Program-made: the position numbers and the translations under genes | Assembly (NCBI GenBank): GCA_007692605.1 | Contig: REBS01000113.1 | Coordinates: 20,546-84,545 of the forward strand | Reading direction: 5' to 3' | Source: Gemmatimonadales bacterium | Lineage (GTDB): Bacteria > Gemmatimonadota > Gemmatimonadetes > Longimicrobiales > Gaopeijiaceae | Length of the DNA: 64,000 bases | Notes under the pieces: generated by a model | Seen by the model: the letters and a program-made list of their open reading frames with translations, nothing else | Databases searched by the model: none | What the model was told of the DNA's origin: nothing | Part shown: piece after piece, positions 1 to 64,000 of the stretch | Numbering within the stretch: position 1 is the first letter of the stretch | Layout: each line of letters begins with the position of its first letter

Positions 1-1203
1 GGCCACCTCGACGGCGGTGGAGTCACTGCTCATGGGGATGTAGAGGATCGCCACGCCAATCAGCAGGAGGGCCCACACGAGGGTGAGGACCCGCCCGACC
101 CTCAGGATCCGGAACTCGTCGCCCTCGGCTCCCGCGATCGGGGCCCAGAAATCGTAGGCCGAGGCCGAGGCCAGCGCGTTGATCGACGACGAGAGCGACG
201 ACATGGCCGCCGCGAAGACTCCGGCGATGAGGAGCCCGGCCACCCCGGACGGCAGCTCCTGGATGATGAAGTAGGCGAAGATCTCGTCCGAGACGTCGAA
301 GGGTCGCGCTTCGTAGAAGGCCCAGAGGCCGATCCCGACCATCAGGAAGATGGCGAACTGGGCGATGACCACGAACCCGCTCCCGATCAGGGCCTTCTGC
401 GAGTCCTTCAGATTCCGGCAGGTGAGGAGCCGCTGCACGATCAGCTGATCGGTACCGTGCGAGGCCATCGAGAAGATTCCGCCCCCGATCAGCCCGGTCC
501 AGAAGGTGTAGGTGATCGCGGGGTTCGCCGAGAAGTTCAGCCACTCCAGCTTACCCTCGACCGTAGCGGCGGCGAGACCGGCGCTCCAGCCCCCGGGGAT
601 CAGGGTCTGCAGCATCGCGATCGCGATGGCGGCCCCCGCGAGGTACAGCGCCATCTGGAGGACGTCGACCCACACCACGGCGCGGATCCCCCCGAAGTAG
701 GTGTAGACCAGGGTGAGCAGCCCGATGACCCCGATCGAAAGGGTGTAGGGCCAGCCGGTGATCAGCGCCAGGGGGATGGCGGTGGCAAAGAGCCGCACCG
801 AGTCGGCCAGAAGCCGGGTGACCATGAAGATGCCCGACGTCGTTCGGCGGGCCGCGGTGCCGAAGCGATTCTCGAGCAACCCGTAGGCGGTCTGCAGCTC
901 CCCTTCGTAGTAGCGGGGAAGGAGCAGGAAGCTCACCGCCGTCCGTCCGGCCAGATAGCCCAGGGTGAGCTGGAGGAATCCGAGGTTCCCGAAATAGGCG
1001 ACCCCGGGGATCGAGAGGAAGGTCAGAGTGCTCGTCTCGGTCGCCACGACCGAAAGGAGAACGGCCCACCAGGGCAGATCGCGATTCCCGAGGAAGTAGT
1101 CGGTCCCGCTCTTCTGGTTGCGCCCCAGCCAGGCCCCCCAGAGGGTCACCCCCCCCAGGTAGACCAGGAGCACGACGAAGTCGAGCGGAGTGAATGCGCT
1201 CAT
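1..1203 (-). CDS. Sodium:solute symporter (SSS family), truncated by left window edge
   Basis: Manual translation from ATG at 1203: MSAFTPLDFVVLLVYLGGVTLWGAWLGRNQKSGTDYFLGNRDLPWWAVLLSVVATETSTLTFLSIPGVAYFGNLGF..., open to base 1. Multi-TM with SSS-type N-terminal signature. The ORF track shows only wrong-frame shadows here. Start overlaps the upstream gene stop (ATGA, 1200-1203). Confidence 0.9.
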   Translation of the reverse strand, partial: MSAFTPLDFVVLLVYLGGVTLWGAWLGRNQKSGTDYFLGNRDLPWWAVLLSVVATETSTLTFLSIPGVAYFGNLGFLQLTLGYLAGRTAVSFLLLPRYYEGELQTAYGLLENRFGTAARRTTSGIFMVTRLLADSVRLFATAIPLALITGWPYTLSIGVIGLLTLVYTYFGGIRAVVWVDVLQMALYLAGAAIAIAMLQTLIPGGWSAGLAAATVEGKLEWLNFSANPAITYTFWTGLIGGGIFSMASHGTDQLIVQRLLTCRNLKDSQKALIGSGFVVIAQFAIFLMVGIGLWAFYEARPFDVSDEIFAYFIIQELPSGVAGLLIAGVFAAAMSSLSSSINALASASAYDFWAPIAGAEGDEFRILRVGRVLTLVWALLLIGVAILYIPMSSDSTAVEVA

Positions 1204-1718
1204 GCGTCGGGGGCGTCACAGTCCGTGGTGCGCCGGGAGTCGACGAGGGACACGATCACCCAGCCCCGGGCGGCGTCCTTCACCATCTGGATGGCGTTGT
1301 GCCCGCAGTGGCTGAAGCTCTCGCCGGCGTAGAATCGGTAGAAGATCCAGACCTGGGCCAGCGCTCCGTCGACCTGGACCACCGGATCCCAGTAGGGCTC
1401 GTTCCAGGGGTCTCCCCCCTGCCCCACGGCGGCGGCAAAGTCGGCGACCTGCGTGAAGGTGACCTGTGGCTCTCCGTCGTCGTCGACCCGGGTGCTGACC
1501 AGGCGGGCCTCGGGGTGGAAGGCCGAGAGCACCCGGTCCCCGTCGCGGGCCCGCATCCCGTCGAAGAGCCGGTCCACGACCGCGAGGACCTCGGCATCGG
1601 AGGATGGGGCCGGTGGGCCGTCCGACTCCTGTGCAGCGAGGGGCCCGGCGCCCGCCAGCAGGACTCCGAGGATCAGGATCGAGGGACCCGCTCGCTTCAG
1701 ATCGTACGTCCAGCGCAC
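1200..1718 (-). CDS. Secreted NTF2-like / DUF4440-type protein
   Basis: GTG start at 1718 with AAGGAGG Shine-Dalgarno just upstream; signal peptide (LILGVLLAGAGPLAAQ); ...VDRLFDGMRARDGDRVLSAFHPEARL... typical of the SnoaL/NTF2-like fold. Confidence 0.75.
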   Translation of the reverse strand: MRWTYDLKRAGPSILILGVLLAGAGPLAAQESDGPPAPSSDAEVLAVVDRLFDGMRARDGDRVLSAFHPEARLVSTRVDDDGEPQVTFTQVADFAAAVGQGGDPWNEPYWDPVVQVDGALAQVWIFYRFYAGESFSHCGHNAIQMVKDAARGWVIVSLVDSRRTTDCDAPDA

Positions 1719-1811
1719 TCGACCTCCTTGGTCGGGATGGATTCTGAATCGCTTCGGGGCAATATATCCGGCCGGGCGACGAGCGGCAGGGGTTCGGCCG
1801 GATTCGGCGTG

Positions 1812-4800
1812 TCAGCGCCTCGGGACCTCTCGGTCGGTGATCGCGGCGACGACGGCGTCGTGTACGGCGCGGCGGAAGGCGATGTGCCGCGAGTTCTCGC
1901 GGGTCGGATTCACCCGGTTGGTCAGCAGGACCACCCAGAGGTCGAGCTCGGGGTCCAACCAGATCGAGGTGCCCGTGAAGCCGGTGTGTCCCCAGGACCG
2001 GGCCGAGAAGTAGTCGCCGGCCGATGATCGTCCTGAAGGGGTATCCCAGCCCAGGGCGCGCGAAGAGCCCGTCACCGCCCCCTCGGGAGATGCCCGGGTG
2101 AAGGCCTGAACGGTCGCCGAATCGAAGACCCGTGTCTCGGCCGAGCGCGCCCGGGCGCAGGGCGTTCCGCTCCCCGTATCGTGCCGGCAGGGGGCAGCGG
2201 CGCCTCCCGAAGCGAGCGCCTGCATCAGCACGGCCAGCTCCTCGGCACTCCCGAAGAGCCCGGCGTGACCGGCGACCCCGCCCACCGTGAAGGCGTTCTC
2301 GTCGTGCACCTCGCCGTGCATCTGGCGCATGCGACGCTCCATGTCGATCTCGGTCGGCGCAATGCGGTCGAGGAGGGCGGTGTCGGGGTTGAATCCCGTA
2401 TGCGTCATCCCCAGAGGCGCGTAGATCCGCCGTTCGAGGAAGGGGGCGAAGGGCTCCCCGGCTGCAGCCTCGATCACCCAGGCCAGCGTCATGAAGCCGA
2501 TGTCGGAGTAGACCATCGCCTCGCCCGGGGGACGGTCCAGGCTCAGGTCCCAGATCGCCTCGCGCACGGCCGACTCACTGTCGAGAGTGAGGAAGAACTG
2601 GCGGTAGGCCGGAAATCCCGACTGGTGCAGGAGAAGGTCGCGCACCGTGACGGCCTCCTTGCGGGCATCCCCGCGCGCGAAGTCCGGAAGGTGCCGGACC
2701 ACCGGGTCGTCGAGCCTCAGGCGCCCCTCCTCGACCAGCGCCATGACCCCCAGCGTCGTGCCGACCACCTTGGTCAACGAGGCCAGGTCGTAGAGCGACG
2801 ACGGGGTGACCGGGGGGCTCCCGTCCGCCCAGTCCAGCTGCCCGTAGCCCCGCAGGCGCACCAGGCGGCCGCTTCGACCCACGGCGATCGCCACCCCGGG
2901 GGCCACGGAATCCGCGATCGCGTTCAGGATGTACGTGTCGAGCGCCTGGAGCCGGGACTCACTCATCCCCGCCGAGGCCGGAGCCGTCTCGAGGGGGGAG
3001 GCGGTTCGCTCCAGCCAGGCGACGGGCGGGGGGGCACCGGTCGCCGGGGCGGGAGCGGGCACCGGGCGCAGCGCCGTGGGCCCCGGCCGCGCGGGATCCG
3101 GATCGTCCTCGGGAGGTGGGGCCGGATCCTCGTCATGGCGCAGGAGCCCGGCTTCGTCGAGGGCGTCGCCGCGCAGCTCCCCGCGGGCGGCCATGACCGG
3201 GTCCGCCGCACGGCGAAGGCCGTCGCCCCTCTCGTGCAGGGGAGGGATCGAGATCGGGAGACGACCCTCGATGGGCTCCGCGCCGACCAGCGCCCGGGCG
3301 GCCGCGCGCTGACTGATCTCGCGATCTCCCCACGCCACCAGGTAGCTGCCCACCTCGGGCAGGGCGGTCAGCAGGTAGGGGTTCCCGAAGGAGACGAGGA
3401 CGCTGGGGTGCCGGGTCGAGAGGACCGACACGAACTCCCGGAAGTCGTCGGGCAGCGCCACCGATCCGGCCCCCGCCCGCGGGGGCAGGTACACGTTGAC
3501 CAGCGTCAGGTCCACCTCGGCCGCACGGTCCAGGAGCGTCGCGAAGGTGCCCTCACCGGTGTCGGGCCCGACCCGCACGGGCTCGGCCACCCCGGGCAGG
3601 AGCGCCTGCAGTACCGCGTCGAATTCGCGGCCCGCGATCAGGTCGGTGGTCTCGGCCCAGGTGATCGAGAGGATCCGGCGCGTGGTCTCGGGATCGGGCG
3701 AAAGGAGTCCGTCGTGATCCCTGACCAGGGTCATGGAGCGGGCCGACGCCTCGCGCGCCAGCTCCCGATGCGCCGCCGACCCCACCGTCGCCGCGACGGC
3801 ATCCGGAGAGACCCGGCGGTGATCGTGCAGCCCGGCCCGCGCCTTCTCGGCCAGGATCCGCCGCACCGAGCGATCCAGGCGCTCTCGTGTGATCCGCCCC
3901 TCCTCGACGGCCTCGACCATGGCATCGACGGCGCCGGGCACGCTCGCCGGGATAAGGATGACGTCGGCGCCCGCCTCGAAGGCCAGCACCGCGGCCTCAC
4001 CGGCGCCGTATGCCTCGGTGATCGCGCCCATCCGCAGCGCGTCGGTGTAGAGGAGGCCCTCGAAACCCATGTCCTTTCGAAGAATCCCGGTCATGAACTC
4101 GGGCGAGAGGGTGGCCGGCGGGGCGCCGGGCCCGAGCACCCCCGGCACCGAGACGTGCGCGGTCATCACGCCATCGACCCGCTCCCGGACCGCCTCGGCG
4201 AAGGGGACGAGCTCCATCCGGTCGAGCCGTTCCCGATCGGCCGTGACCTCGGGCAGGGTGAGATGGGAGTCCACCCGCGTGTCTCCGTGCCCCGGAAAGT
4301 GCTTGGCAGTGGTCATCGCCCCACCCGCCCGCGCCCCCCGGATGAAGGCCCGACCCATTCGGCTCACATCGTCGGGGTCCTCGCCGAAGGCCCGGGTGTT
4401 GATGATGGGGTTCTCGGGATTCGAGTTCAGGTCGAGGACCGGCGCGAAGATCACGTGCACCCCGACCGCGCGGGCCTCCCGGGCGGTGGCGGCGGCGAAC
4501 CGCTCCACCAGCCCCTCATCTCCCACCGCCCCGAAGGCCATCGTCGGGGGAAAGCTGGTCCCACCCCCCTGGGGGAGGAGGGTGGGGAGGGCGTAGCTGT
4601 GGGCGATCCGCATCCCCGGGCCCCCATTCTCGAAGTCCGAGGTGACGAGGAGGGGGATGTCGGCCCGATCCTGCAGCGCGTTGAGCTTCGCCACGTAGGC
4701 GTGCGGGGTCCCGATCGAGATCGCCACTCCCCCGATCCCGTCCTCTTCGACCCAGCGGAGGGTCTCGAGGAACTCCGGGTCGTCGAGCGCCGCGTAGGAG

Positions 4801-5081
4801 CCGGCGATCCAGGGAAAGACGAGCTGACCCACCGCTTCGCGCAGCGAGAGGGAGGCCAGCGTCTCGTCGACCCACGCCTCGCCGCGGGCGTCGGGCGCAT
4901 CGAGCAGGGCGGCACGAGGACCGGGATCGGTGGCGAACGGGTGCGCGGTGGGGCCGGCCGGGCTGCAGGCGGCGACGCCGACCAGGGCAATCAGCCCCGC
5001 GACGAGAGCCCCGGGCCCGATCCGGTCACGGACCCGGCGGCTGGACGGGTGGATCGCCCCCTCCCGGGTGCACCCCATCAT
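1812..5081 (-). CDS. Lipoprotein with N-terminal GH3 (NagZ-like) domain fused to C-terminal class-C beta-lactamase-family serine hydrolase domain
   Basis: Start MMGCTREG at 5081 (the 1500-aa ORF N-terminal part is an antisense/shadow extension). Lipobox LVGVAAC; KHFPGHGDTRVDSHLTLP and LLYTDAL (NagZ-type catalytic motifs); Pro/Ala-rich linker about 2967-3190; SLTK, YSD and HTG motifs of the beta-lactamase/transpeptidase-like fold. Confidence 0.9.
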   Translation of the reverse strand: MMGCTREGAIHPSSRRVRDRIGPGALVAGLIALVGVAACSPAGPTAHPFATDPGPRAALLDAPDARGEAWVDETLASLSLREAVGQLVFPWIAGSYAALDDPEFLETLRWVEEDGIGGVAISIGTPHAYVAKLNALQDRADIPLLVTSDFENGGPGMRIAHSYALPTLLPQGGGTSFPPTMAFGAVGDEGLVERFAAATAREARAVGVHVIFAPVLDLNSNPENPIINTRAFGEDPDDVSRMGRAFIRGARAGGAMTTAKHFPGHGDTRVDSHLTLPEVTADRERLDRMELVPFAEAVRERVDGVMTAHVSVPGVLGPGAPPATLSPEFMTGILRKDMGFEGLLYTDALRMGAITEAYGAGEAAVLAFEAGADVILIPASVPGAVDAMVEAVEEGRITRERLDRSVRRILAEKARAGLHDHRRVSPDAVAATVGSAAHRELAREASARSMTLVRDHDGLLSPDPETTRRILSITWAETTDLIAGREFDAVLQALLPGVAEPVRVGPDTGEGTFATLLDRAAEVDLTLVNVYLPPRAGAGSVALPDDFREFVSVLSTRHPSVLVSFGNPYLLTALPEVGSYLVAWGDREISQRAAARALVGAEPIEGRLPISIPPLHERGDGLRRAADPVMAARGELRGDALDEAGLLRHDEDPAPPPEDDPDPARPGPTALRPVPAPAPATGAPPPVAWLERTASPLETAPASAGMSESRLQALDTYILNAIADSVAPGVAIAVGRSGRLVRLRGYGQLDWADGSPPVTPSSLYDLASLTKVVGTTLGVMALVEEGRLRLDDPVVRHLPDFARGDARKEAVTVRDLLLHQSGFPAYRQFFLTLDSESAVREAIWDLSLDRPPGEAMVYSDIGFMTLAWVIEAAAGEPFAPFLERRIYAPLGMTHTGFNPDTALLDRIAPTEIDMERRMRQMHGEVHDENAFTVGGVAGHAGLFGSAEELAVLMQALASGGAAAPCRHDTGSGTPCARARSAETRVFDSATVQAFTRASPEGAVTGSSRALGWDTPSGRSSAGDYFSARSWGHTGFTGTSIWLDPELDLWVVLLTNRVNPTRENSRHIAFRRAVHDAVVAAITDREVPRR

Positions 5082-7129
5082 CGATCCTCCGGGGCGGACC
5101 CGGTTGCGGCCCCCACCGAACAGAGCGCCGCTCCATTGCCCCCGGCCGGCCCCGCAGCCGTCCGGGCCGTGCCGAGCTGGATTCCGTCTCCGATCTGGAA
5201 GCCGGGTGGAATCCGCGTCGGCGTGCGCCCGGTGATGGGCACATCGCCGAAGAGGGAGCGTGCCGCCGCCCGCTGGCTCTCTTCGGATCCACTCCACGCG
5301 AGTAGATATGCCTGCGCTTCCGGGAACTCCCTGAGCAGGTAGGGATTCCCGAACGATACGACGACGTGGGGGACCCGGGTCTCGGCCAGCCTTCGGATGA
5401 GCCGGGAGAGCTCCTCGGGGACCGCGACGCTTCCCGCGTAGGCGACCGCGGTGACGTGCAGCGAGATGACCACGAGGTCGCTCGAGCTGGCCCGCTGCAG
5501 GATCCGCTCGTACTCCTCGGCCGGGGTTGCCTGGCCGATCGTGCGGGTCTGCAGCCGTGGGTAGGTTTGCCGCAGTCGCTGGTCGAAGGCGCGCCCTCCC
5601 ATCAGGTCGTTCGTCCGGCGATAGGTCACCGAGAGGACATCGGCGGTTCCGGTCCCCAGCAGGGGCAGGATGCCCCGCTCGTTTCGGAGCAGGGTCAGGG
5701 AGCGCTCGGCGATCTCCCGGGCCATCGCCGTGTGGGTGGGGATCCCGACCGAACGATGCAGCGCCTCGAGGTCGACGGTGCGCTCCTCGTGCAGCCCCAG
5801 CGCCTCCTTCTGGCCGAGGATCCGGCGGACCGAGGCGTCGATGCGCGACTCCGGGATGCGTCCGGCCAGGACCGCGTCGACCACGCCCCGGATCGCGGCC
5901 TCGGGATCCGGGGGCATGAGCAGGACGTCGGCACCCGCGAGCACCGCCTGCACGGCGGCCTCTCCGCGCGAGTAGAGCCGGTCGATCGCATTCATGTCCA
6001 TGGCGTCGGTGAAAACCAGTCCCTCGAATCCCATCTGCTCGCGCAGGAGCCCCGTGAGCACGTTGCGAGAGAGGGTCGCGGGCAGCCGGGGATCCTCGGT
6101 CAGCCCGGGCATCGCGATGTGCGCCGTCATGATCGCGCCCATCCCCGCGTCGATCGCCTCGCGGAAGGGCCGGAGCTCCACCCGGTTCAGCCGCTCGGAG
6201 CCCACCCGGATCACGGGCAGGGCCAGGTGCGAATCGGTCTCGGTGTCGCCGTGCCCGGGAAAGTGCTTGCCCGTCGCGACCGCCCCGTGGTCGTGGATTC
6301 CCCGGATGAAGCACGCACCCAGCTCCCCGACGCGGGCCGGGTCCTCGCCGAAGGATCGGGTGTTGATGATCGGGTTATCGGGGTTGTTGTTCACGTCGAG
6401 CACGGGCGCGAAGGGGACGTGGATCCCCGAGGCGCGCGCCTCGACCGCGGTGATCCTCCCCATTTCATAGGCGAGGACGCGTTCGTCCGCCGCTCCCACC
6501 GCCATCAGCGAGGGGAAGTTGGTCGCCCCTCCCAGGTCGTGCACCCCGGGCAGATGGATCGCGCCCCGCAGCCGGAACCCCGCACCGGTCTCGAGGTCCG
6601 CCGCCACGAGAAGGGGAAGGTGGGAGCGGCGCTGCGCCACATTCGTCTTCGTCGCCACGTCGATCGGCGTGCCCACCGAAACGATCATGCCCCCGATCTC
6701 GTGGTTGTCGATCATGCGGGCGAGCCGTTCGAACGAGGGACTCCCCTCGGGCGCGAAGTCTCCGAGCACCCAGGGCATGATCATCTGCCCCACCTTCTGT
6801 CGCAGACTGAGCGTCTCGAGCGTCGCCTCGGTCCAGGCGCCGGGAGGGCCTCCGGGCGCGGGCACCGGAAGCGGGGTCGCCGGGGGAGCGCCGGGCGTGC
6901 GATCCGGGCCGGCCATCACATCGTCACGGGTCACCCGGGGGTCCCCACCCGCCAGGGTGTCCGGACGAGGAAGCGAGTCCACGGGGATGGGGGGCGCCTC
7001 GACGGCCTCTTCGGCAGCCGGAGGTGAAGGGGCCGGGGGGACCTCCCTGGAACACCCGACGCCCACGACGGCGACGAGCAGGAGGAGTATCGCGGGGCGA
7101 ACAACGGTGCCAGGCGGCGGATGCATCAC
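5078..7129 (-). CDS. Glycoside hydrolase family 3 beta-N-acetylglucosaminidase-like lipoprotein (NagZ-like)
   Basis: Lipobox VVGVGC; GKHFPGHGDTETDSHLALP; FEGLVFTDAMDMNAI; stop overlaps start of the downstream paralogue (ATGA). Confidence 0.9.
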   Translation of the reverse strand: MMHPPPGTVVRPAILLLLVAVVGVGCSREVPPAPSPPAAEEAVEAPPIPVDSLPRPDTLAGGDPRVTRDDVMAGPDRTPGAPPATPLPVPAPGGPPGAWTEATLETLSLRQKVGQMIMPWVLGDFAPEGSPSFERLARMIDNHEIGGMIVSVGTPIDVATKTNVAQRRSHLPLLVAADLETGAGFRLRGAIHLPGVHDLGGATNFPSLMAVGAADERVLAYEMGRITAVEARASGIHVPFAPVLDVNNNPDNPIINTRSFGEDPARVGELGACFIRGIHDHGAVATGKHFPGHGDTETDSHLALPVIRVGSERLNRVELRPFREAIDAGMGAIMTAHIAMPGLTEDPRLPATLSRNVLTGLLREQMGFEGLVFTDAMDMNAIDRLYSRGEAAVQAVLAGADVLLMPPDPEAAIRGVVDAVLAGRIPESRIDASVRRILGQKEALGLHEERTVDLEALHRSVGIPTHTAMAREIAERSLTLLRNERGILPLLGTGTADVLSVTYRRTNDLMGGRAFDQRLRQTYPRLQTRTIGQATPAEEYERILQRASSSDLVVISLHVTAVAYAGSVAVPEELSRLIRRLAETRVPHVVVSFGNPYLLREFPEAQAYLLAWSGSEESQRAAARSLFGDVPITGRTPTRIPPGFQIGDGIQLGTARTAAGPAGGNGAALCSVGAATGSAPEDR

Positions 7130-7276
7130 GAATCGGATCCCTCGAGTCCATGGGTTCGGCGGAGACTGTCTTCAAGGTAGGCGCGGCCGGGAGCCGGGAC
7201 AATCGACTCGGGAGCCCGAACGATCGACCCGGGCACCGCGTTGACCGCCCCTCGGCCTCCCCGTCATCTTTCCTTC

Positions 7277-8596
7277 ATGCCCGCTCTCCTTCGTTCGTAC
7301 CCGACTCGTGCTCTCCCGGCTCCCGCCGCGCTCCTTCTCCTGCTCTTCGCCGCGTGTGGTGCCGGTCCGGGCGACAGTGCCCCGATCTCGGCGGACGGCG
7401 CCGTCGAGAGCGGGGCCGAGGCCACCGATCCCGTGCGCCCGGGGATCGACGTACTCCTCTCCGACTCCCTGCACCTGATCGAGGGACGACGCGTGGGGCT
7501 CGTCACGAACCACACGGGGATCGATCGCGAGGGGGTGTCGAGCATCGACCGGCTGCACGGCGCGGTCGGGGTCGAACTCGTCGCACTCTACTCTCCGGAG
7601 CACGGAATCCGGGGCACGGCCGAAGCCGGGGAGCTGGTGGACCACACCGTTGACGATCGCACGGGACTCCCGGTCCACTCCCTGTACGGCGACACCCGCA
7701 AGCCGACCCCCGAGATGCTCGAGGGCGTCGACGTCCTCCTCTTCGACATCCTCGACATCGGGGCCCGCTACTACACCTACATCTACACGATGGCGCTGGC
7801 GATGGAGGCCGCGGGCGAGGCGGGGATCCCCTTCGTGGTGCTCGACCGTCCGAATGCGATCGGGGGATGGGCGACGCAGGGGAATATCCTGGATCCGGCC
7901 TTCTCGTCGTTCGTGGGGATGTATCCGATCCCGATCCGGCATGGGCTGACTCCGGGGGAGCTGGCACGGGTGTACCGCGGGGAGTTCGGGGTCGTGGCGG
8001 AGCTTCACGTGGTTCCCGTGGAGGGCCTCCGGCGGACGATGGACATGACGGATACCGGACTCCCCTGGACGCCGCCATCCCCCAACATGCCCTCGCTCGA
8101 GAGCGCCTATCACTATCCGGGCACCTGCCTGTTCGAGGGGACGAACCTGTCGGTCGGGCGCGGGACGGATCGGGCCTTCCAGCAGATCGGGGCCCCCTGG
8201 CTCGATGCGGAGCGGGCGGTGACCAGGCTCGAGGCGCTCGGGCTGGACGGGGTGCGCTTCGAGGCCGTGACCTTCGTCCCGACCACACCGGGCGACGGGA
8301 AGTTCGCCGGCGAAGAGGTGCGGGGGATCCGGCTGCACGTGACCGATCGCGAGCGCTACAACCCGACGCGTGCCGGTGTCGCGCTCCTTTCGGTGACGCG
8401 GGCGCTGGCGCGTGGGGACGGGGAGTCCGCCGACCGGTGGGAGTGGCGGACGTCTCACTTCGATCGACTGGCCGGAACCGACGTCCTCAGAGAAGGGCTC
8501 GACGAAGGGCGCGCGATCGATGCGCTCGTCGCCGGGTGGGACGAGGCGTCCCGCGCCTTCGGCGAGCGGGTGGAGCCGTACCGCATCTACCCCTGA
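7277..8596 (+). CDS. DUF1343 / NamZ-like exo-beta-N-acetylmuramidase lipoprotein (GH171-type)
   Basis: Lipobox LFAAC; GIDVLLSDSLHLIEGRRVGLVTNHTGIDREG...YSPEHGIRG...GARYYTYIYTMALAMEAAGE...VLDRPNAIGG...EGTNLSVGRGTDRAFQQIGAPW are characteristic of DUF1343. Confidence 0.9.
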   Translation: MPALLRSYPTRALPAPAALLLLLFAACGAGPGDSAPISADGAVESGAEATDPVRPGIDVLLSDSLHLIEGRRVGLVTNHTGIDREGVSSIDRLHGAVGVELVALYSPEHGIRGTAEAGELVDHTVDDRTGLPVHSLYGDTRKPTPEMLEGVDVLLFDILDIGARYYTYIYTMALAMEAAGEAGIPFVVLDRPNAIGGWATQGNILDPAFSSFVGMYPIPIRHGLTPGELARVYRGEFGVVAELHVVPVEGLRRTMDMTDTGLPWTPPSPNMPSLESAYHYPGTCLFEGTNLSVGRGTDRAFQQIGAPWLDAERAVTRLEALGLDGVRFEAVTFVPTTPGDGKFAGEEVRGIRLHVTDRERYNPTRAGVALLSVTRALARGDGESADRWEWRTSHFDRLAGTDVLREGLDEGRAIDALVAGWDEASRAFGERVEPYRIYP

Positions 8597-8630
8597 CCAC
8601 TCGACCCCGGGCCTCGCCGGGCGCGAACGG

Positions 8631-8996
8631 TCAGTGCCCCAGGTCGGCCACCCAGAGCCGGGCAGGTGGGACCGGCGTCTCGCGTTTCCGGTCGACCTCG
8701 AGACGCTCGACCTGCCCGGGGGCCTCGAGCCATCCGACCACCGAGCGCATCGAATCGTCGGTCAGATAGGGCTCATGGGTCACGAGCGCGGCATCCCGAA
8801 GTCGCACGGCCATCCCCACCATCTCCTGCATCGGACCCGGGTTCACGACCACGGCCTGCACCTGGATCGTGGCGCGCGGCGTGGCCTCGACACCGGCATC
8901 CTGGGCGGATACCGCGGCAGGTCTCGCAAAATGAATCATCCCGACCACCACGAGGGTCAGGATCATTCTGATGGAACCGCTGTCGGGTCGGCGCAT
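8631..8996 (-). CDS. Small secreted hypothetical protein, divergent from the DUF4402/chaperone/usher operon
   Basis: MRRPDSGSIRMILTLVVVGMIHFARPAAVSAQ signal peptide; start at 8996 preferred over the longer ORF start at 9050. Confidence 0.55.
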   Translation of the reverse strand: MRRPDSGSIRMILTLVVVGMIHFARPAAVSAQDAGVEATPRATIQVQAVVVNPGPMQEMVGMAVRLRDAALVTHEPYLTDDSMRSVVGWLEAPGQVERLEVDRKRETPVPPARLWVADLGH

Positions 8997-9024
8997 GGTG
9001 GGCTCCGGAATCGGGGGATGCCGC

Positions 9025-9046
9025 ATGCTGCTTTGAATTGCAGCAT
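9025..9046. promoter_or_regulatory. Perfect 7-bp inverted repeat ATGCTGC-N8-GCAGCAT (candidate upstream activator site or leader hairpin)
   Basis: Sequence ATGCTGCTTTGAATTGCAGCAT read directly; about 0.2 kb upstream of the -24/-12 promoter. Confidence 0.45.
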
Positions 9047-9238
9047 CCATGCCTGAGCGACATATTTCGCATAAGCCCTTTATTTACAATGACTTCCACT
9101 TCATCTACGGCAACTACCCTTCCGCACCCTCTGCCTGATTTCACTACACTGAAACTGCGGCACCGCCCCTCGGCAAGTCATTCCGGGCCCCCGCCATGAT
9201 GTCCGATTTCTGCACACCTTCCGATTTTGAAACACCGG

Positions 9239-9254
9239 TGGCACCCGCGTTGCC
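9239..9254 (+). promoter_or_regulatory. Sigma-54 (-24/-12) promoter
   Basis: TGGCACCCGCGTTGCC: exact TGGCAC-N5-TTGC with GG-N10-GC spacing, about 105 bp upstream of the first DUF4402 gene. Confidence 0.8.
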
Positions 9255-9359
9255 CTTCCCTGTGGCCAGCCTACAGCGGCGCACTCGCCCCGAGTCCCAC
9301 ATCCGGGACCGGAGACCCGGTGACGCGCCAGAACGAAGAACCACTTGGGAGCCACAGAA

Positions 9360-9872
9360 ATGAAGAAAGTGACCATGATCCTCGCCCTCACCGCCTTTCT
9401 CGCGATTCCGGCGATGGGATCCGCGCAGGCGCAGGGAGACGAGGGAGTCGTCAACGCCACCGCCACCGTGATCGCCCAGCTCGAGGTTGCGGGCGAAGAA
9501 GACCTCCGCTTCGGCGATGTGATTCCGGGAATCGCCTCCAGCGTCGCCGGCACCGACGTGGCGAACGCCGGTCGCTTCCGCATCCAGGGTGGCGGGGACC
9601 AGCAGGTCTCTCTCGATTTTGACCTTCCCGAAGACCTCGATGGCCCGGGCAGTGCGACGATGCCGATCAGTTTCGGAACGAGTTCGGCCGGTCACAGCGC
9701 GAACTCGACGGCGGTCGCGGGAACCTTCAATCCGAACACTCAGCGCCTCCAGAACCTGGTGGGCGGTCAACTCTACGTCTTCATCGGCGGAACGGTGACT
9801 CCGGCCACAGCCCAGCCAGCCGGCTCGTACAGCGGTCAGATCACCCTGAACGTCGCCTACACCGGCAACTGA
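9360..9872 (+). CDS. DUF4402 domain secreted protein (candidate pilin-like subunit 1)
   Basis: MKKVTMILALTAFLAIPAMGSAQAQ signal peptide; EDLRFGDVIPG...GGTVTPATAQPAGSYSGQITLNVAYTGN typical of DUF4402. ATG at 9360 (track start 9345 is a TTG). Confidence 0.85.
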   Translation: MKKVTMILALTAFLAIPAMGSAQAQGDEGVVNATATVIAQLEVAGEEDLRFGDVIPGIASSVAGTDVANAGRFRIQGGGDQQVSLDFDLPEDLDGPGSATMPISFGTSSAGHSANSTAVAGTFNPNTQRLQNLVGGQLYVFIGGTVTPATAQPAGSYSGQITLNVAYTGN

Positions 9873-9946
9873 GTCCGCCCCGTTCGGTGGGGTCGGCGGG
9901 AGGTCCTCCCGCCGGCCCCCCGAGCGCGCGCTCACCCCGCCCCCCG

Positions 9947-10432
9947 ATGCCATTTCGCCTTCCTGTGACCCTTTCGATCGGGCTGCTCGCAATCGCGGTG
10001 CCCGGTGCGGCCTCGGCCCAGGAGGGCCCTCCGCTCGCGGTACAGGGTCAACAGGACCTGAGCTTCGGGGAGCTGCTGGGAGGGCTGGCGACCCAGGTCT
10101 CACCGAACGACGCGGGGCGGAACGCGCAGCTCCGAATCCGCGGCGCTCGAGACCAGACGATCGAGATCTCCTTCGAGCTTCCCGCTGAGATGACACGGCC
10201 CGAAGGTGGCTCGATCCCCCTGCTCTTCGGAGTGGCCGACGCGCAGTTCTCGGCCAGCGGGAGCACCGGCGATCGGATCCCATTCGACCCGAACACGCCC
10301 TGGACCATCACGCTGACCCAGCAGGGATGGTCCTGGATCTTCCTGGGAGGCACGGTCCAGCCCCCGGCCCAGGCGCCACTCGGAAATTACTCCGCAACGA
10401 TCACACTCACCCTCTCCGACCTCGGAAGCTGA
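9947..10432 (+). CDS. DUF4402-like secreted protein (candidate subunit 2, lacks the N-terminal extension)
   Basis: Signal peptide then EGPPLAVQGQQDLSFGELLGG...IFLGGTVQPPAQAPLGNYSATITLTLSDLGS; colinear with the 9360-9872 product. Confidence 0.8.
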   Translation: MPFRLPVTLSIGLLAIAVPGAASAQEGPPLAVQGQQDLSFGELLGGLATQVSPNDAGRNAQLRIRGARDQTIEISFELPAEMTRPEGGSIPLLFGVADAQFSASGSTGDRIPFDPNTPWTITLTQQGWSWIFLGGTVQPPAQAPLGNYSATITLTLSDLGS

Positions 10433-10439
10433 GGACACC

Positions 10440-11276
10440 ATGAAGACGCTGATTCGCTCGCTGACCCTGACCGTGCTGCTCGGCATGGGCGTTCTGACGG
10501 CCGAGGCGCTCTCGATCGTGGTCGCCCCCACGGCGGTCTACCTCGAGCACTCGACCCGCTCGGCCACGGTGACCCTCTTCAATCCCGGGAACACCCCCGA
10601 AGAGGTCACGATCTCGACGCTCTTCGGCTACCCCGCGACCGACGAGGACGGCCGCCTCCACCTGTTCACCGACGAGGCGGGCGACGATCCCCGGTCGGCG
10701 GCGGGGTGGCTGCGTGCCTATCCGCAGCGGGTGGTGGTCGCCCCCGGTGAGCGTCAGGTGGTCCGGCTCCTCGGCGAGCCCCCGGCCGACCTCGCCGATG
10801 GAGAGTACTGGGCGCGGCTGGCGATCACCTCGGGCACCGAGTCGACCCGGGTTGGCGCCGTTCCCGGTGAATCGGATGTCCGCGTCGGCCTCGACATGCG
10901 CGTGCGGACCGTGATCGCGGCCAACTACCGCAAGGGAGCGATCACCACCGGGCTCGAGATCGAGGACTTCCAGCCCTGGATCGAGGATGGACGCCTGCGC
11001 CTTCGCCCCCGGCTCCTCCGACAGGGGTCCGCGGCATACATCTCGGCGCTGACCCTGACCCTGACGAACCCGAACGGCGAGGTCGTGCGGGAGTGGCAGG
11101 AACAGGTGGCGGTCTACCGCGAGTACCGCCGCCTCTTCGAGTACGACGTGTCGGACCTGGGGCCGGGTCCCTTCCGCCTTCGGGCCCACTTCACCACCGA
11201 TCGAGACGATGTGCCCGCGGCCTTCCGGCTCCGTACGACTCCGATCGAGCGGGAAGCTCCCGTGTCCCTGCGCTGA
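10440..11276 (+). CDS. PapD-like periplasmic chaperone
   Basis: LSIVVAPTAVYLEHSTRSATVTLFNPGNTPEEVTIS...AYPQRVVVAPGERQVVRLL: PapD N-domain pattern; genomic position between pilin-like and usher-like genes. Confidence 0.75.
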   Translation: MKTLIRSLTLTVLLGMGVLTAEALSIVVAPTAVYLEHSTRSATVTLFNPGNTPEEVTISTLFGYPATDEDGRLHLFTDEAGDDPRSAAGWLRAYPQRVVVAPGERQVVRLLGEPPADLADGEYWARLAITSGTESTRVGAVPGESDVRVGLDMRVRTVIAANYRKGAITTGLEIEDFQPWIEDGRLRLRPRLLRQGSAAYISALTLTLTNPNGEVVREWQEQVAVYREYRRLFEYDVSDLGPGPFRLRAHFTTDRDDVPAAFRLRTTPIEREAPVSLR

Positions 11277-11290
11277 CCGGAGCCGACTCG

Positions 11291-14014
11291 ATGCGCTCCC
11301 CCCTCTGCACCGTCGCCGCCCTCCGGCCGGTGCTCCTCTGCCGACTCCTGGTCGTCTGCCTCCTGCTCGCAGCGGGTGAGCTTGCCGCGCAGGAGGGGAA
11401 AGGCCCCCGGTCTCCGGAATCGGCGCCGGCGATGGCATCCCCGGCGGCGGGCGTGAGCGCCACCCCCGACTCCCTCGGGCAGCCGATCGACATCCTGATC
11501 AATCTTCGCATGGGGCGCCTATCGGAGCGACTCGTGCCCGCGGCACAGCGCGGGGACACCCCCTTCCTCCCGGCGGCGACCTTCCTCGAGATGGGAGAGG
11601 TCTTCTTCGTCGAGAACGGGGACGGGGTCCTGCGAGCCACGCGGCAGCCGGGCGCGGTCGAGATCCTGGTCGATGCCGAGGCCGGCCGGGCCCGTCTCGG
11701 AGGCGAACTGCTGGCCGACATGACCGATCAGATGCTCTGGCGGGACGGTACGATCATGCTCACCCCCCGACTCCTCGAGCGCCTCCTGGGCGTCACGATC
11801 CACACGAATTTCTCGGACCTGCACGCCGTCGTCCTCAATCCCGAGGTGCTTCCCCTGGGGCGCCGGATCGAGCGGGAGCGGCGACTCGCCGTGCTCCGCC
11901 CCCCCGGTGCGACCCCTCCGGCCGAGCGCACCCTGGACCGCACCCCGTACCGCACCGGCGGCATGGTACTCGACTGGAGCACCTCGGCCGCGCTGGACCG
12001 GCCCCAGGAAAGCGCGCAGCTCTCCCTCGGCTTCGGCGCACAGCTCCTGGGGGGCTCCCTCCAGCTCAGCGGCCGCAGCCAGGGTCCCGTGGCGGACGGA
12101 GCGGTCGACACCGGGGCCAGCTACCACATCGCCTGGCCGCAACAGCGATGGCTCCGGCAGCTGCGCCTCGGAGACGGCCTCGGCTCCGGTCCCCGGCCAC
12201 GGTCGCTGCGCGGAATCCACCTCACCAACGCGCCCTACGTTCGCGACGCCTACTTCGCCACGGCCGAGGTGACCGGACGCCTGGGTCCGGGCTGGGAGAT
12301 CGAGCTGCGTCAGCAGGGGCGAACGATCGACATGACCCGGGCCGACGAGCAGGGGGCCTTCGCGCTCGACGTGCCCCTCAGCTACGGGACCAATCCCGTC
12401 GAGGTGGTGGCCTACGGTGCGCACGGTGAGGTCGTCACGATGGAGCGACTCATGCTCCTTCGGCAGGATCGGCTTCCGGGAGGCCGCTTCGAGTGGGGGC
12501 TGAGCGCGGGTGAATGCCGCTCGGGCGCCTGCCGGGCCTCGGGAAACCTGGACCTGCGCTACGGACTCTCCGACCGCTGGACGCTGCGCGCCGGCACGGA
12601 CGGATTCCACCGCGACACCCTCCCCGATCTCGCGCACCCCTACCTCGAGCTGTCGGGATCCCCGGTCCACTCGGTCCACCTGGGGCTCGAGGCGCTCTAC
12701 GACGGGTTCTACCGTGGGGTGACCGAATTCACCCCGTCGTCGAGTCTGCGTATTCGGGGCGCCTATACATGGTTTCAGCCCGACCTCGACGCGCCGGTCC
12801 TGCACGACGCCCGGCGACGCTCCACGACCGAGGCCGACCTCTTCTGGCGGCCCTTCGGAGGCGGCAACCGCTGGAGCCTGAGGGGCTCGGCGGTCTACGA
12901 GGAGCGGCGGGACGACTGGCGCCTCCGCTGGCGGGCGACCTCGGCCCTGCAGCTCGGCGGATACCGGGTCGAGCTGGGAGTGCAGGATCCGGGGCGCTAC
13001 CAGTCGCACGAGCTCGAGCGCGGCCTCTTCGTGTCGGGCGATCAACCGCTGCGGCAGATCGCCTCGGTTCGGGGGCGGATCCCCCTTCCGAGCCCGACCA
13101 CGCTCTCGCCCTGGCTCCACGCCGAAATCGAAATGATCGGGTGGGACTCGGTCGCCCGTGGTCAGCTTCGCCTCAGCTATCCGGTCACGCGCAGCACCCA
13201 GCTCAACCTCACCGGCGGGTGGGACCCGATGGGAGACCATCGCTTCACCGCGGGACTCCAGGCGACGCTCGACCAGCTCCGCTCCGTGACCCAGGTCTTC
13301 GGCGGGGCGAACCGCGAGACCCGCGCGCTTCAGTACGCCCAGGGGAACGTGCAGTGGAACGAGGCCACCGGTGGTTTCCGCCTCGATTCCGGACCGGGCG
13401 TGGAACGGGCCGGGATCTCGGGATACGTCTTTCTCGACGAGAATGGAAACGGGCGCCGGGATCCCGGGGAACCGGTGCTCTCGGGGGTCCGGGTGATGAT
13501 CGAGGGTCGAACGGTCACGACCGACGAACAGGGTCGCTACACGCACTGGGATCTCACGCCCTACGAGATGACCCGGGTGCAGCTGGACCCGATGACGTTG
13601 CCCAATCCGCTCTGGGTTCCGGCGCTCGGAACGATCGAGCTCCCCCTCGCCCCCTCGTCGTACCGTCGGCTCGACCTGCCGGTAGTGCCCGGCGCCGAGA
13701 TCAGCGGACGCATCGTTCGGATCTCCGACGGTGGACGCGAGGAACCGGTGGCCGGGATGGAGGTGGTGATCGCGGACCTGGTCCGGCCCGGAGAGGAGAC
13801 CGAGGTCACGACCTTCTCGGACGGGGGATTCTACGCCATGGGACTCAAGCCGGGAGCCTACGAGCTGCGAGTCCCTCCCGAACTTCTCGACCACGTCCAG
13901 CTCATCCAGGATCACCCCGACCGTGCGGTCGTCGTGCGGTCGAATGGAGAGGGCTCGGCCGGGAACGTCGTCATTCGCCTCGTACCGAGACCCGCCGTGA
14001 CGGCATCGCCATGA
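11291..14014 (+). CDS. Divergent outer-membrane usher-like beta-barrel protein with C-terminal SdrD-B/carboxypeptidase-regulatory-like domains
   Basis: Signal peptide; long amphipathic beta region (...LPGGRFEWGLSAGECRSGACRASGNLDLRYGLSDRWTLRAG...); GISGYVFLDENGNGRRDPGEPVLSGVRVMIEG plus a second Ig-like repeat. Confidence 0.65.
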   Translation: MRSPLCTVAALRPVLLCRLLVVCLLLAAGELAAQEGKGPRSPESAPAMASPAAGVSATPDSLGQPIDILINLRMGRLSERLVPAAQRGDTPFLPAATFLEMGEVFFVENGDGVLRATRQPGAVEILVDAEAGRARLGGELLADMTDQMLWRDGTIMLTPRLLERLLGVTIHTNFSDLHAVVLNPEVLPLGRRIERERRLAVLRPPGATPPAERTLDRTPYRTGGMVLDWSTSAALDRPQESAQLSLGFGAQLLGGSLQLSGRSQGPVADGAVDTGASYHIAWPQQRWLRQLRLGDGLGSGPRPRSLRGIHLTNAPYVRDAYFATAEVTGRLGPGWEIELRQQGRTIDMTRADEQGAFALDVPLSYGTNPVEVVAYGAHGEVVTMERLMLLRQDRLPGGRFEWGLSAGECRSGACRASGNLDLRYGLSDRWTLRAGTDGFHRDTLPDLAHPYLELSGSPVHSVHLGLEALYDGFYRGVTEFTPSSSLRIRGAYTWFQPDLDAPVLHDARRRSTTEADLFWRPFGGGNRWSLRGSAVYEERRDDWRLRWRATSALQLGGYRVELGVQDPGRYQSHELERGLFVSGDQPLRQIASVRGRIPLPSPTTLSPWLHAEIEMIGWDSVARGQLRLSYPVTRSTQLNLTGGWDPMGDHRFTAGLQATLDQLRSVTQVFGGANRETRALQYAQGNVQWNEATGGFRLDSGPGVERAGISGYVFLDENGNGRRDPGEPVLSGVRVMIEGRTVTTDEQGRYTHWDLTPYEMTRVQLDPMTLPNPLWVPALGTIELPLAPSSYRRLDLPVVPGAEISGRIVRISDGGREEPVAGMEVVIADLVRPGEETEVTTFSDGGFYAMGLKPGAYELRVPPELLDHVQLIQDHPDRAVVVRSNGEGSAGNVVIRLVPRPAVTASP

Positions 14015-14077
14015 CGGTCCGGATGCCCCAGATTGCCCCATGACCATTTCCAGACGCGAACCCACGGAGCCCACCGG

Positions 14078-15427
14078 ATGAGCCAGACGCTCCTCCTCGT
14101 CGACGACGACACCACCATCCTGGACTCGATCGGCCGCTACCTCGAGAGAGATGGCTTCGAGGTCCTGCTCGAGACCCGCGGGCACCCCGCCCTGGCCACT
14201 TTCGAGGCCCACCGCCCCGAGGTGGTGCTCCTGGACCTGAAGCTTCCCGACGTGGAGCACCTCGAGATCCTCGAGCGACTGCGGGAGTGGAATGCGTCGG
14301 TGATCCTCCTGACGGGGCATGCCGACGTGCCCACCGCCGTCGAGGCGATGCAGCTCGGAGCCGAGAGCTTCCTGGCGAAGCCGGTCGAACTCGACCATCT
14401 CTCCGCCGTCCTGAAGCAGGTGCTCGAGAAGAACCGGCTTCTCCGTGAAAACGAGCGCCTTCGGCAGGGAGGTACCGCGGCCGAGGGGCTCGAGGCCCTC
14501 GGGGTCTCTCCGGGGATGAGGGAGCTCTCCGCGCAGATCGAGATGCTCTCGGCTTCGGAGCGGACCACCGTCCTGCTGACCGGCGAGAGCGGGACCGGAA
14601 AGGGGTGGGTCGCCCGGATGCTGCACGGCCTCAGTCCCCGGGGCCGGCGGCCCTTCGTCGAGGTGAACTCGGCCGGTCTGACCCCAACCTTCCTGGCGTC
14701 CGAGCTCTTCGGCCACGAGAAGGGGGCCTTCACCGATGCCCGCGAGCGCCGTGACGGTCTCTTCCTCGAGGCCGACCGGGGCACCCTCTTTCTGGACGAG
14801 ATCGGGGAGATGAGCCTCGAGGTCCAGCCCCGGCTCCTGAACGTGCTCGAGACGCGAAGCTTCCGGCGCCTCGGGGGTACCGAGGAGCTGCATGCCGACG
14901 TTCGACTGATCGCCGCGACGAATCGGGACCTTTCGAAGAGGGTCGAGGACGGACGCTTCCGCAACGACCTCTTCTATCGACTCAATGTGGCCTCGCTCCA
15001 CCTGCCTCCCCTGCGGGAGAGAACCGACGACGACCGCCTGGCACTCCTGCACGGGCTGCTGAGGGGACTCCGCAAGGAGATTCCCGGGAGCGCCGATCGG
15101 ATCCACGACGACGCCCTCGAGGTCCTCCTCGCCTATCGTTGGCCGGGAAACATCCGGGAGATGCGAAACACCCTCGAACGGGCACTCATCTTCGCGGCCG
15201 GCGGTGAGGAGATTCGGCGGACACACCTGCCGGCCGAGCTCGTCCGGAAGGGGGGAGCGTCACGTTCGAAGGGCTTCCAACCGACGACGCTCGAGGCCGT
15301 CGAGGCCCGCCATATCGAGAGGACCCTCCTGCACCATCGAGGGAACCGGACGCATGCGGCGGACGACCTGGGGATCGCGCGCACGACCCTGATCAACAAG
15401 ATCCGAAAGTACGAGCTGGATCTGTAG
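14078..15427 (+). CDS. Sigma-54-dependent response regulator (REC-AAA+-Fis/HTH)
   Basis: REC LLLVDDDTTILDS..; Walker A GESGTGKG; GAFTDA loop (GAFTGA variant); LFLDEIGEM; C-terminal RHIERTLLHHRGNRTHAADDLGIARTTLINKIRKYEL Fis HTH. Confidence 0.95.
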   Translation: MSQTLLLVDDDTTILDSIGRYLERDGFEVLLETRGHPALATFEAHRPEVVLLDLKLPDVEHLEILERLREWNASVILLTGHADVPTAVEAMQLGAESFLAKPVELDHLSAVLKQVLEKNRLLRENERLRQGGTAAEGLEALGVSPGMRELSAQIEMLSASERTTVLLTGESGTGKGWVARMLHGLSPRGRRPFVEVNSAGLTPTFLASELFGHEKGAFTDARERRDGLFLEADRGTLFLDEIGEMSLEVQPRLLNVLETRSFRRLGGTEELHADVRLIAATNRDLSKRVEDGRFRNDLFYRLNVASLHLPPLRERTDDDRLALLHGLLRGLRKEIPGSADRIHDDALEVLLAYRWPGNIREMRNTLERALIFAAGGEEIRRTHLPAELVRKGGASRSKGFQPTTLEAVEARHIERTLLHHRGNRTHAADDLGIARTTLINKIRKYELDL

Positions 15428-15485
15428 GGAGGGATCGACGTTCAAGGCCGAACCCCGTACCCGAAGCCGATGGTGGCCCGGCGGC

Positions 15486-16379
15486 TCACCCCCCGTCGGA
15501 CCCCGATGCATCGCGGTCCAGCTCGACGCCACACTCCCGGGCGATCAACTCGCGGAACCCCCGCATCAGATCGAGCGTGACCGGGCCGACCCGACCCTCG
15601 CCGACCGGCTGCCCGTCGAGCTCGACCGTAGGGCGAATCTCGGTCGTCGTGCCGGTGAAGAAGATCTCGGAGGCACACGCGAGCTCCGCGACCGGGATGG
15701 TCCGCTCCTCGACCGGCACCCCGCGGGCCCGTGCAACCTCGAGCACGACCTCTCGCGTGATCCCCGGCAGGATCTGGTTCGAGGCGGGGTGGGTGGCCAC
15801 GACATCGCCGAAGACGGCAAAGACGTTGTTGTGCGCCCCCTCGAGGGCGAGACCGTCCCGCACCATCAGCGCATCGGTCGCACCGGCCTGGCGGGCCTCC
15901 TCCTGCGCCAGGACGCTGGGAAGGAGCTGGATCGTCTTGAGATCACAGCGCGTCCAGCGCCGATCCGGCACGGTCACCGCGTTGAATCCGCGCATCCATC
16001 GCTCCACCGCGGGGCGCTCGAAGGCCTTCGCGTAGGCGAAAACGGTCGGCCTCGCGGGTGGATCGGGGAAGGCGTGGGAGCGCGGGGCCACCCCCCGGGT
16101 GATCTGCAGATACACCATCGACATCGTGTGGTCCTGGAGGCCACACCGCTCCAGCAGCTCCTGATGGATCGCTGGCAGTGGCTCGACGTCGAAGTCGATT
16201 CGAAGCGCTCCCAGCCCGCGGGTCAGGCGCCGGAGGTGTCCGTCCATTCGCAGTGGACGTCCCCCGTAGAAGGGGGTGACCTCGTAGAGGCCGTCGGCAA
16301 AGAGAAACCCCCGATCCTCGACCGGGATCATGGCCTCGGATCGGGGGATGAACGCTCCGTTCAGGTATACGGGGTCCAT
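15486..16379 (-). CDS. PLP aminotransferase class IV (D-amino-acid or branched-chain type)
   Basis: VYLNGAFIPRSEAMIPVEDRGFLFADGLYEVTPFYGG...DLKTIQLLPSVLAQEEARQAGATDALMV...GITREVVLEVAR. Confidence 0.85.
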   Translation of the reverse strand: MDPVYLNGAFIPRSEAMIPVEDRGFLFADGLYEVTPFYGGRPLRMDGHLRRLTRGLGALRIDFDVEPLPAIHQELLERCGLQDHTMSMVYLQITRGVAPRSHAFPDPPARPTVFAYAKAFERPAVERWMRGFNAVTVPDRRWTRCDLKTIQLLPSVLAQEEARQAGATDALMVRDGLALEGAHNNVFAVFGDVVATHPASNQILPGITREVVLEVARARGVPVEERTIPVAELACASEIFFTGTTTEIRPTVELDGQPVGEGRVGPVTLDLMRGFRELIARECGVELDRDASGSDGG

Positions 16380-16387
16380 GCGCTCGC

Positions 16388-17257
16388 TCAGTTCGGGTCC
16401 CGGTTCTCGAGGCGGTCGAACTCCTCGAGCAGCTCCGCCTCCTGAATCTCGCCGTCGTGCGCTTTCGCCTCGGCCGCCTTCCGGCGATCGAAGTCGGAGA
16501 TCGAGTTGGCGTCGGGATCGACGGCCTCGTCGTCTTGGGCCTCCTCACCGGCCTGGAGCTGGCGTCGTTCCTCACCAGCGGGTCCGAGCAGACCCATCTC
16601 GCGCTTCAGCGCAAGGAGACGACCATCCATGTCGTCGCCCGTCTCCAGCTGGCGGAACTCGTCTTCGAGGGTGTCTCCGGTGAGCGCTTCGGACACCTCG
16701 GCCGACGCCAGACTGCGCCGCTCCGACTCCTCGATCTTCTCGGCCATCCGGTTGAAGGCATCGAAGGCCGACGTGTCGGAGAGCCCCGACATCGTCTCGT
16801 GGATCCGCTTCTGGGCCTGCGCCCGCTTCTGCTTGGCGATCAGGAGGTTCCGCTTGCGCTTGGCCTCTTCGATCTTGTCGTTCAGCTGCTTGAGCGAGGC
16901 CTTCAGCTTCTCGGTCTCCTGCGACTGCCCCTGCCAGGTCTGCTCCAGGGCGTGCCCCCGGTCGGCGTGCTCCTGGTGGCGAAGAAGCGCCTGCTTGGCC
17001 AGGTCGTCACGACCCTCCTGGACCGCGAGCATCGCCCGCCTCTCCCAGTCCTTGGCCTGCTTCATCTCGTCTTCGAGCTGCGAACGAAGCTTTCGCTCAT
17101 CGGCGATCGCGGCCGCGACCTCGCGCTTGGCCTTCGCCAGCTGGTCGCGCATGTCGAGAATGATCTGATTCAGCATCTTCTCGGGGTCTTCGGCCCGAGC
17201 GATCAGATCATTGATGTTGGACTTGAAGAGCGTCGAGATCTTTGAAAATATGCTCAT
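16388..17257 (-). CDS. pspA: PspA/IM30 family protein
   Basis: MSIFSKISTLFKSNINDLIARAEDPEKMLNQIILDMRDQLAKAKREVAAAIADERKL; coiled coil. Confidence 0.93.
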   Translation of the reverse strand: MSIFSKISTLFKSNINDLIARAEDPEKMLNQIILDMRDQLAKAKREVAAAIADERKLRSQLEDEMKQAKDWERRAMLAVQEGRDDLAKQALLRHQEHADRGHALEQTWQGQSQETEKLKASLKQLNDKIEEAKRKRNLLIAKQKRAQAQKRIHETMSGLSDTSAFDAFNRMAEKIEESERRSLASAEVSEALTGDTLEDEFRQLETGDDMDGRLLALKREMGLLGPAGEERRQLQAGEEAQDDEAVDPDANSISDFDRRKAAEAKAHDGEIQEAELLEEFDRLENRDPN

Positions 17258-17260
17258 TGG

Positions 17261-17662
17261 TCATCCCTCCACGGGCGCGGAGGCGAGGGTCTTGATCCGC
17301 TCCATGTGGCCGGACGCGGCCATCTGGAGACTTTCGAGCGCCGCCTGGAGATCCGAGAAATCCAGGGATTCCAGCTGGAAGGTGTGGCCGAGGATGAGTT
17401 CTCCTTCCTCGATGCCGTACGCGCCATGGACCACATCGGCCGCGTTCATCTCCAGCAGGGTTCTATAGAGATCTTCCCGAGGCGTTCCGTCGGCCGGAAG
17501 ATCCATCACCTTCATCCGGAGGATGAGCAGCGGAGGTGAGTGGTTCACCACGATCGGGAGGTCGTCGGTACGGCTTCGTACCAGATACATTCCCTCCGCC
17601 ACCTCTTCATGTTCCACATCCATTCGGATGAGGAAGCTCTCCAGGTCTTCTCTCGTCACCAT
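17261..17662 (-). CDS. YbjN / type III secretion chaperone-like domain protein
   Basis: MVTREDLESFLIRMDVEHEEVAEGMYLVRSRTDDLPIVVNHSPPLLILRMKVMDLP...; start at 17662. Confidence 0.65.
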   Translation of the reverse strand: MVTREDLESFLIRMDVEHEEVAEGMYLVRSRTDDLPIVVNHSPPLLILRMKVMDLPADGTPREDLYRTLLEMNAADVVHGAYGIEEGELILGHTFQLESLDFSDLQAALESLQMAASGHMERIKTLASAPVEG

Positions 17663-17850
17663 GTCACCCCTCCGTGGTCCGGTCGGCGCCCCGGAGCGCC
17701 GACACATTCAGATGGCCACCTCCGCCGGGCGGGGTGGGCTCGGGACTCCGAAGCTCCACTCCCGGTGTCCCCTTCCCTTCACAGTACGAGCGAAGGGGTG
17801 GAGACGATTCATTCGGTCGCCCCTACAATACCGTGTCGAACGCCCGTCCG

Positions 17851-20742
17851 CTATGCGGTCACGCCGGCTGCGAGCATCGGGGCGAGGTATCGTCCGGTGA
17901 GAGACCCCGCGGTTTCGGCCACCGCCTCGGGTGGACCCTCCGCGACGATCAGGCCCCCTCCGTCCCCGCCCTCGGGACCCAGATCCACGATCCAGTCCGA
18001 GGTCTTGGCGACCTCGAGGTTGTGCTCGATCACCACCACCGTGTTGCCCTTGTCGACCAACTGGTGCAGCACCCCGAGGAGCACCCGCACATCCTCGAAG
18101 TGGAGACCGGTCGTGGGCTCGTCCAGAATATACAGCGTGTTCCCGGTGGCTCGCTTCGACAGCTCCGTCGCCAGCTTCACCCTCTGCGCCTCCCCCCCGG
18201 ACAGGGTGGTGGCCGATTGGCCCAGCTGAAGGTAGCCGAGCCCCACATCGAAGAGCGTCTGAAGCTTCTCGCGGATCCTGGGGACCGGGTGAAAGAACTC
18301 CAGAGCGTCCGCAATCGTCATGTCGAGGACGTCGGCGATGTTCTTTCCCCGGTAGTGCACGTCGAGGGTCTCGCGGTTGTAGCGTCGCCCCCGGCACACG
18401 TCGCAGGGCACGTACACGTCGGGCAGGAAGTGCATCTCGATCTTCACCAGACCGTCGCCCGAGCAGGATTCGCACCGCCCGCCCTTCACATTGAACGAAA
18501 AACGCCCCTGGGCGTAGCCGCGCATCTGTGATTCGGGAAGCTCGGCGAAGAGCTTTCGGATCGGCGTGAAGACGCCCGAGTAGGTGGCCGGGTTCGAGCG
18601 GGGAGTCCGGCCGATCGGGGACTGGTCCACCTCGATCACCTTGTCGACTCCTTCCACTCCCTCGAGCCCATCGAAGGGGAGGGGCAGGTCACGAGCGCGG
18701 TAGAGCTGCCAGGCCAGGGCCCGATAGAGCGTCTCGTTGATCAGGCTCGATTTGCCGGATCCGGACACCCCCGTGATCGTCACGAAGCACCCCAGGGGAA
18801 TCGCCACGTCGATCCCCTGCAGATTGTGCCCCCTCGCGCCCCGGATCCGGAGCTGCCGGTCGGGATCGGCCCGTCGGCGCTCCTCGGGGATCGGGATTCG
18901 GCGCTCTCCCCGGAGGTAGGCCCCGGTGAGTGATTTCGGCTCTGCGAGCACCCGGTCGATCGTTCCCGCAGCCACCACGTCTCCACCATGTCGACCGGCT
19001 CCGGGCCCCAGATCGATCACATAGTCGGCCGCCCGGATGGTATCCTCGTCGTGCTCCACGACCAGCACGGTGTTCCCCAGGTCCCTCAGGGCCCGCAGGG
19101 TGCCCAGGAGCCGGTCGTTGTCGCGCTGGTGGAGTCCGATCGATGGCTCGTCGAGCACGTAGAGCACCCCGACCAGTCGGCTCCCGATCTGGGTGGCCAG
19201 TCGGATGCGCTGTCCCTCGCCCCCGGAAAGGGTATGGGCCGAGCGTCCGAGCGTGAGATACCGGAGGCCCACATCGTCGAGAAACCGCAGCCGCTCCCGA
19301 ACCTCCTTCAGGATGGGGCCCGCGACCGCACCCGGCAGGGCCGGCACATCGAGCGACTCGGGCGCGTCCGGGCCCCGGGTCTCGCCTTCGACCGGGAGCC
19401 GCTGAAAGAAGTCCTGTGCGGCACCGATCGAAAGCTGCCCGATCTCTCCCAACGAGCGCCCACCGATCGTCACGGCCAGCGACTCGGAACGCAGTCGGGT
19501 TCCCCCACACTTCTCGCAGGGCTGCGAGGTCATGTAGCTCGTGAGCTGCTCGCGCACGGCGTCCGACGAGGTCTCCTCGTATCGCCGCCGGACATTCGCG
19601 ACGACCCCCTCCCAGGGCTCGGTGTAGGCCCGCTTCTTCCCCCCACGCTTGTAGGGGAAGCGAATCTTCATTTTGCCCGAACCGAAGAGGACGGCGTCAC
19701 GGACATCCTCGGGAAGCTCGCCCCAGGGCGTGTTCGCGTGGAATTCGTAGGCCTCGGCCAGCGCCGGTACTACCGACCGCTTGAGGTGGCCCGACGGCTC
19801 CCCCCAGGGAAGGATCACCCCTTCGAGGATCGAGATCGAGTCGTCTCCCAGGAGGAGATCGGCGCTGACTTCGCGGCGCGTGCCCAGGCCATCGCATCCC
19901 TCGCACGCCCCGTAGGGAGAGTTGAAGGAGAACTGCCGCGGCTCGAGTTCGGGAAGCGAGGTCCCGCAGTGAGCGCAGGCGTAGTGCTCCGAAAAGAGGT
20001 GCGGCTCGGGATCCGTCCCCTTCCCGTACTCAAGCACCTCGAGAATCCCCTCGGCCGTGGTCAGTGCGGTCTCGACCGAGTCCGCGAGGCGCGCCCGATC
20101 CGAAGCCCGGATCACCAGCCGGTCGACCACGACCGAAACGTCATGATTCTCATACCGATTCAGCGCAGGTGGCTCGGAAAGATCCCAGGTCTCGCCATCG
20201 ACCCGGACCCGGACGAAGCCATCCTTGCGTGCCTTCTCGAAGAGCTCGCGAAACTCCCCCTTTCGACCGCGCACCAACGGAGCCAGGATTTCGACCCGGG
20301 TCCCCTCGTCGAGCGTGAGGAGGCGATCGACGATCTGCGATGACGACTGCCGAAGGACCGGTCGTTCGCAGCTGGGGCAGTGCGGGGTCCCGACCCGTGC
20401 CCAGAGGAGGCGGAGGTAGTCGTAGATCTCGGTGACCGTCCCGACGGTGGAGCGGGGATTGCGCGAGATCGTCTTCTGTTCGATCGAGATCGCGGGCGAC
20501 AGTCCTTCGATGGCGTCCACATCGGGCTTTTCCATCAACCCCAGGAACTGCCGGGCATACGCCGAGAGCGACTCGACGTAGCGGCGCTGCCCCTCGGCGT
20601 AGATCGTGTCGAAGGCCAGCGAGGACTTGCCCGATCCGGAGATGCCCGTGATGACCACGAGGGCTTCTCTCGGGATCTCGAGGGAGATGTCGTTCAGGTT
20701 GTGTTCGCGGGCCCCCCGCACCACGAGGGTGTCACGGACCAT
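17851..20742 (-). CDS. uvrA: Excinuclease ABC subunit A
   Basis: Full length, two ABC modules, [61 protein letters not shown]; zinc-finger cysteines. Confidence 0.98.
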
Positions 20743-21576
20743 CTAGAAGGTCCCCCGCAACTCCCTGAGCGCCGCGATCCGATCCTCGGTGGGGGGATGA
20801 GTCCGGAAGAGCTTCGTCATCCCGCTCATGGCCCCGCCTCGCAGCGGGTTCACGATCGCGAGCTGGGCTCCGGCGGCATTGACATCCATCGGGATCTGGT
20901 TCGCCGCGCTCTCGAGGCGCCGAAGGGCGTTGGCGAGACCATCGGGGGAGCCCGCGATCCGGGCCCCCGTCTCGTCGGCCTGGAACTCGTTGGTCCGCGA
21001 GATCGCCATCTGGATGATGATCGCCGCCAGCGGGCCGAGGATCATGATCAGGATCATGACGATCGGATTCCGGTTCTCACCCCCGCCGAAGAAGATCCCC
21101 CACCGGGCGATCATCGTGATCGCACCCGCCATGACCGCCCCGATCGTGGAGACGAGCATGTGGCGGTGCTTGATGTGCGCCAGCTCATGTGCGATCACCC
21201 CGGCGAGCTCGTCCCGGCTCATCAGCTGCATGAGCCCTGCGGTCACGCACACCACGGCGTGCGAATGGCTGCGGCCGGTGGCGAAGGCGTTCGGCTGCTG
21301 CTTCGGAGCGATCGCCACGATCGGCATTGGAAGATCCGCACGGCGCCGGAGTTCGTCGACCATGTCGAAGAGCTCGGGGGCGTCCTCGCGTTCGATGATC
21401 TTCGCCTTGTACATGCGCAGAACCAGGCGATCGCTGAACCAGAACATTCCGACGTTCATGACCACGGCCCCACCGAAGAACCAGAGCGCCATGCTCGGTC
21501 CTCCGATCTGTCCTCCGAGGAGGACCAGGAAGACCGTCATCACCGCCATGAGGAGGAAAACTTTCAATTGATTCAT
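20743..21576 (-). CDS. htpX: M48 zinc metalloprotease HtpX
   Basis: [12 protein letters not shown] motif, HtpX-like TM architecture. Confidence 0.93.
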
Positions 21577-21749
21577 TCTAGCTCACTCTTGTCGTTCTAT
21601 TGTGTTCATCATAGAGGGTTCGTGCGCACTTCACCCGCAGCTGCACGCCGCCCGGATTCCGGCCGGGGATGCCCCCGATCGCGGGCGATCTTCCTTTACA
21701 CCGCAGGGGGCTTTCGGTGCCCCTTCGCACCGCTCCCGCCCCTTCCCCC

Positions 21750-24700
21750 TCAGTACCCCCACTCGCGGTAGAGTTCGAGGCCGAAGATTCGGGTGAGTTG
21801 AAGCCCCGCGTCACCGAACGAATAGACCCCTTCACGTCCGAAGCGGTCCTCGACGAAGGCCTCGAAGGTCCAGGTATCGGTGAAGCGCCACTCGAGGCGG
21901 GCACCGGGGATCTGAGCCTGTCCGCCCCCCATCCCTCCGAGGGGTCGCAGGACCATCGCGAGGAAGAGATCCTGCGCCAGGTACTGCCCCACCTCGATCT
22001 GGGTGTCGGCAAAGGCACTCCCGAACCCTCCCATCGCAGCGCCCCCCGCATCCCGGGTCTGCGTGATCGCGAAGTAGTCGATTCCGATCTGCTGGGCGAC
22101 CACGGACGAGAGCTGTCCCGCGAGCGTTCCGATTCCCACACTCACCCCCGCCCCGGCGGCCCCCTGCAGGGCGGACGCCTCTCCCGATCCGAGGGCGAAC
22201 GAGGGTCGACCGAACAGGAGGTAGCTGATCAGATCGGATTCCGCGATCGGTGGCTGCGCCTCGGACTCCAGCCCGATCCGAAGGGCGAGCAGGGGTCCTT
22301 CGACCACCGCGATGATATTCAGCGGCTCCTGGCCCTCCCGCCTCAGGCGATGGACCGCCCGGAAGTCGAGTGTCGGATTGATCCCGGGGGTTCCAACGAA
22401 TTCTACGTTCCCCTCCTGGACCTGAAACTGCCGACCGAGGACGTTGTAGTTGCCCCGGATCGCCTCGAGTGACCCGACCAGGAGGATCTCCCGCTTCGGG
22501 CGATCGAAGGTGACGATCAGATCCCCACCGATCTCGACGTTCATCTCGCGACTTCGCAGCCAGAAGTCACGCTGGATCGTCAGGTCGACATTCACGACCA
22601 GGTTGTTGAGGAAGGGATTCTGCGCCGCTTCGACCGCCGGACGATCGGCGACCAGCGTCGTGTCGACCACATCGAAGATCGCCGGGTCGGTGAGGTCGAC
22701 GACCTCTGCGGTCCGCGCGAACTCCTCGAGAAACATCACCCCCTGCTCCACCCGGACCCGCCCCCCGATGCGCGGTGCCTGGAAGCGACCGGTGAGGGTG
22801 ACCTCTCCCCCGACCCGCGCCTCGAGGTCCCGCCGCTCGGTGGCCTGGAACCCCGACGCGGTGATCCGCAGATCGAACCCCGGATCCGTGATGTCATTCA
22901 GGTCGATCGTGCCACGCACCTGCGCGAGCCCGCGGGACCGGGCCTGCGCCGAGACCGTGACCACCCCGTCGGTCGTCAGTTCGAAGTCCGCCTCGATCTC
23001 GCGGGGACGAAGCCCGATCTCGGGGAGTGACATGGCCCCTCCGGCCAGGTGGAGTGAACCGGAGGGACGGAGGTCCCGGGGTTGTCCGCTCAACTGGATG
23101 CGCCCGTCGAATACTCCCTCGATCTCCTCGAGGCCCTCGACGAACCCGAGAAGGGTCGCGGCCGGGAGCGCGTCGATCTCGAGGGTCACATCGACGCTCC
23201 GATCGGGAAAGCGATCCTCGACCTCTCGGAAGGAGAGATCGACCGGGTACCTTCCGTCCGCAGTCAGGAGACGCTGGCCCTCGTGTTCCACATCGAGGCG
23301 CGCACGCGCGATCTGCTCTCCATAGGCGAACGTCCCCTCGACCCGATCCAGCTCGGTACCACCGACGTTCAGGTCCTGCGCGAGAATCTCGCCTTCCATG
23401 AGCGGCGCCCCGGCGGGCCCTTCGACCCGCAGGACCAGGTCGAGCAGGCCCGAGGGCGGATTCTCGATCCTGGCGAGGTGCCCGAGGCGGTTGAGATCGA
23501 GTCGTTCGGTCTCGAGGGTGAAATCCGTCATCCCATCGAGGTCCACGACGCCATCGGCACGAATCCGAACGGGCGCGTCCTCCGGGTCGTCCGGCGCCGC
23601 AGCCCCTTCCGGTCTGCGAATCTCGAGATCGACCACCTCGTAGCGTCGGTCCCCGACATGCAGTCGGGCGGGCCGGGCAAGGCTCCATTCCACCGGGTCC
23701 ATCTCGAGGACCAGGGAGCGGAGTTCGATGTCGACGCCCGTGGAGTCCTGACGAAAGAGGGCGTCGGCCCGATAGGACTCCCCGGGTTCCCGGAGGAGGT
23801 CCAGGTCGACCTCGCCCTCGCCGCCGGCCCATCGGGCCTCGGCCACGCCCTGCTCGAAGGTCCACTCCCGCCACCCCCAGTCCGCCAGCTCCGCAACCCC
23901 TTCGATCGAGGTGAGCTCGAACTCGTCGAGCTGCGCGATCACGTCGATCCGACCGCCCTCCACCATCGCCTCGGACCACCGGAACCGTTCCACATCGGCG
24001 AACCCGCGGAGTTCGAATGCCCGCAGGGCACCTCGCAGTTCGAGCTCCCCCGACGCGGTTCCATCGAGGAGCCGGCCATTCATGGCAGCGAGGGTGTCGG
24101 GGTCGATCCCGTCCCACCGGAGGGTTTCCAGTTCGAGCGCACTCAGGGTGTCGGCCTGGATGATCGTGTCCCCCATGAGGAGCGGACGAAGCTCGCTCAG
24201 TTCGGGAACCGACCACGTGAAGCTCATCTCTCCGGCACTCGCGGCGTCGCTGAGCCCCAGCGTCCCGGATCCGGCCGCCTCGCCGGCCGGCGAGCTCACG
24301 AACAGGCGGTGCAGCTGAAGCTCCCCGTCCAACGCCTCGATGTCGAGCTCCGCCAGGTCGAAGAGGACATGGCCGGACCGACTGTCTTCGAGGTGAACCC
24401 GTGCGGTGCCTTCGATCGTCTCGAGATCGAGCCCGCGTCCCTCCACCTCGACCCTGCCGCGAATCACCGTGGGCTCGGGAAGATCGGTGAGAAAGGCCGT
24501 CAGGTCGAGTTCGCTCGACGACGCCGTGAAGGTGTACCCCCGCCCGAGATCGGTGGCGTCTCCGCGTGCATCGATGGTGAGCGTTCCACCCCCGGTATTC
24601 AGGCGGGTCGACAGCTCCAGGTCGGAGAGAAATCCGTTGACCCGGTACTGCCCACTCACCGGCCCCTCGATCGGCAGGTCCAGATCCAGCGCAGCGGCCA

Positions 24701-26285
24701 GGCCGGTCAGATTCATCGGGTCGAGCCCTCCGTCCAGCGAGAGCCGGAGCTGTTCGTTGACGAGCTGGATCGTCCCGGCCCCGAGCACTCGGCTCTCCTC
24801 GCCTCCCGGCGCTCGATGGCGGAGATCGGCACTCAGCTGAAGTCCGTTCGCGAGCCGGCCCGAGGCCTCGACCGACAGGGAACCGGTCCCGAGAACCGTG
24901 AACTCGGGGAGAAAGGCAGAGAGCGTCCCGAAGTCCAGCGGGTCGATCCGCGCCGACATTCCCCGAACGCCCGGCTCGCCCCCGTCGAGCAGGAGGGTCC
25001 CCCGGGCTTCGATCATCGAGGGCGGGATCCCGGCCTCGGTGTCCTCGTACTCGAGTCGTGCGTCGATCCCGAGCTCCTCGAAACTCCCCGTGAGCCGCAC
25101 GGGACCCTGCACCCGTCCCCCCAGCGGCAGGGGCTCTTCGAGCCATGGCTCGGCAATCGACAGGTAAACCGGATCGGCGACAAGATCGGTTTCGACAAAA
25201 CGCAGTCCTCCCGCCAACTCCAGCCCCAGTCGCCCCCGGATCCGGCTCTCGCCACTCCGAAGGTCGGCATCGGTGACCCGCCAGCTTCCGGAGGTGACCG
25301 GCCCCGCGGCCGAAAGGGTCAGGCGACCCCCACCGTCGGGGATCCGAGGCTCGAGCCATCGGAAGTCGGCCAACTCCAGGGGATCGGCCGTGAGCAGGAG
25401 GTCCAGCTCCAGCTCGTCGCCGCCGAACTCGAGGGCGATCTGCCCCCGCAGGGTACTCGCGGGAAGCTCGAGTCGCTCGGCTCCGATCAGGAGTTCGGTT
25501 CCGGTCCGGCGGAGATGTCCCTGAAAGTCCCCTACGTGGAAGGGTTCTTCGAAAACCTGTCCGGTCATGGAAAGGGATTCGAACTCGATGAACTCCCCGG
25601 GCTCGTCGAGATCCACGAGCCGGGCGTTGCCGAGCCGGGCGTCGATCCCGCTGAAGCGGATCACCTGGTGGAGACCGTCGAATCCCGGGACGGTCTCGAC
25701 GATGCCTCGGGCGGGCGGGTCCCCCTCCAGGGGGGTTCGAATGATGAGGTCGCCCCCGTGCACCCCGAGACCGTCGAGGACCACGCGGAGCTGTGAGGCG
25801 GGAGCGACCACCTCCTCGTCGGAGGGATCGGGCTCCAGGAGCTCGGGGTCTTCGGGCTCGGGCTCGGCCGCAGGAATCCGGAAGATGCGAGCCAGGTTCC
25901 CGACCTCGTCCCCGTGCAGCGTCTCGATGACGATCCGGGGTCCCCACAGCTCCGTGGGAACGAGTTCGATGTTTCGTCGGAGGAGGGCGCGGGCCGAGTA
26001 GCCGACTCTCAGGGAGTCCACCTCGGCGAACGGGCGCCCGCGATCATCCAGGATCGAGACGTCGTGGAGGATGAAGCCTCGCAGGAGTCCATCGGAGCGA
26101 ATCGCCCCCACGCGGACCTCCCCATCGATGAATCGGTCCGATTGGCCGACGGCCGTACGCAGGAGGAAGGCATGGCCGGGCTGGGTCTGGAGCGCGAACC
26201 AGGCGAGCAGACCCACCGCGAGCAGAAGGATTCCGACGCCGGCCGCGAACCAGAGAAGGATTCTCCCGGGGGTATTCATCGGCAT
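21750..26285 (-). CDS. tamB: TamB-like translocation/assembly module (DUF490)
   Basis: N-terminal TM anchor MPMNTPGRILLWFAAGVGILLLAVGLLAW; very long AsmA/TamB-like beta-helical repeats; C-terminal ARLEWRFTDTWTFEAFVEDRFG. Confidence 0.85.
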   Translation of the reverse strand: MPMNTPGRILLWFAAGVGILLLAVGLLAWFALQTQPGHAFLLRTAVGQSDRFIDGEVRVGAIRSDGLLRGFILHDVSILDDRGRPFAEVDSLRVGYSARALLRRNIELVPTELWGPRIVIETLHGDEVGNLARIFRIPAAEPEPEDPELLEPDPSDEEVVAPASQLRVVLDGLGVHGGDLIIRTPLEGDPPARGIVETVPGFDGLHQVIRFSGIDARLGNARLVDLDEPGEFIEFESLSMTGQVFEEPFHVGDFQGHLRRTGTELLIGAERLELPASTLRGQIALEFGGDELELDLLLTADPLELADFRWLEPRIPDGGGRLTLSAAGPVTSGSWRVTDADLRSGESRIRGRLGLELAGGLRFVETDLVADPVYLSIAEPWLEEPLPLGGRVQGPVRLTGSFEELGIDARLEYEDTEAGIPPSMIEARGTLLLDGGEPGVRGMSARIDPLDFGTLSAFLPEFTVLGTGSLSVEASGRLANGLQLSADLRHRAPGGEESRVLGAGTIQLVNEQLRLSLDGGLDPMNLTGLAAALDLDLPIEGPVSGQYRVNGFLSDLELSTRLNTGGGTLTIDARGDATDLGRGYTFTASSSELDLTAFLTDLPEPTVIRGRVEVEGRGLDLETIEGTARVHLEDSRSGHVLFDLAELDIEALDGELQLHRLFVSSPAGEAAGSGTLGLSDAASAGEMSFTWSVPELSELRPLLMGDTIIQADTLSALELETLRWDGIDPDTLAAMNGRLLDGTASGELELRGALRAFELRGFADVERFRWSEAMVEGGRIDVIAQLDEFELTSIEGVAELADWGWREWTFEQGVAEARWAGGEGEVDLDLLREPGESYRADALFRQDSTGVDIELRSLVLEMDPVEWSLARPARLHVGDRRYEVVDLEIRRPEGAAAPDDPEDAPVRIRADGVVDLDGMTDFTLETERLDLNRLGHLARIENPPSGLLDLVLRVEGPAGAPLMEGEILAQDLNVGGTELDRVEGTFAYGEQIARARLDVEHEGQRLLTADGRYPVDLSFREVEDRFPDRSVDVTLEIDALPAATLLGFVEGLEEIEGVFDGRIQLSGQPRDLRPSGSLHLAGGAMSLPEIGLRPREIEADFELTTDGVVTVSAQARSRGLAQVRGTIDLNDITDPGFDLRITASGFQATERRDLEARVGGEVTLTGRFQAPRIGGRVRVEQGVMFLEEFARTAEVVDLTDPAIFDVVDTTLVADRPAVEAAQNPFLNNLVVNVDLTIQRDFWLRSREMNVEIGGDLIVTFDRPKREILLVGSLEAIRGNYNVLGRQFQVQEGNVEFVGTPGINPTLDFRAVHRLRREGQEPLNIIAVVEGPLLALRIGLESEAQPPIAESDLISYLLFGRPSFALGSGEASALQGAAGAGVSVGIGTLAGQLSSVVAQQIGIDYFAITQTRDAGGAAMGGFGSAFADTQIEVGQYLAQDLFLAMVLRPLGGMGGGQAQIPGARLEWRFTDTWTFEAFVEDRFGREGVYSFGDAGLQLTRIFGLELYREWGY

Positions 26286-26286
26286 C

Positions 26287-28542
26287 TCAGAACGCCTGTC
26301 CGATCGAGACCTGAATCTGCAGGCGTCGGAAGGAGAAGCCCCGGTCCTCCTGAAGGAGGAAGGGGGTGTCGAGCCGGGCCAGTTCGTCCTGCAGCACCCA
26401 GGGGATCCGATCACCGTCGGGACCGACGATCCGTCGCGTGGGCGAATCCTGCCCCTCGCGATACGGTCGAATCGACGACGTGATCACCGGGAGCTCCTGC
26501 GTGGTGGCCGGACGATAGGCCACATCCATACGGATCGGGCCGATCGGGGTTGAATACCGCACGCCCAGCCCCGGAGTCGCGACGAGTCCGCTGGCACCGA
26601 TCGACGATGGCTCGGCCCAGACCTGTCCGAAATCCACGAACGCCACGCCCCCGATCGCCTCCCATACGGGGAATCGAAGTTCGACGCTGCCCTCGATGAC
26701 CGCACTGCCTCCGGCGGGGCGCGAGTCGAACGCCCCCTCGGCCAGGGGCGATGCGTCGCAGGTCAGCTCGTGAACCTCGACGGGGTCGCAGATCGCGAAC
26801 TCGTCCCCCTCCCGGGGGAAGAGGAGATCCTGCACCGGTACGGTGACGACCCGAGGGCCCATCTGATTCTGGGCGTATCCTCGAACCGAGTTCGCGCCAC
26901 CGGCGAAGAACCGCTTCTGGGGGTGCGCGATTCGCACGGCTTCCCGGCCCTGCGCCCTCAGGTCCCGGAAGGGAGCCGCATTCAGCCAGCCGGCCCGAAG
27001 CCGGCCGGCGAGGACGCTGCCCCCGAGCTCCCGGAACATCGTGGTCTCCGCCGTAGCCCGCTCGTAGTCGAAATCCGACCCGGTGAAACGGGACGCGTGT
27101 TCGAAGTCGGCCGATACGGTATACCCGCGGGTGGGCGAGACCGACCGATTGGTCTCGTCACGAATCCCTCTCAACCCGATGGGAGCCAGCACATTCGCCG
27201 ACTGCAGGATGTCGATCTCCTGAGGGTTGCAGACCAGGAAGCTGCTGCAGAAGAACACCTCGGCCGCACTGAGCCGGGACAGCTGCGGCTGGTACGAGAC
27301 CGTCACCGGATTCGATCGACCGAGCGTCCGGGTGAGGGCGAGGTTCAGTCCCAGCGATTCGCGAATGTAGATGTCCGGCACACTCTGGCGTTCCGAAAAG
27401 ATCGCTCCGGTGAAGGTGTTCCGAGGGGAGAAGATCCAGGGCTGTGTGAACTCCGCGGATGCGAGCCAGTTCAGTCGGGCGAACTCTCCGGTTCCGGCTC
27501 CCCGACAGATCGAGTCCTCGAAGGTCGAGGTGAGCACACCCGCGAGGCGCCCCCGCAGGACCAGCCGCCTCGCACCTCCCATGAAGTTGCGGGCCGACCA
27601 TCGGGTCTCACCGGTGAAACAATCGGCGGTCGTCCACCCTGCACCCGAGCGTACACGGTGCGCATCCCCTTCGGCGACGGTGACCCGGATCGGCACGATC
27701 GAGTCGGGCTCGTGCTCAAGGTCGTCCACGAGCGAAGCATGACGAAAAATGGCGAGGCTGTAGAGTTGACGCTGCGCATCGAAGATGCCGTCCTGCGAGT
27801 AGAATCCTCCCTCCTGAAAGGGAATCATCCGCCGGATCACGGCTTCGCCGACCTGTTCGTTGCCCTCGATCTGGATCTCGCCGAAACGGGCGCGCGGCCC
27901 GGTGAACACATCGAAGGCGAGCTCGGCCTCCCTGGGCGCGTCGTCGGGGAGAAACTGGTCCCGGAAGACCTCGGCGTGAGGGTAGCCCCGATTGTGCAGG
28001 CGTCGGGTGATCGTGTCGCGCGCCGCATTGACCTGCGTCATGTCGAGCCGGTCACCGACTCCGATGGGCAGGTTCCGGTCGATCGGGTCTCCGGGAAGCT
28101 GTCCGATTCCCAGGACCTCGAAGGAGGCGACCCGGATCGGCTCCCCTTCCTCGATCGTGAAGGTCAGGTCGACCTGGGTCGGGGTCCGGCGAACGATCGT
28201 GGTGTCGACCTGAACCTCACGGTACCCACGCAGCCGGTAGAACTGGGCGATTCGCACGAAATCGAGGTCGAACACCCGCTGGTTGTAGAACGCGGGGTCT
28301 ACGGCGAAGCCCCGGTCCAGCCAGCAGAAGGGTTTCACGATGAAGGAGCGACAGGTCGTCTGTCGAGTCACGATGCTGTTGGCCAGCGTCCGGTCGGGAA
28401 AGGTCTCGTTACCCTCGAACTTGAGGGAGAGGATTTCCGGACGAAGCTGAGTCTGTGCCTCGACGCCTGCCGCAGTCGCTCCGAGTCCCACGGTCACCAG
28501 AATCATACCCACGAGCAACCGCGCGACCCGTCTCCTGCTCAT
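26287..28542 (-). CDS. BamA/TamA-family outer membrane protein (POTRA + Omp85 barrel)
   Basis: MSRRRVARLLVGMILVTVGLG signal peptide; POTRA repeats (LKFEGNETFPDRTL, VLGIGQLPGD, IQIEGNEQVGEAVI); FFAGGANSVRGYAQNQMGPR barrel motif. ORF extension to 29214 is spurious. Confidence 0.88.
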   Translation of the reverse strand: MSRRRVARLLVGMILVTVGLGATAAGVEAQTQLRPEILSLKFEGNETFPDRTLANSIVTRQTTCRSFIVKPFCWLDRGFAVDPAFYNQRVFDLDFVRIAQFYRLRGYREVQVDTTIVRRTPTQVDLTFTIEEGEPIRVASFEVLGIGQLPGDPIDRNLPIGVGDRLDMTQVNAARDTITRRLHNRGYPHAEVFRDQFLPDDAPREAELAFDVFTGPRARFGEIQIEGNEQVGEAVIRRMIPFQEGGFYSQDGIFDAQRQLYSLAIFRHASLVDDLEHEPDSIVPIRVTVAEGDAHRVRSGAGWTTADCFTGETRWSARNFMGGARRLVLRGRLAGVLTSTFEDSICRGAGTGEFARLNWLASAEFTQPWIFSPRNTFTGAIFSERQSVPDIYIRESLGLNLALTRTLGRSNPVTVSYQPQLSRLSAAEVFFCSSFLVCNPQEIDILQSANVLAPIGLRGIRDETNRSVSPTRGYTVSADFEHASRFTGSDFDYERATAETTMFRELGGSVLAGRLRAGWLNAAPFRDLRAQGREAVRIAHPQKRFFAGGANSVRGYAQNQMGPRVVTVPVQDLLFPREGDEFAICDPVEVHELTCDASPLAEGAFDSRPAGGSAVIEGSVELRFPVWEAIGGVAFVDFGQVWAEPSSIGASGLVATPGLGVRYSTPIGPIRMDVAYRPATTQELPVITSSIRPYREGQDSPTRRIVGPDGDRIPWVLQDELARLDTPFLLQEDRGFSFRRLQIQVSIGQAF

Positions 28543-29381
28543 GACTGCGGCCGCTGAAACCATCGATTCGGAGCTCTGGGGAATGCGTGGGTGGAGAACG
28601 GGGCGAATCGCCCGAGAACTCCGAAATGCATGAAATGGGTGACGTCCACCCTCTCTTCTGCTACCCGGATGACGTTGAATGAGTTCTTCGCGGCCTCTCG
28701 GGCGCGGCCCCGGCGCGAGGTGGTCGTGCCACTCTGCACGATGGTGATCCCCCGGTCCCGCTCCGCTCCCGGATACACATCGAGAGAGTTGCCGATATAG
28801 GCGCGGTGCAGGTGTCCCCCGAGGACCAGGTCCACCCTCATCGCCTCGAGCGCGTCGAGGATATGGCGGGCTCCGGGCAGCGGACGATCGCCCTCGTAGT
28901 CCGGTGCCGGCGCGAGGTGATGATGCGCCACCACCACTCGGACCGTCCCCTCCGCGGCTCCTTCGAAGGCGCGCCGGGCGAACTCGATCTGCTCGGCGTC
29001 GATGCGTCCGTTCACGATCGCTCGGCGGGGGGCGCTCGAGTTCAGCGAGACGACCACCACCCCGGGGATTCGGGTCACCGTGTCGAGATCCGGCGCAATG
29101 AACCGCCGGTAGTTCCGATACGGGTCCGTGAGCCGCTCCCATACACGGTAGAGCGGCACATCGTGGTTTCCGGGGGTCACCACCAGCGGCACCTCGGGCA
29201 GTCGATCCAACCATGAGCGTGCCGCTTCGTACTCGGCCACCTTGGCGCGCTGGGTGAAGTCGCCCGAGATCACGACCAGGTCGGGAGCCTCTTCATGGAC
29301 CGACTCCAGGAAACGCTCCGCGACCTCGGGGTCGTGGGGCTTTCCGAAGTGGAGATCGGAGCCGTGGACGATCGTGATCAT
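28539..29381 (-). CDS. Calcineurin-like metallophosphoesterase
   Basis: HGSDLHFG, VVISGDFTQRA, TPGNHDV, VLGGHLHRAYIG motifs. Confidence 0.9.
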   Translation of the reverse strand: MITIVHGSDLHFGKPHDPEVAERFLESVHEEAPDLVVISGDFTQRAKVAEYEAARSWLDRLPEVPLVVTPGNHDVPLYRVWERLTDPYRNYRRFIAPDLDTVTRIPGVVVVSLNSSAPRRAIVNGRIDAEQIEFARRAFEGAAEGTVRVVVAHHHLAPAPDYEGDRPLPGARHILDALEAMRVDLVLGGHLHRAYIGNSLDVYPGAERDRGITIVQSGTTTSRRGRAREAAKNSFNVIRVAEERVDVTHFMHFGVLGRFAPFSTHAFPRAPNRWFQRPQS

Positions 29382-29465
29382 CGAGGTACGGGACCAGGAG
29401 AGGCATTGGGAACCAGCGAGCTTCCACCGGGGATACCGGCAGGAGTACAGCTTTTAAAACTAACG

Positions 29466-30521
29466 TCAGCTCGTGCGTTCCCGTAGTCCAGGAAAGGCCA
29501 ATGCGGCATCTGCTCCCAGCTCCGGAGGAGCAACCCGCCCCGCGGAGAGGTGAAAGAGCCCGGCACGAGCGATCATCGCACCGTTGTCGAGAGAGAGGCG
29601 TGGCGACGCGCACAGGACCCGGCCCGCCGGCCCGAGCCGCTCCGACATCTCGGTCTTCAAACGCCGGTTCGCCGAGACCCCGCCTCCGAGAAGGACCCGA
29701 TCGACCCCCGCAAAGGCCGTCGCCCGCAGGGTCTTCGAGACCAGGGTATCCACGACCGCCGCCTGAAACCCGGCCGCCACATGCGCCCGTTCCGCGTCGA
29801 GCTGGCCGGCCGACTCCAGCTCCGCGACACGGATCGAGACCGCGGTCTTCAGCCCCGAAAAGGAGAAGTCGAAGTAGTCGGAGCTCTCGGGCTGCTGATT
29901 TCCCCGAAGCATCGGACGAGGGAAGCGGTATCGCGCCGGATCCCCATCGCGCGCCAGTCGCTCGATCTCGGGCCCGCCCGGGTAGGGGAGCCCCAGGAGC
30001 TTGGCGACCTTGTCAAAGGCTTCGCCGGCGGCATCGTCGCGGGTCCGTCCAAGCAGTCGGTAGTCCCCCCAGGCGCGGACATCGAGCAGGAGGGTGTGAC
30101 CGCCGGAAACGAGGAGTGCGACGAACGGAGGCTCGGCATCGGGATCCTCGAGTCGTGGGGCGAACAGGTGCCCCTCCATGTGATGCACATCGACGAGTGG
30201 TCGGTCGAGCGCGAACGAGACCGCCTTCGCCCAGCTCACGCCGACAAGGAGGGCCCCGATCAGGCCCGGCCCGGCGGTGACGGCGAGCGCGTCGAGATCG
30301 GACAGGGTGGCCCCGGCCTCGGCGAGCGCCGCGTCGACCACGTCGTCGAGCACCGCAAGGTGGGCTCGGGCGGCCAGTTCCGGCACGACCCCTCCCCAGA
30401 CCCGGTGGATGTCCTGAGACAGGATGACGTGCCCGAGAATTTCACCCTCGCCGGAGAGGACCGCGGCCGAGGTTTCGTCGCACGAGGTTTCGAGTCCGAG
30501 GATCATCGAGGTCGAGGTCAC
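29466..30521 (-). CDS. tsaD: tRNA N6-adenosine threonylcarbamoyltransferase TsaD
   Basis: MILGLETSCDETSAAVL; VHHMEGHLFAP; SGGHTLLL. Confidence 0.97.
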   Translation of the reverse strand: MTSTSMILGLETSCDETSAAVLSGEGEILGHVILSQDIHRVWGGVVPELAARAHLAVLDDVVDAALAEAGATLSDLDALAVTAGPGLIGALLVGVSWAKAVSFALDRPLVDVHHMEGHLFAPRLEDPDAEPPFVALLVSGGHTLLLDVRAWGDYRLLGRTRDDAAGEAFDKVAKLLGLPYPGGPEIERLARDGDPARYRFPRPMLRGNQQPESSDYFDFSFSGLKTAVSIRVAELESAGQLDAERAHVAAGFQAAVVDTLVSKTLRATAFAGVDRVLLGGGVSANRRLKTEMSERLGPAGRVLCASPRLSLDNGAMIARAGLFHLSAGRVAPPELGADAALAFPGLRERTS

Positions 30522-31510
30522 GACGCTCCGCCAGCCTCGCCATCCGGGACGTCCGGATCCTCCTCGTCTTCGCTGCGTCGGGTCAGGACCACCTCGTCCT
30601 CGTCGAGAGTGGCGCCGACCCAGTCGGGCAGCCCCCGGACCCGAAGTGGGAGTGTGACCTGCTCGCCGGGCTCCGGAAGTGCATCGGGATCGACCTCGAT
30701 CACGATCTCGAGCTGCGCGGCGTCGACGCGCTCGACCAGGGAGCGGGCCCCCGTCAGTCGCAGGACACCCGCGGCCGGGAGGCTCTCGAATTCATCGGCC
30801 AGCTCGGGGTCCGAGAGCACGTAGGGGACCTCCTCGACGATCCGCTCTTCGCTGTCCTCGATCCGCACGTCGACCTCGACCTGGGGCGGCTGGACCTGCA
30901 GGCCCTGAACGGCCGCGGAGTCCACGCGCAGCATCACGGTCCCGGTTTCGGTGATCGCCGAGAGGTCCAGGGGCCGAAAGCGGACCGAGTCCATCTCGGC
31001 AATCCGGCTTCGGGGCCCCGACACGCGGACCTCCTGGGCTGCCGGGAGTGGGGGGCCCGAGAGCGCCAGGCCCTCGGGAAGCTCGCTCTCGAGCGAGAAG
31101 GCCAGCGGAATCGACCGGCGCTCCACCGGCTCGAAGGTGAAGCGAACGGTCGACGGCTGGATGTCTTCGACCCCGACCCCCGGCCGATCCTGGACCCGCA
31201 CCCACTGGCTGCGCAGCACCACCGTGGTGTCGCCCGTGGTGACCTCGTCCATCGGGACCAGGATCGTCGGGCGACCCGTGCGGGAAAGGTCGCCGGCCGC
31301 ACCCTGGAGCGACACCGTGACCACTGCCGGTTGCGGGTCCCCGACCAGCACCCAATCGGGATCACTCAGGTCCACCCGCACCGGCACGTCCTCGAACTGG
31401 AAGCGGCCCGGTGCCTCCCACTGCACCGACAGCCACAGGAGGAGGGCTACCGCGAAGGCCGAGACCTTCAGCCGCACGTTGCGGGTGAAAAACCCCGAAA
31501 AGTTCGGCAA
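30518..31510 (-). CDS. YbbR-like (CdaR) domain protein
   Basis: Single N-terminal TM with KVSAFAVALLLWLSVQWE; repeated YbbR-like beta domains. Confidence 0.8.
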   Translation of the reverse strand: MPNFSGFFTRNVRLKVSAFAVALLLWLSVQWEAPGRFQFEDVPVRVDLSDPDWVLVGDPQPAVVTVSLQGAAGDLSRTGRPTILVPMDEVTTGDTTVVLRSQWVRVQDRPGVGVEDIQPSTVRFTFEPVERRSIPLAFSLESELPEGLALSGPPLPAAQEVRVSGPRSRIAEMDSVRFRPLDLSAITETGTVMLRVDSAAVQGLQVQPPQVEVDVRIEDSEERIVEEVPYVLSDPELADEFESLPAAGVLRLTGARSLVERVDAAQLEIVIEVDPDALPEPGEQVTLPLRVRGLPDWVGATLDEDEVVLTRRSEDEEDPDVPDGEAGGAS

Positions 31511-31514
31511 GGGA

Positions 31515-32084
31515 TCAGACCTCCCCGTCGAGCAGTCGACGAATGAAGTCGACGTACTGAGGCCGGTCCCACTCGGTGGCGCCCGCGACCTTCCGATAGA
31601 TCTGCCCGTCCCGACCGATCACGAAGGACTCGGGCAACGCCCGGGTCTGGTAGGCCCGCCGGATGCGGCCCTGCGGGTCGTGCAGGATCGGGAAGGTCAG
31701 CGACAGGGAGTCCGAAAACGCCCGGATGTCACCGCCGGGCATCCCGTCGACATCGCGTTGACCCACCCGAGCGTCGACACTGACCGCAACGATTTCGAAA
31801 TCCTCGCCCTCGAGTTCCTCGTAGAGCCGCTGCATCGAGGGCATCTCGTACCGGCAGGGGGGGCACCAGGTCGCCCAGATGTTCAGGAGCACGACCTGAC
31901 CCCGATAGTCGTCGAGCGAGGCCGGCTCCCCCTCGAGGGTGACCGCTTCGAAGTACGGGGCCTGCACCCCCGGACCCACGGCGTGTAGCCGATCCTGGTT
32001 CACCCACGCAAAGGTGATCACGGCCAGCGCGAGTGCGGCGGTGATGTAGTACGGCAGGTTGGAAGCCTTCGGGCGTTCACTCAT
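31515..32084 (-). CDS. TlpA/ResA-like thiol-disulfide oxidoreductase
   Basis: VVLLNIWATWCPPCRYEMPSMQRL; membrane anchored. Confidence 0.93.
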   Translation of the reverse strand: MSERPKASNLPYYITAALALAVITFAWVNQDRLHAVGPGVQAPYFEAVTLEGEPASLDDYRGQVVLLNIWATWCPPCRYEMPSMQRLYEELEGEDFEIVAVSVDARVGQRDVDGMPGGDIRAFSDSLSLTFPILHDPQGRIRRAYQTRALPESFVIGRDGQIYRKVAGATEWDRPQYVDFIRRLLDGEV

Positions 32085-32087
32085 CGG

Positions 32088-32942
32088 TCACTCGTCCTCT
32101 CCATCATCTTGAAAGACCCCCCTGGTCCCGACCTCGAGGTTCACCTCGCCACCCCGGGGGATGAGTTCGCCCGCGGCCGGGGTGGTCGCCAGCACCTCGC
32201 CCCGGCGGAACCCGAACTGGAACCGGGTCTCGACCTCGCCCACCGTGAGTCCAAGCTCCTCGAGCGCCTCCCGCGCCTCGTCCACCTGACGGCCCACGAG
32301 ATCGGGCAATTCCACCATCGGGGGACCCAGGGAGACCAGCAGGCGGACGTCGGAGGGGAGCGTCGCATGCGTGCCGACCTCGGGCTCGGTGGCGACCACT
32401 CGTCCCGCCGGATCGTCATGATCGATCGAATCGACGGCAACCTCGAAGCCCGTCGTCCTCAGGACGGTGACGGCTCGATCGACCCGAAGCCTCGTGACAT
32501 CGGGGATCGGCCGGCGTTCCGGACCGAGGCTGACCGTGATCTCCACCCGCCCCCCCTGAACCACGAACTGGCCCGGAAAGGGCGTCTGCCCGACCACCTG
32601 GCCTTCGGAGATCGTGGGGTGCCGGATCGAATCGACCCGACCCACCTCGAGATTTCGTGCGCGAAGGGCGTCGCTGGCTTCGGCCTCGCTCCCGCCTCTC
32701 AGGTCGGGCACCTCGAGGAGCGCCGCGACGGAATCCTCCTCGCCGGGAAAGGACACCTGGGTGGCGTAGAGATATCCGGTCGTCGTCCCCACGAGAAGGG
32801 TGACAAACGCCACCAGGAGAATCCGGCCGAGGGGCCACCCGCTGGAACGGGACCGGGCTGAGGACCGGGAATTTTTTCCGGCACCCTTCCCCCCGTTCTT
32901 CGAGCCCGCCCGGCGGCGGCGAAGTGACTTACCCAGATCCAT
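32088..32942 (-). CDS. Free-standing PASTA-domain membrane protein
   Basis: Basic N-terminus, one TM, three PASTA repeats (VPDLRGGSEAEASDAL..., IPDVTRLRVDRAVTVL..., LPDLVGRQVDEAREALEELGL...). Confidence 0.85.
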   Translation of the reverse strand: MDLGKSLRRRRAGSKNGGKGAGKNSRSSARSRSSGWPLGRILLVAFVTLLVGTTTGYLYATQVSFPGEEDSVAALLEVPDLRGGSEAEASDALRARNLEVGRVDSIRHPTISEGQVVGQTPFPGQFVVQGGRVEITVSLGPERRPIPDVTRLRVDRAVTVLRTTGFEVAVDSIDHDDPAGRVVATEPEVGTHATLPSDVRLLVSLGPPMVELPDLVGRQVDEAREALEELGLTVGEVETRFQFGFRRGEVLATTPAAGELIPRGGEVNLEVGTRGVFQDDGEDE

Positions 32943-32975
32943 GTTTCCCGTCTCTCCTTGGCCTTCGCGAGTTGC

Positions 32976-34301
32976 TCATCGTCGCCTGAGTCGGGCGGCG
33001 AATGCCCCATCGGTTTCCGTGCGGTGGGGAAGCGCCCGAAGAAACGCCCCATCCATCGCATCCCCCGGAGGCCGCTCTCCGGAATCCGGCGCCTCCTCCA
33101 GGATAAATTCGGGGTGCTCCCGCAGGAACACCTCGACCCGGTCCTCGTTCTCCTCCGGCTCCAGCGAACAGGTCGAGTAGAGAAGCAGTCCTCCCGACCG
33201 TACGGCCGTTGCCGCCCCCTCGAGGATCCGGTCCTGAACCCGGGCCATGACCTCGATGTCGCCGGGACCGAGCCTCCAGCGTGCGTCCGGATGCCGCGCC
33301 AGTGTACCGGTTCCCGTGCAGGGCGCGTCGACCAGGATCAGATCCCGGGGTCGAAGCGGCACCGACTCGGCCGCGGCGACCACCGAGGGGATCCGGGCAC
33401 GCAGCCGTCGCGAGGTCTCGCCGACCCGCGCCAGCCGCGGCGCGGAGCGGTCGAGCGCGACCACCCGGGCCCCTTCACTCCACAGCCCCATGGTCTTACC
33501 TCCCGGGGCCGCGCAGAGGTCCGCGGCCTCCAGTCCGCTCACCGGGCCCGCGTGCGCGACGACCCATGCCGCGGCGGGGTCCTGAACGATCGAGGGCAGC
33601 GCCCCCAGCGCCCGAAGGGGGTCGGTCCCCGCCTCGAGTCGCACCGTCCGGCTCCCCGGCGGACCCGGCCGGGCCTCGATCCCCACCCCGGCCAGACGCG
33701 AGACGGCGCTGGAGGTGGTCTCACCCCCGGCCATCAGTCGGAGATACAGCCCCGGGATCGTATTGTTGAACTCGACGAGCCGCCGAACCTCGTCGGGACC
33801 CCACCGTTCGACCCAGCGGTCGATCAGCCACCGCGGGTGCGACCCCCACGATGTCAGATATCCCCGGGGATCCTCGTCGAACGAGGGAAACCGCGCCTCG
33901 TCCGCGCCCTCCCGCCCCAGGGAGCGGAGCACCCCGTTGGTCATCCCGGCCAGCCCCTTCCCGGCGAGTGCCTGTACCTGGTCGACGGTCTCGGAGACGG
34001 CCGCATACCCCGGCACGCTTCCCATGTGGAAGAGCTGGTAGGCCCCCATCCGGAGGAGATTCGTGACCCCGGACCTCAGGCTCCCGAGTCCGTCGCGCAG
34101 ATGCAGGTCGAGCAGGTAGTCCAGGCGTCCGCGAAACCGGACCACCCCGTACGTCAGCTCCTGAACCCAGGGGCGGTCCTCGGGGGCCAGGGTCTCCAGC
34201 GAGGCCTCCCATGCCCGATCGAGCCTCCGGTTCCGGGAGACCTCTTCGAGGATCCGAAAGGCGACCTCGCGAGGCCCCCCCTTCTTCGTCGGGCGGTTCA
34301 G
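32976..34301 (-). CDS. rsmB: 16S rRNA m5C methyltransferase RsmB (NusB-like N-terminus + SAM MTase)
   Basis: Methyltransferase motifs DLCAAPGGKTMGL, LILVDAPCTGTGTLARHPDARW. Frame continues upstream of the track start with NRPTKKGGPREVAFRILEEVSRNRRLDRAWEASLETLAPEDRPWVQELTYG. Start placed at a candidate CTG (34301) overlapping the thiG stop; start uncertain. Confidence 0.85.
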   Translation of the reverse strand: MNRPTKKGGPREVAFRILEEVSRNRRLDRAWEASLETLAPEDRPWVQELTYGVVRFRGRLDYLLDLHLRDGLGSLRSGVTNLLRMGAYQLFHMGSVPGYAAVSETVDQVQALAGKGLAGMTNGVLRSLGREGADEARFPSFDEDPRGYLTSWGSHPRWLIDRWVERWGPDEVRRLVEFNNTIPGLYLRLMAGGETTSSAVSRLAGVGIEARPGPPGSRTVRLEAGTDPLRALGALPSIVQDPAAAWVVAHAGPVSGLEAADLCAAPGGKTMGLWSEGARVVALDRSAPRLARVGETSRRLRARIPSVVAAAESVPLRPRDLILVDAPCTGTGTLARHPDARWRLGPGDIEVMARVQDRILEGAATAVRSGGLLLYSTCSLEPEENEDRVEVFLREHPEFILEEAPDSGERPPGDAMDGAFLRALPHRTETDGAFAARLRRR

Positions 34302-35110
34302 TCGAGCATCCCGGTGGTGGGCGACGAGGGAACGGCCACCTCGCGACGAGGCATACGGCCCGCGAGCCAGGCCAGCCGGCCGGCGCGGGTGGCGAGACGC
34401 ATCGCGTCGGCCATCGCGATCGGGTCATCGGCCACGGCGACCGCGGTGTTCATGAGCAGGCCGTCGACCCCCTGCTCCATCGTCAGGCAGGCGTCCGAGG
34501 CGGTTCCCACTCCGGCGTCGACGATCACGGGCACCGAGAGGCGGGACTTGATCTCGCGGATGTAGAAGGGGTTGATCAGGCCGAGCCCGCTCCCGATCGG
34601 ACTGGCCAGCGGCATCACCGAGACGCATCCGGCGTCCTCGAGCCGGAGCGCCGAGATCAGATCGTCGTTGGTGTAGGCCATCACCTTGAAGCCCTCGTCG
34701 CACAGGACCTTCGCGGCCTCGAGCGTCGCCTGAACGTCGGGCAGGAGGGTCGCCTCGTCGCCGATCACCTCGAGCTTGATCCACTCGTTGAAGCCGGCGG
34801 CGCGGGCGAGCCGTGCGTACCGGATCGCCTCGTCGGCGGTGTAGCATCCCGCGGTGTTGGCGAGAAGGAAGAACTCGTCGGGGTCGAGATGATTCAGGAT
34901 CGCTTCGTCGCTCGACCGGTCCAGGTCGACGCGGCGCACCGCCACCGTCACCATCTCGGTGCCGCTGGCGCGCAGGGCGGCCATCATCGTCTCGTTGTCC
35001 CGGTACTTTCCGGTCCCGAGAATCAGGCGCGAGGTGAACTCGCGGCCTCCCATCTCGAGGGGGCGGTCGGTGCCGGCCAGTGGGGTTTCGGTCTGGGTGC
35101 GTTCACTCAT
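34298..35110 (-). CDS. thiG: Thiazole synthase ThiG
   Basis: SRLILGTGKYRDNETM...VIVDAGVGTASDACLTMEQGVDGLLMNTAVA. Confidence 0.95.
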   Translation of the reverse strand: MSERTQTETPLAGTDRPLEMGGREFTSRLILGTGKYRDNETMMAALRASGTEMVTVAVRRVDLDRSSDEAILNHLDPDEFFLLANTAGCYTADEAIRYARLARAAGFNEWIKLEVIGDEATLLPDVQATLEAAKVLCDEGFKVMAYTNDDLISALRLEDAGCVSVMPLASPIGSGLGLINPFYIREIKSRLSVPVIVDAGVGTASDACLTMEQGVDGLLMNTAVAVADDPIAMADAMRLATRAGRLAWLAGRMPRREVAVPSSPTTGMLD

Positions 35111-35170
35111 GACGTCGGTCGAGTCTCCTGTGGCAGTCGAGTACGGTCGAAAATCGGGTGCGGTGACGAA

Positions 35171-35404
35171 TCAGCCGCCACCGACGAAGTGGACGAGTTC
35201 GAGCTGGTCGCCCTCTGCGAGGGTGACCTCGGCGTGCGCCTCGCGGGGGACGATCTCGCGGTTGCGCTCGACCACCACGGTGCCGGGAACGAGCTCCAGC
35301 GCCTCGAGAAGGCCGGCGACCGTGAGTCCCTGTGGGAGCTCACGCTCGTCTCCATTCACGACCAGCGTCATCGTCCGGGCCGAGGGGTCGGTCTTCGAGC
35401 TCAT
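35171..35404 (-). CDS. thiS: Sulfur carrier protein ThiS
   Basis: Ubiquitin-like, C-terminal ...[10 protein letters not shown]; directly upstream of thiG. Confidence 0.9.
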
Positions 35405-36060
35405 CGGAGGTCCTCCCTTGAATCGGTTTCGAGCGCAGTCAGGTACCGGTCCAGCGCGTGGGCGGGATCCGGCGCGCCCCAGATGCCGCGGATCACCGCG
35501 ACCCCGTGGGCTCCGGCACTCCGAAGCTCGCCCACCCGCTCCGGCGTCACGCCGCCCACTGCGAGGAGCGGGATCCCTTGGGCCCCGGCCAGGCGCTCCA
35601 CCCGTCCGGGGCCGGCCGGTTCGCGTCCGGGGTGCGACCCGGAGCGGTAGATCGTGCCCACCATAAGGTAGTCGAGATCCTCCCCCGTCGTCTCCCCCTC
35701 ACCGTGGATCGACTGTCCGAGGAGGACCTCGTCGCCGAGCATTGCCCGGGCCTCGGCCGGGGGGAGGCTCCGTCCTCCCAGATGGACGCCGGGGGCCGAT
35801 CGCCCACCTCCGGACACCGACCGCCGCAGCGCCAGCGCGACGTCGACGCGGTCGTTCACCATCAGCTGCGCGCCCGAGGCATCGGCCAGATCGGCGAGTG
35901 CGACCCCCAGGTCATGGAGGTGCCTGCCCGATGTCCGGGGGCCCCGGAGGTGAAAGGCGAGTCGACTCCCGCCCCGTGCCAGCAGAGCCGCAGCCCGTCG
36001 GGCGAGCCCCTCATCGGCCAGCAGCTCGTCGTTCGTGAGCAGGTGAAGGCGCGGAATCAT
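35401..36060 (-). CDS. Thiamine phosphate synthase / TenI-family protein
   Basis: [10 protein letters not shown]...[16 protein letters not shown]...LLGQSIHG...[17 protein letters not shown]...[18 protein letters not shown]-barrel ThiE/TenI family. Confidence 0.85.
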
Positions 36061-36071
36061 GGCGGGTCCGG

Positions 36072-37016
36072 TCAGTCGAAGCGGTCCCCGACACTCGGCC
36101 CGCCCCCTCGCAGCCAGTCGGCGCTCTTCATCCGCCGCTTGCCCGGAGGCTGGACCTCGACGAGGCGGAGCGCGCCCTCGCCGGCCGCCACCACGAGCCC
36201 GACCTCGGGATCGGCGCCCAGGACGGTGCCCGGCGGGGCCGCGGGACCGGACTCCCCCTGCTCGTCGACGACCCGGGGCTGAAAGAGTTTCACGGGCTCA
36301 CCGGCGAGGGTGGACCAGGCACCGGGGACCCTATCCATCCCGCGGATGAGGTTCGCCACCTCCCGGGCGGGGCCCGACCAGTCGATCCGGGCCGTCTGTC
36401 GGTCGATCTTCGGCGCCAGCGTCGCCCGCTCGTGATCCTGTTCGCGCGGCTCGAGCAAGCCGACCTCGAGCAGCGCCAGCGCCTCGAGCAGCGCCTCGGC
36501 GCCCAGCTCGGCCAGACGCAGATAGACGCCGGTCGCCGTGTCCCGGGGCTCGATCGGAAGGCGCCGCTGCAGGAGCACCGGGCCCTCGTCCATCCCCTCG
36601 GTCATCTGCATGACCGAGATCCCCGTCTCCGTCAGCCCCCGGATCAGCGCCCAGTTCACCGGGGCCGCGCCCCGCAGCTCCGGAAGCAGCGAGGCGTGCA
36701 CGTTGACCGAGCCGTGCGTGGGGAGCTCCAGGACGCGGGGCACGAGGATATGCCCGTACGCCACGACGACCGAGAGATCGGGAGCGAGCGCCGCCAGCTC
36801 GGCGACGAAGGCGTCTCCCCGGGGACGCTCAGGGGTCAGGACTGGAAGCCCTTCGGCCTCGGCGACCCTTTTTACGGGCGACGCCCTCAGCTTCCGTCCG
36901 CGCCCCGCCGGTCGATCGGGCTGGGTGATCACACCAACCACCTGGAATCCCTCTCCCGTCAGCGCCCGCAGCGACGGCACCGCGAAGTCCGGAGTCCCCC
37001 AGAAGACGATCCTCAC
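36072..37016 (-). CDS. fmt: Methionyl-tRNA formyltransferase
   Basis: MRIVFWGTPDFAVPSLRAL; HGSVNVHASLLPELRGAAPVNWALI. Confidence 0.97.
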   Translation of the reverse strand: MRIVFWGTPDFAVPSLRALTGEGFQVVGVITQPDRPAGRGRKLRASPVKRVAEAEGLPVLTPERPRGDAFVAELAALAPDLSVVVAYGHILVPRVLELPTHGSVNVHASLLPELRGAAPVNWALIRGLTETGISVMQMTEGMDEGPVLLQRRLPIEPRDTATGVYLRLAELGAEALLEALALLEVGLLEPREQDHERATLAPKIDRQTARIDWSGPAREVANLIRGMDRVPGAWSTLAGEPVKLFQPRVVDEQGESGPAAPPGTVLGADPEVGLVVAAGEGALRLVEVQPPGKRRMKSADWLRGGGPSVGDRFD

Positions 37017-37528
37017 CCCGGGGCCTCCTCGGCCTGGAGCTTCCGGTACTTCTTGAGGAGCATCCGGCGCTTCAGCGCCGAGAGATGATCGATGAAGAGC
37101 ACTCCTTCGAGATGGTCCACCTCGTGCTGCAGTGCACGGGCGAAGAGCCCCTCGGCCTCGACCTCGATTGGCTCCCCTTCGGGATCAAATCCCTCGAGCC
37201 GAACCCGGGCGGGCCGCCGCACGACCTCGGTGACCCCGGGAATGCTGAGACACCCCTCGGGCTCCTTCTCGGTCTCGTCGGAGCTCTCGACGATGCGGGG
37301 ATTGATCAGGGCGACGCGCCCCTCCTCTCCGCCGGCGCTCACATCGACCACGAGCACCTGCCGCGAGATTCCGATCTGGGGTGCGGCGAGTCCCGCGCCC
37401 TCCTCGTAGACCATGGTCTGAAACATGTCGTCGACGAGCCGACGCAACTCGTCGTCGAAGGTATCGACCGGTGCTGCGGATTCCCGCAGCACCGGATCGC
37501 CGAGATATCGAAGTTCGCGGATCGCCAT
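37013..37528 (-). CDS. def: Peptide deformylase
   Basis: GAGLAAPQIG, EGCLSIPG, LQHEVDHLEGVLF motifs. Confidence 0.97.
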   Translation of the reverse strand: MAIRELRYLGDPVLRESAAPVDTFDDELRRLVDDMFQTMVYEEGAGLAAPQIGISRQVLVVDVSAGGEEGRVALINPRIVESSDETEKEPEGCLSIPGVTEVVRRPARVRLEGFDPEGEPIEVEAEGLFARALQHEVDHLEGVLFIDHLSALKRRMLLKKYRKLQAEEAPG

Positions 37529-37533
37529 CGTGC

Positions 37534-37875
37534 TCAGCTGTCCCGGGTCTCGAACTCGTCTTCGACCTTGCGGGCCACCTTCGAGCGTTCGACCACCATC
37601 CGGGTGTTCTCGCCCGTCTTGATGGTGATCCGGTCCTCGCTCAGGTGGACGATCGAGCCGATCACTCCCCCGACGGTGACCACCTCGTCCCCCTTGCGCA
37701 GCGCCTGGATCATCTCGCGGTGACGCTCCTGCTCCTTCCTCTGGGGACGGATCAGGAGCCAGTAGAAGATCGCGAAGATCAATGCGATCTGAACGAGAAT
37801 GACGGTCATGCCGCCCCCACCCTCGGCGGGGGCCATCAGAAGTCCGGAAACCGGTGAAATCACCTTGTGCTCCAT
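37534..37875 (-). CDS. yajC: Preprotein translocase subunit YajC
   Basis: FAIFYWLLIRPQRKEQERHREMIQALRKGDEVVTVGGVIGSI. Confidence 0.93.
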   Translation of the reverse strand: MEHKVISPVSGLLMAPAEGGGGMTVILVQIALIFAIFYWLLIRPQRKEQERHREMIQALRKGDEVVTVGGVIGSIVHLSEDRITIKTGENTRMVVERSKVARKVEDEFETRDS

Positions 37876-37933
37876 GGTTTGTAGTCAGGTCGCCGGGCCC
37901 CTGCCCGGTCGAGGGTGTCGCCGCGCTCGTCGC

Positions 37934-39097
37934 TCATGTCGCTCGTCGGGCTCGCGCCGCCCGATACCGCTCCAGCCAGTCGGAACTCCACGCCGTGAAG
38001 CTCCCCTCGTCGATCCGCCGGCGCGACTCCTCGGCGATCCGATGGAGGAACCGGATATTGTGCATGGAAATCAGTCGATGGGCAAAGGCCTCGCCCGCCA
38101 CGACCATGTGTCGCAGGTACGCCCGGTCGAAGCGGGAGCAGGCGTAGCAGTCGCAGCTCGAATCGAGGGGGCGCGTCGATCCGCGATGGCGCGCCGCCTT
38201 CATATTCACCTGTCCGTCATCGAGGGTCCAGGCGGTCCCGTGTCGGGCGTTGCGAGTGGGCGCCACGCAGTCGAACAGATCGCAGCCGCGCGCGATCGCC
38301 TCGAGCAGATCGTCGGGATAGCCGACACCCATCAGGTAGCGGGGCCGGTCCGCGGGCAGCTCCGGATCGAGCACCTCGAGCGTCTCCCACATCTTCGGCT
38401 TCGGCTCGCCCACCGAGAGCCCCCCGATCGCGACGCCGTCCCAGTCCCCCAGGGCCAGCACCGCCCTGGCGTGTTCCCGACGCAGGTCGGGGTAGACGTT
38501 CCCCTGCACGATCGGGAAAAGGCTCTGTTCGGGGAGGTCGATCTCGGCGATCCGACCCATCTCGTCGAAGTGAGCCCGGCAGCGCTCCAGCCAGCGCAGG
38601 GTCCGCTCGTTGGCGCGGGCGGCCACTGCCCGCTCGCACCCCCCGGGAGGACACTCGTCGAAGGCCATGATGACATCGGCCCCCAGCGTCCGCTGGATCT
38701 CGATCACGGACTCGGGAGTGAACTCGTGCGTCGAGCCGTCGATGTGGCTCTGAAAGATGACCCCGTCGTCGTGAATCTCGCGGATGTCCGAGAGCGAGAA
38801 GACCTGGAAGCCCCCCGAGTCGGTCAGGATCGGTCCGTCCCAGCGCATGAAGGCGTGCAGGCCGCCGAGCTCGCTCACCTCGAGGTGACCGGGTCGCAGG
38901 TAGAGGTGATAGGTGTTCGCGAGAATCATCGTGGAGCCGATCTGGGCGACTTCTTCGGGCGAGAGGGTCTTGACCGCCCCGAGAGTCCCGACGGGCATGA
39001 ACGCCGGCGTCTCGACGGGACCGTGCGGGGTCCGGAAGGTGCCCTTTCGGGCGGAGCCCTCGGTGGCCTCGAGCGCGAACGAGAAGGATCGGCTCAT
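37934..39097 (-). CDS. tgt: Queuine tRNA-ribosyltransferase
   Basis: Start [14 protein letters not shown] at 39097; PVGTLGAVKTLSPEE, DSGGFQVFSL, RYLMGVGYP, CDCYACSRFDRAYLRHM zinc site. Confidence 0.97.
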   Translation of the reverse strand: MSRSFSFALEATEGSARKGTFRTPHGPVETPAFMPVGTLGAVKTLSPEEVAQIGSTMILANTYHLYLRPGHLEVSELGGLHAFMRWDGPILTDSGGFQVFSLSDIREIHDDGVIFQSHIDGSTHEFTPESVIEIQRTLGADVIMAFDECPPGGCERAVAARANERTLRWLERCRAHFDEMGRIAEIDLPEQSLFPIVQGNVYPDLRREHARAVLALGDWDGVAIGGLSVGEPKPKMWETLEVLDPELPADRPRYLMGVGYPDDLLEAIARGCDLFDCVAPTRNARHGTAWTLDDGQVNMKAARHRGSTRPLDSSCDCYACSRFDRAYLRHMVVAGEAFAHRLISMHNIRFLHRIAEESRRRIDEGSFTAWSSDWLERYRAARARRAT

Positions 39098-40179
39098 CCG
39101 GGCTCTCCCGTCGGGGCGCGACGCACGATCGCCATCGCGTCGCCGTAGGAATAGAAGCGGTAGCCTTCGCGGATCGCTTCGGCGTAGGCGGCCATCGTCG
39201 CCCGGTAGCCGGCGAACGCGCCCACCAGCATCAGGAGCGTGGAGCGCGGCAGGTGGAAGTTCGTGATCAGGGCGTCGACGACCCGGAACTCGAAGCCGGG
39301 GGCGATGAACAGCTCGGTCTCGCCGCGGCCCCCGTCCAGCACGCCTTCGAGCGCGGCCGCCTCCAGGGTCCGGACCACCGTCGTGCCCACCGCCCAGACC
39401 CGCCCGCCATGCTCCCGCGTCCTGCGAATCGCCGCAGCGGTCTCTGCAGGAATCTCCCACCGTTCGCTGTGCATGGCATGGTCCGCCACCCGCTCCACCT
39501 CGACGGGTCGGAAGGTGCCGGGACCCACGTGCAGGGTGACGCGGGCGACCTCGACCCCCCGCTCTTCGATCGCCCGGATAAGCGCCGGGGTGAAGTGCAG
39601 GCCGGCGGTGGGTGCGGCCACCGAGCCGGGCACGCGGGCGTAGACGGTCTGGTAGCGCTCGCGATCGAGCGGCTCCTCCTCGCGCTCCATGTAGGGGGGA
39701 AGGGGAAGCCGGCCCCATCGCTCGAGCGCCGCCTCGACCGGCAGCTCCGACTCGAGTCGGACCACCCGCCCGCCGTCCCCGGTGCCGTCTTCGATCACGA
39801 CCTCGAACCCCTCGTCGACCACGACCCGCCGCCCGGGCTTGAGCTTCGATCCGGGGCGGACCAGCGCCTCCCAGCGCCGCTCGTCGCCATCGTCGGTGGG
39901 ACGCAGCAGGAGCACCTCGCAGCGCGCACCGGTCGGCTTGTACCCCAGGAGCCGGACGGGGAGCACGCGGCTCTCGTTGAGCACGAGGAGGTCTCCGGGC
40001 TCCAGGAGCGACGGAAGCTCCGCGAAGGTTCGGTGCTCGGGCTCGGCCTCCCCGACCACCAGGAGGCGGCTGGCGTCGCGGCGCTCGGTCGGGTAGCGGG
40101 CGATCCGACCCTCGGGGAGCTCGTAGTCCCAGGACGAAATCCGCGTCAGATCGACGGGCACGGCCGATTCAGGACTCAA
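39094..40179 (-). CDS. queA: tRNA preQ1(34) S-adenosylmethionine ribosyltransferase-isomerase
   Basis: [54 protein letters not shown]. Confidence 0.97.
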
Positions 40180-41206
40180 AGAGGGACGCCTGATCAGTCA
40201 GACCGTCGGGGGGCGTGTAGCCGAACCGTCGGTAGCACCGGGGGGTGGCCATCCGTCCGCGGGGGGTCCGCATCAGGAAGCCCTCCTGGATCAGAAAGGG
40301 CTCGTAGACCTCTTCCAGCGTGCCCTGGTCCTCGCCGATCGCCACGGCGAGCGACGAGAGCCCCACCGGTCCCCCATCGAACTTCTCGAGGATCGTCTGC
40401 AGGATCCGGCCGTCCATCTCGTCGAGGCCGTACTCGTCCACATCGAGCATCTCGAGGGCGGCGGCGGCGACCTCGGTGTCGATCACCCCGTCCGCCCGCA
40501 CCTGGGCATAGTCCCGAACGCGGCGCAGGAGCCGGTTCGCGACCCGGGGGGTGCCCCGCGAGCGTTTGGCCAGCTCGGCGGCGCCCTCGGTCGTGGCTTC
40601 GATTCCCAGGAGCTGTGCGCTGCGGGCCACGATCCGGGCCAGCTCCTCGGGCGGGTAGAAGTTGAGCCGCTGCACGATTCCGAAGCGGGCACGCATCGGG
40701 GCCGTGAGGAGCCCGAAGCGGGTGGTGGCGCCGACGAGGGTGAAGCGCTCGACCCCCATCGTCATGGTCTGCGCGCGGGCTCCTTCCGAGAGCCGGATCT
40801 CGACCTTGTAGTCCTCCATCGCGGGATAGAGGAACTCCTCGAGGATCGGGCGGAGCCGGTGGATCTCGTCGATGAACAGGATGTCTCCCCGCTCCAGGTT
40901 GGTCAGGAGCCCGACCAGGTCCGCCGGCTTCTCGAGCACCGGACCCGAACTGGTGCGCAGCGACACCCCCATCTCTTCGGCCATGAGCGCGGCCAGGGTG
41001 GTCTTGCCCAGCCCCGGAGGGCCGTGGAAGAGGATGTGGTCCAGGGGCTCATCGCGCTGGCTGGCGGCCTCGATGGCGATGCGCAGCGACTCCTTCACCT
41101 TCTCCTGCCCCACGAACTCGTCGAGCTGCCGCGGCCGCAGGGTCGGCTCGGTGCGGGTGTCCTCTTCGAGCGCCTCGGGGGTCGTGACCTCGTGGCGGGC
41201 GCTCAT
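40169..41206 (-). CDS. ruvB: Holliday junction helicase RuvB
   Basis: [45 protein letters not shown]. Confidence 0.98.
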
Positions 41207-41802
41207 CGGTTGGCCAGCGCCCGGCGGATGAGTTCGTCGGGGCCGTCCGCCTTCCCTTCCTTGAGCGCCGCCCGGACCAGGCCGTCGGCCTCGGCGAAGG
41301 GCATGCCGAGGGCGACCAGGGCGCGGACCGCGGCTTCGGCCATCCCCTCCTTCACCTCTTCGGTGCCGTCCCCGCTGACGACCCGAAGGGTCTGGAGGTC
41401 ATCGAGCCGGTCGGCGAGCTCCAGCATGATCTTCTCGGCCTTCTTCTTCCCGATCCCGCTGACCTGCACGAGCGCCGGGATGTCACGGCCCGCGATGATC
41501 TGGACCAGTCGCCGCCCGGAGTAGGTCGACAGCATGGCCAGCGCCAGCTTCCCCCCCACCCCCGAGGCGTTGAGGAGCCGGCTGAAGAGGGTGCGCTCGA
41601 GCGGTTCGATGAAGCCGTAGAGCGCCGAGAGGTCCTCGCGGACCAGGTGGACGGTCCGCAGCTCGATCTCGTCGCCGGGCGCCGGGAGGCGCTGCGCCAC
41701 GGTCAGGGGGACCTCGACCTCATAGACGACGCCCCCCGGGGTCGAGATCTCGACGCGGTCCTCGTCGATCGAGAGGAGGGTCCCGCAGATTCGGGAGATC
41801 AT
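41203..41802 (-). CDS. ruvA: Holliday junction protein RuvA
   Basis: [51 protein letters not shown]. Start 41802, not the 42234 extension. Confidence 0.95.
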
Positions 41803-42356
41803 GACGGGCTCCGGGCGAAGCGGTGCGGGAGGGCACCCGGAAGCCGACCGTCGACCCCGAGCACGAGATGGCAGAGCGCGCAGGCCACGCCGTCGGCGGC
41901 GTCGGAGGGGCGTGGGGGTTCCTTGAGGCGGAGCTGCTCCTGGACCAGGAGCCCGACCTGATCCTTGGTCGCGCTCCCATGCCCGACGACCGCCTTCTTG
42001 ATCGCGACCGGCGTGTATTCGGCGACCTCGATCTCGAGGCGGGCACCGGCGACCAGGATGGCGCCGCGCGCATGCCCCAGGATGAGGGCGCTCCGGGCGT
42101 TCTTCCCCTGAAAGACGCTCTCGACCGCCACCGTGTCGGGCCGGAAGCGCTCCAGGATCTCGGTGACCCCCTCGAAGATCTCGAGGATCCGGACGGCGAG
42201 TTCCGCCTTCCGGGTGGGACGGATCACCCCGCATTCGAGGAGCCTCATGGTCCCCCCGCGCCGCCTGGCGACGACGCCGTAGCCGGTGGCGATCGAGCCG
42301 GGATCGATCCCCACCACGACGAGCTCTTCGGGATCCCGGTCTCCCCCGGCCGTCAC
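41799..42356 (-). CDS. ruvC: Crossover junction endodeoxyribonuclease RuvC
   Basis: VVGIDPGSIATGYGVV; VAVESVFQGKNARSALILGHARG; SDAADGVACALCH. Confidence 0.95.
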   Translation of the reverse strand: MTAGGDRDPEELVVVGIDPGSIATGYGVVARRRGGTMRLLECGVIRPTRKAELAVRILEIFEGVTEILERFRPDTVAVESVFQGKNARSALILGHARGAILVAGARLEIEVAEYTPVAIKKAVVGHGSATKDQVGLLVQEQLRLKEPPRPSDAADGVACALCHLVLGVDGRLPGALPHRFARSPS

Positions 42357-43102
42357 GACATGGCCTCGGCCATGACCGCCTCGTCGATGTCGGCGTTCGA
42401 CGAGACCTCCTGCACGTCGTCGTGGTCGTCGAGGGCGTCCAGGAGCTTCAGGAGTCGCTCGGCGTCGGAGCCGGTCACCGCCATCAGGTTCTTCGGGATC
42501 ATCGCCAGCTCGGCGCGCTCGAACTCGACCCCCGCCTCTCGCAGCTGGTTCTGGACGTCGTGGAAGGAGGCGACCTCGGTCGTGACCACGAACTCACCCG
42601 CCGACTCCGAGACATCTTCGGCGCCGGCCAGGAGGGCCGCCTCGAAGACGGCCTCCTCGTGGTAGCGCGAGGCATCGACGAAGATCTGGCCCTTCCGATC
42701 GAACTGCCACGCCACCGAGCCCGCGGTACCCAGGTTTCCCCCGTGCTTGTCGAGGATGTGCCGGAGCTCGGCTACGGTCCGGTTCTGGTTGTCGGTGGTG
42801 GTCTGGATGAAGAGCGCCACCCCCGAAGGACCGTAGCCCTCGTAGGAGAGTTCCTCGTAATTGACACCCTCGAGTTCGCCGGTGCCCCGCTTGATCGCGC
42901 GCTCGATGTTCTCGAGCGGCATGTTCTCCTGCTTGGCCGTGTCGACCGCGAGCCGAAGCCGCGGGTTGTAGTCCGGGTCGCCCCCACCGTCGCGGGCCGC
43001 CACGGTAATCTCGCGGATGAGCTTGGTGAACATCTTGCCGCGCTTCTGGTCGTTGACGGCCTTCTTCCGCTTGATCTGCGACCATTTGTTGTGTCCGGCC
43101 AC
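42353..43102 (-). CDS. yebC: YebC/PmpR-family transcriptional regulator
   Basis: GTG start: MAGHNKWSQIKRKKAVNDQKRGKMFTKLIREITVAAR; ENMPLENIERAIKRGTGE. Track ORF over-extended to 43969. Confidence 0.96.
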   Translation of the reverse strand: MAGHNKWSQIKRKKAVNDQKRGKMFTKLIREITVAARDGGGDPDYNPRLRLAVDTAKQENMPLENIERAIKRGTGELEGVNYEELSYEGYGPSGVALFIQTTTDNQNRTVAELRHILDKHGGNLGTAGSVAWQFDRKGQIFVDASRYHEEAVFEAALLAGAEDVSESAGEFVVTTEVASFHDVQNQLREAGVEFERAELAMIPKNLMAVTGSDAERLLKLLDALDDHDDVQEVSSNADIDEAVMAEAMS

Positions 43103-43328
43103 GGGGACCTCCGGCTCGCCGGGATTGGGTGTCGTCCATCGGCGCATTCCCGGCGAAGCTCTGCCGCGTCGATGGTGGGATCGGGTGAGTCGCGCCCGAC
43201 CGGCTCGGTTCGATTCGGAATATAGGTCGGTTCGGGGAGGGGCGTCACCCCGGGGTCGTCGCGTTTTCGTCGGACGCCGGGTAGTTTGCGGGCAGCCTCC
43301 CCACATCTCCCGAACCCGTCGACCGCCC

Positions 43329-45062
43329 ATGCCGATCCTCGTCCGCCGACCGACCCGTGCCCTGGTGGTTCTCCTTCTCCTCCCTCTACTCCCCCCGCTT
43401 CCGATGGCGACTCCGACCTCTCCGTTCACCGCCGCGCACCTCGAGGCGCAGGAGCCCGTCCCCACGACCGTGGCGGGCCGGTCCACCGTATACGCGCCGC
43501 GCGGAATGATCGCAACCAGCCAGCCGCTCGCGACGAGCGCCGGGCTGCGCGTGCTCGAAGACGGGGGCAACGCGGTCGACGCGGCGATCACCGCCGCCGC
43601 CGTGCTCACCGTGGTCGAGCCGCACATGACCGGGATCGGGGGCGACATGTTCGCCCTGTATTGGTCGGCCGCCGAGGCGCGACTGATCGGGGTGAACGGA
43701 CACGGCCGCGCGGGATCGCGCATGACCCGCGAGGCGATCCTCGAAGCCGGGCACGAGAGCATCCCGAGCCGGGGCGCGCTCTCGGTCACGGTGCCCGGCG
43801 CACTCCGGGGCTGGGCCGATCTGCTCGGGGCGCACGGCACGATCTCGCTGGCCGAAGCCCTCGCCCCCGCCATCCGTCTGGCCGAAGAGGGGTTTCCCGT
43901 CTCTCCGATCATCGCCCGCGACTGGGGCAACCAGGTGAACACCCTCCAGAGCGACGAGGGTGCGCGCACGACCTACCTGATCGACGGGGACCGGGCCCCC
44001 CGGGCCGGTGAGTGGTTTCGCAACCCGGACTACGCCGAAACACTCAGGCAGATCGCGACCGAGGGGATCGAGACCTTCTACGGAGGGTCTCTCGGCGCGA
44101 GGGTGATCGAGGGACTCGACGCGCTCGGCGGGTTTCTCACCCTCGACGACCTGCGCGAGCACCGCTCGCAGTGGGTGGAGCCGATCTCGGCCTCGTACCG
44201 GGGATACCGCCTCTGGGAGATCCCCCCGCCGAGCCAGGGGATCGCCGCCCTCCAGATGCTGCGGATCCTCGAGCCCTTCGAACTCGAGGCCATGGGACAC
44301 AACTCGCCCGAGTACCTGCACCACCTGGTCGAGGCGAAGAAGCTGGCCTACGCCGACCTGGCCGGTCACATCGCGGACCCGAGCTTCATGCGGGTCGACA
44401 GCGAGCAGCTCCTCTCCGACCCATGGATCGAAGGGCGACGGTCGCTCATCGATCCGTACCGGGCGATGGAGGCTCCAGAGCCGGGCGAGGCGCTCACGAA
44501 CAGCGAGACGATCTACCTGACGGCGGCCGACGAGGAGGGGAACATGATCTCCTTCATCAACTCCGTCTTTAACTATTTCGGGTCGGGAGTTGTCGTACCG
44601 GGTACGGGCTTCGACCTCCAGAACCGGGGCAGCGGATTTACCATGGAGGAGGGCCACCCGAACATGGTGGCGCCCGGGAAGGAACCGTTTCACACGATCA
44701 TCCCCGCCTTCGTGACCCGGCAGAACGAGGCCGGCGACGAGGAGGCATGGATGAGCTTCGGGGTGATGGGTGGAGCCATGCAGCCGCAGGGTCACGTGCA
44801 GGTGCTGCTCAACATGATCCTCTTCGGCATGGACCCGCAGGAGGCGATCGACGCGCCTCGTTTCAGGCACTATTCCGGCCTGGACCTGGGCCTCGAAGCC
44901 CCGATCCCGCACGCGGTGAGAGCGGGTCTCGGGGCGCGCGGACACGAAGTTCGCACGATCGGCCCGCTGGCCGTCGGGGGCGCGCAGGCCATCGTCCGCC
45001 TCGAGCGCGGCTGGGCCGCGGGGTCCGACCCCCGAAAGGACGGCCAGGCCGCCGGCCATTAG
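43329..45062 (+). CDS. ggt: Gamma-glutamyltransferase
   Basis: Signal peptide; ATSQPLATSAGLRVLEDGGNAVDAAITAAAVLTVVEPHMTGIGGD; catalytic Thr region NSETIYLTAADEEGNMIS. Confidence 0.93.
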   Translation: MPILVRRPTRALVVLLLLPLLPPLPMATPTSPFTAAHLEAQEPVPTTVAGRSTVYAPRGMIATSQPLATSAGLRVLEDGGNAVDAAITAAAVLTVVEPHMTGIGGDMFALYWSAAEARLIGVNGHGRAGSRMTREAILEAGHESIPSRGALSVTVPGALRGWADLLGAHGTISLAEALAPAIRLAEEGFPVSPIIARDWGNQVNTLQSDEGARTTYLIDGDRAPRAGEWFRNPDYAETLRQIATEGIETFYGGSLGARVIEGLDALGGFLTLDDLREHRSQWVEPISASYRGYRLWEIPPPSQGIAALQMLRILEPFELEAMGHNSPEYLHHLVEAKKLAYADLAGHIADPSFMRVDSEQLLSDPWIEGRRSLIDPYRAMEAPEPGEALTNSETIYLTAADEEGNMISFINSVFNYFGSGVVVPGTGFDLQNRGSGFTMEEGHPNMVAPGKEPFHTIIPAFVTRQNEAGDEEAWMSFGVMGGAMQPQGHVQVLLNMILFGMDPQEAIDAPRFRHYSGLDLGLEAPIPHAVRAGLGARGHEVRTIGPLAVGGAQAIVRLERGWAAGSDPRKDGQAAGH

Positions 45063-45144
45063 TCAATTCGTCCCCATGCTCTCTTGCTTTCCAATAACAT
45101 TGCCTCTACCCTCCAAGTTTCCCCTCCATCCCACCCCCGAGTTC

Positions 45145-48100
45145 ATGCGCCCCTCCCTCGTCCGATCGATTCGTACCGCCGTGCTCGCAATCCTCCCCAC
45201 ACTCCTCCTCCTGGTCGCACCGATCGGTTCCGGGCACCTCACCGCTCAGGATACCGAGCCGCCTGCCCTCTTCGGAGAGATTCTCTCGCAGCGCGGCGCC
45301 CCGATCGCGGTCGCCGAAGTGGAGCTCATCGAGGTCGGCCCCGAGCTCTCGCGGACCTCGCTCACCGATTCCCAGGGGCGATACGAGTTCACCGACCTGG
45401 AGCCGGGTGCCTCGTATCGGCTGATCGTCCGGTCGGCGGGCTACTCCACGGCGGAGCGCGACGTGGTCGAGATGAATGCCTTCGAGCGCCGCAGGGTCAA
45501 TGTGGTCTTGATTCCCCCCGAGTTCGCCCTGGCGGGGATCGACGTGGCCGTGGACCGACGGTTCGATCCGGGGCTCTCGGGCCCCCAGATTTCGGTGACC
45601 CGGGAACAGGTCCTCGCGCATCCGACCACCGAGCGCAACTTCCTCGAGCTGGCCACCCTGTCGCCGGTCGCGGTCCAGACGAGCGACGGGGGCGAGGTCT
45701 CGATCTCGGGACAGAACGAGCGGCACAACGCGATCCTGGTCGACGGCGCCCTGAACCAGGACGTCTTCGGAGCCTCGCCGAGCGGGATCCCGGGCGCGGC
45801 GGCCCGGGCCAAGCCCATCCCCTTCGACGCAATCCAGCAGTTCAGCATCGAGGCCGCCCCCTTCGACGTAGGGGTGAGCGGCTTCACCGGCGGGGTCATG
45901 GATGCCTCGACCCGCTCCGGCACCAACCAGTGGGAGGGCTCCCTCTTCTCGCAGTTCCGGAACCAGCACTTCTTCGGGAGCCTGGAGCTCGACGGGGCCC
46001 AGGTCGCTCCCGAAGAGTTCTCGAAGTACGTGTGGGGCTTCAATGTGGGCGGGCCCATCCGGCTCGACGAGGCGCACTTCTTCATCGCCGCGGAGTTCGA
46101 GGACCGGAGCGAGCCCTCGCTGGGATTCATCGAGGGGACGCATGATGCCCTGCGCACCCGGGTCGCCCCCGACTCGCTGGCGCGGATGACCGAGATCCTG
46201 CGAAACCAGTACGGCATGGATCCCGGGACGTCGGGCCAGGTCTCGCTGGGCAACCCCCTGTCGAACATCTTCGCCCGACTGGACTGGCAGCTTTCCGAGG
46301 CGCACCGACTGGTTCTGCGACACAACTTCTCGGGAGCGGCCCGGGACTCGACCCCGAATCGCGCTCCGGTCGGCCCCTACGAGTATTCCTCGGCGGGATT
46401 CCGGGCCCAGAGCAGCAGCCACGCCTTCAGCAGCCGGATCCTCTCGGAGTTCGGTGCAGGCCACGCGAACCAGCTCTCCTTCAACGTGCAGCGGATCAGT
46501 GAAGAGGCCCTTCCCGCCTCCTTCGCCCCGATGCTCGATGTCACGCTCCGCAGCAGCCAGGACGGGGTGGGGCTGCGCCGGGAGGCGCGGGCGGGATCCC
46601 GATACTACTCGCAGCAGAGCGCACTCGACCAGACGATCGTGCAGCTCACCAACCGGATGGTTCTGGCGCACGGGGATGTGAACACCACGCTCGGCCTCGG
46701 GCTGGACTACTTCCGTTTCGACCATGACTTCCGCCCGGGGTCGAGGGGCTACTACCAGTTCGACGACCTGGGAGCGCTTGAGGCGAATCAGGCGAGCTAT
46801 TACGAAGTGAATGTCCGAAACCCCGAGTTCTCGGATCCGACCGTGCAGTTCTCGGTCGCCCAGCCCCACCTCTATGTGCAGAACGAGCACGAATTTCCCG
46901 ACGGCCTGGTGATGAACTACGGCATGCGGGTGGACATTCCGATGTTCCTGGGATCCCCCCTCTACAACGAGGCGATCGATGACGCCTTCGGCCTGCGCAC
47001 CGACAACCTGCCTTCGAATCGGGTCACCTTCACCCCCCGACTCGGCTTCAACTGGCAGCCGCTGACCCGCCTGCGCACACAGTTTCGCGGAAGCATCGGC
47101 ATCTTCACGGCGAACCTCCCCTATACCTGGATGGCCGATGCGGTGCGGCACACCGGCCTGGGCAACGCGATCCTCACCTGCTCGGGAGAGAACACCCCCG
47201 CATACGACGCCGCTTCACCCGCCCCGGTGACCTGCGCGGACGGATCCGGTGTCGAGACGGCCGCCCAGGGACGCGTGGTCGGCTTCCGCGACGATTTCGC
47301 GCTTCCCAGGGAGCTGAAGATCACCACCTCGCTCGACCAGGAGCTTCCCGGAAACATCGTCATGACGGTCGAGACGCTCATGATCCCGACCTTCTCGCGT
47401 ACCGCGGTCCGTGACCTGAACCTGCCCCCCGTGGGGGTGGCCGGAGACGCCGAGTACAACGAGGCCTTCGGCGAGCGGGCGCACTACGGGTCCGCGACCG
47501 CGACGGGGTACTCCTCGGGACGCCGCCTGCCCCAATTCTCCCAGGTCCTGCAGATCGAGAACGAGAAGCGGGCCGCGATCGCCTTCGGAGCGACACTCCA
47601 GCTGGAGCGGGAGATGGCCGAGTGGCTCACCCTGACCGGCTCCCTGAGCCTCAGCCGCACCACCGACGAGCAGAGCCTGACCTTCGGGGACATGGCGACG
47701 AGTCTGGCGGCCACCCCGATCGGGGCGATCGCGAACCAGTACACGGCCCGACCCGCCAACTTCGACCGTCCCCGCAAGTACCTTCTGAACGCCCGGGCCC
47801 GGGTGCCCGAGCGGTGGGGCGGAGCCCAGGTTTCGGTCCTCTACGTGGGGCAGTCGGGGCAGCCGTACTCGTACGTGTACGGCTCCGACATCAATGGAGA
47901 CGGCTTTCCGGGTGCCGGGATCCCGCTCGATGCGAGCAACGACCTGATCTTCATCCCGGAAGATCCCGCCCGCATTCCGGGTTCGCTGCTCGCCCGGCAG
48001 CTCTTCACGCAGTTCGTGGACGGGGTCGAACCGTGCCTGGCCGACGTGCGCAACCAGATCACGACGCGAAACAGCTGCCGCACTCCGATGACGCACATGG

Positions 48101-48426
48101 TCGACCTGAGCGTCTCGCAGCCCTTCAGCGTCGGAGGGGCCCGCTTCGAGGTCTCGGGAGACATGCTCAACGTCCTGAACCTCTTCAACTCGGGGTGGGG
48201 GCAGGTATGGGAGGTCGATCCGGTGGTCCCGATCCTCGACTTCGCCCGTCGCACCGAGGAGGACATGCAGGGCAATCCGCTACCGAACTCCCCGGCCCAG
48301 CTCGGGTTCACCGGCCCGGTCGTGCGGGACCAGGAGTCGGGGGCACTTCGCCCGGTGCTGCCGCACAACCTTGTCGTTCCCGCGTCGCAGTGGCAGGCTC
48401 AGGTCGGACTCCGGGTCTACTTCTGA
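45145..48426 (+). CDS. TonB-dependent receptor (Oar-like, N-terminal carboxypeptidase regulatory-like domain)
   Basis: MRPSLVRSIRTAVLAILPTLLLLVAPIGSGHLTAQ signal peptide; GEILSQRGAPIAVAEVELIEVGPELSRTSLTDSQGRYEFTDLEPGASYRLIVRSAGY; plug/barrel; C-terminal WQAQVGLRVYF. Confidence 0.93.
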   Translation: MRPSLVRSIRTAVLAILPTLLLLVAPIGSGHLTAQDTEPPALFGEILSQRGAPIAVAEVELIEVGPELSRTSLTDSQGRYEFTDLEPGASYRLIVRSAGYSTAERDVVEMNAFERRRVNVVLIPPEFALAGIDVAVDRRFDPGLSGPQISVTREQVLAHPTTERNFLELATLSPVAVQTSDGGEVSISGQNERHNAILVDGALNQDVFGASPSGIPGAAARAKPIPFDAIQQFSIEAAPFDVGVSGFTGGVMDASTRSGTNQWEGSLFSQFRNQHFFGSLELDGAQVAPEEFSKYVWGFNVGGPIRLDEAHFFIAAEFEDRSEPSLGFIEGTHDALRTRVAPDSLARMTEILRNQYGMDPGTSGQVSLGNPLSNIFARLDWQLSEAHRLVLRHNFSGAARDSTPNRAPVGPYEYSSAGFRAQSSSHAFSSRILSEFGAGHANQLSFNVQRISEEALPASFAPMLDVTLRSSQDGVGLRREARAGSRYYSQQSALDQTIVQLTNRMVLAHGDVNTTLGLGLDYFRFDHDFRPGSRGYYQFDDLGALEANQASYYEVNVRNPEFSDPTVQFSVAQPHLYVQNEHEFPDGLVMNYGMRVDIPMFLGSPLYNEAIDDAFGLRTDNLPSNRVTFTPRLGFNWQPLTRLRTQFRGSIGIFTANLPYTWMADAVRHTGLGNAILTCSGENTPAYDAASPAPVTCADGSGVETAAQGRVVGFRDDFALPRELKITTSLDQELPGNIVMTVETLMIPTFSRTAVRDLNLPPVGVAGDAEYNEAFGERAHYGSATATGYSSGRRLPQFSQVLQIENEKRAAIAFGATLQLEREMAEWLTLTGSLSLSRTTDEQSLTFGDMATSLAATPIGAIANQYTARPANFDRPRKYLLNARARVPERWGGAQVSVLYVGQSGQPYSYVYGSDINGDGFPGAGIPLDASNDLIFIPEDPARIPGSLLARQLFTQFVDGVEPCLADVRNQITTRNSCRTPMTHMVDLSVSQPFSVGGARFEVSGDMLNVLNLFNSGWGQVWEVDPVVPILDFARRTEEDMQGNPLPNSPAQLGFTGPVVRDQESGALRPVLPHNLVVPASQWQAQVGLRVYF

Positions 48427-48456
48427 CCGAGGCGAAACCGGCCGTGCAACCCCATC

Positions 48457-48477
48457 CCCGGGGGTAAGACCCCCGGG
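48457..48477. terminator. Strong hairpin CCCGGGGGT-AAG-ACCCCCGGG (terminator or attenuator candidate)
   Basis: Perfect 9-bp inverted repeat with 3-nt loop between TonB receptor stop and next gene start; no T-tract. Confidence 0.5.
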
Positions 48478-48494
48478 CAACCGAGAAACGGACC

Positions 48495-49634
48495 ATGAAC
48501 GCTTCGGGACGGGCCACCTCGCCCTTGTCCACGAGGAGTGGGCGGCCCGGCGCCCTCCTCCTCGTCCTTGGCAGCGGCATGGCCCTTTGGGGCCTCCTGG
48601 CGTGGTTCGGCGCCCCGTTCCCATCGGACTCGTCGGCGTCCGAGCCGGTCGCCGTTTGTCCGGGTTCGGAGCCCACGGGCACCGTTCCGATCCGGGGGGT
48701 GTCTCTCGTCACCCCCCGGTCGTGGCTCCAGGCAGAGCAACTCGATGCGCTCGATCGGATCGGGGCCGAGTGGATCGCAGTGCTCCCCTACGCCCGGCTC
48801 GACTCGAACGGCGGGATTCAGCATCGCTCGGGGCCGGAGGACGGACGCGGCTTCTCGAGTGGGCGCCTCGACCTCGCCGCGCACACGATCCGTCTGGCGC
48901 ATGAGAAGGGCCTGGGTGTCATGCTCAAACCACACCTCTGGAGCGGAGCGGACTGGGTCGGACACTTCGCGCCCACCTCCGAAGAGGATTGGATGCGGTT
49001 CGAGTCGGACTACCGGACGTTGATCTTCGAGTTCGCAGCCCTGGCGGACTCCCTGGAGGTCGAGATCTTCGTGATCGGCACCGAGCTGGACCAGACCGTG
49101 CGGGAGCGCCCGGCGTTCTGGATCGACCTGATCGGTGAGGTTCGCCAGCGGTTCGGGGGAAAGCTGACCTACGCGGCCAACTGGGATGGATTCCAGGACG
49201 TTCCCTTCTGGTCCGAGCTGGACTACATCGGGGTCGACGCCTTCTTCCCTCTCTCCTCGCAAGCCACTCCCACGTCCGATGCGCTCGTGAGCGAATGGGA
49301 GCCCATCGTCGAGGCGTTGAGGGCTGAATGCCGTTCGGCCGACCGGCCCGTCCTCCTGACGGAGTATGGGTACCGGAGCATCGACGCCTCCGCCGGGCCT
49401 CAGTGGGAGATGCCGCGGGAGGGCGACTCCTCGACCCCCGTGAACCTGACGGCTCAGATGAACGCGTACGAAGCTCTCTTCCGGGCGGTCTGGGACGAGC
49501 CGTGGGTGGCAGGCGGATTCCTCTGGAAGTGGTTTCCCGACGACGATCGACTCCGAACGGGTCGGCGTGCGGACTATACTCCGCAGCACAAGCCCGTCGA
49601 GGAGGTCATCCTCGACTGGTACTCCCGGCCGTAG
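48495..49634 (+). CDS. GH113-like glycoside hydrolase, membrane-anchored/secreted
   Basis: FVIGTELDQTVRERPAFWIDLIGEVRQRFGGKLTYAANWDGFQDVPFWSELDYIGVDAFFPL; second catalytic Glu region LLTEYGYRS. Confidence 0.8.
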   Translation: MNASGRATSPLSTRSGRPGALLLVLGSGMALWGLLAWFGAPFPSDSSASEPVAVCPGSEPTGTVPIRGVSLVTPRSWLQAEQLDALDRIGAEWIAVLPYARLDSNGGIQHRSGPEDGRGFSSGRLDLAAHTIRLAHEKGLGVMLKPHLWSGADWVGHFAPTSEEDWMRFESDYRTLIFEFAALADSLEVEIFVIGTELDQTVRERPAFWIDLIGEVRQRFGGKLTYAANWDGFQDVPFWSELDYIGVDAFFPLSSQATPTSDALVSEWEPIVEALRAECRSADRPVLLTEYGYRSIDASAGPQWEMPREGDSSTPVNLTAQMNAYEALFRAVWDEPWVAGGFLWKWFPDDDRLRTGRRADYTPQHKPVEEVILDWYSRP

Positions 49635-51267
49635 CCGAGGAATCGGTCCCGCTCTCCTCCGGGACGGGCAGGAGCACCGTGAAGGTGGTTCCCCGGTCCG
49701 GCACACTGTCGACGAGAATCGTCCCCCCGGCCTGCCGCACCGTTCCGAACGAAGACGCGAGCCCCAGCCCCGTCCCCTTCCCCAGCTCCTTGGTCGTGAA
49801 GAAGGGTTCGAACACCCGCTCCACGATGCCTGCGTCCATCCCGCACCCGTTGTCGCTCACGCGGATTCGGACGAGCTCGGTTCTTCCGCGACCCGGGAGC
49901 CACTCCCGAAGCGCCGGATCGGCCAGCACTCCCGAGGAATCGGGCTCCCAGCGATCCACGGCGATCCGGACGGTCCCCCGTCTTCCGGCGGAATGAATCG
50001 CATCCCGGGCGTTCAGCCCCAGGTTCAGCACCACCTGTTGAAGGCGTGCGGGATTCGAGCGCACCCGGGGGAGGTCCCCCGACACCTCCACCTGGAGTTC
50101 GACGCCGTCGTCGATCGTTCGCCGCAGCAGACTCTCGGTCTCTTCGAGGAGCTCGGGAATGTCGACCGTTCGCAGGGGAGCCATCTCACCGCTCGAGAAT
50201 TCGAGCAGATGGCGCGTGAGCTCACCCGCGCGGCGTACCGCTCGGCTGATCTCCTCGACCTCGTCGCGAAGCGGATGTTCGGGGTCGAGGCCACTGCGGA
50301 CCATCTCGGTGTTGCCCGAGATCACGGTGAGCAGATTGTTGAAGTCGTGCGCCACCCCCCCGGCCAGTCGCGCCACCGACTCGAGGTGGCGGAGCTGACG
50401 AAGCTTCTCCCGGCTGGCCCGAAGCGTGTCTTCCATGCGCTTGCGCTCGGTCACGTCGCGGCATGCCAGCTGCACCTCGACCCCACCCGACGCCGTGTGG
50501 GTGGATGGAATCACACGACCGTGCGTCTCGACCCATACCCGGATCCTCCCCTCTCCGACGAGCTCCATCGGGGGCAGGGTCAGGGAGCCTTCTTCGACCA
50601 CCCCGCTCGAAGCCCCACAGGGGGGAAGGGTCTCGCAGACCATCCGATGATACGGTGCGTCGACCAGGTCTAGAAAGGACCGTCCATCGAGTGCCTGCGG
50701 GTCTCGACCCAGCATCGGCCGGGCGGCGGGAGACGTGTAGAGAATTCGACAGTTCGGGTCGATCCGAAGGATCAGGTCCGTCGAATGCTCGGCCAGAAGA
50801 CGAAAGCGGAATTCGCTCTCCTCGAGGAGCGCCCGGGCCCGATCGCGCTCGACCTTCGCTCTACGGGCCTCGATGACCGCCTCGATCGTCTGCGGCAATC
50901 GGCGGATATGACTGGGCTGCTTGATCACGTAGTCGTCGGCCCCGGCCTTCAGCGCATCGACCGCGATCTCTTCCGAACCGGTGCCGGTCACGATGATGAT
51001 CGGCACGTCGGGCATGACCTCCCGGACTCTCTTCAGGACATCCAGGCCGGTCATCCCCAGAATGTTGAAGTCGCTCAACACGAGATCGAAGTTCGTGGAT
51101 TCGGAGAGGATCGATGCCAGCTCCTCGTCGGTGGCCGCCTCGGTCAGCCGGTAGGCGTCACTCTCGATTTCGAGGGCATCGCGCACGAGGGCGCGATCGA
51201 AGGAGGAGTCGTCGACATACAGGATCTCCTTGACGGTGGGTGGCGGGGGGCTGCCTGGTTCGACCAT
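49606..51267 (-). CDS. REC-PAS-HisKA-HATPase_c histidine kinase
   Basis: N-terminal receiver FDLVLSDFNILGMTG...; PAS; H-box VAHDFNNLLTVISGN; NLGLNARDAI, RVSDNGCGMD, GLGLASSFG. Confidence 0.92.
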   Translation of the reverse strand: MVEPGSPPPPTVKEILYVDDSSFDRALVRDALEIESDAYRLTEAATDEELASILSESTNFDLVLSDFNILGMTGLDVLKRVREVMPDVPIIIVTGTGSEEIAVDALKAGADDYVIKQPSHIRRLPQTIEAVIEARRAKVERDRARALLEESEFRFRLLAEHSTDLILRIDPNCRILYTSPAARPMLGRDPQALDGRSFLDLVDAPYHRMVCETLPPCGASSGVVEEGSLTLPPMELVGEGRIRVWVETHGRVIPSTHTASGGVEVQLACRDVTERKRMEDTLRASREKLRQLRHLESVARLAGGVAHDFNNLLTVISGNTEMVRSGLDPEHPLRDEVEEISRAVRRAGELTRHLLEFSSGEMAPLRTVDIPELLEETESLLRRTIDDGVELQVEVSGDLPRVRSNPARLQQVVLNLGLNARDAIHSAGRRGTVRIAVDRWEPDSSGVLADPALREWLPGRGRTELVRIRVSDNGCGMDAGIVERVFEPFFTTKELGKGTGLGLASSFGTVRQAGGTILVDSVPDRGTTFTVLLPVPEESGTDSSATAGSTSRG

Positions 51268-51303
51268 GTACGTGAGGCCCTTGCTGATGGGGGAGTCCAG
51301 GTG

Positions 51304-51762
51304 TCAGACCCGGGGGGGGCGGGCGTTCCAGGCCAGCCAGAAATCTCCGATGGAGCGCACGACATCGAGAAAGCCCTGGAAGGTCCGAGGCTTCACGAGG
51401 TAGCCGTTGGCGCCACCGTCGTAGGATCCCGCCCGGTCATCGACGTGATCGGAGGACGAGAAGATCAGGATCGGAATCCTGGACCACGGCCGCGCCCCCT
51501 TCACTCTGCGCAGAATTTCCTGACCCGACATTCCGGGCAATTTGAGGTCGAGCAGGATGAGATCCGGAAGCGAGCCGTCCTCGGAGCACTGCTCCAGGTA
51601 TCGCAGCGCCTCTTCTCCTGTGAATACCGAGTGTAGTGCCGTTCCCGGCCACACCGTTCGAAAGGCGTCCTCGGTGAGGTCCACATCGAGCCGGTTGTCC
51701 TCGACCAGAAGGACCGTCGCCGGCAGGCTCCGGGTCCGCGCGCTCGCTTCGGCCATCATCAT
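51304..51762 (-). CDS. Stand-alone response regulator (Rcp1-like single REC)
   Basis: VLLVEDNRLDVDLTEDAF...LPDLILLDLKLPGMSGQEIL...IPILIFSSSDHVDDRAGSYDGGANGYLVKP. Confidence 0.92.
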   Translation of the reverse strand: MMMAEASARTRSLPATVLLVEDNRLDVDLTEDAFRTVWPGTALHSVFTGEEALRYLEQCSEDGSLPDLILLDLKLPGMSGQEILRRVKGARPWSRIPILIFSSSDHVDDRAGSYDGGANGYLVKPRTFQGFLDVVRSIGDFWLAWNARPPRV

Positions 51763-53204
51763 CGCTCCACCTCGACCATCTCCAGAGGTTCGTGTTCGGA
51801 CTCCGCCGTCCTGAAGGTGAGGACGAAGGTCGCTCCCTCGAGTGTCGCCGACTCCTTTGGGTCATCGTCGCCAATCGCGACCGTCCCTCCCATCAACTCC
51901 ATCAATCGCTTGACCACCGCGAGGCCGAGTCCGGCCCCCGCCACATCTTCCTGGGAGTGCAACCGCTCGAAGAGCTCGAAAACCCGCTCTCGGTGCCCTT
52001 CGGCAATCCCCGGTCCGTTGTCGGACACGCGCAGCACGACCCGGGCTCCCTCGACCGCTCCCGAAATCCGTACCCGCCAGTCTCGGTCGGGAGCGCGGTA
52101 TTTCCACGCATTGCCCAGAAGGTTCTGGACCACCCGCCGGACGCCCTGCAGGTCCGCGGTCACGAGAGGGATCGCACCGACCACCTCGACCCCCTCCGGG
52201 TCCAACTCCCGGGCTACCCGAAGTTCCTCGACCACCTCGTCGATGACGAGCCTCGGATCGACGATCTCCCGCGAGACCTTTTCGGAATCCAGCTTCCCAT
52301 ACTCCAGAAGTCCGTCGATGAGCCGGTCCATCTGTTCTCCGGCCGTCAGGATGTTGCCGATGTACCGGCGGCCCTCTTCCGGCAGGTCCTCGGCATGTCG
52401 CCTCCGGATGATCTCGCCGAAGCCCAGGATCGCCCGCACCGGCGCCCTCAGGTCATGCGAAATCGAATAGCTGAGCGCCCTGAGATCGGCGTTGGCCTGC
52501 GCCAGTTCCTCGGTCCGGCGATGCACCCGCGCCTCGAGATCCCGGTTCAGACGGCGCACCTCCCGGGTGGCCTCGAGCTCGTCGGTGACGTCGTGGGCAA
52601 GGGACATCATCGAGGTCGGCTTGCCGTCGGCGCCCCGCAGCCACGAGTTGTACCACTCGCACCAGATGATCTGCCCGTCCCTGCGCAGGTTCCGGTTCAC
52701 CGAGAAGGATCCCGACTCTCCCGCCTCGAGGCTCTCGTTGATGATGCGCTCGACCTCGGGCAGATCCTCGGGAGGTACGAATCCCCAGTCGGACCAGCGC
52801 TTTCCGAGCACATCGGCCTCGCTCCACCCGAAGATGTCCTCCGCCCGCTTCGACCACCGCGAGACCCGAAACTCCTGATCGAACTCGATGAGCGCCAGCG
52901 GGGTGTTTTCGACATGAGAGGTGAGTCGCTCGTTCGCCGCCTTCAATTCACCCGTCGCCCGGGCCCGGCGGGCGAACTGGAACCTCAGGAGGATGAAGAG
53001 GAATCCGGCCGTGACGAGCACGAAGAGGGTGCCCTTCCACGTCTGCAGAGTGGCGAACGCTTCGGGGCCGGGGCTCAGCTGGAAGAGGACCCAGTCCGAG
53101 GCCACGATCCAGAGGATCCCGACGGCGGCGTACAACCCGGCTGCGACCGCGGCCGAGCGACCGGGGGATGGCGGTGCCGGGAGGAGGCCGGCCTGTTGCG
53201 GCAT
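51759..53204 (-). CDS. Membrane PAS sensor histidine kinase
   Basis: Two N-terminal TMs with LWIVASDWVL...LQTWKGTLFVLVTAGFLFILLRF; PAS; SYSISHDLRAPVRAILGFGEIIRR; NLLGNAWKY; VSDNGPGIAEGHRERVFELFERLHSQEDVAGAGLGLAVVKR. Confidence 0.93.
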   Translation of the reverse strand: MPQQAGLLPAPPSPGRSAAVAAGLYAAVGILWIVASDWVLFQLSPGPEAFATLQTWKGTLFVLVTAGFLFILLRFQFARRARATGELKAANERLTSHVENTPLALIEFDQEFRVSRWSKRAEDIFGWSEADVLGKRWSDWGFVPPEDLPEVERIINESLEAGESGSFSVNRNLRRDGQIIWCEWYNSWLRGADGKPTSMMSLAHDVTDELEATREVRRLNRDLEARVHRRTEELAQANADLRALSYSISHDLRAPVRAILGFGEIIRRRHAEDLPEEGRRYIGNILTAGEQMDRLIDGLLEYGKLDSEKVSREIVDPRLVIDEVVEELRVARELDPEGVEVVGAIPLVTADLQGVRRVVQNLLGNAWKYRAPDRDWRVRISGAVEGARVVLRVSDNGPGIAEGHRERVFELFERLHSQEDVAGAGLGLAVVKRLMELMGGTVAIGDDDPKESATLEGATFVLTFRTAESEHEPLEMVEVER

Positions 53205-53293
53205 TTACGGAGCCTTCGGGCCGGAGGTCGTCGAGGGCGGTGCTGCGTGCCGCAAGGTAGTCGCCGCGACGGATCCCGGTCAAATCGAACGGA

Positions 53294-54058
53294 TCACTCC
53301 GCTCCGCCGGACTCCCGGCTCGAGAGCCATCGGGACAACCGTCGCCGATACACGAGAAGCACGAGCAGGGGGAGGACCGCCGAGGTCACGACCCCCACCA
53401 GCACCCACCCGGTCGCCTCGATCGCGGTGGCTCCGATCACGGAGTAGAAGATGGTGCTCGGCACGGCTCCTGCGCCCACCGCGAGAAGGAACGCGGGCCA
53501 GCGGATCCCGGTGACCCCTGCCGCGTAGCTCACCAGGTCGGGATTGATGAACGGAATCACGCGACCCACGAATACCGTCAGCACTCCCCTGCGCTGCATG
53601 AACCCGTCGACCCGGGCCAGGCGGTCTTCGGACACGAGCCGCACCACCCCGGGTCGACCCACGGCCCGCGCGATCCCGAAGCAGATGGCGGCGGCCAGGA
53701 TCTGCGTCCCCAGGGTCAGAAGTCCCCCGAGGACGATCCCGAAGAGCATCGCATTCACGATCCCGAGGAGAAACGACGGTCCGGGCGGGAAGATCGAGGT
53801 GGCGATCTGGAGGAGTCCCGAGATCACGGGTGCCCACGCCCCGAACTGCAGGAGCCACACCCGCAGTCCCTCGGGTTCGCCCTCGCGAAGGATCTCCCAC
53901 GCCACGCCCAGCTCCGCCCTGAACGCGGGGCTGAAGCCGACGAGCGCCGCGCCGGCCATGACCAGGATCAACGCCGGCAGGAGCGAAAGAGCGATCGGAA
54001 CCGCTCGGTCGCCGCGTCCTTCCTCCGTAGAGGGCTCTCGCGCCGGGTCAGGAGTCAT
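53294..54058 (-). CDS. TVP38/TMEM64 (VTT/SNARE-associated) family membrane protein
   Basis: Multi-TM; FPPGPSFLLGIVNAMLFGIVLGGLLTLGTQILAAAICFGIARAVGRP...RRGVLTVFVGRVIPFINPDLVSYAAGVTGI. Confidence 0.85.
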   Translation of the reverse strand: MTPDPAREPSTEEGRGDRAVPIALSLLPALILVMAGAALVGFSPAFRAELGVAWEILREGEPEGLRVWLLQFGAWAPVISGLLQIATSIFPPGPSFLLGIVNAMLFGIVLGGLLTLGTQILAAAICFGIARAVGRPGVVRLVSEDRLARVDGFMQRRGVLTVFVGRVIPFINPDLVSYAAGVTGIRWPAFLLAVGAGAVPSTIFYSVIGATAIEATGWVLVGVVTSAVLPLLVLLVYRRRLSRWLSSRESGGAE

Positions 54059-54066
54059 GGCCGTGA

Positions 54067-54090
54067 AACCTCCATCGGGGACCGGAGGTT
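54067..54090 (-). promoter_or_regulatory. Hairpin AACCTCC-N10-GGAGGTT containing the probable Shine-Dalgarno of the 53294-54058 gene
   Basis: Perfect 7-bp inverted repeat; on the minus strand GGAGG lies about 10 nt upstream of the ATG at 54058. Confidence 0.4.
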
Positions 54091-54174
54091 CCGAACACTC
54101 CACCCGTTGCGGCATTCGGCACCTTCGCCCTACCCTGCATATCACTCGGCGAATCACCCAAACTCCGGAGATCC

Positions 54175-55551
54175 ATGAAGACGTCCTCGAGCCTCGCCCG
54201 GCGCATTGCCGGCCCGTTCCTGGTCCTCATCCTGTTGTCAGGCTGTGAGCAGACCCCCGACACCGTGCCCGGCGAGGCGGTGACCGAACCGGCCGCCCCG
54301 GCGGATCCGGAAGGGACCCCGCCCGAAATCGAGGGGAGCTACGTCGAGGAGATGGAGAGGCTCGCATCGGATCCGCGGATCGAAGCGGCCTTCCGCATCA
54401 TCGAGGAGATCGAGCCCCGCACGATGGAGGACCTGGTCACCATCACCGAGATCCCGGCCCCTCCCTTCATGGAGGACGAACGGGCCGAAGCCTACGTGGA
54501 GATGCTGCGTGACGCGGGCCTGGACGACGTGTCGCGCGACGACGAGGGCAATGTCATCGGAGTTCGCCCGGGCACCGTCGGAGATCGGGTCATCGTGGTC
54601 TCGGCGCACCTGGATACCGTGTTCCCCGAAGGCACCGACGTGACCGTGGAGTTTCGGGGCGACACCCTCTTCGCGCCCGGGGTCGGCGACGACTCCCGTG
54701 GACTCGCCATGCTCCTGGCCGTGGTCCGTGCGATGGAGCAGGCAGAGATCGAGACCGAGCAGGATGTGTGGTTCGTGGGCACCGTGGGCGAGGAGGGGCT
54801 CGGGGATCTTCGAGGCGTGAAGCACCTCTTCCGGGAGGGCGGACCGCAGATCGACGCATTCCTCTCGGTCGACGGTCCGGGCGACGACCGAGTCATCAAC
54901 CAGGCGCTCGGGTCCCTTCGGTACCGGGTCACCTTCTCGGGCCCCGGAGGCCATTCATGGGGTGACTTCGGGATGGTCAATCCCGCGCATGCCCAGGGAC
55001 TCGCCGTCCAGCTCTTCACCGATCGGGCGCGCGAGTTCGTGGCCTCGGGCCCGCGTACGAGCTACAACGTCGGGCGTCAGGGTGGCGGCACATCGGTCAA
55101 CTCGGTGCCGGTCGATGTCTGGATGGAGGTCGACATGCGCTCGATCGATCCCGACCGCCTCCAGGGCATCGGGGAGCTGTTTCGGGAAACGATGCACGAG
55201 GCGCTCGATCGGTACAACGCGCGGCATGAAGAGGGCCCCCACCTGACAGTCGAGCTCGACCGCGTCGGAGACCGCCCCAGCGGAGAGATCGCTCCGGACG
55301 AGCCCCTGGTCCAGCGCGCCATGGCTGCCGCCGCATGGTTCGGGGGCGAGCCGAGCCTCGAGCGCTCCTCGACGGACTCGAACGTGCCGATCTCGCTCGG
55401 GATTCCGGCGGCGACGGTGGGACGAGGGGGCGTGGGCGGGGGCGCGCATTCGCTGGACGAATGGTGGCTGAACGAAGATGGGCACATCGCGATCCAGCGC
55501 ACCCTCCTCCTGGTCGTGGCCGAAGCCGGGCTCGCCTCGGAGTCCGACTGA
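54175..55551 (+). CDS. M20-family (PepT-like) metallopeptidase lipoprotein
   Basis: Lipobox LILLSGC; VVSAHLDTVFPEG, APGVGDDSRGLAMLLAVV, GTVGEEGLGDL, SFGG-type dimerisation region FSGPGGHSWGDFG. Confidence 0.92.
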   Translation: MKTSSSLARRIAGPFLVLILLSGCEQTPDTVPGEAVTEPAAPADPEGTPPEIEGSYVEEMERLASDPRIEAAFRIIEEIEPRTMEDLVTITEIPAPPFMEDERAEAYVEMLRDAGLDDVSRDDEGNVIGVRPGTVGDRVIVVSAHLDTVFPEGTDVTVEFRGDTLFAPGVGDDSRGLAMLLAVVRAMEQAEIETEQDVWFVGTVGEEGLGDLRGVKHLFREGGPQIDAFLSVDGPGDDRVINQALGSLRYRVTFSGPGGHSWGDFGMVNPAHAQGLAVQLFTDRAREFVASGPRTSYNVGRQGGGTSVNSVPVDVWMEVDMRSIDPDRLQGIGELFRETMHEALDRYNARHEEGPHLTVELDRVGDRPSGEIAPDEPLVQRAMAAAAWFGGEPSLERSSTDSNVPISLGIPAATVGRGGVGGGAHSLDEWWLNEDGHIAIQRTLLLVVAEAGLASESD

Positions 55552-55554
55552 CCC

Positions 55555-56067
55555 TCAGCGCCTCGATTCGAGGAGCCAGCGGGGCGCTCCCGGTGGGGCG
55601 CTGCGTGCCTCGTCGAGGCTGGGCGGGGCGCATTCGGCCCCCTCGTAGAGGTCGATGAGCGCCCCGAGGCCCCGGGCGATCTCGTCGGCCGCCGGGTCCT
55701 CATCGCCCCGCTTCTCGACCTCGGTCAGGAAGCGCTTCAGATACCACTCCACCCGGTTCGGGTAGGGCAGAACCCGGTCGGCGACCCAGCGGAGGGCGAC
55801 GGCGGCACCCAGAAGGATCGGTGACATCCACCACCACTCGAAGAGCAGGATCAGCGCCCCCAGGAAGGGCAGGAGCCAGAGATCGGCGTTCAGCAGGGCA
55901 TACCATCCTCCCATCACCAGCCGGCTGGCACGGCGCGCGATTCCTTCCGATCCCGGCGGAGCGAGGGTCCGGACCGCCCAGACCCCCGCCGCGTCCACCC
56001 TCCGCCCCAGGGGCACCGCCACCGCATAGATCACGGCCAGGGTCCAGGCCACGCCGAGCGCCATCAT
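55555..56067 (-). CDS. Hypothetical membrane protein
   Basis: MMALGVAWTLAVIYAVAVPLGRRV...WYALLNADLWLLPFLGALILLFEWWWMSPILLGAAVALRWVAD; start 56067. Confidence 0.65.
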   Translation of the reverse strand: MMALGVAWTLAVIYAVAVPLGRRVDAAGVWAVRTLAPPGSEGIARRASRLVMGGWYALLNADLWLLPFLGALILLFEWWWMSPILLGAAVALRWVADRVLPYPNRVEWYLKRFLTEVEKRGDEDPAADEIARGLGALIDLYEGAECAPPSLDEARSAPPGAPRWLLESRR

Positions 56068-56357
56068 GGGGTAGGCCCCACCCGGAGTCTGTCGATCGAC
56101 GCACGCGGGGGGTCGAGCGCGTCGGGGAAGGACCGAATCCGGGATCGAATGGAGGATCGAAGCATCGCGCAGTGGATTCAGGGTGAGCGTCAGCGGGAGT
56201 CGCAATGTATCGGGCGCTCGCGATTTCGTCAGGAGGGGACGGTCGACCTTCCGGGAGAGGCAGGGGTACCAAGGAGCGGATCCGGGAGGCCCGATCGCCT
56301 CGAGCCCCCGGTGCGACTCCCATTCGGCCTGCGGCCCGAAGACACGAGGTGACCCCG

Positions 56358-57275
56358 ATGTACCTTCCGATTCTGCTCGCGATCTGGAGTACCCTCCCCG
56401 CTCCGGTGTGCGACACGCCCATCGCGTGGAAGATCGACCAGATCGACGAGCGCTTCGGGATGACGCTCGAAGAGGCGCAAACCGCAGTCACCGAAGCCGC
56501 GGGTCTGTGGGAGACCGCTGCGGGCCGCCCCCTCTTCGAGCACGACCCCGAGGACGGCTTTCCCATCACCTTCGTCTGGGATTCCCGGCACCAGATGATG
56601 CAGGACCGGATCACCCGCGAGTCCCAACTGGCGGAGCGAAGCACCGCGATCCAGGACCGCCGGAACGCACTGGATGAGGCCCGCGAAGCGCTTCGACTCG
56701 AGCGAGCTCTCTACGATCAGAGGCTGGAGGCTCTCGAGGGACGACAGGCGGAGCACCGACGGGCGATCGAATACTGGGAGAGCCGGGGAGGGCCTCCACC
56801 GGCCGAGGCCCGCGAGCTCGACCGGGTCCGCGACGAACTCGAGCGCGAGCGGATGCGGTTGCAGGAGAAGGCCGAGGGGATCAACACGCTCGTGGCCCGG
56901 GTCAACGAGGACACCGAGGCCCTGAACGAGGCGATCTCGGAGTACAACGCCGCCCAGGCGCGTCTCCGGGGCGGAGTCGACGACGGGATGCTCACCGGCT
57001 TCTACCGCGAGTCCTCGCGCGCGCTCGGCTCCTGGGTCCTCTCGATGAGCCGCGAGATCGAGATCTACCAGTTCGACGACCCCGACCACCTGATCCGTGC
57101 GATCGCCCACGAGCTCGGGCACGCGCTCGGGCTCGGCTACACCTCGAACCCGAGCGCGATCATGTACGAGCACGCCCGATCCGCCCGCGCCGGACAGCGG
57201 GGGCTGGGGGGCGCCCAGCTCCACCCCGCCGACGTCGAGCTGGTCAGGAGCCGCTGTCCCCTCCCATCGCCCTGA
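56358..57275 (+). CDS. Matrixin-like secreted metalloprotease with coiled-coil insertion and altered zinc motif (HELGHALGLGY)
   Basis: MYLPILLAIWSTLPAPVCDTPIAWKIDQIDERFG...AVTEAAGLWETAAGRPLFE; long Arg/Glu-rich coiled coil; IRAIAHELGHALGLGYTSNPSAIMY. Confidence 0.75.
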   Translation: MYLPILLAIWSTLPAPVCDTPIAWKIDQIDERFGMTLEEAQTAVTEAAGLWETAAGRPLFEHDPEDGFPITFVWDSRHQMMQDRITRESQLAERSTAIQDRRNALDEAREALRLERALYDQRLEALEGRQAEHRRAIEYWESRGGPPPAEARELDRVRDELERERMRLQEKAEGINTLVARVNEDTEALNEAISEYNAAQARLRGGVDDGMLTGFYRESSRALGSWVLSMSREIEIYQFDDPDHLIRAIAHELGHALGLGYTSNPSAIMYEHARSARAGQRGLGGAQLHPADVELVRSRCPLPSP

Positions 57276-59610
57276 GCAGTAGGGGCCAGGTCGCCGAGGA
57301 CTGCCCGCGGTAATCCGGCTGGAAGCCGAAGAGGATCAGCTCGCCCTCGCCGATCACGACGCGGAGCATGGCGGCGCCTTCGGCCACGAATTCCGGCCCC
57401 ATGAGCCACCCCGACAGGAGCGGATCACCCGATCCGTAGCGGGCCAGCACCTCGACCCTCGGGTCGTCGACGGTGAAGGCGCGCGAGCCGCCACCCCCGC
57501 CCCCACCCTGGAACCAGGCGATCGACTCCTCCTCGAGCCCGGCCACGAAGGGGTGAGCCTCGAGCTCCAGCCGCAGGATCGAGCCCGGGACGTAGAAGCT
57601 CTGCGAGCTCTCGCCCTGCCCGCTCCGGCCGACCTCGATGTCGAAGAGGTCGATGAACAGGTCGGCCGCGGATTCCACCGCGACGACGCGCCCCCCGCCC
57701 TCGACGAAGGCCCGGAGGTGGTCGAGGCCCTCCTCGCCGATCCCGCCGGCATAGGGCTCGGCGATCTGGTTCGGCGAGATCCCGCTCACGATCGAGCCCG
57801 CTCCCCGCGACTGGAAGAGCACCACGTCGACCCGCTCCCGGAAGCTCCCGTCCCGCATGTCGACCTGCATGAGGGTGTCGTAGTCGAGCTGGTGCTGGTC
57901 CAGAACCCATCGGGTCCACCCGGAAGGCTGCGACTCGCCCCACCCCTTGAAGACGCCCACCCGGGGTGCCGCGGGACCGGTGAGTTCCGCGGGAAGCGGA
58001 TACTCGATCCGGTCGGGAACCGGGATCACCTCCGACAGCTGGGCGTCGAAGGCCTCCTCGATCGCGGTGACTTCGACTCCCATCAGCAGGGGCAGGGTGT
58101 GGGCCGTCACATCGTAGGGCACCTGGGGAGGCCCTCCGGGATACTGCCGCAGGTCCGGGTACTCCTGCCGCTCGAGGAGCGCCTGCGCGAACGAGGCGAA
58201 GGGCTGGTCCATCGGGATCACGTAGCTTCCCGCGGGCCAGCTGCGGCCCTGCGCGGTGAAGGGCGCGGTGGCCTCGTGCACCTCGACATCTCCCACGCGC
58301 AGAATCCGGATCATGTCGGTCATCCGCACGGGATCGGTCTGCTCGGGGGGGATCACCCAGGCCGCCGGCCACCGGTCCCAGCGCTCCACTGCGCGCTCCT
58401 GGATCCCGTGGAAGTTGCGCACCCAGTACTCGCGGTTGCGGGCCGCATGCCGGAGCACGGCCATCGAGGCGGACTCCATGTACTCGACGATGTCGCCGAT
58501 CCCCCACTCACCCCCGGGCCAGGGCGCTGGATGGTTCCAGCTGGAGGTGTGAGGGTCGGCGCCCCGGCGAGCACTCAGATCCTCGGGGGCCAGCTGCACC
58601 GGCGCGGCCCAGTCGGCGCGGGCGACCTCGACCAGGATCCGTGCGCCCCCGTGGTGGTGCTGGTAGGCGCGGGCGGGTGTGAAGGCGTCGAAGATCGAGT
58701 AGGTGCCGACGCCGGTCTTCCCCTCGGCCAGGAGTTCGGCCGCCACGTAGGATCCGAGCTGATTGACCGCTCCGATCAGCGAGGGGTCGATGTTGGGCTC
58801 CCACGGATCCTGGTACGGCGGCACCCAGATCCGGAGGTTGTCGGCCCAGAGCTGATGATGATCCTGCACGATGTGCGGCCGCCAGGCGTTGTGCGCGTGA
58901 CGCACGGTCAACTCGGTCTCGACCTGCCGGATCGCGTACCAGTCCCGGTTGTTGTCGTGCCCCACGTACCAGTGATAGAGCCAGGGGAGCGGGGCGCTCT
59001 GGAACTCGGTGTCCTTCCACTCGTTCCACCAGTCCGCCACGTACTGGGTGCCGTCGGGATTCAGCGAGGGCACGCTGAGGAGCACCACGTTCTCGAGGAT
59101 CTCGAGCACCTCGGGGTCATCGGAGGTCGCCAGGCGGTAGAGGAGCGAGGGGGGCATCTGGCCCGACCCGACCTCGAAGGAGTGGATGTGGTTCGTGATC
59201 AGCACCACCGCCTTCCCCTCGCGGAGGAGCTCGTCGCGGTGCGCATCGTCTCGAATCCGCCGGGGATCGGCGAGCGTCTGGTTGATCTCGCGCAGCTCCT
59301 CCTTGCGCTCGAGGTTCCCGGGCGCCGAGACCGTGAGCATCACGAAGTGCCGGTCGCGCGTGGTCATCCCGAGGGTGTCGATCTGGATCCGGGGACTCGC
59401 GGCCGCCAGCCGATCGTAGTAGGAAAGAAGGCTCTCCCAGTCCGCCAGCTCCCGGTCGGTGCCCATCTCGAACCCGAAGTGTTCGAGCGGGGTGGGGACC
59501 TGGGCCTCGAGCGTGTTCGAGACCAGGAGCAGGGCGAGAAGGGGTGTCAGGGCCGCCGCGAGGGAGATCGAGGGGCGCGCGAAGGTTACGGGACGTGTGG
59601 ATCGAGACAT
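57244..59610 (-). CDS. M14-family zinc carboxypeptidase, secreted
   Basis: Start MSRSTRPVTFARPS at 59610; signal peptide; LITNHIHSFEVGSGQMPPSLLYRLA; SVPSLNPDGTQYVADWW; DNNRDWYAIRQ; GGARILVEVARADW. Confidence 0.9.
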   Translation of the reverse strand: MSRSTRPVTFARPSISLAAALTPLLALLLVSNTLEAQVPTPLEHFGFEMGTDRELADWESLLSYYDRLAAASPRIQIDTLGMTTRDRHFVMLTVSAPGNLERKEELREINQTLADPRRIRDDAHRDELLREGKAVVLITNHIHSFEVGSGQMPPSLLYRLATSDDPEVLEILENVVLLSVPSLNPDGTQYVADWWNEWKDTEFQSAPLPWLYHWYVGHDNNRDWYAIRQVETELTVRHAHNAWRPHIVQDHHQLWADNLRIWVPPYQDPWEPNIDPSLIGAVNQLGSYVAAELLAEGKTGVGTYSIFDAFTPARAYQHHHGGARILVEVARADWAAPVQLAPEDLSARRGADPHTSSWNHPAPWPGGEWGIGDIVEYMESASMAVLRHAARNREYWVRNFHGIQERAVERWDRWPAAWVIPPEQTDPVRMTDMIRILRVGDVEVHEATAPFTAQGRSWPAGSYVIPMDQPFASFAQALLERQEYPDLRQYPGGPPQVPYDVTAHTLPLLMGVEVTAIEEAFDAQLSEVIPVPDRIEYPLPAELTGPAAPRVGVFKGWGESQPSGWTRWVLDQHQLDYDTLMQVDMRDGSFRERVDVVLFQSRGAGSIVSGISPNQIAEPYAGGIGEEGLDHLRAFVEGGGRVVAVESAADLFIDLFDIEVGRSGQGESSQSFYVPGSILRLELEAHPFVAGLEEESIAWFQGGGGGGGSRAFTVDDPRVEVLARYGSGDPLLSGWLMGPEFVAEGAAMLRVVIGEGELILFGFQPDYRGQSSATWPLLLRAMGGDSGS

Positions 59611-59675
59611 GGCGTTCCGGAGACGTCGGGGAATGGTGTCGGGTGGATGCGCCCATGGTAACGCCCCACCGCCCG

Positions 59676-60563
59676 TCAGTCCATCTGTCGACGCCTCGAA
59701 ACCTCGTCCAGGACCTTCCGCTCCTCGGAGGTGAGGGAGCTGATCCCCGAGGCCGAGATCTTGTCGAGGATGCGGTCCACCTCGTCGAGGAGCTCCTTCT
59801 CGGGGCGATCCTCGCGACCCTCCCGACCCCCGGCCCGCATCAGCCGACGATGGATCGGCTCCCGCTTGCGTGCGTCGGGCTCGGCACTCCCCGAGTCCTT
59901 TCGCGGGACGATCGCCACCTGCTGGCCGAACCCCGCCGTCCCCGCGAACCGGTTGCTCGTCCCCCCGGGGGGGGCGAAGCGGAGATAGAGGAAGGCCGCG
60001 GCCAGCCCTCCGAGGTGCGCGAAGTGGGCGATGTTGTCCTGCGGCCCGCCGAAGCTCGAGATGAAGGCCATCACGAAGAGGAAGGCGACGAGCCACTTGG
60101 CCTTCACGGGGAAGATTCCGAACACGTAGATGGGAGCGTTCGGCCAGTTCCAGGCGAAGGCCAGCATCAGCCCGTAGACGGCGGCCGAGGCACCGATGAT
60201 CGAGGCGGAATGGGCGAAGATGAAGCTGAGCAGCGCCCCACCGATCCCGCAGGCGACGTAGAACTTGAGGAAGTCCGCCGATCCCCACTTCTGCTCGAGA
60301 GGGGCTCCGAAGAAGAAGAGGATCAGCATGTTCAACGCCACGTGCAGGAAATTGCCGTGGATGAACATGTAGGTGATGATGCCCCAGGGGCGCGTCAGCG
60401 CCTCGGCCGGGGTGAATCCGAACCAGTGGTAGAAGAAGGTCGGACTCGTGACGGTCCCCACCAGGAAGATCACCGCATTGGCAATGATCAGCCGTTTCAC
60501 CCAGGGAGTCAGGGTGAATCCGAAGCCGAAGCCCGAGGAAGCGGTGGTGGATCCGAACGACAT
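59676..60563 (-). CDS. Rhomboid-family intramembrane serine protease
   Basis: HGNFLHVALNMLILFFFGAPLEQKWGS; IIGASAAVYGLMLAF; NIAHFAHLGGLAAAFLYLRF. Confidence 0.92.
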   Translation of the reverse strand: MSFGSTTASSGFGFGFTLTPWVKRLIIANAVIFLVGTVTSPTFFYHWFGFTPAEALTRPWGIITYMFIHGNFLHVALNMLILFFFGAPLEQKWGSADFLKFYVACGIGGALLSFIFAHSASIIGASAAVYGLMLAFAWNWPNAPIYVFGIFPVKAKWLVAFLFVMAFISSFGGPQDNIAHFAHLGGLAAAFLYLRFAPPGGTSNRFAGTAGFGQQVAIVPRKDSGSAEPDARKREPIHRRLMRAGGREGREDRPEKELLDEVDRILDKISASGISSLTSEERKVLDEVSRRRQMD

Positions 60564-60626
60564 GGTGCTGGGGCCGAAGTCTGGAGGGGCGGAGAAGGAG
60601 CAGAGTAGCCCTCCTCTGCCCGGGAT

Positions 60627-61676
60627 TCAACCCGCCGACGCTTCGCGGGTTCCGATGCGGGCCGCCTCGATCCGCGCGAGGGCGGTGCGCGCGATCCGGT
60701 CGCACAGGTGCGAAAAGGGGATCCCGGCAGCGCGGGCCGCACGCGGCAGGAGCGAATTCGCCGTCATCCCGGGCAGCGCGTTCGCCTCGAGGCACCAGAG
60801 CTCGCCGGCATCATCCAAGATGAAATCCACCCGCGAGAAGTCCCGCAGGAAGAGGGCTTCGTGGACCTGCAGCGCCCGCTCTCGGGCCCGCTCGGCGACC
60901 GCGTTGGGGATGTGCGCCGGGAAGACCTCGCGGGCGAGCCCCGGCTGATACTTGCACTCGTAATCGAAGATCTCGTGATCGGGAATGATCTCGCCCACGG
61001 GCAGGGCATCGCCGCCCACGACCCCGACCGTGAGTTCCCGTCCGGGGATGTAGGCCTCGTAGAGCACCCGGTCCTCGTACTGCAGCGCCTGCTCCACCGC
61101 ACCTTCGATGGCCTCCCTCTCCTTGACCAGCGAGAGACCCAGGGTGGACCCGCCCGACGGCGGCTTCACGATCAGGGGGAGCCCGAGCCGCTCCACGACC
61201 TCGTCGGGGGTGGCGGGGTGCGGGAGCCAGTCGGGGGTGGGGATCCCCGCGTCCCGAAAGAGCCGCTTGGAGACCTCCTTGTCCATCGAGAGGGTGCACC
61301 CGAGCCGACCGCTCCCCGCGTAGGGGAGCCCGGTCAGGTCGAGGAGCGCCTGCAGGGTGCCGTCTTCGCCGGTCCCCCCGTGCAGGATCGGGAGCACGAC
61401 GTCGACCCCCTCCATCTCCGGGGCACGTGTGAGCGACGTGATGTCTCCCGACTCGAGAAGATCCACCGAACCCGGCGGCGGTGGCGCGATCCCCACCCCC
61501 GCCGCGACGAGCCGGGCCTGATCCTCACGCGAAAGGACCCCCCGGGCGGTATCGAAGGCCACCACCTCGTGGCCGCCCTCGCGCAGCGCCTTCGCGACCT
61601 GCGCGCCCGATGCGAGCGAAACGTCCCGCTCCCCCGACGTGCCCCCCATGAGGACCGCGATGCGCAGGCGGCTCAC
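60627..61676 (-). CDS. ddl: D-alanine--D-alanine ligase
   Basis: GTG start at 61676 (GTGA overlap with upstream stop); IAVLMGGTSGERDVSLASG; LPILHGGTGEDGTLQALLDLTGLPYAGS; IVKPPSGGSTLGLSLV; LEANALPGMTANSLLP. Confidence 0.95.
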   Translation of the reverse strand: MSRLRIAVLMGGTSGERDVSLASGAQVAKALREGGHEVVAFDTARGVLSREDQARLVAAGVGIAPPPPGSVDLLESGDITSLTRAPEMEGVDVVLPILHGGTGEDGTLQALLDLTGLPYAGSGRLGCTLSMDKEVSKRLFRDAGIPTPDWLPHPATPDEVVERLGLPLIVKPPSGGSTLGLSLVKEREAIEGAVEQALQYEDRVLYEAYIPGRELTVGVVGGDALPVGEIIPDHEIFDYECKYQPGLAREVFPAHIPNAVAERARERALQVHEALFLRDFSRVDFILDDAGELWCLEANALPGMTANSLLPRAARAAGIPFSHLCDRIARTALARIEAARIGTREASAG

Positions 61677-62719
61677 GGGTCGAGGCCCCCCGTGCCCCCG
61701 ACGGAATGCCCGTGCTCGGTCATCCATTCGTCGTTGAACAGCTTGCTCAGATAGTGCTCGCCCCAGTCGCAGAGCACCGCGACGACGAATCCCTCGGGGT
61801 CGTCGATCTCGCGGGCGCGCTGGAGGGCGGCGTGGACGATGAGCCCCGCGGATCCGCCCACGAACAGCCCCTCCTCGCGGGTGAGCCGGTGAGCCATCGC
61901 AAAGGCGGAGCGGTCGTCGACGCTGACGTAGTCGTCGACCACCTCCAGGTCCAGCGCTCCAGGGATCTTGTCGTTGCCGAGCCCCTCGACCTGGTAGACC
62001 TCGCCCTCGGGCATCTCGCCGGTGTGGAAGAAGGGGGCGATTACCGAGCCCACCGGATCCACCCCCACGATCTGCACATCGGGATTCCGCTCCTTCAGGA
62101 AGCGACCGGTCCCCGAGATCGTGCCTCCGGTCCCGGCTCCGGCGAAGAAGTGCGTGATCCGTCCCTGGCTCTGCTCCCAGAGCTCCGGTCCGGTGCTCTC
62201 GTAGTGGGCCTGGGGGTTCGCGGGATTGTAGAACTGGTCGGCCAGCACGGCCCCCGGCGTCTCGCGGGCGATGCGGGCCGCCCACTGGGTGTAGTGGCGC
62301 GGGTCGTCGTTCGGCACATCGGTGGGGGTGATGATCACCTCGGCCCCGAAGGCGCGCAGCAGGCGCACCTTCTCGGTGCTCATCTTGTCGGGCATCGTGA
62401 AGATGCATCGATAGCCCCGCGACGCGGCGGCCATCGCCAGCGCCAGTCCGGTGTTCCCGCTCGTGGCCTCGACCACGGTCCCTCCCGGCCCCAGCGAGCC
62501 CTCGGCCTCGGCGGCCTCGACGATCGCCTGGCCGATCCGGTCCTTCACCGACCCCCCCGGATTCATGAACTCGCACTTACCGTAGACGGGGGTTCGAATC
62601 CCCTCGGCGACCCGGTTCAGCCGCACCAGGGGGGTCCAGCCCACCAGATCGAGGGCCGAGGCGACCGGTCGGCGCAGACGGTCGGGAGGGGTGATGTGGC
62701 CGGGCTCAGGAGTCGTCAT
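61673..62719 (-). CDS. Cysteine synthase / cystathionine beta-synthase-like PLP enzyme
   Basis: VGWTPLVRLNRVAEG; EFMNPGGSVKDRIGQAIVEAAE; EATSGNTGLALAMAAASRGY; GAGTGGTISGTGRFLKE. Confidence 0.93.
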   Translation of the reverse strand: MTTPEPGHITPPDRLRRPVASALDLVGWTPLVRLNRVAEGIRTPVYGKCEFMNPGGSVKDRIGQAIVEAAEAEGSLGPGGTVVEATSGNTGLALAMAAASRGYRCIFTMPDKMSTEKVRLLRAFGAEVIITPTDVPNDDPRHYTQWAARIARETPGAVLADQFYNPANPQAHYESTGPELWEQSQGRITHFFAGAGTGGTISGTGRFLKERNPDVQIVGVDPVGSVIAPFFHTGEMPEGEVYQVEGLGNDKIPGALDLEVVDDYVSVDDRSAFAMAHRLTREEGLFVGGSAGLIVHAALQRAREIDDPEGFVVAVLCDWGEHYLSKLFNDEWMTEHGHSVGGTGGLDP

Positions 62720-63122
62720 TCACTCGGGGTCGTTTCGAGAAGTGCACGGGCAGGGAGGCCCACATCCGGATTCGTTTTCCATCCTTGCGCCCCGGCTGGA
62801 AGCGGAGCTCGCGCGCGCCGGTGAGCGCAGCCGCGTCCAGCCCCTCGTGCCCCGACGACTCGAGGACCTCGACGGAGTCGACCACCCCGGTCTCGTTCAC
62901 CCGGACCCGCAGGAGGGTCGTCCCCTCGGCGCCCTCGTCCCAAAGCTCCACGGGGTAGGCGATCGGCTCCTCGCCGTAGAGGGGAGTCGGCTGTTCCAGC
63001 TCGCTCTCGCCCCCGCAACCGACCAGGAGCAGGAGCGTCAGGGTCGCGGCCAGTCGGCGCAGCGGTGCGGGCACCTCGCGAGGCACGGTGGACCATCGGT
63101 CCTGAGGGGTCGTCGTATTCAC
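62706..63122 (-). CDS. TonB C-terminal-domain lipoprotein
   Basis: [14 protein letters not shown] lipobox; [62 protein letters not shown] TonB_C pattern. Confidence 0.8.
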
Positions 63123-64000
63123 TCGTCGTCGGATGGGTCTGAAGGGGTACCGAGGGCCTCGGCCCTGAGCCTGGCCAGAACGTTCATCGCCTCGAGCGGC
63201 GTCATCGCCTCGAGCTCCACACGCCGGAGCCGGGCCACCACCGGATGCTCCCCCGCAAAGAGGGAAAGCTGGTCCGGCGACGGGGTGGAGTCGGGCCGGT
63301 GTGCGCCGAAGCGCCCGAGACCCTCTCCCCCTCCCGAGTGTGTACCCTCGAGTTCGGCAAGAAGCTCACCCGCCCGTGCGATCACGGGGGCGGGCAGTCC
63401 GGCGAGACGGGCCACCTGGATCCCGTAGGACCGGTCGGCGCCCCCGGCTTCGAGGCGGCGCAGAAAGACGATGTCGTCGCCCGTCTCCCGCACCGACACG
63501 TTCATATTCTTGACCCCGCCCAGAAGATCCCCGAGCTGCGTGAGCTCGTGGTAGTGGGTCGCGAAGATCGACTTGCTTCCAAGGTGTTCATGGAGGTGTT
63601 CGGTGACCGCCCAGGCGATCGATACGCCGTCGTACGTCGAGGTCCCCCGACCGATCTCGTCGAGCAGCACCAGGCTGCGATCGGTGGCACCGTGGATGAT
63701 CGAAGCGGTCTCGTTCATCTCGACCATGAAGGTGGACTGGCCCCGGGCCAGGTTGTCCGAGGCCCCGACGCGGGTGAAGATGCGGTCGCACAGCGGAAGG
63801 CGCGCCACATTCGCCGGCACGAAGGAGCCCATCTGGCCCAGGAGCTGGATGAGTCCCACCTGCCTGAGGATCGTGCTCTTTCCCGCCATGTTCGGGCCCG
63901 TCAGGATCACGATTCGCCCGGCTTCGTCGAGGCGCAGGTCGTTCGGGATGAACTCCTCGCGCGGCATCATGGTCTCGACCACCGGGTGGCGACCGGCCTC
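63119..64000 (-). CDS. mutS: DNA mismatch repair protein MutS, C-terminal part, truncated by right window edge
   Basis: [12 protein letters not shown]...[34 protein letters not shown]...[35 protein letters not shown]; frame open to 64000, so the ORF-track Met at 63982 is internal. Confidence 0.96.

Follow-up and report, generated by a model that had tools for sequence, protein, structure and literature searches.

The window, by which we mean the whole stretch of 64,000 nucleotides analyzed here from a Gemmatimonadales bacterium, carries on its minus strand a single uninterrupted frame, running from 5081 to 1812, for a 1089-aa lipoprotein that joins a NagZ-type GH3 to a PBP4B/AmiE-like serine hydrolase (1812-5081, minus strand; assigned by frame, Pfam, NCBIfam, and motifs). 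A Shine-Dalgarno sequence, GGAGG (5090-5086), lies 4 nt 5' of the ATG at 5081, and residues 1-39 resemble a signal peptide with the lipobox VAAC and Cys39. Pfam placed Glyco_hydro_3 at residues 80-410 (E 1e-73) and PF00144 at residues 722-1071 (E 4e-62); a GH3_C match at residues 510-614 was sub-threshold (24.5 vs 31 bits). On the minus strand, GH3 domains 1 and 2 thus occupy 3237-4844 (residues 80-615; Pfam, Foldseek, and motifs) and the serine-hydrolase domain occupies 1869-2918. Between them lies a linker (2982-3176, minus strand, residues 636-700) with 16 Pro, 12 Ala, and 7 Asp among its 65 residues, predicted to be disordered from pLDDT values below 50 at residues 636-697. Relatives differ in both its sequence and its length, which ranges from 8 to more than 100 residues across homologues. 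The single frame, the Pfam assignments, and the VAAC lipobox bear out the sequence-only reading of this DNA, which had described a NagZ GH3 and a beta-lactamase-fold domain in one lipoprotein, connected by a Pro/Ala/Asp-rich linker at about 2967-3190.

The GH3 half has the NagZ loop (KHFPG(H/N)G...DSH), here K260HFPGHGDTRVDSH, with the Asp/His dyad D271/H273 and the nucleophile D347, and the GH3 catalytic motifs are intact in 97 of 98 homologues. This half of the predicted structure is mostly above pLDDT 80 and shows the NagZ fold with domains 1 and 2. Foldseek matched it most closely to a Paenibacillus GlcNAcase (6k5j, E 3e-38) and to B. subtilis NagZ (3bmx, E 7e-38; also 4gyj). Judging from these motifs and the model, the GH3 half is a NagZ-type beta-N-acetylglucosaminidase, with release of GlcNAc from GlcNAc-MurNAc(-peptide) as its predicted reaction.

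Directly upstream of the fusion gene is a gene for a second GH3 lipoprotein, GH3a (5078-7129, minus strand, 683 aa), which has GH3_N and GH3_C domains, an intact catalytic motif, and no beta-lactamase domain; its TGA overlaps the fusion ATG in a 4-nt ATGA. Divergent from this pair, across a 111-bp intergenic region (7130-7240), lies a gene for NamZ (7241-8596, plus strand), a member of the exo-beta-N-acetylmuramidase family, which acts on MurNAc ends. Both NamZ domains were detected (PF07075, E 3e-82; PF20732, E 9e-47), and this was the sole copy detected in the genome. The interval described in the sequence-only reading ends just before this part of the locus, and that reading did not mention GH3a or NamZ. 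A simple consensus scan of 7130-7240 found no sigma-70-like promoter, which is unsurprising given the GC-rich genome and the simple consensus used. Farther along the plus strand, the genes at 9345-15427 resemble a chaperone-usher pilus cluster of a non-canonical kind. They encode two DUF4402 proteins (9345-9872 and 9887-10432, the second just below the Pfam cut-off), a 278-aa chaperone-like protein that matched no Pfam family, a 973-aa usher-like protein in which CarboxypepD_reg and SdrD_B were matched, and an NtrC-type response regulator.

We sampled 150 Gemmatimonadota genomes and sorted the fetched loci by their open frames. Loci selected by similarity to the fusion, and not by NamZ, were considered informative if they combined a GH3 and a serine hydrolase with 2 kb or more of sequence upstream, and a divergent NamZ gene was found nearby in 43 of these 48. 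Two genomes of family f5 (G016 and G126) have the GH3 and the hydrolase but no NamZ nearby, which counts against the salvage role proposed below. In the GH3 tree, GH3a and the fused GH3 (GH3f) fell into two distinct clades, so they are paralogues maintained side by side in f1, the family to which the window belongs. A PADLOC search for defense systems returned no match, and membership in such a system was set aside.

Homologues of the fusion occur in other MAGs, one of them 95% identical (L002) and another 71% identical. The GH3 and the serine hydrolase share one frame in 30 of the 35 sampled f1 genomes, single-contig genomes among them (G017, G058, G070, and G075), which rules out an assembly chimera. 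The frame of the fusion gene is interrupted in G075 and G067, and in G093, where contig ends cut the gene, the serine-hydrolase piece nevertheless carries the GH3 end. Among the remaining f1 genomes, the gene is broken by contig ends in G138, and two genomes had no match for the serine hydrolase. Two more, G069 (L124) and G096 (L125), lack GH3f, and in their version of this NamZ locus the gene after GH3a encodes a stand-alone serine hydrolase; judging from these, the GH3 partner of the serine hydrolase seems to be interchangeable. Separate, adjoining GH3 and serine-hydrolase genes were also found at this locus in families f4 (L142-L145) and f2 (L139). The sequence-only reading had treated separate genes in relatives as grounds for suspecting an assembly fusion. 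Such genes were indeed seen in part of the sample, but because they are neighbors at this one namZ locus, and because many genomes carry the fusion, they support the pairing of the two domains rather than refute it.

On the serine-hydrolase tree, there were at least four switches between the fused and the separate state within Gemmatimonadota and six over all rows. The hypothesis that all Gemmatimonadota fusions form one clade was rejected on this tree (p-AU 6e-5). The fused GH3s of f5 (L147-L153) sit on a GH3 branch other than that of f1 and f7. These switches may represent repeated gain or repeated loss of the fusion.

The serine-hydrolase half contains the motifs S768-LTK771 (2780-2769), Y858-S-D860 (2510-2502), and G1031-H1032-T-G (from 1991). 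Its best NCBIfam model was PBP4B (NF002968), with a score of 179-180 bits that is below the 385-bit cut-off, and it ranked first among the ten PBP4B matches of its own genome (180 vs 83 bits). E. coli YfeW (PBP4B) is 34% identical to the domain over 392 aa (E 1e-54). We aligned the domain with YfeW, Priestia PBP4B, stand-alone hydrolases from Deinococcus, Halorussus, and Streptomyces, and fusions from Bacteroidota and Lachnospiraceae, with AmpC and AmpH as contrast. The domain and its relatives have the signature D-x-A-S-x-[TS]-K / Y-S-D / G-H-T-G-[FYW]-T-G-T in common, with few deviating rows (e.g., YSC or YSG), whereas AmpC and AmpH have YAN/YSN plus K-T/G-G. The tree agrees in grouping the domain with PBP4B/AmiE-like hydrolases and placing AmpC and AmpH apart (support 100/98). 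Of 67 sequences, 64 retain all three catalytic motifs, and the outgroups AmpC and AmpH account for two of the three exceptions. Catalytic residues are intact in both halves, and the loss on alignment that the sequence-only reading had named as evidence against its proposal was not seen.

The domain combines PF00144 with an SxxK motif, a Tyr motif, and an H/K-T-G third motif, and is genetically linked to nagZ and namZ through the fused GH3 and the divergent NamZ gene, as expected of an AmiE-type enzyme. Its tie to B. subtilis AmiE consists of the common Pfam family and the similar gene neighborhood, and the sequence comparison was made with E. coli YfeW and Priestia PBP4B. Structure prediction, which had been proposed for both domains, gave a good, NagZ-like model for the GH3 half and a low-confidence model for the serine-hydrolase half (alignment depth, 19 rows). 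Since the latter was modeled poorly, we assign it no structural match and do not count its model as evidence. An antibiotic-hydrolyzing beta-lactamase is ruled out by motifs and model scores: the class C beta-lactamase score was 53 bits vs a cut-off of 415, and the motifs are YSD/GHTG, not YxN/KTG. The sequence-only reading had taken YSD to indicate an esterase, amidase, or peptidase rather than an antibiotic-hydrolyzing enzyme, and we agree with it except on the esterase. YSD is the usual motif of the PBP4B(YfeW)/AmiE-like group and does not particularly point to an esterase, and because genes of this group often lie beside MurNAc-salvage genes, amidase or peptidase action on muropeptides is favored over an ester substrate. 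We regard the domain as a putative MurNAc-L-Ala amidase.

On another contig of the same genome (C38, 23632-25721), murQ and anmK are adjacent, and the presence of AnmK suggests that anhMurNAc is among the sugars taken up. An AmpG model had no match in this genome (93.6% complete) at E 1e-3. If AmpG is lacking, the route by which E. coli imports intact muropeptides would be closed, and dismantling them outside the cytoplasm is a consistent alternative; the same argument was made for Rhodothermus (PMC6987092).

We propose that the fusion is probably a lipid-anchored bifunctional enzyme that combines NagZ and MurNAc-L-Ala amidase activities and breaks muropeptides down outside the cytoplasm. Its GH3 half would take the non-reducing GlcNAc off GlcNAc-(anh)MurNAc-peptides, after which the serine-hydrolase half would cleave the amide bond between MurNAc and L-Ala in the (anh)MurNAc-peptide that remains. 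NamZ would contribute as an exo-muramidase that removes MurNAc ends, and GH3a could act on other GlcNAc ends or be a spare. The combined products, free GlcNAc, (anh)MurNAc, and peptides, would be available for uptake, with the MurNAc sugars then processed by AnmK and MurQ. The earlier suggestion that both domains act on the same muropeptide is, in our view, probably correct.

The main rival explanation is that the serine-hydrolase domain is a DD-carboxypeptidase or endopeptidase, like AmpH, and would shorten the stem peptide, with the GH3 taking off GlcNAc. PBP4B is the best NCBIfam model, and no named relative closer than YfeW was found; that YfeW bears the name of a penicillin-binding protein and not of an amidase counts against our amidase reading. 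However, the PBP4B score of 179 bits is below the 385-bit cut-off, the YSD and GHTG motifs are unlike the YxN and KTG of AmpC and AmpH, and yfeW itself adjoins murQ-murP in E. coli. In addition, the linkage with NamZ, NagZ, AnmK, and MurQ suggests recovery of the sugars, for which an amidase is required. We therefore consider a DD-carboxypeptidase unlikely. That the domain is an esterase, a beta-lactamase, or a hydrolase of another kind, or that it is inactive and was joined to the GH3 by chance, appears quite improbable, even though PF00144 is functionally broad and its PDB sequence matches range from carboxylesterases to a D-amino acid amidase. Against these readings, the three catalytic motifs are retained, class C models score far under their cut-off, and GH3 and the hydrolase are paired again and again, in one gene or in neighboring ones, throughout Gemmatimonadota and in other phyla. 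We give very little credence to a locus for chitin or chitobiose use in place of peptidoglycan salvage, as NamZ family enzymes target MurNAc ends, the genome has murQ-anmK, and a peptide-directed serine hydrolase would have no obvious role there. The point in favor of chitin is that RmNag3, a fused homologue from Rhodothermus marinus, cleaves chitobiose and chitopentaose (PMC6987092).

A bolder extension of the bifunctional-amidase proposal, which we offer tentatively and think unlikely, is that one tethered chain carries both active sites and that these must act in a fixed order. The joining of NagZ to an AmiE-like domain would then have been selected several times independently, given the at least four switches inside Gemmatimonadota and the further fusions in Bacteroidota and Lachnospiraceae, since a lipid-anchored fusion could capture muropeptides, possibly from the walls of other bacteria, before they diffuse away.

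To our knowledge, AmpG-independent peptidoglycan salvage has been little studied outside Bacillota and Bacteroidota. The locus offers a concrete, testable salvage route for Gemmatimonadota, a large and mostly uncultured phylum. It also provides a specific predicted reaction for RmNag3-like beta-lactamase domains, which are often annotated as "GH3" or "serine hydrolase," and a warning that such domains should not be counted as resistance genes.

Relatives of the serine hydrolase occur in a range of other settings. In Bacteroides and Parabacteroides, "GH3 N-terminal domain-containing" proteins of about 1000 aa (L059 and L060) have GH3 and PF00144 in one frame, but are about 30% identical, lack an adjoining NamZ gene, and form separate branches in both trees. 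A GH3-hydrolase fusion is also present in Lachnospiraceae (L007), where the hydrolase groups with YfeW. A serine hydrolase of Lacimicrobium (L201, G153 C16), about 40% identical to the domain, lies on a contig other than that of its NamZ-MurQ locus (L009). As a separate gene, the hydrolase is found in the run GntR-AnmK-MurQ-hydrolase-GH3 in Deinococcus sp. NW-56 and between AnmK and NagZ in Deinococcus sp. KNUC1210. The arrangement is looser in Halorussus limi, with hydrolase, DUF1343, and NagZ within about 5 kb and one other gene between. On the H. limi plasmid (L063), a stretch of about 9 kb holds AnmK, a PGRP-family protein, the serine hydrolase, DUF1343, and NagZ; haloarchaea have no murein of their own, and this gene set suggests archaeal use of bacterial cell walls. 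In the class sampled around Amedibacillus, NamZ was found in 31 of 149 genomes, many with an adjoining GH3.

Among named systems, E. coli PBP4B/YfeW resembles the serine-hydrolase domain in sequence, in its YSD/GHTG motifs, and in having its gene beside murQ-murP, but it stands alone, without a GH3. B. subtilis offers the same three families (PF00144, GH3, and DUF1343) in clustered genes for AmiE, NagZ, and NamZ (ybbE, ybbD, and ybbC, the last of which we take to be namZ) and sequential extracellular degradation of muropeptides. That pathway has been demonstrated: the cluster is murQ-murR-murP-amiE-nagZ-ybbC, and AmiE and NagZ act sequentially on muropeptides (PMC5061867, citing Litzinger 2010). 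AmiE (ybbE) belongs to PF00144 and NagZ to GH3, and neither acts on intact peptidoglycan (PMC10653849). In B. subtilis, however, these are three separate genes together with murQ-murR-murP, whereas in the window NagZ and the AmiE-like domain are fused, an extra GH3 is present, and NamZ is divergent.

The closest parallel in architecture is RmNag3 (Rmar_0925), for which beta-N-acetylglucosaminidase activity was measured, and whose authors noted relatives in Salinibacter and Rhodohalobacter, the parallel with NagZ/AmiE, and the absence of AmpG (PMC6987092). With Bacteroidota and Lachnospiraceae, it confirms the earlier statement that similar fusions exist in other phyla. The accompanying remark that their substrate is not settled stands for the beta-lactamase domain of RmNag3 but not for its GH3, which has been assayed (PMC6987092). 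By its published description, RmNag3 is a single protein in which a signal peptide and GH3 domains 1 and 2 precede a C-terminal beta-lactamase domain (PMC6987092), so the three-part architecture seen in Gemmatimonadota, with proven beta-N-acetylglucosaminidase activity, was already known. Our analysis adds that the linkage to namZ is conserved, that GH3a is present as a paralogue, that the second domain can be assigned to a family, and that the two genes switched repeatedly between the fused and the separate state. The gene for RmNag3 lies away from other glycosidase genes, whereas GH3a and NamZ adjoin the fusion in the window.
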